Shown: piece after piece, positions 1 to 37,326 of the stretch
Numbering within the stretch: position 1 is the stretch's first letter
Layout: every line of letters begins with the position of its first letter
NCBI GenBank assembly: GCA_903837125.1
Contig: CAILTG010000022.1
Location: 1 to 37,326 of the forward strand
DNA length: 37,326 bases
Origin: Candidatus Magasanikiibacteriota bacterium
GTDB lineage: Bacteria; Patescibacteriota; Patescibacteriia; Magasanikbacterales; UBA922
Reading direction: 5' to 3'
Notes under the pieces: model-generated
What the model saw: the letters and a program-made list of their open reading frames with translations, nothing else
What the model was told of the DNA's origin: nothing
Databases searched by the model: none
Made by a program: the position numbers and the translations under genes

Positions 1-2
1 CG

Positions 3-170
3 GGCAGCAATTTGAAAGACAAAAAGGTTCTCGCGAGAAAAATCTTCGGCTCGAACCTTATCCTCGAAACGAAAAAAGCGCGTGGCTTCGCGCAATTTCC
101 CTGGTCGTTATTGTCCGAAAAAAGCTCTTGTGTTAAATTGGTACCGCCAAGGAGAATCGAACTCCTATAA
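3..170 (+). CDS. Partial C-terminus of a probable site-specific (serine) recombinase, truncated by the window start; final codons run into antisense tRNA-Glu
   Basis: Frame 3 open from the window edge: GSNLKDKKVLARKIFGSNLILETKKARGFAQFPWSLLSEKSSCVKLVPPRRIELL*. The GSNL/W-S-L-L tail resembles C-termini of CPR recombinases; the last ~10 residues are translated tRNA sequence. Not in the ORF track because it is short and partial. Confidence 0.4.
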   Translation, partial: GSNLKDKKVLARKIFGSNLILETKKARGFAQFPWSLLSEKSSCVKLVPPRRIELL

Positions 171-213
171 CAAGCTTGAGAAGCTTGTGTCCTAACCGTT
201 AGACGATGGCGGC
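139..213 (-). tRNA. tRNA-Glu(CTC)
   Basis: Minus strand GCCGCCATCGTCTAACGGTTAGGACACAAGCTTCTCAAGCTTGTTATAGGAGTTCGATTCTCCTTGGCGGTACCA: 7-bp acceptor stem, anticodon stem CAAGC/GCTTG with loop TTCTCAA (anticodon CTC), T-arm AGGAG-TTCGATT-CTCCT, encoded CCA. Confidence 0.93.
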
Positions 214-266
214 CTTTTGTGAAAAAATAATACCAAAATTATGGCTAATTGTCAATCAAACCACAC

Positions 267-1556
267 TCACTTTAACAAAACTTTTAAAGGCGCGGAATAC
301 AGTTCTGGATAACTTACTGGCCCGGTTAATGAAAGATAACCCAAAGGAGCAGAAATCATTAATAAAAAATTCCAGACGACACCAAATAGTAAAATAAACA
401 TTAAAATATAAAACCAAAATTTCTTTTCATAAAAATAATCAAACAAAAACGCCAGGCCGTAGGCAAAGACAAATAAAGTGCCAATCATTTTTCGGGCACC
501 AAAAGCGGTTCCACCATACCAATCCACCGTACTGGCATTTACAAAAACTTGCCCACAAAAAACCAAAAGCAAAGCATAAAATAATAATTTATCTTTTTTG
601 TATGACCAAAATAAACCAATCAAACCCAAAAGTAAAAAAGGACTCCAAGAAAATAAGCCGTGCCAACTAGAAAACAATACTGGTAAAATTTTAAATTGTG
701 TCCAATCCATAAAACCAGCACCCTGAGGAATTAATAACCAAGATCCATAAAGATCTTTCCAAATAAACAGCTGCACTAAAAAACAAATAAAAGCTGTGGT
801 AAGCGGCAAAAATATTTCCACTAACTTAATTTTTCTCTCTTTAAACTTTCTTATTAAAATAAATAACGGCACCAGCCAAATTAATATCTCTTGCCAGCGT
901 ACCAAAACCACTAAACCACCCAACAAACCTAAAATTAATAAATTTTTACGGCTAATTTTTTCTGCTTGATAAATTTTAACTGTATACCAAAACAAACCGG
1001 CGTTAATCGCAAAAGACAAGGCAGACGACATTAAAGGTTCATAAATTAAATAATGCAGTAGTGGTGAAATAAAAATTACCGCCAAAATAGAGAGCCAAGC
1101 CGCTCGACCGGAAAATAGTTTTTTTAAACCGCTAAACAAAAAAACCGAACCGATTAAACCATAAACAATTGAGCCAAATCCTAAAAATAATTGATAAACA
1201 ATACTAAAACCTGACAAGTCCACAGGAACTGATCCAGAAAAATATTCAATTATTCTAGCAATTAAAAAAAACGGCAGCCAAAAAATACTTAAACCAACAG
1301 CAAAAGGATTGCCTAATTTTCCTATTGAGGTAACCGTGCTTTGGGAAAAATTTGTTCCATAAAGCTGATCATAACGAGAATATTCATTATGAAAATCCAA
1401 ATTATGATCAAAATATGCTGAACGCAAATAAACATAATAACCATGGCCATCCCCTCTTATTTCCCAATTCGGACGCAACAAAAAAAGCAGACAAGAAATT
1501 GACGCTACTAAAAAAATTACTAAACTAAAACGAGTAAATAATACTTTATTAAACAT
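267..1556 (-). CDS. Polytopic membrane protein, GT-C/ArnT-like glycosyltransferase family or related
   Basis: 429 aa, many TM segments, early acidic loop (RGDGHGYYVYLRS) typical of GT-C like proteins. Confidence 0.6.
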   Translation of the reverse strand: MFNKVLFTRFSLVIFLVASISCLLFLLRPNWEIRGDGHGYYVYLRSAYFDHNLDFHNEYSRYDQLYGTNFSQSTVTSIGKLGNPFAVGLSIFWLPFFLIARIIEYFSGSVPVDLSGFSIVYQLFLGFGSIVYGLIGSVFLFSGLKKLFSGRAAWLSILAVIFISPLLHYLIYEPLMSSALSFAINAGLFWYTVKIYQAEKISRKNLLILGLLGGLVVLVRWQEILIWLVPLFILIRKFKERKIKLVEIFLPLTTAFICFLVQLFIWKDLYGSWLLIPQGAGFMDWTQFKILPVLFSSWHGLFSWSPFLLLGLIGLFWSYKKDKLLFYALLLVFCGQVFVNASTVDWYGGTAFGARKMIGTLFVFAYGLAFLFDYFYEKKFWFYILMFILLFGVVWNFLLMISAPLGYLSLTGPVSYPELYSAPLKVLLK

Positions 1557-1608
1557 GAACTTTTATTGAAAAATATTTTAAATCTTAAGCTTAGTCTTAA
1601 TCTTTAAT

Positions 1609-3372
1609 TCACCGTGTCGGCGGTATCTGATAATACTTTAAAATAAAATCTGCTAATTCTCCAAACAACGGCGCCACAGTACTTTCGGCCCAGGCTGCGT
1701 CTGGTTTTTCTAATTTTATCAGCATCACAAACTTAGGCAGATCTGCTGGCACCATTCCTATAAAAGTATGATTAGCTTGATCAGAATAACCACCAGGAAC
1801 AGGAATCTGGGCGGTACCAGTTTTTCCACCAATATAATAACCTTTTACTTGTGCTTTCTTATCTATTTTATCCACCACATTAATAAGCATAGCATTAACC
1901 AGTTTGGCCGAACGATTATCAATTACCCGTCTAATCTCTTTAGGCTGAGTTTTTTTACTACTTCCATCAGTATAATTTATTTCTTCCACAACATAAGGCT
2001 TCAGTAATTCTCCACCATTAGCCAATGCCCCAAAAGCGGTTATTAGTTGTAATGGTGTAGCAGTAATTCCCTGACCAAAAGCAGCTGTAGCCGCGTAACA
2101 ATCAACTTTATCACCTTTTTTTAATTCAAGAGTGGTAATATTTCCCGAGACCTCTGTATCCAATTCAACACCTTCTTTAAGACCAAAACCAAAATTATTT
2201 ACATAATCCTTAAATTTTAGCTTACCCATTTTTTCTTCCACATAGACAATTCCCGTATTAATTGAATTTTCCAAAATGCCACTCATATTCTGTAAACCAT
2301 AGGTTTTTCCCATGGCATTTTTAATTGGCGTTTTACATAAATCCGCACGTTGCCCAGGATCAACAAAGGTGCTGTCTGGAGTAACTACCCCATCATCCAA
2401 AGCCGCGGCCATGGTAATAGCTTTAAAAACTGAACCAGGTTCATAAGGAGTAAAAATATTATTATTGTTATAGGCCTGGGTGGAACTTACTTGACCATAA
2501 TAATTAGGATCAAAATCCGGTAAACTACACATCACTCTAATTGCTCCGGTTTGTGAATCCATGAGGATTAATGAAGCACTAATGGCTCCATACAAGTGCA
2601 TTGTCTCTTCCAATCTCTTACAACTCTGATATTGCAAAGTCCGGTCAATAGTTAGGAGTAAGTTTACTCCATCTTGCGCTGGCTTCATTGACCAAGGAGC
2701 CAAGGGAATTAAGCCCCCGGCCGCGCCTTGTGCTCCGGAAAAATTACCACCAACTCCAGCCAAATCTTTTTGCCAATAACTTTCTATACCATAACGCCCT
2801 ACGTTGTTACCTTTTTCATCTTTACCCAAAAATCCAACAATATTAGAGGCTAAATTACCTTCTGGATAATAACGAAAAGGTACACGGACAAAATAAATTC
2901 CCGGCAATTTTAAATCATCAATTTTATGCATTGTTTCTTCAACCACTTTTTTTTCAATCGGCACATAAGCTGCTGTACGCCGATTTAGTTTGGCAAAAAG
3001 AGTAGTGGTTTGTTCGCCATGGTAATTAAAAATTTCACTCAACTGCTTGGCTACATTTTCAGCCGTTTGCTCATCTTTTATCTCCCGCGTATCAGCATAC
3101 AATAAAAAATAATCTTGGTTCATCGCCAAAGGAAACTTTTCACCGCTTCGGGAATCCTGAATATAAATGGCTCCTCGCTTGGGAACCAACTGACTAACTA
3201 CCTCATGGGCATTAACACTCATGGCCTCATAAAAACTGTGATTGACAATCATTAAAACTGCCAAACGAAAAATAATCCAAGCAGCCAACAAAACAAAAAT
3301 TACCGCCGTTACTTTTAAACGGACATCACCCCTGCCAAGTTTTTCTTTTTTTGCTGAATAATTACCTAACAT
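1609..3372 (-). CDS. Penicillin-binding protein 2 / FtsI-type peptidoglycan transpeptidase
   Basis: N-terminal TM; PBP dimerisation region; SxxK motif PGSVFKA, SxN motif SIN, KTG motif GGKTGTAQ. Confidence 0.92.
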   Translation of the reverse strand: MLGNYSAKKEKLGRGDVRLKVTAVIFVLLAAWIIFRLAVLMIVNHSFYEAMSVNAHEVVSQLVPKRGAIYIQDSRSGEKFPLAMNQDYFLLYADTREIKDEQTAENVAKQLSEIFNYHGEQTTTLFAKLNRRTAAYVPIEKKVVEETMHKIDDLKLPGIYFVRVPFRYYPEGNLASNIVGFLGKDEKGNNVGRYGIESYWQKDLAGVGGNFSGAQGAAGGLIPLAPWSMKPAQDGVNLLLTIDRTLQYQSCKRLEETMHLYGAISASLILMDSQTGAIRVMCSLPDFDPNYYGQVSSTQAYNNNNIFTPYEPGSVFKAITMAAALDDGVVTPDSTFVDPGQRADLCKTPIKNAMGKTYGLQNMSGILENSINTGIVYVEEKMGKLKFKDYVNNFGFGLKEGVELDTEVSGNITTLELKKGDKVDCYAATAAFGQGITATPLQLITAFGALANGGELLKPYVVEEINYTDGSSKKTQPKEIRRVIDNRSAKLVNAMLINVVDKIDKKAQVKGYYIGGKTGTAQIPVPGGYSDQANHTFIGMVPADLPKFVMLIKLEKPDAAWAESTVAPLFGELADFILKYYQIPPTR

Positions 3373-3401
3373 CTAAATTAAAATTTAATTAATTACGAAA
3401 A

Positions 3402-4289
3402 TTAATTAATTCCCCACTCCTTTTTTCTTTCAGCTGACTTCTTTTTCAATTCTTCTATAACTTCATCTAAATTTTTTTCCACTTCTGTTTCTTGATCACG
3501 AAATTTCACAATTATTTTTCCATTTTTAAGTTCAAAATGCGCTGGCTCCAAAAAGTCGCGTAATTTACCACCTAATTCTTCAATGGCTTTAATTGAAATA
3601 TCTTTGCCTAATATTGCCATGGTGGCAAAATCTATGGCTGGCGCGTGCCCCACATACATTGATTTCCACGGATGACCAGAAAAATATTTTTCTGTAAGTT
3701 CCACTTCCCTCCTCATTAATCTTAAATAGCGCAAGGCCGCTTCCTCTGGCGGTTCACCAAATTTTTTTGGATCAATTTCTTCTTCCGGCACATCAGGAAA
3801 TTTTTTCTGGATTTCCTCTCGCAACGGTCCTACTTCATCAGCTTTGGCTGCCCAAGTCATTCCAGTTAACTCCTCGTCACCCTTAAACAAATTTCTTATT
3901 CTAACATAAACCGGAGAATAAACTGGTCGGTCGGCTTTAAAACCCAGAGGGGTGCTTGGTTGTATATCGGTTATCACATATTTTTTACTGAAATCATCTT
4001 TAGCCGCCTTAATTTTTTCCACTTCATGAACAGAAATAAAAACAATATCTTCAGTGCCTTTGTCACGAACTAACTGTTCAAGCGTGGATTCAATAATATT
4101 TCGTGTCGCTTTAGCCCTGCCCACAATGGAAGGCATTATATAAAATACCGCGCCAGGTGGAGCGGCTTCTATTTCCAAAAGCAGTTCTGCCGCTTTTTCA
4201 CGTGCTTGTTCCTCACCTCTTTCTGATAATTCTTCACCTTTCTTTTCACCATGACGCATGGTTTCTATCGTTCTAAAATAATTTTCCAT
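3402..4289 (-). CDS. Histidine phosphatase (phosphoglycerate mutase-like) family protein
   Basis: ETMRHGEK (RHG motif), second His region YVGHAPAID. ORF track start at 4415 overlaps the upstream gene; internal Met MENYFRTIETMRHGE at 4289 is a more plausible start. Confidence 0.65.
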   Translation of the reverse strand: MENYFRTIETMRHGEKKGEELSERGEEQAREKAAELLLEIEAAPPGAVFYIMPSIVGRAKATRNIIESTLEQLVRDKGTEDIVFISVHEVEKIKAAKDDFSKKYVITDIQPSTPLGFKADRPVYSPVYVRIRNLFKGDEELTGMTWAAKADEVGPLREEIQKKFPDVPEEEIDPKKFGEPPEEAALRYLRLMRREVELTEKYFSGHPWKSMYVGHAPAIDFATMAILGKDISIKAIEELGGKLRDFLEPAHFELKNGKIIVKFRDQETEVEKNLDEVIEELKKKSAERKKEWGIN

Positions 4290-4326
4290 AAAATTTTTTA
4301 GTAAGTTACAATTATTTTTGCACTGG

Positions 4327-5781
4327 CTATAATATTTTAATTCTACCATTATTTGCGTCCACTTCAACCAGATCACCAGTTTTAATAATTGAAGAAGCAC
4401 CGTGGGTACCAACAATACAAGGAATCCTAAATTCTTTTGAGATCACCGCAGCGTGTGAGGTGATTCCCCCTTCGTCAGTAACTATACCGGCCGCTTTCTT
4501 AATAATTGGCACCATTAAAGGCGAAGTCATAGTGGTAAACAATATTTCACCTTTTTTAAAAGCTTTACAATCATTAATAAAATTACTTAAATCTTTCACA
4601 TTAACCACCCGCGCTATACCAGTTACCATTCCTTTATTGGCTACAAAACCTTTAATTTCGTTCTCGTTGAATTTGTCTCCACTCAATTTTTCTCCAAACA
4701 ATTTTTTCCTATACTTTAAGGCCTCATCACCAAATAAAAATTCTGTCTGTCCTTTTAAATAATGAATTAATATACACTTTTTTCTTTCTGATAACTGTTT
4801 TTTTGTTAAAATAATTCCCTTATCAAAATAATTATAAATATCCTCAAATAAATAACATTTAATGAAATCTTCAAAAGCCACATCAATTCTTTTACTCAAC
4901 TCTTCAAGCAAATTTAAACACAAAAACTCCGCGCCACTCCAACCATGCTTAAGTCTATATCTTTCTAATCCACACTCTTGCAAAATACCCGCTAAATGTT
5001 TAAGCTCACCACTTTTGTCAAGCAAATATATTTTTTTATGTTCAGTTTTAATTTTATTTAATTTGCCATTAATTCTAGCCAATTCTACCTGCCATTTCTT
5101 ACCCTGCTCTTCAACCAAGCGATTTCTAAGAAAACTAATTGCCTCTGCCACCTTATAAGTATTAAAAAACAAAGCCGGATACCTACTGGCATGATTTAAC
5201 AACTGGTTATCTGACACATTTTTTCTATTGGCAATTTTCAAAAAATCTATTCTCTCCTTCATGGTAGCATCAAGTTTTTCAGGACTGCTTAAAGAAATTA
5301 AAGCATCCTCAACCAATTCTTTGGTTTCCAGCTTTTTAGACAAAATATTCTCAATTATTTCCACTACCATGGCCGTTAATTCCGGAGTAGACAAACTAAA
5401 AAAAATAAAAGTTTTATTCAAAAAATTATGATAAGTCAAAATTAATTTTTTTAATTGACCAGCTGATAATTCTGCCAATTTTTTATTCCGATTATTTTTG
5501 CAGAACTTAAAAAACAGGGTCAAATGATTAACAATCATTTTGGTCATTTTTTTAGAAAAATTTTTATTAAAATATTTTTCTCCTCTTTTTTTGCATTCAA
5601 TTATAGAACCGCAAGGCATGTAATGTTCAAATACACCCTCTGTCAAAATAAAAAGGTCTTCACTGATTTTTGAACTTTGAATCCTGCCCTGGATATCAAA
5701 AGCTAACAATAACTGCGAACGCATTGCTTCGGTGATCATAGCCGACTGTCTTTGCCCCCACATGAATTTGTAATCTGGCAT
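4327..5781 (-). CDS. PEP-utilising enzyme mobile (phosphohistidine swivel) domain protein without an evident ATP-grasp domain
   Basis: C-terminal GIVTDEGGITSHAAVISKEFRIPCIVGTHGASSIIKTGDLVEVDANNGRIKI is a classic PEP-utilisers mobile domain; N-terminal ~390 aa mostly helical. Confidence 0.85.
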   Translation of the reverse strand: MPDYKFMWGQRQSAMITEAMRSQLLLAFDIQGRIQSSKISEDLFILTEGVFEHYMPCGSIIECKKRGEKYFNKNFSKKMTKMIVNHLTLFFKFCKNNRNKKLAELSAGQLKKLILTYHNFLNKTFIFFSLSTPELTAMVVEIIENILSKKLETKELVEDALISLSSPEKLDATMKERIDFLKIANRKNVSDNQLLNHASRYPALFFNTYKVAEAISFLRNRLVEEQGKKWQVELARINGKLNKIKTEHKKIYLLDKSGELKHLAGILQECGLERYRLKHGWSGAEFLCLNLLEELSKRIDVAFEDFIKCYLFEDIYNYFDKGIILTKKQLSERKKCILIHYLKGQTEFLFGDEALKYRKKLFGEKLSGDKFNENEIKGFVANKGMVTGIARVVNVKDLSNFINDCKAFKKGEILFTTMTSPLMVPIIKKAAGIVTDEGGITSHAAVISKEFRIPCIVGTHGASSIIKTGDLVEVDANNGRIKIL

Positions 5782-5793
5782 AAAAATTTATTA

Positions 5794-6837
5794 TTATATT
5801 TTTCTCTGCTTTCCCATTCTTCTCTCCGCTACTTCTTTGTCAACTATTCCCTCTTTCATTAATTGTTTCAAACAATTTTCCATAGTTTGCATGCCATCTT
5901 TAATACCGGTTTGAATGGCGCTTTGAATCTGAGAAATGTTATTTTCTCTAATTAAATTAGCCACAGCTGGAGTGTTAATTAAAATTTCCCGAGCGACGGT
6001 CAATTTACCATTTTTATCTGGTAATAATTGTTGAGAAACAATACAACGCAGAACCGCGCTTAATTGAATTAAAATTTGTTTCTGTTTTGGGCCTTCAAAA
6101 ACATCCACAATGCGCTCCACGGCTTCAGCAGCCGAAGAAGTATGCAAAGTGGAAAAAACTAAGTGCCCGGTTTCAGCCGCAGTTAAAACCGTGGCAATGG
6201 TCTCTGGGTCACGCATTTCTCCCACCAAAATGACATTGGGATCTTGACGCAAAACATGCTTTAAAGCCGCGGCAAAAGATTTGGTATCCACACCCACTTC
6301 ACGCTGTTCAATTAATGACTTTTTGTCCTTAAATTCAAATTCAATTGGATCCTCAATAGTAATAATATGAGCTTTACGAGTTTTATTTATTTCTTCAATC
6401 ATGGCCGCTAGAGTAGTAGATTTACCATGACCAGTGGGACCAACCACCAAAACTAATCCATCCATTAAATTGGGTAGATCACGCAAAATTGGTTCAAAAC
6501 GCAACTCCTCCGGCGTAGGAATTTTTTCGGGAATTAAACGTGCTGACAAACCAATATTTCCTTCTTCTTGATGCACATTGACACGAAAATGAACTCCGCC
6601 ATGTTGATAACCCAAGTCAAGCTCCAACTCCTGATCATATTTTTCTTTTTGTTCAGAGTTTAAAATTGAATAAACTCCCTCTTTCAATTCTTTGTTAGCC
6701 ATTGGTTTGTCTTCAATATTTTTTAATTCACCTTCAACTCTAACCATAGGAATTTCCCCACCTACCAAATGAAGATCCGAAGCTTTTTCTGAAATAGCTA
6801 AATCAAAATATTCTTTAATGTTTTTCATAATCAACAA
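5794..6837 (-). CDS. pilT: Type IV pilus twitching motility ATPase PilT
   Basis: Walker A GPTGHGKSTT, Asp box TIEDPIEFEF, Walker B VILVGEMRDPET, His box GHLVFSTLHT; probable start MKNIKEYFD a few codons in. Confidence 0.95.
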   Translation of the reverse strand: MLIMKNIKEYFDLAISEKASDLHLVGGEIPMVRVEGELKNIEDKPMANKELKEGVYSILNSEQKEKYDQELELDLGYQHGGVHFRVNVHQEEGNIGLSARLIPEKIPTPEELRFEPILRDLPNLMDGLVLVVGPTGHGKSTTLAAMIEEINKTRKAHIITIEDPIEFEFKDKKSLIEQREVGVDTKSFAAALKHVLRQDPNVILVGEMRDPETIATVLTAAETGHLVFSTLHTSSAAEAVERIVDVFEGPKQKQILIQLSAVLRCIVSQQLLPDKNGKLTVAREILINTPAVANLIRENNISQIQSAIQTGIKDGMQTMENCLKQLMKEGIVDKEVAERRMGKQRKI

Positions 6838-6962
6838 ATGCTAAAAAGGCTTAAAAAGCCGGAAAGGCTTAAAAGGCTTATAAATATAGTTTATTTTACC
6901 ATAAATCACCTAGAGAGACAAACACTTGATTTTGACCAAAAATAGAGGTATATTATTGTGAA

Positions 6963-7035
6963 CGGAGTATAGCGCAGTTGGTAGCGCGCAGCGTTCGGAA
7001 CGCTGAGGTCGGCGGTTCAAGTCCGCCTACTCCGA
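6963..7035 (+). tRNA. tRNA-Pro(CGG)
   Basis: CGGAGTA...TACTCCG acceptor stem; anticodon arm CAGCG-TTCGGAA-CGCTG (anticodon CGG); T-arm GGCGG-TTCAAGT-CCGCC; CCA not encoded. Confidence 0.93.
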
Positions 7036-7047
7036 CTAATCATAAAT

Positions 7048-7656
7048 ATGATAATACCTAAATGGCACTTTAAATTAAAAATTATCGCCTTTATTCTCTC
7101 CCTTCATCACTTTGGCTATATTTTTGCTTTTTTGGCCATGTTTATTGAGGGGGATGTTACCTTATTCACTGTTGCCTTGCTTACCCACGCTGGCGCTTTT
7201 TCTTTGCCAATCATCTTTTTTACCATGTTGTCTGGCATTTTAATTGGCGACAGTTTGTGGTATTTATTTGGCAAACGTTTTCAAAATAATAAAATTTTTG
7301 AGCGATTGGCAAAAAAATTACCACCGCGCTTTGAAGAATTAATTTTAAAACACCCTTATAGAACATTTTTTATTTCTAAATTTGCCTACGGCTTCCACCG
7401 AATTATTCTCTTAAAATCCGGCTCTCTAAATCTTGATTTTAAAAAATTTGCCAAAGTTGACTACACAGTTTCTACAATCTGGTTCCTAATAATCGGCAGC
7501 CTAGGTTATTTTGCGGGAGCTTCCTTGCCACTAATCAAAAAAACTTTTAAATTTGGAGGAATAACTGTTGCTCTAATAATTTTACTCTTATTTTTTTCTG
7601 AATATTTAATAACTTACTTGTGGAAGAAAAAAATAAATAAAAATAACCAGCCTTAA
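7048..7656 (+). CDS. DedA family (SNARE-associated/VTT) membrane protein
   Basis: 202 aa; GILIGDSLWYLFGKRF, SKFAYGFHRIILLKSGSLNLDFKKF typical of DedA proteins. Confidence 0.85.
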   Translation: MIIPKWHFKLKIIAFILSLHHFGYIFAFLAMFIEGDVTLFTVALLTHAGAFSLPIIFFTMLSGILIGDSLWYLFGKRFQNNKIFERLAKKLPPRFEELILKHPYRTFFISKFAYGFHRIILLKSGSLNLDFKKFAKVDYTVSTIWFLIIGSLGYFAGASLPLIKKTFKFGGITVALIILLLFFSEYLITYLWKKKINKNNQP

Positions 7657-7667
7657 GCTGGTTATTT
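7641..7667. terminator. Bidirectional intrinsic terminator between convergent dedA-like and mgtA-like genes
   Basis: Perfect 11-bp stem AAATAACCAGC / GCTGGTTATTT, loop CTTAA, T-rich on both sides. Confidence 0.88.
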
Positions 7668-7676
7668 TTTTACTCA

Positions 7677-10190
7677 TCAGGCGTGCGTACCACGAACAAA
7701 TTTATGCGCTAAATATTTATAAAAAATCATTTTAACTATTTGCACCAAAATTAAATAAATAAAAACTAAAACAAATATTCCCACCATCATTGGCCAAGTT
7801 AAAGCTGAAAAATGCAATAAGCGACCAACACCAATAAAGGGAATTATCCAGGCCACGACCACCACCAATAATGTGCTAAGGAGTAGCCACTTACTGGGAG
7901 AACTTTGTAAAAAAGGAAATTTCCTAGTACGAATCACATAGATTACAAAGGTTTGAGTAGCCAATGATTCCATAAACCAAGCTGTTTGAAATTGAGCCAC
8001 ACTGGGATGAAAAATAAACCACATTAAAGCAAAAGTACCAAAATCAAAAATTGAACTGATGGAACCAAAAACATACATATATTTACGAATAAACTTAAGA
8101 TCCCAACGCAACGGCTTTTGGATGTCCTCTTTGTCTACTTTATCAGTAGGAATGGTAAATTGAGAAATATCATATAAAAAATTATTAAACAAAATCTGCG
8201 AGGGCAACATAGGAAAAAAAGGAATAAATAATGGCAAACCAGCCATAGAAAACATATTGCCAAAATTGGAACTCAAACCCATCATAATATATTTCATGGT
8301 ATTTTGAAAAGTTTTTCGACCCTCCACCACACCATCGCGAAGTACTCGCAAACTTTTCCGCAGTAAAATAATATCAGCTGTATCTTTGGCTACATCCACA
8401 GCATTATTTACCGAAATACCCACATCAGCGGCTTTTAAAGCTGGCGCGTCATTAATACCATCACCCAAATAACCCACCACAAATTTGGCTTTCCGCAAGG
8501 AACGAATTATTCTTTCTTTTTGAGCCGGATTAATACGCGCAAAAATAGTAGTGCGCACAGCAATACTCCCTATTTCTTCATCGCTCTTACCGTGTAATTC
8601 TTCACCAGTTACTACACCCTTAACCGGCAAACCAATTTCACTACAAATTTTACTAGCCAAAAGTTCATTATCACCAGTAATAATTTTTACTTCAATTCCC
8701 AAATAACCCAATTCCTTCACTGCCTCGGCAGCGGTTTGTTTGGGCGGATCATAGAAGGCCACAAAACCCATAAAGATTAAATCTTTTTCTTCCTCTTTTT
8801 TATAAATCTGCTTTTGGCCATCAACAACTTTTTTGTAAGCCACAGCCAAAACCCGAAAACCATTTTTGCTTAATGATTCAAATTCTTGTCTAATCTGGCG
8901 CCGGGGCAACTCTTGCAAAGGTTTTATTTCCTCATGTTTTTGATAACTTAGACAAATTGCCAAAATATCTTCCGGCGCTCCTTTGGTAATTAAATATCTT
9001 TGGCTATTTTCTTTTTCTTCCACCACCATAGAAGCACAACGGCGCATAAAATCAAAAGGAATTTCATCAACTTTTTGATAATTACTAATATCAATATTTT
9101 TAAAATTTTTAATAGCATTATCTAATGGGTTTTGCACGCCAGTATGAAAAAAACTATTTAAATATGAATACTGTAAAACCGCCTCCGAAACTTCGCCAAA
9201 ACCATCCACATATTTTACCAATTCAATGCGATCTTCAGTTAAAGTGCCGGTTTTATCCGTACACAGCACATTCATACTACCTAAATTTTGAATTGAAGAT
9301 AATCTTTTTACAATCACCCCTTTTTTAGACATTAAAACTGAACCGCGACTTAAAGCCACAGAAATAACTACTGGCAAAAGTTCTGGAGTGAGGCCAATAG
9401 CAATGGCTAAAGCAAAAATAAAAGATTCAAAAATTCCCCGATGAAAAAAAGCATTGATAAAAAATACAAAAACTACTAAGACAAAAGTAACTCGCAAAAT
9501 AAAATAACTAAATTTGCGGATACCTTGTTCAAAATCTGTTTCTTCTTCGGCAGTTGATAAATTAGCGGAAATATTTCCATACTGAGTTTTAAGTCCAATA
9601 GTTAAAACTTCAACTGTAGCAAATCCGGTAATTACATTGCTACCCATAAAAATTAAATTTTCTGGTTCAGTAACAATTTTTTCTACTGGAAAAGACTCAC
9701 CGGTTAAAGCTGACTGGTTAATAAAAAAATCTCTGGCTTCCAAAACTCGACAATCGGCTGGCACCACATCGCCAGCACTTAAAAGTACAATATCCCCTGG
9801 CACAATATTTTTTACAGGAATTTCAACCTCTACACCACCACGCTTAACTCTAGTGGTAATGGCTACTTTAGCAATCAAACTTTCCACGGCTTTGGCTGAT
9901 TTTTGTGTATTAACAAAATCCAAAATTGCGGAAACAAATACCATTAATAAAATAATCACCGCATCCGTACGTTGACCCATAATAATGGAAACAACTGAAA
10001 CACCAATCAAAAGCAAAAGTAATGGACTATTGAACTTTTTTATAAAAATCCAAAACGGCCCCACTCTTTTTTTGGTACCCAGAGAATTTTCGCCATATTG
10101 AATTTGACGCTGTTCAACTTCGGCCAAACTTAATCCAGAATAACTTTGTTCTGCCATAGTTAAAAAATAGTAAATTGTTTTAATTTCCAA
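7677..10190 (-). CDS. mgtA: Magnesium-translocating P-type ATPase (MgtA-like)
   Basis: CTDKTGTLTED phosphorylation motif, TGES, GDGINDAPALKAADVGI, MgtA-type C-terminus; probable start MAEQSYSG. Confidence 0.93.
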   Translation of the reverse strand: MEIKTIYYFLTMAEQSYSGLSLAEVEQRQIQYGENSLGTKKRVGPFWIFIKKFNSPLLLLLIGVSVVSIIMGQRTDAVIILLMVFVSAILDFVNTQKSAKAVESLIAKVAITTRVKRGGVEVEIPVKNIVPGDIVLLSAGDVVPADCRVLEARDFFINQSALTGESFPVEKIVTEPENLIFMGSNVITGFATVEVLTIGLKTQYGNISANLSTAEEETDFEQGIRKFSYFILRVTFVLVVFVFFINAFFHRGIFESFIFALAIAIGLTPELLPVVISVALSRGSVLMSKKGVIVKRLSSIQNLGSMNVLCTDKTGTLTEDRIELVKYVDGFGEVSEAVLQYSYLNSFFHTGVQNPLDNAIKNFKNIDISNYQKVDEIPFDFMRRCASMVVEEKENSQRYLITKGAPEDILAICLSYQKHEEIKPLQELPRRQIRQEFESLSKNGFRVLAVAYKKVVDGQKQIYKKEEEKDLIFMGFVAFYDPPKQTAAEAVKELGYLGIEVKIITGDNELLASKICSEIGLPVKGVVTGEELHGKSDEEIGSIAVRTTIFARINPAQKERIIRSLRKAKFVVGYLGDGINDAPALKAADVGISVNNAVDVAKDTADIILLRKSLRVLRDGVVEGRKTFQNTMKYIMMGLSSNFGNMFSMAGLPLFIPFFPMLPSQILFNNFLYDISQFTIPTDKVDKEDIQKPLRWDLKFIRKYMYVFGSISSIFDFGTFALMWFIFHPSVAQFQTAWFMESLATQTFVIYVIRTRKFPFLQSSPSKWLLLSTLLVVVVAWIIPFIGVGRLLHFSALTWPMMVGIFVLVFIYLILVQIVKMIFYKYLAHKFVRGTHA

Positions 10191-10300
10191 ATCCTAATTC
10201 CCAATTTCAAATAAAATACAAATGACAAAATTCAAATTTAATATTTGGGCTTTGACATTGATTTGACATTGGAAATTGGTAATTTGACATTAATATTATA
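10190..10300. repeat. Intergenic inverted repeat made of iterated AATTTCAAAT/CCAATTTCC-type words (copy 1)
   Basis: Shares the 19-mer tgatttgacattggaaatt (10259-10277) with the element at 22616-22740. Confidence 0.75.
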
Positions 10301-10311
10301 CCATTTTCCCA

Positions 10312-10347
10312 ATAAAAAAACTATCACTTAAAACAAAATGATAGTTT
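10312..10347 (-). terminator. Intrinsic terminator downstream of the minus-strand gene ending at 10385
   Basis: AAAACTATCA ... TGATAGTTTT stem followed by a T-run on the minus strand. Confidence 0.75.
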
Positions 10348-10384
10348 TCTATATTAGTGTAAATTTGTGTTAAAATTAGTGGGC

Positions 10385-10705
10385 TTATTTACTCTTCAAT
10401 TCTTCTTGCAAGGTTTTCCACTGAGCGCTAACCAATTTAACTACCATGCCTTTCACATTCTCAGCCAAACCATTTTCCACAGCATATTTATCTACAAACA
10501 CCTTAACCTTTTTAACGTATTCATTTTTATCAAAATTCTTATAAGTCTGTGTTTTCAATACCTCATTTTTTAATTTTACATAAACATCAGCCGCATAATC
10601 CAACACTTGTTCTTTTACTTCCCGACCTTTTTTGGTAGTAGAAAGCCACATTAAACCCGCGCCGAGTAGTCCGCCGAAAAATAAACCCTTTTTAAACATG
10701 CCCAT
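10385..10705 (-). CDS. Small YtxH-like / unknown protein with N-terminal hydrophobic segment
   Basis: MGMFKKGLFFGGLLGAGLMWLSTTKKGREVKEQVLDYAAD: Gly-rich TM then amphipathic helix. The ORF track start at 10777 is probably too far upstream. Confidence 0.6.
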   Translation of the reverse strand: MGMFKKGLFFGGLLGAGLMWLSTTKKGREVKEQVLDYAADVYVKLKNEVLKTQTYKNFDKNEYVKKVKVFVDKYAVENGLAENVKGMVVKLVSAQWKTLQEELKSK

Positions 10706-10781
10706 ATGATTGAAAATTAAACAATTGAATAATTGAACGACTATATTATACCAAAAAATTTGTTTTCTGGCAAACAAAAAA

Positions 10782-10860
10782 ATCTCCCTCCCCTCTTAGG
10801 GGAGGCAGGGAGAGGTATGGAGAGGCCGGAAGAGGTATGGGGAGAGTTAAGAAGAGGTAT
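10782..10860. repeat. G/A-rich dispersed-repeat-like element with hairpin and direct repeats
   Basis: Hairpin CCTCCCCT-CTT-AGGGGAGG followed by AGAGGTATGG (10811-10820, 10831-10840) and AGAGGTAT (10853-10860). Confidence 0.7.
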
Positions 10861-10909
10861 AACGCTCTACTGTCAACAAAAATTTATTAACACTAGAGCG
10901 CACCGATGT

Positions 10910-10931
10910 TCACATGTTGGGGGACATGTGA
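10910..10931 (-). terminator. Hairpin just downstream of the GC-island lipoprotein ORF
   Basis: Perfect 8-bp stem TCACATGT/ACATGTGA with 6-nt loop, 22 nt past the stop codon on the minus strand; no U-tract. Confidence 0.4.
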
Positions 10932-10952
10932 CACCGGTGGCAGTTGACTCCT

Positions 10953-11342
10953 TCAGTCCTGATCTCCGGCCCAGGCCGGATAACCGGGCGGATTCGCCGC
11001 CAGGCCCGGACCGTCGCCCCCCATGGACGACGAATTGTTCTCGTGGCCTTCCATCGGAAGAACCGGCGGCGGGCAGAGTTGGTGCATCCAACGGGCCAGA
11101 CGACCCTTGCAGCTCTCCAAGTCTGCGAACGACGCGACGGCGATGCTCTCTTCCTGGTCGTAGAGGCACCGCCAGACCTGGATGCACTCCTGGTCGTTCT
11201 GCGGCAGTCTGCCGCCATTACACCGCCCGAAATGGGGTGCATCCTCCACCCCTCTGCACCGAATCGTCGGGTCGTACTCGCACCCGCCGAGGAACAACGT
11301 CGCCACCAGGCAGGCGACCATTACCGCGAGCAAATGCTTCAT
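10953..11342 (-). CDS. Small cysteine-rich putative lipoprotein in a GC-rich island
   Basis: MKHLLAVMVACLVATLFLGGCEYDP signal peptide with LGGC lipobox; GGAG ribosome-binding-like sequence upstream of the internal ATG at 11342; composition very different from surroundings. Confidence 0.6.
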   Translation of the reverse strand: MKHLLAVMVACLVATLFLGGCEYDPTIRCRGVEDAPHFGRCNGGRLPQNDQECIQVWRCLYDQEESIAVASFADLESCKGRLARWMHQLCPPPVLPMEGHENNSSSMGGDGPGLAANPPGYPAWAGDQD

Positions 11343-11628
11343 CTGACACTCCATTCCGAGAATAGACACCTAGCGCCCGAACATCCTGTCCGTGCGCCAT
11401 GAGACCGATTTACCGTACCAACAATTTCCCCCAAAACTGTTGATCCGACATCAATTCTTTATCCGTTCTGTACAGACAAAAAATAGATGACGGAGCAAAC
11501 AAATGAAAATTGTTGTGTATACAGCAAAACCAGCTTTTCCAAGCTATTTTGTTTCAAAGAACAATAAAGCATTATAGCACGTTTCGCCTGTTTTGTCAAG
11601 AACGCCCTGTTATAATGTTATCGCCTGA

Positions 11629-11665
11629 GATTGCTTCGTCGCGCAAACTCCTCGCAATGACATAA
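11629..11665. repeat. Dispersed repeat of the GAGATTGCTTCGTCGC...CTCGCAATGACA type
   Basis: gagattgcttcgtcgcgcaaactcctcgcaatgaca matches a motif I recognise from intergenic repeats in many unrelated bacteria. Confidence 0.6.
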
Positions 11666-11704
11666 AAAACAGAACCCCAGAATTATCCAAGGTTCTGTTT
11701 TAAT
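11664..11704 (-). terminator. Intrinsic terminator downstream of DsbA-like gene
   Basis: 9-bp stem AACAGAACC/GGTTCTGTT followed by T-run on minus strand. Confidence 0.8.
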
Positions 11705-11720
11705 CTGTGCAATCAATGCT

Positions 11721-12515
11721 TTACTTCAACCCAAGTTCATTCGCTGCTGTATAATAACCATTCAAATTTAACTGTTGCTGTTCACCAAGTTTAAATAATT
11801 TGTCATGCATTTCCAAACCTTTACCTTGTACTTTAGCACATTGAAAAGCTTCAGCTGCCTTTTCTGAATTAGCATGAATAGAAGTTAGAGGAAAAGTATA
11901 ATAAGTAAATTTAACTTGATCTTTATACTCAGCTAATAACTGATCAATAGTTGGAACAAAACGCTGACAATATGGACATTCAAAATCTGAAAATTCCACT
12001 AAAGTAACTTTGGCATTACTGCCACCGCGCCAAGCTGCATCTTTTAATTCCGGCATGGTTACTTTGATAATTTTGCCAGTTTGTTGATCTTTCATAAAAT
12101 CAAAATCTGGAGTTTTACCAGCCAACAAAGTATCAACCACCTGCTTTAACATAGTATATGGCAAAGCACCACTTACCAAATAGCCATTGATAAAAGTAGC
12201 TGGTGTTCCTTGTACACCAAGCGACTCACCTAAACTCTGCTCTGAAGCCACTGCTGAAGCTGTTTGTCCTGAACTTAAACAACTAGTAAACTGTTTTGGA
12301 CCAACTACATTTCCGGCAACAGCGCCAGCATTATTATTTACCACTGTACCAGTAGTATCACCAGCCACCTTGGCTGTACCAGTGCCACTAAGCACCACTG
12401 CCAATAAAATAAAAAACCCAATAGTGCAAAGCACTAAAAGCCCGCCGACAATGCCAAACAAAAACGACTGCTTTTTATCTAGCAGTTCAAACAAACCTTT
12501 TTTACTTTCTTCCAT
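11721..12515 (-). CDS. Membrane-anchored DsbA-family thiol oxidoreductase with circularly permuted domain order
   Basis: N-terminal TM; then DsbA C-terminal half (FTSCLSSG...GVQGTPATFINGYLVSGALPYTMLKQVVDTLL) followed by DsbA N-terminal half (GGSNAKVTLVEFSDFECPYC...EKAAEAFQCAKVQGKGLEMHDKLF...ELGLK-stop). Confidence 0.88.
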   Translation of the reverse strand: MEESKKGLFELLDKKQSFLFGIVGGLLVLCTIGFFILLAVVLSGTGTAKVAGDTTGTVVNNNAGAVAGNVVGPKQFTSCLSSGQTASAVASEQSLGESLGVQGTPATFINGYLVSGALPYTMLKQVVDTLLAGKTPDFDFMKDQQTGKIIKVTMPELKDAAWRGGSNAKVTLVEFSDFECPYCQRFVPTIDQLLAEYKDQVKFTYYTFPLTSIHANSEKAAEAFQCAKVQGKGLEMHDKLFKLGEQQQLNLNGYYTAANELGLK

Positions 12516-12583
12516 AGATGTAAAAAATTAAATAAATAAAATACTAATATTGAACCTTGTTAATTCTACCAAATTTCTCTTTT

Positions 12584-13771
12584 CTACACAAGCTGTTGAT
12601 AAACATTTTCTAGTTGTTTTACTATTGGGCCCCAAGCATATTTTTCTTCAGCCGCTTGTCTGGCTTTTGTCTGCCAAGCCAGTTGATCATTATCTTTGCC
12701 AAAATAAGCAGCAATTGCTTCGGCCAAGGCTTGTGGATCACCAGGCGTAAAAGTTAAACCTCCATCTTTAGCAACTGACCGAACTCCTGGTAAATCACTA
12801 GCCAAAACTGGCAGACCACTAGCAAAAGCCTCCAAAAGTACCATACCAAAAGCTTCACCTTGATTTACAGAAGGCAAAACCAGCAAATCTCCCAGATTAT
12901 AATAATCCGCCAAATTTTCATCACTTACTTGACCAGTAAAAACCACTCGGTCACTTAAACCAAAATTTTGAGCTTCCAATTCATAAGAATTCCGCAACTC
13001 CCCTTCCCCCACCAATACTGCTTGTACATCCAAATCATCTTGTTTAAGAAGATAAAGAGCTTTAAGCAAAATCGAAATTCCCTTAAAATAGTGTGCCCGA
13101 TCCATGCCACCCACAAATAAAACTGTAGGAATATCGGGATTTAAATTATAACGTTTGAGTAAAGTTTCTGATCGTTGGCGAGGTTGAAATCTTTCTATAT
13201 CCACCCCAAAAGGTAAGGCTAACCACTTTTTTTTGTTTTGTTCATAAATAAACCGCGCGTCACTAGCTTCTACAAAATCCAACGAACTGGCAATCAATAA
13301 ATCCGCTGCTCCTAAAATTTTAGGCATCCAATATTTAGCATAATATTTAAAATACAATCCTTTCCAACCACTGCCCCGCGTATCCATGTGATAAGTAATT
13401 ACCAAAGGCTTGTAGGGGTTACTAATTTTCCACTGCCGTACTAAATTGGCTGTGCCAAAAAATGGATAATGTAAATGCACTAAATCAAAATCATCCAACT
13501 CATTTTTAATCTGTGGCAAATAAGCGGCATTGCCATATTGAAAAGTAGGAGCTAAATAATTCACCTTCTCAATTTGTTGTTGCAGAGGCTCAGCATGTTT
13601 TTCTGCTGGCTCAATTTCGGCTGATTTAATTTCTTTTGATTGATAAATTCCCGGAGTAAGCACTTCCACTTCATGTCCCAATTTTACCAACTCTTCCGCA
13701 GTTTGAAATACAACATTGCCCATACCGCTGTAATATGGTGGATAAGCGCAGACGATATGAGCAATTTTCAT
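12584..13771 (-). CDS. Glycosyltransferase family 4
   Basis: CAYPPYYSGMGNV N-term; GEAFGMVLLEAFASGLPVLASDLPGV nucleotide-sugar binding motif. Confidence 0.9.
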   Translation of the reverse strand: MKIAHIVCAYPPYYSGMGNVVFQTAEELVKLGHEVEVLTPGIYQSKEIKSAEIEPAEKHAEPLQQQIEKVNYLAPTFQYGNAAYLPQIKNELDDFDLVHLHYPFFGTANLVRQWKISNPYKPLVITYHMDTRGSGWKGLYFKYYAKYWMPKILGAADLLIASSLDFVEASDARFIYEQNKKKWLALPFGVDIERFQPRQRSETLLKRYNLNPDIPTVLFVGGMDRAHYFKGISILLKALYLLKQDDLDVQAVLVGEGELRNSYELEAQNFGLSDRVVFTGQVSDENLADYYNLGDLLVLPSVNQGEAFGMVLLEAFASGLPVLASDLPGVRSVAKDGGLTFTPGDPQALAEAIAAYFGKDNDQLAWQTKARQAAEEKYAWGPIVKQLENVYQQLV

Positions 13772-13781
13772 AAATTTAAAA

Positions 13782-14117
13782 CTATTTTTTTTCTACTTCT
13801 CTCAAGGCTTTTTCTCTCACTAACTTTGTTACTCCTCTACTAAGCCCTTCTATCTTCACATTCAATTTAAACAAAATATAAAAAATTACTGCCAAAGAAA
13901 TATACAAAATTAAATCAGCGCCGCGGCCAATGCCAAAAGTGTTGGCTAAAATAGTGGTACTTTTTGGCCACCAAACAGCTGTTGCCGCTAAAACCCAAAA
14001 CAAAATCCAAAATACTGTGCCTTTGGCGCCCAACAAACCTTCATGACTTTTTTTCCACACACTACCAACAGCCATTAAAGCGAATAAACTAAAGATGATC
14101 TGAAAAAATACTATCAT
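13782..14117 (-). CDS. DUF2304-type small membrane protein
   Basis: 111 aa, three TM segments, typical pattern (FWILFWVLAATAVWWP; IGRGADLILYISL) next to glycosyltransferases. Confidence 0.7.
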   Translation of the reverse strand: MIVFFQIIFSLFALMAVGSVWKKSHEGLLGAKGTVFWILFWVLAATAVWWPKSTTILANTFGIGRGADLILYISLAVIFYILFKLNVKIEGLSRGVTKLVREKALREVEKK

Positions 14118-14126
14118 AAAAAATAA

Positions 14127-14741
14127 TTAAATTTTAATTTGAAAATAAATAGTGGCTTTGCCCCAGCCCAGCTGGTGTTCAGCCACTTTTTTGATAACAA
14201 ACTTTTCTGATGGCAATTTCTTGGTAGCAGTAAGCACCAGGCTCCCTGACTTTAAAACTTCCAACTTTCCCGCCAACTTATTCATAATTTCATCCTTCAT
14301 GCAGGTGCACTGAATAAAAACCACATCTACATCTGAAAAATCAGTTTCAAAAAAATTTTCATTTCTAAAAATAATTTCTAATTTTTCAGCTTCTAAAAAC
14401 AATGACTTTACTTCTTGATTAAACCTGGTCAGCACTTTTTCCGAAGCCTGAAACAAATCCGGTAAAAGTTCTATCCCACACACTTTTTTAAAATACCCAC
14501 TTAAAGCTGCTGCCATTACCGCCTTTCCTACACCAGAACCCAAATCATAAAAAACCTGTTGATTTGATTTAATTTCTGCTTCCTGCAAAATCTTAGCAAA
14601 TTCATCAAAGTTAATCTCACCATAAGTAAATTCAGCATTTTCTTTTAAATTAAACTTCCGCTTAGATAAATCAGCCAAGAGATATCCATCTACACCTAAA
14701 AATAAATCATTAAATATTGCTTTTCTGAGAGTTTCTTCCAT
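14127..14741 (-). CDS. SAM-dependent methyltransferase of DOT1-like type
   Basis: FTYGEI, VFYDLGSGVGKAVMAAAL, GIELLPDLFQASEKV, NENFFETDF resemble Dot1 D1, I, II and NF motifs. Confidence 0.7.
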   Translation of the reverse strand: MEETLRKAIFNDLFLGVDGYLLADLSKRKFNLKENAEFTYGEINFDEFAKILQEAEIKSNQQVFYDLGSGVGKAVMAAALSGYFKKVCGIELLPDLFQASEKVLTRFNQEVKSLFLEAEKLEIIFRNENFFETDFSDVDVVFIQCTCMKDEIMNKLAGKLEVLKSGSLVLTATKKLPSEKFVIKKVAEHQLGWGKATIYFQIKI

Positions 14742-14742
14742 A

Positions 14743-14792
14743 TGTACGAATTTACGAATTCAATACGAATATACGAATACAAAATTCGTACA
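14743..14792. repeat. Iterated-word hairpin (TACGAAT units) in intergenic space
   Basis: TACGAAT-like unit repeated; perfect 11-bp arms TGTACGAATTT (14743-14753) / AAATTCGTACA (14782-14792). Confidence 0.85.
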
Positions 14793-14798
14793 TAATAC

Positions 14799-15458
14799 TT
14801 ATTTTACAAATTTTCCCATTATTAAATCACCAAGCACTTTGAGCCCCCCTAAAATTCCCTGTCCATATTCACGGTACACCACTTTTATAGGAAATTCAAG
14901 ATACTTTAAATTATATTTTTTAATTTGAGCGGGTATTTCTGTATTATGAGCCATTCTATCTTGAGTTATGATTATTTTTTCCAAAGCTTGGCGGCCCAAA
15001 ATTCTAAAACCATTATGTCCATCAGTAAGTTTAATACCAGCAAATAATCTGTTAACCATTCTAGCTAAAGGTAACATAATATACCTTTTAGATAATGGCA
15101 TCGGTAATTTTTCACCTAAAAAACGAGAACCAAACAAAAAATCTGCGCCAGCCTTTTGCATTGCCAATACAGCCGGTTTAATATCCTCAACATCAAACTG
15201 TTCATCAGCATCAAAATCTACCACATAATCAGCTCCTAGCTGTACTGCCAATTCATGACCGGTTTGCAAGGCTGCACCTTGGCCACAATTAATTTCATGA
15301 TGCAAAACACTAGCGCCTGCTTCCACAGCCATTTTCAAAGTATCATCCCCCGAAAAATCATCTACTACAATCACTTTATCTACTTGACTAAAAAGGCTCC
15401 GCACCACGGAACCTATTGTTTTTTCTTCATTAAAAGCAGGCACAACAGCCACCAACAT
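14799..15458 (-). CDS. Glycosyltransferase family 2 (dolichyl-phosphate mannosyltransferase-like)
   Basis: VVPAFNEEKTIGSVV, VDDFSGDDT, DFDADEQFDVEDI, FGSRFLG, DGHNGFR. Confidence 0.9.
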   Translation of the reverse strand: MLVAVVPAFNEEKTIGSVVRSLFSQVDKVIVVDDFSGDDTLKMAVEAGASVLHHEINCGQGAALQTGHELAVQLGADYVVDFDADEQFDVEDIKPAVLAMQKAGADFLFGSRFLGEKLPMPLSKRYIMLPLARMVNRLFAGIKLTDGHNGFRILGRQALEKIIITQDRMAHNTEIPAQIKKYNLKYLEFPIKVVYREYGQGILGGLKVLGDLIMGKFVK

Positions 15459-15462
15459 AGTG

Positions 15463-16497
15463 CTAATTATTTGGGTGATTAAATTCCATCATTTCTTTAT
15501 TCGCAATAGTATAATCTATGGTATTTTGTAAACCATCTTCCAAAGAAATTAAAGGTATCCACTCCAAAGTTTCTTTAGCCTTAGTCAAATCCGGAATACC
15601 TTTGGTAGTTAAAAAAACTAGCGGTTCCTCAAAAACTACTTTAGAACTAGAACTAGTCATTTTAATAATTTTCTCTGCCACTTCAGCCACTTTATAAACT
15701 TGATTATGACCTAAGTTAACTACTGAAACATCAGGATCAGAATGCATTAATCTTATTAGGCCATCAATTAAATCAGTGACGTAACAATAAGACTGCTCCA
15801 TATCGCCAGAACCATAGATTACCATATCTTTTCCTTCTAAAGCATCAACAATAAAATCTGGTATTACCAAACCATCCCGCATCTTCATTCTTGGCCCATA
15901 GGTGGTAAAAATCCTGCCAATCTTGGCATCCAAACCATAAACCTGACGATAAGTTTCTACACAAGTTTCTGCAAACCTTTTTCCTTCATCATAACAACCG
16001 CGTGGAGACAAATGTTCCACCAAACCTTCATCCTCTTCACTAAAAACATTAAAATCTGGAGCTGGCGGACCATAAATCACTGAACTTGAAGAAAAAAGAT
16101 ATTTAGCCCGATATTTAACTGCCAGGTCTAAAGTGTTAATCATGGAATTGGAATTGGCCCACAGCGATTCTAATTTATGAATTTCAAAATCTTTGGGGCT
16201 GGTGGGGCAGGCTAAATGATAAATTTCCTGCACTCCTTGAAACTTTAATTTGAATTTATCCAACTCATCAAACTGTTCCAAATCAATAGGCTTATTTACA
16301 TCACATTTAATAAATTCAAAATCAGGATACTGTAATAAATGGTCAATATTTTGAATAGTGGAGTTGGATAAATTATCCAAGCAAATTACCTTAGCCTCTT
16401 TAAGCAGACGTTCACAAATATGAGAACCTAAAAAACCCGCACCGCCGGTAACCAACACATTTTTTTTCTCAAAAATAATTGACTCACCACTTTTCAT
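15463..16497 (-). CDS. NAD-dependent epimerase/dehydratase (extended SDR, UDP-glucuronate decarboxylase-like)
   Basis: VLVTGGAGFLGSHICERLL, YDEGKRFAE, RIFTTYGPRM. Confidence 0.88.
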   Translation of the reverse strand: MKSGESIIFEKKNVLVTGGAGFLGSHICERLLKEAKVICLDNLSNSTIQNIDHLLQYPDFEFIKCDVNKPIDLEQFDELDKFKLKFQGVQEIYHLACPTSPKDFEIHKLESLWANSNSMINTLDLAVKYRAKYLFSSSSVIYGPPAPDFNVFSEEDEGLVEHLSPRGCYDEGKRFAETCVETYRQVYGLDAKIGRIFTTYGPRMKMRDGLVIPDFIVDALEGKDMVIYGSGDMEQSYCYVTDLIDGLIRLMHSDPDVSVVNLGHNQVYKVAEVAEKIIKMTSSSSKVVFEEPLVFLTTKGIPDLTKAKETLEWIPLISLEDGLQNTIDYTIANKEMMEFNHPNN

Positions 16498-16545
16498 AAT
16501 TTAGCTATTTTTAGTCAAACAATAAATCACTATTATTATATCACA

Positions 16546-18549
16546 CTATAAAAAAACCTTCCATCCTACCTCGCTACCCGCCCCCGCCGGCTGCCATTCC
16601 TCTAATTTTTTAACTTCATCCGACCAAACCACCACTGATTCACCAGGATAAACAGTAATAATTTCATCTTTATTATCCTGATTATAATTCCCCACCGAAA
16701 TTGACAATAATCCTTTAACAGCAGAATCATAAGCCAAAAAATTCCGGAGTATTTCTCCAGCTTTATTATAAATTACCACCGTTGGTCCATCATTCAAAGA
16801 TCCAGCTATTACATATTCACTATTACCATCACCATTCACATCCCCAGCAGAAATCTCTCCCCGACCAAGAACATTAACTGCAAATGAGTTACTCAATTCT
16901 TCAGCACTTTTAAATTGATGCATTTTTAATTTTCCTTGATCTTTGTAAAGAGCCAAAAGTTCGTTCTGCTTTGAAAAAGCGTTATAACTTAAAGCCAGAG
17001 ACACACCTTCGTGTTTTTGACTGATATTATATTTTAACAATTCCTTTCCCTGAAGAGAAAAAACTTGATAAACATTCTTATCCGCATAATCAGGAGCCAA
17101 AATTATTTGTTCCTCGCTATTGCCCCAAATTTTGCCAGATAAAATATTCAACCTACCTTTGGCCGTGACTGGCCAACTGTTTATTTTTTTGTCACCACTG
17201 TCATAAATACTAATTTCCACAGTTTGCTTATTTTTTCTTTTTTCCACCACCCAAAATTTTTCACCATTTTGATCTTGAAAAACTTTGGCCGCCAGTGCCT
17301 GTTTTAAAAATATTTTATTATCACTATTCTGAGACAAAGAATTTAAATCTTTAGTAAAAAAATTACCAGTTTTAAAATCAAGAACAGACAAATTATTTAA
17401 TGGTCTGGTTGCCTCCAGCTTGGCAATAGCATATTCCACAGCTTTATCAGCTTGCAATAATCCTGCACCAAAAATATTGGCATAATCAGCTTCATCTTGG
17501 CTAGGTGTATGATGCACTGTTGACAAAATGGCCTGATAAATTTCTTTGGGACCCCACTCTTCATGAATTCCTTTTATTAAAGCCGCTACTCCGCTTACCA
17601 ACGGTGTTGCAAAAGAAGTACCTTTGTATCCTCCACCATATTTTAGAGGAAAACCATCAGTAGGTGAAAAACGTAAAGTACTAGTAATCTCCACACCAGG
17701 AGCAGTAAGATCTATACAATCAGAACCAACATCGGAAAACACGGCCAAATGATGAGAAACGTCAACAGCACTAACACCCAAAACCCATGGCTCGCTTTCT
17801 CCAGCATCCGCACAAACCGGATAAAGTGGACTAACATTTAAATCCATCATACTATTTCCGGCAGCAGCCACTACCACTATTCCTTGATCAAAAGCATATT
17901 TTACTGCTAACTTTACCTCTGGATCAGCATCGCCCACAGCGCTAATATTAATAATCTTAGCCCCATTATCCACTGCATAGCGAATGGCTTTAGCTAATGG
18001 TTTCAAATTAGCACCGCTACCGCTATCATCCAAAACTTTTAAATTCATTAATTCCACTTTCCAATTTACACCAGCAATGGCTTCATTATTATTACCCACA
18101 GCACCAATTAAACCAGCCACCAAAGTACCATGGTTAAACACTCCTTCTTTTTTTTGTTCAGGAGTTAAATAATCAAATTCTGGCCGCGGGTCATTGTTTC
18201 CCAAGGCTTCTTCCGCATCAATTATTCCATCATGATTATAATCCGCTGGCACAAAATTCCAACCATAAACATCATCCACATAACCGTTGTGGTCATCATC
18301 AATACCATTATAAGGAATTTCTTTTTTATTAATCCAAAGATTATCAATTAAATCTGGATGAAACATGTCAAAACCATTATCTATTACTGCCACCACTACG
18401 TCTTCTGAACCAGTATTCAAATCCCAAGCTTGATATAAACCAATATCTTTATAAGCCCATTGCTCGGCGCCTGGATCATTAGGAATACGCGCCAAAGCTG
18501 TAACTGGTAATAATAAAAATATTGTTAAAAACAAAAAAAACTTCCGCAT
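16546..18549 (-). CDS. Secreted S8 (subtilisin-like) serine peptidase with C-terminal FG-GAP-like region
   Basis: Signal peptide; catalytic Asp VVVAVIDNGFD, His FNHGTLVAGLIGA, Ser GTSFATPLVSGVAAL; DHNGYVDD and DYNHDGIID acidic loops; C-term GDVNGDGNSEYVIAGS. Confidence 0.92.
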   Translation of the reverse strand: MRKFFLFLTIFLLLPVTALARIPNDPGAEQWAYKDIGLYQAWDLNTGSEDVVVAVIDNGFDMFHPDLIDNLWINKKEIPYNGIDDDHNGYVDDVYGWNFVPADYNHDGIIDAEEALGNNDPRPEFDYLTPEQKKEGVFNHGTLVAGLIGAVGNNNEAIAGVNWKVELMNLKVLDDSGSGANLKPLAKAIRYAVDNGAKIINISAVGDADPEVKLAVKYAFDQGIVVVAAAGNSMMDLNVSPLYPVCADAGESEPWVLGVSAVDVSHHLAVFSDVGSDCIDLTAPGVEITSTLRFSPTDGFPLKYGGGYKGTSFATPLVSGVAALIKGIHEEWGPKEIYQAILSTVHHTPSQDEADYANIFGAGLLQADKAVEYAIAKLEATRPLNNLSVLDFKTGNFFTKDLNSLSQNSDNKIFLKQALAAKVFQDQNGEKFWVVEKRKNKQTVEISIYDSGDKKINSWPVTAKGRLNILSGKIWGNSEEQIILAPDYADKNVYQVFSLQGKELLKYNISQKHEGVSLALSYNAFSKQNELLALYKDQGKLKMHQFKSAEELSNSFAVNVLGRGEISAGDVNGDGNSEYVIAGSLNDGPTVVIYNKAGEILRNFLAYDSAVKGLLSISVGNYNQDNKDEIITVYPGESVVVWSDEVKKLEEWQPAGAGSEVGWKVFL

Positions 18550-18575
18550 AGAAATACTTAATATATTTTTTAATT

Positions 18576-20066
18576 CTATAAAAGTGAAATCACGCCATTA
18601 TTACTCACTGTGGGATAATCCATGTCTGATTCATTATCGGAAATGCCACCAGCAGGATTACCAATATCAATTGGATATAATGAGTTAATAACAAATAGAC
18701 CAGAAAAATTATTATTGGTAAATCCCGAATCACTAACATTTGAACCTACAAAACAAAAATTACCGCGACGATTATAATAATATTTTCCATCGGACACTCT
18801 CTTAACCACCAAACCATAGGGATATTCATAAACCCCGCTTGGCACATTAATTATTTTATTGCCCAAAGGAGTGTAACCTCGTAATATCTGTTTTCCATCT
18901 TTCACCCCTTGATTACTAGTATAAGGATCAGTAGGATCACTAAACCAATAATAAATTTCTTCATAATCAGACAAGCCGTCACTATCAGAATCACTAGAAT
19001 AATCACTGGTGCCATATTCTATCTCCACCTGCTCTGGTACACCATCCTTATCATGATCCAAAATCCCTTGTGACACATTGGCAGCATCATAACTTCTTAC
19101 AAAGTAAGAACTATTATAGATTGGGTCCAGCGTCAAAACTCGATTCTGCCAATCTTTGCCATATAATAAATAAACATTGGTCTCTGATAACATTGGTCTT
19201 AACACACAACCTGGTTCTACAGCATAAACTTTTGGAAAACCACTAAATTTTAAAAGCCAAGTGCCAGGCCTCACACAAACTGGTTGACCAACTGTATAAT
19301 CCTTTAACTTAGAATCGCTTACATAAATTAAACCACTAAAATCCTTGTACCAAGAATGAAAAACAGCACTATTTATAAAAGGGTGAATTTTTGCATCATA
19401 ACCAAAATAATAAACTGTACCCGTCTGGCCTTTTAACAAACTGCCTTCTTTTAAATAACGGCTCGGCTCAATAAAATTAATCTGACGAGATACAATTATA
19501 TTATTATTATCAATATCTATAAATTTAACGTAAACTGTTTTCTGACCACTACCAGAAGTTAAAGTCCAATTAACAGCTACTGCCGGATCCTGTGGCAGAG
19601 CAGCGGAAAAATCACTGGAATTACTTACCAAAAAACTATCCAATTTTTTTGAATAAGAAAAATTAAGTACCACCTGTCTCAAATTAGTATCCTTGTCGCT
19701 ATTATTAATATTAAAATCAGCATACAAACCTTCCGGAGAAGTTAAATTTATCTGTGCTGAATACACTGTGCTTTCTCCTTCTGTACCTTTAAATTGTGCA
19801 TAAACCACTTTAACACCTTCACCAAAAGACAACCTCCACATTTTTTCACCATTAAAATTTTCCCAATCACTATCTGATAAATCAACCAAATTGGAAACTT
19901 TCATATACTGAGTTCCTGTTGGTCCATTAAGATACAAGATAACCTTACGGGTATTAGTGTAGACAGCCCCTTGATTAATAGTAACATAAGTAGAAGTAAG
20001 TGCTGTGTTGGTAAACACAAAAATTCCCAGAATCAACAGCAATAACCAAAGTTGCTTTTTTAACAT
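18576..20066 (-). CDS. Large secreted protein with Ig-like repeats and thrombospondin type 3-like Ca-binding motifs
   Basis: Signal peptide; two related beta-rich segments (..YMKVSN..W..F....W.LS.G.G.K.VY..F); DHDKDGVPEQVEIEYGTSDYSSDSDSDGLSDYEE. Confidence 0.7.
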   Translation of the reverse strand: MLKKQLWLLLLILGIFVFTNTALTSTYVTINQGAVYTNTRKVILYLNGPTGTQYMKVSNLVDLSDSDWENFNGEKMWRLSFGEGVKVVYAQFKGTEGESTVYSAQINLTSPEGLYADFNINNSDKDTNLRQVVLNFSYSKKLDSFLVSNSSDFSAALPQDPAVAVNWTLTSGSGQKTVYVKFIDIDNNNIIVSRQINFIEPSRYLKEGSLLKGQTGTVYYFGYDAKIHPFINSAVFHSWYKDFSGLIYVSDSKLKDYTVGQPVCVRPGTWLLKFSGFPKVYAVEPGCVLRPMLSETNVYLLYGKDWQNRVLTLDPIYNSSYFVRSYDAANVSQGILDHDKDGVPEQVEIEYGTSDYSSDSDSDGLSDYEEIYYWFSDPTDPYTSNQGVKDGKQILRGYTPLGNKIINVPSGVYEYPYGLVVKRVSDGKYYYNRRGNFCFVGSNVSDSGFTNNNFSGLFVINSLYPIDIGNPAGGISDNESDMDYPTVSNNGVISLL

Positions 20067-20145
20067 AAATATGATAGATTATCTACAAACGTAAAAACTA
20101 AACAGCCTTAATTATTATACTAAATATTTGGGTTTTAGGCAATTT

Positions 20146-21531
20146 ATGCGCTTTATTTACCGTATTAAACAACTAATGCTGGGTGGTGGAGATCTACTCT
20201 GTTTTGCAGTTGGTTTTTGGTTAAGTTTGGCTCTGCGCTACTGGCAAATCCCCCCCTGGGAAAAAATCAACGCTGGTTTGGGATTATTTTTTATTCTTTT
20301 CCTTTTTTGGATAGTAATAATCTTTATCAACGGATTATATGATCTGCATCTTTTAAAGGAAACAAAAAAATATAAAAGATTCCTAGAAGCTGCCGGTATT
20401 TCTGCAATTTTTGGCATAATCTATTTTTACATTGTCCCAACTAATTCACTCAGCCCTAAAACACTATTATTGTTTAACGTCTGTTTTGGTTTTGGTTTAA
20501 GCTATCTCTGGCGCTTAATCTATAACCATTACCTCAACGCCGGTGCTTTAAAAACCAAAATTATTTTTGTGGGCTACACACCAGAAACAGAAGAATTAAT
20601 TAGCATTATTGCCAACTTTCCTGAGCGTGGCTACCAAACTGTGGCGTTAATTGATCCTGCCCAAAAAACCAGACCAGAAGATCATCCTTTTTTTGAAATT
20701 TACCAAGATTTAACTGATTTAGAATCCTCGGTTCGCACTCACCAGGCCGAGATTTTAATAATTGCCCCCCATCTCAAAAAAGAGGATTCCGTATTAAGAG
20801 AACTTTACAAACTCTTTTTTTGGGATATAAAAATTATTGATTTGGCTTCTTTTTATGAAATAATCACCGGTAGAATTCCCCCTTTTACTTTTTCCGAGGC
20901 CTGGTTTTTAGAACACCTAAAACGTGATTTACCCATCTACGATAAAATCAGAAATGCTTTTGATCTTTTGGTTGGCGGACTAATGTTTTTACTGTTTATT
21001 ATTCTTCTACCTTTTATTTATTTGCTAATTAAATTAAGTTCACCCGGACCAATTTTCTTTACCCAAAAAAGAATTGGCCAATTAGGTAAACCATTCACTA
21101 TTTATAAATTCCGTTCAATGTTTGCCATTTCTGCCGACGGCAGCGCAGAAATAGACGGCGCCCAATTTGCTGTAAAAGATGATATACGAATAACTTGGAT
21201 AGGAAGATTTTTAAGAAAAAGCCGGCTTGATGAACTTCCTCAATGTCTTAATTTATTAAAACGAGAAATTTCTTTAATTGGTCCCCGGCCAGAAAGACCA
21301 GAAATTGTGAGTCATCTTACTGAATTATTACCATATTATCCTTTAAGAAACATGGTAAAACCCGGACTTACCGGCTGGGCAGTTATTCATCAAAACTATA
21401 CTGATAATTATGAGAGTTCTTTGCAAAAATTACAATATGATTTATTTTATATAAAAAACCGTTCCTTCTTGTTAGATCTAGCAATTATTCTTCGCACCAT
21501 TAATGTGATAATTAGAATGATGGGACAATAA
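20146..21531 (+). CDS. Polyprenyl-phosphate sugar-phosphate transferase (WbaP/exopolysaccharide type)
   Basis: N-terminal TM region, Rossmann-like middle, C-term SSPGPIFFTQKRIGQLGKPFTIYKFRSM...RKSRLDELPQ..GPRPERPE. First ATG in frame is 20146 (20128 is TTG). Confidence 0.92.
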   Translation: MRFIYRIKQLMLGGGDLLCFAVGFWLSLALRYWQIPPWEKINAGLGLFFILFLFWIVIIFINGLYDLHLLKETKKYKRFLEAAGISAIFGIIYFYIVPTNSLSPKTLLLFNVCFGFGLSYLWRLIYNHYLNAGALKTKIIFVGYTPETEELISIIANFPERGYQTVALIDPAQKTRPEDHPFFEIYQDLTDLESSVRTHQAEILIIAPHLKKEDSVLRELYKLFFWDIKIIDLASFYEIITGRIPPFTFSEAWFLEHLKRDLPIYDKIRNAFDLLVGGLMFLLFIILLPFIYLLIKLSSPGPIFFTQKRIGQLGKPFTIYKFRSMFAISADGSAEIDGAQFAVKDDIRITWIGRFLRKSRLDELPQCLNLLKREISLIGPRPERPEIVSHLTELLPYYPLRNMVKPGLTGWAVIHQNYTDNYESSLQKLQYDLFYIKNRSFLLDLAIILRTINVIIRMMGQ

Positions 21532-21532
21532 T

Positions 21533-21648
21533 AACAAGATACAAAATACACATAAAAATATACAAAATAACATACAAATAAAAAACCTGCTTTCAGCAGA
21601 TTTTTTATTATATTGTATTTTATTATGTGTATATTGTATCTTGTTAAT
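21533..21648. repeat. Iterated-word inverted repeat (ATACAAAA/ATACACATA words) enclosing a terminator
   Basis: AACAAGATACAAAATACACATAA... mirrored by ...TTATGTGTATATTGTATCTTGTT; central hairpin AAAAACCTGC-TTTCA-GCAGATTTTTT. Confidence 0.8.
21587..21607. terminator. Intrinsic terminator between convergent genes
   Basis: CTGC-TTTCA-GCAG with flanking A- and T-runs. Confidence 0.65.
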
Positions 21649-22552
21649 CTATTCCCCACTCTTTCTTTAACTCCTCAATTCCCTGTTCCAATTTTTTCTT
21701 TGGTTGCCAGTTAATTAATTTTTTTGCCAAAGAATTATCAGCATCAGTGCGACGCGGATCACCTGGACGAGCCGCAATGTTAATTGCAGCGCCACCAATT
21801 AATTTCACCAGTTCATTTACAGAACGTGGATCATGGTTGCCAATGTTCATTACTTCTCCCTTACCCACGTTTTTAGAATTCATGGCCAAAAAATTCGCTT
21901 CGGCAATATCAGTCACGTGAGTATAATCTCGATAATATTCTCCATCACCACACACAGTCAATAATTCCCCAGCTTTTTTCTGTTTCAAAAATTTACCAAT
22001 CACCAGGGCATAAGCACCTTCTGGATCCATATAAGGCCCATAAACATTAAAATATCTAAGAGAGACTGTTTCCAAACTGTAAAGTTCGGCAAACAAACGA
22101 CAATATTCCTCGCCAATATATTTTTGTAATCCATAGGGGCTCATTGGTCTAGTTTTCATTGTTTCCACATAAGGCGAAATCGGCTGGTCACCATAGGCCG
22201 AAGAAGAAGCACTGTAAACCACCCGTTTAACCTTAGCATCACGGGCCGCCACCAAAACATTCAAAGTGCCGGTAACATTATTTTCATTAGTTTCTTGAGG
22301 ATGTTCCACAGAATAAGGCATACGCGGTATAGCTGCCAAATGAAAAACCCCTTCAACCCCTTTCATGGCCTTTTTTAAATCGGACATTTTTCTAATATCA
22401 CCTTTAAGATATTCTACACCTTCAAAAAACCGCTGTTTAATTTTACCGCCGCTATAATTATCCAACACTCGCACTTGATGCCCGGCCTCTTTTAATTTTT
22501 TTACCAAATTAGCACCAATAAAACCTGCACCACCAGTTACTAAATAATACAT
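21644..22552 (-). CDS. NAD-dependent epimerase (UDP-glucose/UDP-GlcNAc 4-epimerase-like SDR)
   Basis: [44 protein letters not shown]. Confidence 0.88.
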   Translation of the reverse strand: MYYLVTGGAGFIGANLVKKLKEAGHQVRVLDNYSGGKIKQRFFEGVEYLKGDIRKMSDLKKAMKGVEGVFHLAAIPRMPYSVEHPQETNENNVTGTLNVLVAARDAKVKRVVYSASSSAYGDQPISPYVETMKTRPMSPYGLQKYIGEEYCRLFAELYSLETVSLRYFNVYGPYMDPEGAYALVIGKFLKQKKAGELLTVCGDGEYYRDYTHVTDIAEANFLAMNSKNVGKGEVMNIGNHDPRSVNELVKLIGGAAINIAARPGDPRRTDADNSLAKKLINWQPKKKLEQGIEELKKEWGID

Positions 22553-22615
22553 AATTATTAAGTGTTATTATTAAAAAAAATATTTTTAGATAACTATTTA
22601 ATTTTAGTTATCCTG

Positions 22616-22740
22616 ATTAAAAATTTCAAAATTCAAATATCCAATTTCCAATCAATGACAAATTTCAAATATCAAAATTAACAATTTGGATTTTGAATTT
22701 GATTTGACATTGGAAATTAGACATTTAACATTTCACATTC
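22616..22740. repeat. Intergenic inverted repeat of AATTTCAAAT/CCAATTTCC words (copy 2)
   Basis: Shares tgatttgacattggaaatt (22700-22718) with 10259-10277. Confidence 0.78.
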
Positions 22741-23270
22741 TATTCTCCTTTAAATTCTACTAAACTAAAAGTTTTTATTCCTTGTTCGGTTAATTTAGCT
22801 ACCCCTTTCAAATCCGGCAAATTTATAATAAAAGCGCATTCTACCACTTCTCCACCTGCCTTTTGAATTAATTTACAAGCAGCAGCGGCCGTACCGCCGG
22901 TGGCTATTAAATCATCCACCAATAAAATTTTATCTCCTGCGGAAATGGCGTCAGTGTGCATTTCAATTTTATCTTTTCCATATTCTAAATCATATTCTTC
23001 ACTTATTACTTCAGCGGGTAATTTACCCTTTTTTCTAATTGGCACAAACCCCACACCCAGTCGATCAGCCAAAATTGCGCCCACAATAAAACCACGCGAT
23101 TCTATGCCAGCTACCTTATCAATTTTAACATCTTTATATCTTTTAACAAATTCATCAGCTACCGCTTTAAAACCCTCGGCATCTTTAAGCAAGGTAGTGA
23201 TATCACGAAACATCACTCCTGGCTTAGGCCAATTTGGCACAGTGCGAATTTTATCTTTAATACTACTCAT
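22740..23270 (-). CDS. apt: Adenine phosphoribosyltransferase
   Basis: [52 protein letters not shown]. Confidence 0.95.
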
Positions 23271-23275
23271 ACAAA

Positions 23276-24028
23276 CTATTCCTTTAAACTTTTTACTGTT
23301 TCCACCAATAAATCAGTAACCTTCTTAATATTCTGAGCAAAAATTTCTAAAACTTTTTCCCAAGTCACCGGTTCTTCATTTTCTCGCCAACAATCATAAT
23401 CAGTAGACATAGCTACCGCGGCATAAGGTACCCCCGCTTCTTTAGCCAAAATAGCCTCTGGTGCAGTGGTCATGTTTATGACATCGGCTCCCCACTGTTG
23501 ATACATTTTACTTTCTGCTTTTGTAGAAAATCGCGGCCCTTCAATAGTTACCACTGTACCAATTTTATGATATGATAAATTCAATTTTTCACAAGCAACA
23601 ATAAACTTATCTCGCAATTTTTTATCAAACGGTTCTGCCAAAGAAACATGAATCGGCCGATGCGGTTCAAACTCTTCATAATAACTGGAAAGTCGGTGTT
23701 TAGTAAAATCAATAAATTGATCCAGGATCACCAAATCCCCTGGTTTAATTTCTTCACGAAGCGACCCAACCGCCGTGGTACCTAAAATTATCTTGCACCC
23801 ATAATCCTTTAAAGCCCAAATATTGGCCCGAAAATTTACCTTTGTGGGAGTAATGGTATGCTCATAACCATGACGAGAAAGCAAAACAATTTCTACATCA
23901 TTAATCAGGCCGACTCGCAAAGTAGAAGTGGGCTTACCATAAGGGGTATCTAAATCCAATTCTTTTTGTATTTTAAAAACATCCAATTTCTCTAAGCCCG
24001 ACCCGCCAATAATACCAATTTTTAACAT
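23276..24028 (-). CDS. mtnP: S-methyl-5'-thioadenosine phosphorylase / purine nucleoside phosphorylase
   Basis: [80 protein letters not shown]. Confidence 0.93.
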
Positions 24029-24051
24029 AATATTAAATGATATAAAATTAA

Positions 24052-25437
24052 TTATTTACTGCCCTTAATAAAAGGTGACCCCACAGCAATTATATCAAAA
24101 CCAGCTTTTTGTAAATCATCGTAGCGATGTTGCAACATACGACGCCCATCCATTATAATTGGTCGTTCTTTTTTTTGCAATAAGCTATCAGCCAGTTCTC
24201 TAAATTGAGGCCAATCAGTGGCAATTATAATCACCTCTGCAGAATTTATTGCCGCCAACTCATTATTAAAATACTTAATAATATTTGATTCTGGAAAAAC
24301 TTTTTTAAACCATTCAGTAGCCGCCAAATCATAACAATTTATTTCTTTAACCTGTTTATCCAATAAAAAATTAACAATATCTACACTTGGAGTATTGCGT
24401 ATGTCATTGGTATCTTGCTTAAAGGCCAAGCCCAATAAAGTCACCTTTTTATCCTGCCAATCAAATCCAACTTCTTTTTCTGTTCTACTTAAAAACAACT
24501 CCAATTGTCTTTTATTTGCTAAGTAGGTTTCATTAATCAAAACTGCATTTTGGCCGGCTATTTGCAATTGATGTGAAAGCGAACGAGCATCCTTTATAAA
24601 ACAACTTCCACCTGCATACAAACTATTATAAAGCCCCCAACTGCCAATCCGTGGATCATTGGTTAAAATTGTTCGGATGTTCTCAAAAGTTAAGTCAGAG
24701 AAAGTTTCGCAAGTTCTTCCAATCACATCATAACAAACTGCTAATTTATTAAACAAATAATAATTAGCCAAAAGTTTCCCAGCCGCAGCTTCTTTAGGGT
24801 TGACTTCAATATATTTTACAGAAGTAGAATTATAAAATCTCTGATAAAGTTGCCTTACTATTTCAAAGTCTTCTTTTTTCCAAGCGCCAATCACTACCCG
24901 ATCTGGATGCAATGACCCTTGAATAGCTTTCCCTTCCACCAAAAATTCTGGATTGGAAACCACGCCATAGTTCTTCACTCCAGCCTTATTCATCATTTCT
25001 TCAGTTCTATTAACCATGTCTATGGGCACAGTGCTTTTATTTATAATAACAATATATTTTTTCTGCTTACCCTTATTTCTTCTCAACAAACTTTTTGATA
25101 ATTGTTCAGCAGCTGCAAAATAATATTTCAAATCACTCTCCCCTGTTTCCCCAATTTCGGGTGTTGGTAAACACATTAAAACTGCATCACAGTCATCCAA
25201 AAACTTTTCAACCTTTTTATAATTAGTAGTAAATTCAATCCTTTCCTGGTTTCTAACCAACAAATCTCCCAAGCCTTCCTCGTATAAACAATTTTTTATT
25301 TTGTCTCTATCTCCAGAACCAAGCATTTCTATTTTTCGTTCGTCAATGTCGTAAACAAGTACCTCCTGGCCACTATCAGCAGAAACAGCCGCTGAACAGG
25401 CACCAACAAATCCTGAACCAATATATAGTATTTTCAT
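24052..25437 (-). CDS. UDP-glucose/GDP-mannose dehydrogenase family (likely UDP-glucose 6-dehydrogenase)
   Basis: ILYIGSGFVGACSA, STVPIDMVNRTE, SNPEFLVEGKAIQ, catalytic Cys region YAGGSCFIKDARSL, GLAFKQDTNDIRNTPS. Confidence 0.92.
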   Translation of the reverse strand: MKILYIGSGFVGACSAAVSADSGQEVLVYDIDERKIEMLGSGDRDKIKNCLYEEGLGDLLVRNQERIEFTTNYKKVEKFLDDCDAVLMCLPTPEIGETGESDLKYYFAAAEQLSKSLLRRNKGKQKKYIVIINKSTVPIDMVNRTEEMMNKAGVKNYGVVSNPEFLVEGKAIQGSLHPDRVVIGAWKKEDFEIVRQLYQRFYNSTSVKYIEVNPKEAAAGKLLANYYLFNKLAVCYDVIGRTCETFSDLTFENIRTILTNDPRIGSWGLYNSLYAGGSCFIKDARSLSHQLQIAGQNAVLINETYLANKRQLELFLSRTEKEVGFDWQDKKVTLLGLAFKQDTNDIRNTPSVDIVNFLLDKQVKEINCYDLAATEWFKKVFPESNIIKYFNNELAAINSAEVIIIATDWPQFRELADSLLQKKERPIIMDGRRMLQHRYDDLQKAGFDIIAVGSPFIKGSK

Positions 25438-25440
25438 AAA

Positions 25441-26379
25441 TTAAATAATAGATTTAAAATAATTTATTGTTTCTATTAGTCCATCCTGAAAATTAATTTT
25501 AGGCTCCCAATTCAGTATTTTCTTAGCCTTGGAAATATCCGGTTTTCTCTGCTTTGGATCATCAACTGGTAAATCCTCAAAAATAATTTTGCTTTTTGAT
25601 CCAGTTAATTCTAACACTTTTTTGGCCAATTCCAAAATAGTAAATTCTCCCGGATTCCCTAAATTAATCGGTCCGGTGATTTTATCGTTGGTATTCATCA
25701 TTTTAATTAACCCTTCTACCAAATCATCAACATAACAAAAACTTCTAGTTTGAGAACCATCACCATACATAGTTATGTCTTTATTTTCCAAAGCTTGCAA
25801 GATAAAATTAGAAACAACCCTGCCATCGTCTTTGGCCATTTTGGATCCGTAAGTATTAAAAATTCTGACAATTTTTATTTTTAAATTATGCGTGCGCCAA
25901 TAATCAAAAAACAAAGTTTCTGCGCAACGTTTGCCTTCATCATAACACGCTCTAGGACCGTCCGGATTTACATTACCCCGATATTCTTCCGTTTGTGGAT
26001 GAACAATGGGGTCACCATACACCTCAGAGGTAGAGGCTTGCAATATTTTTGCCCCATGGTGTCTAGCCAAACCCAACATATTGATGACTCCTATAGTATT
26101 GGCCTTGATGGTACGAATGGCATTTTTTTGATAATGAATTGGCGAGGCCGGACAAGCTAAATTATAAATTTCATCAATTTTTTCATCAATAAATAACGGC
26201 TCAATTATATCATGTTCAATTAATTTAAAATTTGGATTGACTAATAAATCTGAGACATTTTCCCGACTACTGCTTAAAAAATTGTCTACACAAATTATTT
26301 TATTGCCTTCCTGCAAAAGTCGTTCACCTAAATGCGAACCGATGAATCCGGCGCCGCCGGTAATAAGAATGGTTTTCAT
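25441..26379 (-). CDS. UDP-glucuronate decarboxylase-like SDR
   Basis: [51 protein letters not shown]. Confidence 0.9.
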
Positions 26380-26820
26380 ATTATTTAATTATTACTTGTT
26401 GATAAATTTTTTCAATCTCCATTAACATTTTTTCCAATTGTTTTGCTAAACGGCTGACAAAAATTCCTCCTTTTCCTGCACGATTGTGGATAACTCTATT
26501 TTATCCCCCTTCTTGTCACCAACTGTTAATTTGCCCCTCCCTGTGAGGAAAACCAACAAAGGATTGAAAGGCTTTGCTAATAAATTAAATATCAGATTAG
26601 AAACATTCATTTGCCTTTGCTAATAGTAGCTATAATAATTTTAATTAAGCCAAATATCATTTCGGAAAAACTTCCACTTTGTCATATTTTATGGTAAACT
26701 GAATTCACTCATTATTACCTACAAACTTTAACCTAAAACTTCAAAATCTGCCTAAAATTTTCCACTTAGATTATTAAACTAAATTTTAAATAATTATATC
26801 ACATTCACCAGTAAAAGAAA

Positions 26821-28119
26821 ATGCCCATGCTAGACAAATTTCTTAAAATAATAAAAAAAATACTTCCCCAAAAATGGCAATGGCTACTGGAACATGAGGG
26901 GTTGAAACGCTATTCTGCTAATATTAGCTGGCTGTTTTTGGGACAATTTTTTTCTTTAGCAGTCTCATTTTTTATTGGTGCTTGGATTGCCCGTTATCTC
27001 GGCCCCGCTAACTACGGCACCATCAGTTATATTGTAGCCTTTGTCGGTATTTTCGGATTTATTGCTGATTTAGGAATTACCAATACCATAAATCGAGAAC
27101 TAATTAAAACACCAGAAAAAAGTGATGAATTACTGGGTGTTGGCTTTATTTTAAGAATAATCGGTGGACTGGCGGCTTTTAGCTTGATTTTATTTTCAAC
27201 CTTATTTCTTAAAACTACTGTTCTAATAAAAGTACTGATAATATTGTATTCTACAATTTTCATTTTTCAGGCTTTTGGCATTATTGCTGTATTTTTTCAG
27301 GCAAAAGTAAAATCAAAACACAATGTTTATGCCCAAACATTAGCCATCATTATGTCTTCCTTCTTAAAAGTGATTTTAATTTTATTGGGCAAAGGAATTA
27401 TCTGGCTAACAATAATTTACACTTTAGATGTTATTTGGCAAAGCGTTTTTTACATATTTGTATATTATCGCCAAGGATTTAATATTTGGCATTGGAAATT
27501 CAATAAAACAATTGCCAAATCAATTTGGCATGACTCTTGGCCACTCATGCTCTCAGCGGCCGCAGCTTACATTTATTTAAGGATAGACCAGGTATTAATT
27601 GGCCAAATGCTGGATATTAAAGCTGTGGGTTTTTATGCTGCCGCTGTCAAAATTGCCGAAATTATCTATTTTATACCAACAATAATCTGTACTTCGCTTT
27701 TTCCTGCCATAATCAATGCAAAAAAAACTAACGCCGAATTGTACCATCAAAGATTAAGTAAATTATATAAACTGATGTTAGCAACAGCCATATTTATTTC
27801 TGTTCCACTAACCATCTTTTCTCATTGGATTATTGTTTTTCTTTTTGGTTCAGCCTATGCGCTATCTGCACAAATTTTGTCCATTTATACTTGGTCAAGT
27901 ATAGGAGTATTTTTAGGAATAGCAATGACCCAATATCTAATGGCAGAAAATTTGACCAAAATAATTTTTATTTCAACCGTAACGGCCATGATAACCAACA
28001 TTGCACTAAACCTTATCTTAATTCCCAGAATCGGTTTAAACGGCGCAGCCTATGCCACTTTGATTTCTTACTTTGTGGTACCATTAATGGTTTTTCTATA
28101 TAATAAGTTTAAAAAATAA
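26821..28119 (+). CDS. Polysaccharide flippase (Wzx/RfbX, MOP superfamily)
   Basis: 432 aa polytopic; NISWLFLGQFFSLAVSFFIGAWIARYLGPANYGTISYIVAF, GFYAAAVKIAEIIYFIPTII. Confidence 0.92.
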   Translation: MPMLDKFLKIIKKILPQKWQWLLEHEGLKRYSANISWLFLGQFFSLAVSFFIGAWIARYLGPANYGTISYIVAFVGIFGFIADLGITNTINRELIKTPEKSDELLGVGFILRIIGGLAAFSLILFSTLFLKTTVLIKVLIILYSTIFIFQAFGIIAVFFQAKVKSKHNVYAQTLAIIMSSFLKVILILLGKGIIWLTIIYTLDVIWQSVFYIFVYYRQGFNIWHWKFNKTIAKSIWHDSWPLMLSAAAAYIYLRIDQVLIGQMLDIKAVGFYAAAVKIAEIIYFIPTIICTSLFPAIINAKKTNAELYHQRLSKLYKLMLATAIFISVPLTIFSHWIIVFLFGSAYALSAQILSIYTWSSIGVFLGIAMTQYLMAENLTKIIFISTVTAMITNIALNLILIPRIGLNGAAYATLISYFVVPLMVFLYNKFKK

Positions 28120-28134
28120 TTATTAACTAATGAA

Positions 28135-28160
28135 AAATAACCCCAACTTTGGGGTTATTT
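28135..28160. terminator. Bidirectional intrinsic terminator
   Basis: AAATAACCCCA-ACTT-TGGGGTTATTT, A/T flanks, between convergent flippase and GT4 genes. Confidence 0.88.
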
Positions 28161-28179
28161 TTATTTCAACTTATTTAAA

Positions 28180-29295
28180 TTAAACAAAGACCTCTAACAT
28201 TAATTTTACTACGGTCTCATAACTAAACTTTTTTGCTTGTGCCAAACCCCTAGCAATCATTATTCGACATTTTTCCTCATGAGCAAGTATTTCTACTAAT
28301 GCTTCAGCAAAACCTTGAGTATTGCTTGATTCTAAAAGCACAACTGATTCGCCAACCACCTCTGGCAAAGAAGAAGTGCTGGACGTAAGCACTGGAACAC
28401 CAGATTGCATTGCTTCTAAAACTGGTAGACCAAATCCTTCATAAAAGGACGGAAAAAGAAATACCGAAGCCAAATTGTAAAAATAAGGCAATTCTTCATC
28501 TGTTACTGATCCGCAATAATATATATTTTTTGATTTCTTGAATTGTTTTAGATATTTTTTCCCCCCAAAGCCCAAACGACCAACCAACACTATTGGCAAC
28601 CTTGATTCTTTTTCTTGCAATATTTTGCCAATTTCCAGTATACCTTTAATATTTTTTCGCCCTTCAATCATGCCCACATATAAAATAAACTTTGGCGGCA
28701 GGCTATATTTATTTTGTAACTTCTCAACTTCTACGGCCGACAGTTCGCGCTGACTAAAATGCTGATCACAACCCGGATAAGTTACTGTAATTTTTTCTGC
28801 TGGCACTTTTAAAAATTTAATAATATCACGTTTTGACGATTCTGAAACAGTAAAAATATGATTCGCTCTTTTTATTGAACAACGTACTATGAATGAAGAA
28901 TACCAACGGTAAATAGATGAATGAAATTTTTTGTCAACAAACTGAAAAAGATCATGAATAGTAACAACATTTTTTGTTCCTGTCTGACAAATTGGCAAGA
29001 GATTGTTTGGTGAAAAAAAAACATCAATTTTTTCTTTTGCTAAATAACGCGGCAATATTATATTTAACCAAAATGGAGATAAAAATTTTTGCATTAATTT
29101 ATTTTTGGGATAATTATTTGAAAAAATATTTTTAATATTTTTGGCAACAAAAGTTCTTGTTAATGGCCGACAAGAAAAAAGAATGTACTCATTTTCTGAA
29201 TCAAGCTTTAAAATATTTTCCAAAATATTACTAAGATAACGACCTACTCCGGTAGTTGGCCGCTCTAATACTCGTGCATCAATTCCAATCTTCAT
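28180..29295 (-). CDS. Glycosyltransferase family 4
   Basis: IGIDARVLERPTTGVGRYL; FLFPSFYEGFGLPVLEAMQSGVPVLTSSTSSLPEV. Confidence 0.93.
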   Translation of the reverse strand: MKIGIDARVLERPTTGVGRYLSNILENILKLDSENEYILFSCRPLTRTFVAKNIKNIFSNNYPKNKLMQKFLSPFWLNIILPRYLAKEKIDVFFSPNNLLPICQTGTKNVVTIHDLFQFVDKKFHSSIYRWYSSFIVRCSIKRANHIFTVSESSKRDIIKFLKVPAEKITVTYPGCDQHFSQRELSAVEVEKLQNKYSLPPKFILYVGMIEGRKNIKGILEIGKILQEKESRLPIVLVGRLGFGGKKYLKQFKKSKNIYYCGSVTDEELPYFYNLASVFLFPSFYEGFGLPVLEAMQSGVPVLTSSTSSLPEVVGESVVLLESSNTQGFAEALVEILAHEEKCRIMIARGLAQAKKFSYETVVKLMLEVFV

Positions 29296-29319
29296 AAAGT
29301 CAAATTAATATCCTTAAAT

Positions 29320-29385
29320 CTAACCAGAAAGATATCCAGATTGACGGATAAATTTTTATATCTGTATATCTGGATTATCTGAAAA
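29320..29385. repeat. Iterated-word inverted repeat (ATATCCAGATT/AATCTGGATAT words) overlapping the 3' end of the gmhB-like gene
   Basis: agatatccagattgacggataaa...tatatctgtatatctggattatctgaaaatccgg. Confidence 0.7.
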
Positions 29386-29898
29386 TCCGGATAATATTTT
29401 AGCTACTTCTAATAAATTATTAACCTCATATTTAGCTGGCACCGAACAAGTATATCTGTCGCCTTTTACCAAAAATGTAGTAAGCCCGCAATTATTACCA
29501 AACATAATATCACCATCTTTATCCCCTATCATAATTGATTTTGCGACATTAACTTTAAAATCAGCTTTGACTTGTTCAAACATACCAATTTTTGGTTTGC
29601 GGCAATTACAATTATCATCCGGATGATGAAAACAAAAATAAGTGCGAGTAATATTTACTCCCTGTTCTTTTAACATTTTCAACATGATGTTGTGAAAATC
29701 ATTAGCTGTTTCTTTGCTAAAATAACCCCTGGCCACTCCTGCTTGATTGGTAATAATCACTAACGAATATCCCATCTTTTCTAACTCTTTTAAACCTTTT
29801 ACCGCATTTGGCAAAATCTTAATTTTTTCTGGTTCGTGCATGTAACCATAATCATAAATAATTACTCCATCACGATCCAAAAAGGCTATTTTTTCCAT
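29356..29898 (-). CDS. gmhB: D-glycero-D-manno-heptose 1,7-bisphosphate 7-phosphatase (HAD-IIIA)
   Basis: AFLDRDGVI, VIITNQAGVARGY, Zn-binding CFHHPDDNCNCRKPK, MIGDKDGDI. Confidence 0.9.
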   Translation of the reverse strand: MEKIAFLDRDGVIIYDYGYMHEPEKIKILPNAVKGLKELEKMGYSLVIITNQAGVARGYFSKETANDFHNIMLKMLKEQGVNITRTYFCFHHPDDNCNCRKPKIGMFEQVKADFKVNVAKSIMIGDKDGDIMFGNNCGLTTFLVKGDRYTCSVPAKYEVNNLLEVAKILSGFSDNPDIQI

Positions 29899-29915
29899 AC
29901 AAATAATTTTATGTT

Positions 29916-30491
29916 TTAAACAGCAATCTGAGTTTCAATCAACCCACATAAAATATGAATCACGGTTAATCCAATTTCTTGTATTCGCGCCGTAACGGTG
30001 GCAGGCACCACAATAGTATAATCACAGAACTCTTTAATTTTTCCACCACCATTGCCGGTTAAGCCTACAGTAACCAGCCCCTTTTCCTTGGCCATTTCTA
30101 TAGCTTTAATAACATTTTTAGAATTACCACTGGTAGAAATACCAAAAAAAACGTCTCCCACCGAACCCAAAGCATTAATTTGACGAGCAAAAACACCTTC
30201 AAAATCATGATCATTACTCCAGGCCGTTAAAATAGAAACATCTGTAGTTAAAGCAAAAGCCGAAAAACCAGCGCGGTCCTTTTCATATTTACATACTAAT
30301 TCGGCAGCAAAATGCTGAGCATCAGCTGCCGAACCGCCATTTCCAGCAACCAATATTTTTTTATTTTGCTGCAAACAACTTACCAGAGCTGTAGCCACTT
30401 TTTCTATGGAAGAAACAAAAATCTCATCATTAACAGCCTTTGTTTTAAGTTCTGCTGCCTCTTTTAATATTTGTGAAATATATTCTTTCAT
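29916..30491 (-). CDS. gmhA: Phosphoheptose isomerase (SIS domain)
   Basis: ILVAGNGGSAADAQHFAAELVCKY, WSNDHDFEGVFARQI, GISTSGNSKNV, GLTGNGGGK. Confidence 0.92.
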   Translation of the reverse strand: MKEYISQILKEAAELKTKAVNDEIFVSSIEKVATALVSCLQQNKKILVAGNGGSAADAQHFAAELVCKYEKDRAGFSAFALTTDVSILTAWSNDHDFEGVFARQINALGSVGDVFFGISTSGNSKNVIKAIEMAKEKGLVTVGLTGNGGGKIKEFCDYTIVVPATVTARIQEIGLTVIHILCGLIETQIAV

Positions 30492-30496
30492 ATTAT

Positions 30497-30682
30497 ATGA
30501 TTATAACCTCTTCTTTAAAGCAACCCCGTGAAACGCATGATTACTTCGCCTGGATGGATTGTTACCGTGAATGCCGTAACGTGTCGTTAGTTTGTCGTAA
30601 ATATGGCATTGGTAGAAAAACTTTCTATCGCTGACATAAACGTTATGACTCATGGAATTTAATAAGTAAGGTATTGCAGTAG
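30497..30682 (+). pseudogene. 5' remnant of a transposase (HTH domain, IS481/IS3-like helix-turn-helix) with in-frame TGA
   Basis: MIITSSLKQPRETHDYFAWMDCYRECRNVSLVCRKYGIGRKTFYR*HKRYDSWNLISKVLQ*; TGA at 30632-30634 sits where Trp is expected in the FYRWHKRY-type motif. Confidence 0.7.
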
Positions 30683-30695
30683 CGATATTTTATTA

Positions 30696-31361
30696 TTATT
30701 CTAATCTTTTCAGTATAACTTGGCCAAAACTATTAGCCTGCCCAAAACATTTAAACTCAAATCCTGTTTCATCAAGAAAATCGCGAAAAGCACGTTCTTC
30801 ATGATTAATAGAGTTAAATTCATCAAAATAAATCCAAGTTCCTGGTTTAATAATATCGCGCAATTTCCGTAAAGCATAAATTGTGCTTGAGTAAAGATCA
30901 GCATCCATCATTAAAATGACATGTTTTTTGTCTGGTGGTTCATATGTTGAAAGTGTTTCCTGAAATAATCCCTTAAAAAATTTCACTCGTATGTCATTTA
31001 TTTGAGGTATTTTTCCATCATTGGTATACCGCCCTGATTCTTCATTTCCCCATGCTTCAGGTAAGCCCTCAAATGTATCAAATCCATGGAAAACTGTATC
31101 CGGATGTCGGAGCAATTCAACCCACTTTCGAGTTGCATCTGCCTTCCAAACACCAAATTCCATATAGAGCACTGGCTCATTTTGAAGTTCTTTGCCAATA
31201 ATTTCGAATAATTGTTCTCTGTTTTTAAATTGTGGCGTCTGAGTATAACCTTGAGTCTGCAACCAAGTTCCAAATTCAAGTGCTCCAACAGTACTTATTA
31301 GCTTTCTCCGTAACTTTAACCCTAAGTGTGGGCCTAGAGCATAAAGAAATGATTTAATATT
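30696..31361 (-). CDS. TylF/MycF-like class I SAM methyltransferase
   Basis: VLYMEFGVWKADATRKW, FHGFDTFEGLPEAW, LMMDADLYSSTIYAL, GTWIYFDEFN. Confidence 0.8.
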   Translation of the reverse strand, partial: NIKSFLYALGPHLGLKLRRKLISTVGALEFGTWLQTQGYTQTPQFKNREQLFEIIGKELQNEPVLYMEFGVWKADATRKWVELLRHPDTVFHGFDTFEGLPEAWGNEESGRYTNDGKIPQINDIRVKFFKGLFQETLSTYEPPDKKHVILMMDADLYSSTIYALRKLRDIIKPGTWIYFDEFNSINHEERAFRDFLDETGFEFKCFGQANSFGQVILKRLE

Positions 31362-31423
31362 CATATGAATATCACTTAAATAAAACAAATATATTGTACC
31401 ATAAATAATTAATTAATCAATGA

Positions 31424-31447
31424 CCTAAAAGCTAATTGACTTTTAGG
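31424..31447. other. Perfect hairpin in a divergent intergenic region
   Basis: CCTAAAAG-CTAATTGA-CTTTTAGG between divergent genes at 31361(-) and 31495(+). Confidence 0.6.
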
Positions 31448-31494
31448 CCTAATTCCAGTATATTTAACACCAAAAGAACCCCTAAAGTTCAACT

Positions 31495-32697
31495 ATGAAA
31501 CCAAAAATTCTTATCTTTTTAACCCGTTTCCCCTACCCAGCTACCGATGGCACTCGTCACAAAATTCTTGACGACGTAGTTAGTGGTTTAACCAAAAATT
31601 TTGAGCTTAATTTTTTAATTGTCACTAATGAAAAACCTTCAACTGAACAAGTAAAATTTTTGGAAGACAATTTTGGACAAGTAACTGTATTTTATTATCC
31701 TAAATGGCAAGTATGGAAAAATGTCTGCCTAACTTTATTCAGTTCTTATCCTTTGCAAGCTGGTTATTATTATTTTAAAAAAGTCCAAGACTGGTTTATA
31801 AAAAATTTAGTTAATTATGATGCGGTATACGCCCACACCCTGCGCTTAGGAAAATATCTGGAAAAACTCAGTGCTGAACAAAAAAAGAAAATCATGTTGG
31901 ATTTTAATGACGCTATTTCCCTTAATTATCAAGAAGCAAAAAAGAAGGCCTCACTTTTCTGGAGATTTATTTACAGTCTAGAAGCCAACCGAGTTAAAAA
32001 TTATGAAAAAAAACTTTTAAACACTCTCAATTATTTTAATGTTGTTTCACAATTTGATAAAGAATATTTATTACAAAACGTAAATATAACAAAAATAATT
32101 TTTAATAGTATTCCCCACGGCGTAAATTCCGTTCTTTTCAATACCCTGCCTATTTCTCCCCAAAAAAGATTGGTATTTATGGGCAATCTTTCCTACCCGC
32201 CCAATCTTGATGCCATACAATATTTTTTAAAAAATATATTTTCTCAAATTCTAGAAAAGATGCCCAATCTACAATTATGTATTATCGGCGGAGGCAACAA
32301 TTTAACAAGACAAATATTTAAAAATGTTACTTTCACTGGTTTTATAAAAGAACCAGCTCAGCTTATTGCTGATTCCTCAATTTTTGTAGCTCCATTAAGA
32401 TTTGGAGCAGGTATGCCCACCAAAATTTTAGAAGCCATGGCCCTAGGCCTACCAGTTATCACCACCCCGCTTGGCGCCAGAGGCATCCCAGGGCTAATCG
32501 ACAAAAACAACATATTGATTAAAGATTTCCACGACACAGCTGGCTGGGCTAACCTAGTTTGTGATATAGTAAGCAATGAACCATTAAGAAAAAATATTGG
32601 CAATAAGGCTCGCGATTTTATTAAGGAAAACTATTCTGACAAAATTGCTGGACAAAAATTTTGCGACTTTTTTACTGAAATTATCTATAAAAAATGA
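31495..32697 (+). CDS. Glycosyltransferase (GT4/GT1 family, PelF/WcaI-like)
   Basis: LTRFPYPATDGTRHKI; FVAPLRFGAGMPTKILEAMALGLPVITTPLGARGI. Confidence 0.9.
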   Translation: MKPKILIFLTRFPYPATDGTRHKILDDVVSGLTKNFELNFLIVTNEKPSTEQVKFLEDNFGQVTVFYYPKWQVWKNVCLTLFSSYPLQAGYYYFKKVQDWFIKNLVNYDAVYAHTLRLGKYLEKLSAEQKKKIMLDFNDAISLNYQEAKKKASLFWRFIYSLEANRVKNYEKKLLNTLNYFNVVSQFDKEYLLQNVNITKIIFNSIPHGVNSVLFNTLPISPQKRLVFMGNLSYPPNLDAIQYFLKNIFSQILEKMPNLQLCIIGGGNNLTRQIFKNVTFTGFIKEPAQLIADSSIFVAPLRFGAGMPTKILEAMALGLPVITTPLGARGIPGLIDKNNILIKDFHDTAGWANLVCDIVSNEPLRKNIGNKARDFIKENYSDKIAGQKFCDFFTEIIYKK

Positions 32698-33389
32698 AAG
32701 CCCTTATTTTAGCGGCTGGACGTGGCACACGTTTAGGACCGCTTACCAACACTATACCCAAGCCCCTGTTACCTATAAAAGATAAGCCATTTTTGGAATA
32801 TTTAATTAATTTTTTAAAAAATAAAGGCACCAAAAAAATTGTTATTGCCATTGGCTACCGAGGCCAAAAAATAAAAAAATATTTTACAACTGGCAAACGA
32901 CAAGGTGTGGCTATACAATACTCTGCCGAAAATGGACGCTACCTTTCTGGAACTGGCGGAGCGGTTAAAAAAGCAAAAAATAAACTTAAAAACGATGATT
33001 TTTTGGTGCTTAATGGTGACAGTTTTGTTGATGTTGATATTAAGAAAATTTATGATTTTCACAAAAAAAATAAATCCTTGGTTACTATGGTGGCAGTACA
33101 GTTAAAAAATGTTGAACGCTACGGTTCGTTGTCAATCTCTGCGAAAAATAAATTACTGGCCTTTAAAGAAAAAGGCAAAAAAGGAGCTGGTTTTATTAAC
33201 GGCGGAATTTACGTATTTAATAATAAAATTTTTAAATATTTTCCTCAGACAAGATTTGTTTCTTTAGAAAAAGATATTTTTCCCAGAATACTAAATCAAA
33301 TAACAATTTATAAATCTCACGGGTACTTTATTGACATCGGCCTGCCGGCTGATTACAAAAGAGCCCAAAAAGAATTACCAAAATTATGA
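32694..33389 (+). CDS. hddC: Sugar nucleotidyltransferase, probably D-glycero-alpha-D-manno-heptose 1-phosphate guanylyltransferase
   Basis: KALILAAGRGTRLGPLTNTIPKPLLPIKDKPFLEY; LSGTGGAVKKA; LNGDSFVDVD; gene context with HddA/GmhA/GmhB. Confidence 0.8.
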   Translation: MKALILAAGRGTRLGPLTNTIPKPLLPIKDKPFLEYLINFLKNKGTKKIVIAIGYRGQKIKKYFTTGKRQGVAIQYSAENGRYLSGTGGAVKKAKNKLKNDDFLVLNGDSFVDVDIKKIYDFHKKNKSLVTMVAVQLKNVERYGSLSISAKNKLLAFKEKGKKGAGFINGGIYVFNNKIFKYFPQTRFVSLEKDIFPRILNQITIYKSHGYFIDIGLPADYKRAQKELPKL

Positions 33390-34402
33390 AAAAAACTATC
33401 ATCAAAAGCCGCGCCCCAGTTAGAATTAGTTTTGCTGGCGGCGGCACCGACGTTAGCCCTTTCCCGGAAAAATATGGAGGAGCAGTAATCAACGCTTCTA
33501 TTTCCCGATATGTAACTTCAGCTCTAGAATTTAGAACTGACAAAAAATTGGTTATCTCTGTGGCTGGCGAAAAAGAATTTATTTGTCCAAACATCCAAAA
33601 ACTAGTCTATGACGGCCATCAAGATTTGATTAAAGCTGTTATTAAACATCTTTATCATTCACACCAAGGATTAAATATTTATATAAAAAATGATGTGCCA
33701 CCACAATCGGGATTGGGTGGTTCTTCTACGCTTTTTATTAGCATTATTGGCTTATTTAATGCCCTGTTAACAAACAAACTAGACAAATACCAAATTGCCG
33801 AACTAGCCTATAAATTAGAACGAGAAGAATTAAAAATACCCGGCGGCCGGCAAGATCAATATGCAGCAGTTTTTGGAGGAATAAATTTTATAGAATTTAA
33901 GGGCCAAGATTTTGTACGCGTTACGCCGCTTGATTTACCCAAAGAAATCATTGCCGAATTAGAAGAATCTTTAATACTTTTACATCTAGGTCCCCGTAAA
34001 GAATCATCTACTAATATTATTATCAGTCAAACCAAAAATGTGCAAAAAGGCGGCCGTTCGCTTGAACCAATGATGCGTACCAAAAAAATGGCTTTAAAAA
34101 TCAAAGAAGCCTTTCTTTCTAATAATTTAAAAAAAGTTGGAAAAATACTCGATGAATCCTGGAAATTAAAAAAGAAATTTGCGGCTGGAATCACCAATCC
34201 CCAAATTGAAGACTTATACGCCCGCTTAAAAAAGAAAGGCGCCTTGGGCGGTAAATTAACCGGCGCTGGTGGCGGCGGACACATGCTCATCTATTGTGAA
34301 TTCCAAAAAAGAAATGACGTAGAAAAAGAAGCATTAAAATGGGGAGCCCAGATAGTTCCTTTTAGGCTTGAAAGCCACGGCATGACAACCTGGGAAAGCT
34401 AA
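33386..34402 (+). CDS. hddA: GHMP kinase, probably D-glycero-alpha-D-manno-heptose 7-phosphate kinase
   Basis: RAPVRISFAGGGTDVSPFPEKYGGAVINASI; PPQSGLGGSSTLFISII; GKLTGAGGGGHMLIYC. Confidence 0.88.
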   Translation: MKKTIIKSRAPVRISFAGGGTDVSPFPEKYGGAVINASISRYVTSALEFRTDKKLVISVAGEKEFICPNIQKLVYDGHQDLIKAVIKHLYHSHQGLNIYIKNDVPPQSGLGGSSTLFISIIGLFNALLTNKLDKYQIAELAYKLEREELKIPGGRQDQYAAVFGGINFIEFKGQDFVRVTPLDLPKEIIAELEESLILLHLGPRKESSTNIIISQTKNVQKGGRSLEPMMRTKKMALKIKEAFLSNNLKKVGKILDESWKLKKKFAAGITNPQIEDLYARLKKKGALGGKLTGAGGGGHMLIYCEFQKRNDVEKEALKWGAQIVPFRLESHGMTTWES

Positions 34403-34414
34403 TTAATATTTAAC

Positions 34415-35548
34415 ATGAAAAAACTAATTTATCTGGCCCCTGACATTGATCTCTCAAAAAATGAGGGCGGCAAGGTACATACTCTGGGTGAAATCAAATA
34501 TTTACAAGAGCATTTTGATATCATTTTGCTTGTTTCGCAAAACCAAAAAGCTTTCCCCATTGACCCCCAAGTTTATCAAAAAATTAAAACTCTAACTATC
34601 CCCCACTGGCTACACCAACCAATATTCAGAATCCTTTTTGAATCAACCTTTTTAATCTTCTACGCTCTGTATCTGCGGGCTTCAGGTTACCAGTACACGA
34701 TTGAAAGATCATACCGTTTCGGCGGTTGGTTTTCTATTTTCTTCTCCCTAACAGGTGGAAAATCTTTGTACTTAATGATTGAACCTCTATATTATGGTGC
34801 TCCACTTCTCGACGCTTTCACCAAACTAATGGCGCGCTTTTTGAACATTTTTGTTAAATATTTTCTTATTACTTATCCCAGTATGGCCTATCTGCTTCTA
34901 CTCCAAAAAACAAAAATTGTTTGGACTGGAGTTGATAGTGAATTTTTTAATCCTCAAAACACCGACGAGAAGTTACTTCAACAACTAAAATTAAAACCCG
35001 GCCAAACAATAATTTTTTATAGCGGCAGCATTCAGAACTGGCATTCAGTTGACCTTATTTTGGAAGGCGCTCAAGACCAACCGGAGATAATTTTTTTGTT
35101 GGTTATTTCCGGTAAAACTCAGGATATAGAAAATTTAAAAAACAAAATTATAGAAAAAAATCTTAAAAATATAATCATCAAAGAAAATTTGTCCAACCAA
35201 ATTTTACCTCATTACATTAATCTGGCTACCATTTGTTTGGCACTTTATGATAAAAATAATGAGGTATTAAGAAAATTTAATTATTTTTATTCGCCACTAA
35301 AGGTCCATGAATACAAAGCTTGTGGCAAACCCCTAATTGCCACAAATGTTGGTAATCTTATTCCCCTAGTTAGTAACTGTGGTATTTTAATTGAAAATAA
35401 CAAAGAGAATCTTAAAAATGCTATTTTAAAACTATTAAGCGACAAAAACCTATATATCCAATACTCAGAGAAGGCCATAAAAGAGGTCCAAGAAAAATAT
35501 AATTGGAAAACGGTAGCTAATTATTATGATGAACTCTTCCAGCAATAA
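34415..35548 (+). CDS. Glycosyltransferase family 4-like
   Basis: C-terminal SPLKVHEYKACGKPLIATNVGNL, N-term LIYLAPDIDLSKNEGGKVHTLGE. Confidence 0.85.
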   Translation: MKKLIYLAPDIDLSKNEGGKVHTLGEIKYLQEHFDIILLVSQNQKAFPIDPQVYQKIKTLTIPHWLHQPIFRILFESTFLIFYALYLRASGYQYTIERSYRFGGWFSIFFSLTGGKSLYLMIEPLYYGAPLLDAFTKLMARFLNIFVKYFLITYPSMAYLLLLQKTKIVWTGVDSEFFNPQNTDEKLLQQLKLKPGQTIIFYSGSIQNWHSVDLILEGAQDQPEIIFLLVISGKTQDIENLKNKIIEKNLKNIIIKENLSNQILPHYINLATICLALYDKNNEVLRKFNYFYSPLKVHEYKACGKPLIATNVGNLIPLVSNCGILIENNKENLKNAILKLLSDKNLYIQYSEKAIKEVQEKYNWKTVANYYDELFQQ

Positions 35549-36554
35549 CAATTTAAAAGTTTCAATAATTGCGGCCGCTTACAATGAAGAAAGAAATATA
35601 AAAAATTTTCTCGCTTTTTGGCTAAACCAAACTTATCAGAATTTAGAAATTATTATTGTTGACGATGGCTCAAAAGACAATACTGTGACTTTGATAAAAA
35701 CAGAACAAAAAAATAACCCAAAGTTAACTTTAATAGAAAATAAAATAAATAAAGGGATTGGTTATTCCCGCTATATGGGTTTTTTAGCAGCCACTGGAGA
35801 AATAATTAAATTTTCTGATACTGATATTGCCAATGATTACCCACTTGACCCGACATTTTTAGAACGATTAATAAAACCGTTTGCCGAAAATGACGATGTA
35901 GATGTAGTGTATATTGACTATACGCCCCTGATTGACGAAAAGAATATTCTTAGAACAATGGAAAACATTTTTTACTATTCAAGAGTGGCCAAAACTCCCC
36001 AAAACTACCAAACCCGAACCACCCCAGCCGGACACATGCCAACTATTTTTCGCAACAAAAAAATAGATTTAGCAGTACTACCAGATATTAAAAATGGCGA
36101 GGATAGATATATTGCAAATGAATTTCTAAAAAAATCCAGAAAACGCGCTCAGGCAGAAGGTATATATTGTGCCGATGCTTGTTTAAAAACTTTTACTGAA
36201 TTGAAAAAACGTTACTTCAGCTATGGTAAAAACAGCTTAGATATTTGGCAGGTTAACAAACTAATTTTTTTAAAACATCTAACCAAACCATTTGCTGTCA
36301 TAACTGCAATTATACTATTTTTAATTGGCTTAATTGATTTTGTTTTTTGCCAACAGATTAATTACCTATTATTAACTTTACCTTTTGTCGCTCTTTTGCT
36401 TTTATTTGAAATAATTACTTTGGTTTATTCTCTGCCCTATTTAAAAACAATAGAACTGCTTATTAAAGCAGTTCTATTTGGTCCATTAATCGTTTTTGCT
36501 CGTTATTTCTACACTTTTCTAGGAATGACTCAAATTTTTAAAAAATTAGCATAA
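35526..36554 (+). CDS. Glycosyltransferase family 2 with C-terminal TM segments
   Basis: VSIIAAAYNEERNIKNF, IIIVDDGSKDNT, FSDTDIANDYPLD; overlaps preceding gene by 23 nt. Confidence 0.9.
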   Translation: MMNSSSNNNLKVSIIAAAYNEERNIKNFLAFWLNQTYQNLEIIIVDDGSKDNTVTLIKTEQKNNPKLTLIENKINKGIGYSRYMGFLAATGEIIKFSDTDIANDYPLDPTFLERLIKPFAENDDVDVVYIDYTPLIDEKNILRTMENIFYYSRVAKTPQNYQTRTTPAGHMPTIFRNKKIDLAVLPDIKNGEDRYIANEFLKKSRKRAQAEGIYCADACLKTFTELKKRYFSYGKNSLDIWQVNKLIFLKHLTKPFAVITAIILFLIGLIDFVFCQQINYLLLTLPFVALLLLFEIITLVYSLPYLKTIELLIKAVLFGPLIVFARYFYTFLGMTQIFKKLA

Positions 36555-36573
36555 GGGGAAAATTATTACTGCT

Positions 36574-37326
36574 TTATTGTTTAGTAAATAAATAATCACA
36601 ATGGGTTTCCAAAACTTTATAACTAAAACCTAATCCTTTCAAATATTCAATAATTTGGTCTTTATTTTCTTGAGCATCAAGTATTTCACAAATAATACGC
36701 GTACCTTTAAAAACGTCTCCTAAAAGGTTTTGCGCTCCCCTTAAAACTTCAAATTCATGCCCTTCAACATCAATTTTAATCAACCTTACATCTTCTGTTC
36801 TTACTCCATGTTCTTTAAGAAAAGAATCAATATCAGTAGCTACAACACTAATAATGCTATGCTGTGCAGACGGTATAGCAACTACAATTTTTGAAATGCT
36901 CGACAGCTCAGGTTCAAGCTGAAAACTCAGCACACCCTTTTTAACAGAAAATGCGCTGTTTATTGGAACAACGTTGTTTAAATTATTCAATTTCACATTA
37001 GCTTCTAAATATTTAAAAGTATCAGGATTAGGTTCAAAAGAATAAACCTGGCAGTCAGGATATTTTTTCGCAACAACAATAGACCACTTACCCATATGTG
37101 CCCCTAAATCTAGAAAAAATCCTTTTTCACAAACAAAATATTTGGCCAATGCCCCCTCTACAATCTCTTTGGCTGCATAATCAAAATCAGATTTTGATTT
37201 TATTTTCCAAAAATAACCTTTTTTTGTTTTTAGAATATAATCATTCTTAAACAAATAAGGAAGATTAACATTTAACTTCAGATACCGATTAGCACGTATA
37301 ACAAACCATTTTAATACTTTTTCTAA
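36574..37326 (-). CDS. FkbM-family methyltransferase, 5' end beyond the window
   Basis: FFLDLGAHMGKWSIVVAKKYPDCQVYSFEPNPDTFKYLEANVKLN; IKIDVEGHEFEVLRGA. Frame stays open to the window edge; track start at 37254 is TTG. Confidence 0.88.
   Translation of the reverse strand, partial: LEKVLKWFVIRANRYLKLNVNLPYLFKNDYILKTKKGYFWKIKSKSDFDYAAKEIVEGALAKYFVCEKGFFLDLGAHMGKWSIVVAKKYPDCQVYSFEPNPDTFKYLEANVKLNNLNNVVPINSAFSVKKGVLSFQLEPELSSISKIVVAIPSAQHSIISVVATDIDSFLKEHGVRTEDVRLIKIDVEGHEFEVLRGAQNLLGDVFKGTRIICEILDAQENKDQIIEYLKGLGFSYKVLETHCDYLFTKQ

Follow-up and report, generated by a model that had tools for sequence, protein, structure and literature searches.

The question raised by this locus is whether a single gene of an uncultured bacterium assigned to Candidatus Magasanikiibacteriota encodes a complete DsbA-like protein whose two halves are swapped and, if so, how such an arrangement arose. 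The window is the whole stretch of DNA analyzed, 37,326 nucleotides of contig CAILTG010000022.1 (assembly GCA_903837125.1), and the gene lies on its minus strand (Table 1). The ORF, with its ATG at 12515, its stop at 11721 and its length of 264 residues, and the codons of the GTP and CPYC motifs are located as in a preliminary description of the sequence. The membrane anchor proposed there corresponds to a predicted N-terminal helix, and the proposed terminator downstream of the gene is real. Canonical DsbAs of the family have this anchor too, as an HMM built on it also matches these paralogues.

Table 1. Features of the permuted gene and its surroundings (positions in the window).
Feature	Position	Strand	Details
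Permuted DsbA-like gene	11721..12515	-	264 aa, one unbroken ORF
Single N-terminal TM anchor, residues 14-43	12387..12476	-	AF2/DSSP predicted helix
C-terminal half of DsbA, in first position, residues 74-134	12114..12296	-	Pfam DSBA positions 137-189
C79 of FxxC, half of putative second disulfide	12279..12281	-	invariant in A2
GTP (residues 103-105), cis-Pro equivalent P105	12201..12209	-	sequence; Pro in 44/44 permuted homologues
Linker, old C-terminus to old N-terminus, ~25 aa	12039..12113	-	
Catalytic N-terminal half of DsbA, in second position, residues 160-244	11784..12038	-	Pfam DSBA 1-76 / Thioredoxin_4 5-91
CPYC active site, C180 and C183	11967..11978	-	CxxC in 44/44 permuted homologues
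C226, partner in putative second disulfide spanning the cut	11838..11840	-	invariant in A2
Last helix of helical insert, now C-terminus, residues 245-264, type A cut	11724..11783	-	
Intrinsic terminator	about 11666..11701	-	hairpin and T-run, -21.7 kcal/mol, z -5.6
GT4 glycosyltransferase, conserved upstream neighbor	12584..13771	-	
YtxH-like small protein, conserved downstream neighbor	10385..10777	-	match below Pfam cut-off

The reversed order is established by independent Pfam matches of the two halves, each searched alone. Residues 74–126 match positions 137–189 of the DSBA model (E = 7e-7), and residues 171–252 match positions 1–76 (E = 2e-10), so the C-terminal half (C-half) precedes the N-terminal catalytic half (N-half), and the canonical N-half-first order is the mark of family membership that the protein fails. 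The active-site hallmarks of DsbA are present: CPYC spans residues 180–183, with a helix starting at residue 181, and GTP (103–105) forms the xTP loop. Both the CxxC and the proline at the predicted cis-Pro position are kept in all 44 distinct permuted homologues. The N-half is followed by a tail of 21 residues, in which residues 251–260 of the protein form a helix in the predicted structure; in most canonical homologues, 20–24 residues separate the halves. As this tail is equivalent to the canonical inter-half segment, no part of the fold is absent or doubled. The stop codon thus falls where a canonical protein would run on into the F..C segment, as had been pointed out in the preliminary description, and no second C-half remains downstream; the two other matches in the genome sit on other contigs. 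With both halves homologous, their order reversed and the full inventory contained in one ORF, the protein is, as judged from its sequence and its modeled structure, a DsbA by content and a natural circular permutant by order. A search of NCBIfam with the permuted protein gave nothing above the cut-off. Since domain databases return just two partial matches, this architecture is easily missed.

The structure prediction that had been proposed as a check yielded a confident model. AlphaFold2, run with a 68-row alignment of permuted homologues and the separate halves of canonical homologues, gave a mean pLDDT of 90.8 for the 264-residue protein (97–99 over the DsbA part) and a pTM of 0.75. The model has a thioredoxin fold with a helical insert, and Foldseek matches it to DsbA structures. 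Foldseek aligns in sequence order, and its top PDB match is an engineered circularly permuted DsbA (CPDSBA_Q100T99, PDB code 1un2), aligned over 185 columns of a 186-residue chain. Native DsbAs mostly match only one half of the model; those with good fits align over ∼100–115 columns, and longer alignments have a large rmsd. For a second permutant, L038 from Roizmanbacteria (mean pLDDT of 86.8), 1un2 is again the top match, with 215 columns, compared to 82–99 for native DsbAs with good fits. The fit to 1un2 is moderate in both cases (TM-scores of 0.59 and 0.66 when normalized by target length, with an rmsd of 5–6 Å). The full-length alignment of 1un2 to both models, which are predictions only, indicates that the predicted fold is that of the unpermuted family.

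Homologues of the same order, for which a search of related genomes had been suggested, are conserved as single full-length ORFs in 12 of the 46 genomes of the Magasanikbacteria family (51–59% identity); those from a protein search of relatives share 54–59%. Comparison of the permuted forms identified two cut sites, on either side of the last helix of the helical insert. In type A (these 12 Magasanikbacteria proteins, L064 and L165), this helix is at the C-terminus; in type B (all other permuted forms, including the modeled L038), it is on the N-terminal side. A type-B gene is found in four of the 46 family genomes (G009, G013, G030 and G034). In an even draw of 381 Patescibacteria genomes, permuted single-ORF DsbAs are present in at least 30, from at least 17 families; six candidates were scored per genome, and the count of 30 is a lower bound. 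One of the Patescibacteria genomes (G365) encodes two different permuted DsbAs (L293 and L294); in the second, a signal-like N-terminus leads into a long, charged stretch resembling a coiled coil. At L240 (contig 11 of genome G029), a 283-residue ORF for which the DsbA half-models gave no match is joined to the same TM anchor sequence.

All permuted forms found belong to Patescibacteria. Among the strong matches opened in 199 Acidobacteriota genomes, 191 Myxococcota genomes and 196 genomes of the phylum containing Micrarchaeota, selected under strict E-value limits and with some Myxococcota matches left unopened, only tandem fusions (N-C-N-C or N-C-N-C-N-C) were seen. The opened matches with C-to-N order in these genomes were rejected as permutants, as they are such fusions, their shorter ORFs being truncated by contig ends. 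L081, a candidate for a permuted form outside Patescibacteria, proved to coincide with a locus of the Patescibacteria genome G414. Tandem fusions are very common in Myxococcota, with a strong match in 126 of 191 genomes and C-to-N order in the listed ones. Two or three full copies per ORF are found at Myxococcota loci L041, L045, L050, L065, L080 and L283–L286, Acidobacteriota loci L271, L272 and L274, and archaeal loci L051 and L277.

To our knowledge, natural circular permutations are uncommon among enzymes whose active site must be precisely positioned, and repeats within one family are rarer still. Trees were computed from the re-ordered, concatenated halves (∼140 columns), and their inner branches are weak. 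They separate type A (support 100/99) from three type-B proteins (99/94), which fall among canonical DsbAs of their own family that have the anchor. A single ancient permutation, spread by descent or transfer, could still account for both classes if they were trimmed differently from one intermediate carrying two copies of the helix. The restriction of every permuted form to Patescibacteria would suit such an origin, as would two tests that do not reject common clades: types A and B as a single clade with either half alone (p of 0.11 and 0.22, with too few columns), and type A grouped with L038, L039, L147 and L151 (p of 0.36). With both halves, however, the tests reject a single clade for types A and B (p of 7e-46; a quick tree of a broader set gave 0.02), for these two types joined by L014 (p of 2e-6) and for the whole set of permuted forms under test (p of 2e-5). 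Together with the position of type B among canonical proteins, these rejections render a single origin unlikely in our judgment. The permutation has probably arisen more than once, which is not proven. A farther-reaching reading, which we hold nearly as likely as not, is repeated, independent permutation of an anchored DsbA within Patescibacteria at two neighboring cut sites, where tethering through the helical domain may have been useful and a disulfide between the halves may have made the cut tolerable. This reason for selection is inferred.

The preliminary description suggested a route by tandem duplication followed by loss of the outer halves. The duplication remains a hypothesis, as does any duplication-deletion route to the permuted DsbA. 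Loss from the outer end does not hold for the first N-half; since the N-terminal anchor is retained, this half must have been lost internally. Tandem N-C-N-C fusions exist, as described above, in Myxococcota, Acidobacteriota and Micrarchaeota-related archaea, and no tandem intermediate was seen among the fetched loci of Patescibacteria.

We propose that the protein is a natural circularly permuted DsbA that acts as a membrane-tethered, extracytoplasmic thiol oxidase with a VKOR partner, an explanation that we regard as very probable as a whole, in the absence of any experiment. A single TM helix, with the N-terminus inferred to be inside, would hold the complete DsbA fold outside the membrane. 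The old termini would be joined by the short linker, and the new termini would lie in the helical insert beside the segment leading to FxxC. The CPYC motif and the cis-proline are inferred to oxidize exported proteins. Re-oxidation of the permuted DsbA is probably carried out by VKOR, a partnership that is likewise inferred: a VKOR gene lies on another contig of the genome, and 15 of the 16 family genomes that carry a permuted gene also have VKOR. The genes for VKOR and the permuted DsbA are not adjacent, and no operon link between the two was found. A putative second disulfide between Cys79 and Cys226, one from each half, could join the two halves. The equivalent cysteines are present in 43 of the 44 permuted homologues, the remaining one being clipped by a contig end, and most canonical homologues carry the same pair, which must therefore be older than the permutation. 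The main mechanical effect expected is that the membrane tether, instead of leaving from the thioredoxin face, is attached to the helical domain, which would probably alter how the active site is presented.

The distribution of the permuted gene and of the canonical DsbA with the same anchor suggests that the two fill one role. Among the 46 family genomes, two have both genes, 14 only the permuted, 24 only the canonical and six neither (Fisher p of 1.8e-5 for this near-exclusion). The count is not corrected for shared ancestry, which inflates the significance, and covers only homologues above the search threshold. It is also conceivable that the halves pair between molecules, in a domain-swapped or two-chain assembly, such that no permuted monomer exists. 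The sequence is compatible with this arrangement and a monomer prediction cannot exclude it, but the high confidence of the monomer model, the linker of ∼25 residues and the engineered permutant, which is folded and, according to the title of 1un2, retains the global fold of DsbA, leave it very doubtful.

The gene is also maintained in its genomic context. A GT2-DUF2304-GT4-permuted DsbA cluster is common to four relatives (L033, L034, L035 and L037), and the conserved gene order is S8 protease, epimerase, GT2, DUF2304, GT4 and permuted gene, followed in most by the YtxH-like gene. As these neighbors are kept, the permuted gene was inherited in place. The named homologue records come from independent projects and are assigned to Candidatus Magasanikbacteria, with one labeled Parcubacteria. 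An erroneous joining of two canonical fragments during assembly or binning, for which the MAG-type contigs and a GC-rich, foreign-looking island just downstream might speak, can be dismissed with near certainty, as the same order and neighbors recur in independently obtained relatives with full-length similarity. Sequence, predicted structure and conservation with syntenic flanks all support the circular permutation originally proposed, whose new termini fall within the helical insert.

The GC-rich island itself (10870–11400, ∼0.5 kb) has a GC content of 0.61–0.65 within DNA of ∼0.35. It separates the permuted gene from the YtxH-like gene, and the two are close together in relatives. It contains a minus-strand ORF (10953–11369) that reads like a cysteine-rich lipoprotein and has no Pfam match. 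The block is single copy in the genome and gave no plasmid match; it is either a foreign insert or an assembly chimera. Four copies of purine-rich, imperfect 10-nucleotide repeats (GGAGAGGTAT-like) are located at its edge (10799–10860).

As far as we could find, a DsbA with swapped halves was previously known only from the engineered E. coli protein. CPDSBA_Q100T99 (Manjasetty et al. 2004, as cited in PMC2213659) likewise consists of the C-half followed by the N-half and has its new termini within the helical insert. However, it is laboratory-made and soluble, whereas the Magasanikbacteria protein is natural, membrane-anchored and cut at a slightly different site, and identity between CPDSBA_Q100T99 and the natural permutants is only ∼15–19% in structural alignments. 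Engineered permuted DsbAs are also attributed to Hennecke et al. (1999) in PMC3281007, and such counterparts are cited in PMC12667903. The canonical anchored DsbA/Thioredoxin_4 proteins of Magasanikbacteria (such as L017, L018 and L203) share the TM anchor, CPxC, cis-proline and second cysteine pair, but have the N-half before the C-half. Tandem fusions also hold a C-half followed by an N-half in one ORF and could be an intermediate type, but they comprise two or three complete copies (∼400 residues and more). Within the same pathway of disulfide formation, VKOR is reported to differ from DsbB by a natural circular permutation, for which duplication and deletion have been proposed (PMC4555120); these are four-helix membrane partners, in contrast to the thioredoxin-fold enzyme described here. 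A search of the open literature, which left out most subscription papers, turned up no earlier account of a natural permuted DsbA.

A tiny, uncultured bacterium of Candidatus Magasanikbacteria and many of its relatives among Patescibacteria make a DsbA with swapped halves. The rearrangement once built into E. coli DsbA in the laboratory appears to have been reached by nature as well, within a radiation of bacteria that has hardly been studied. With canonical and permuted homologues in one family, and with two cut sites, the origin and the effects of the permutation become directly testable.
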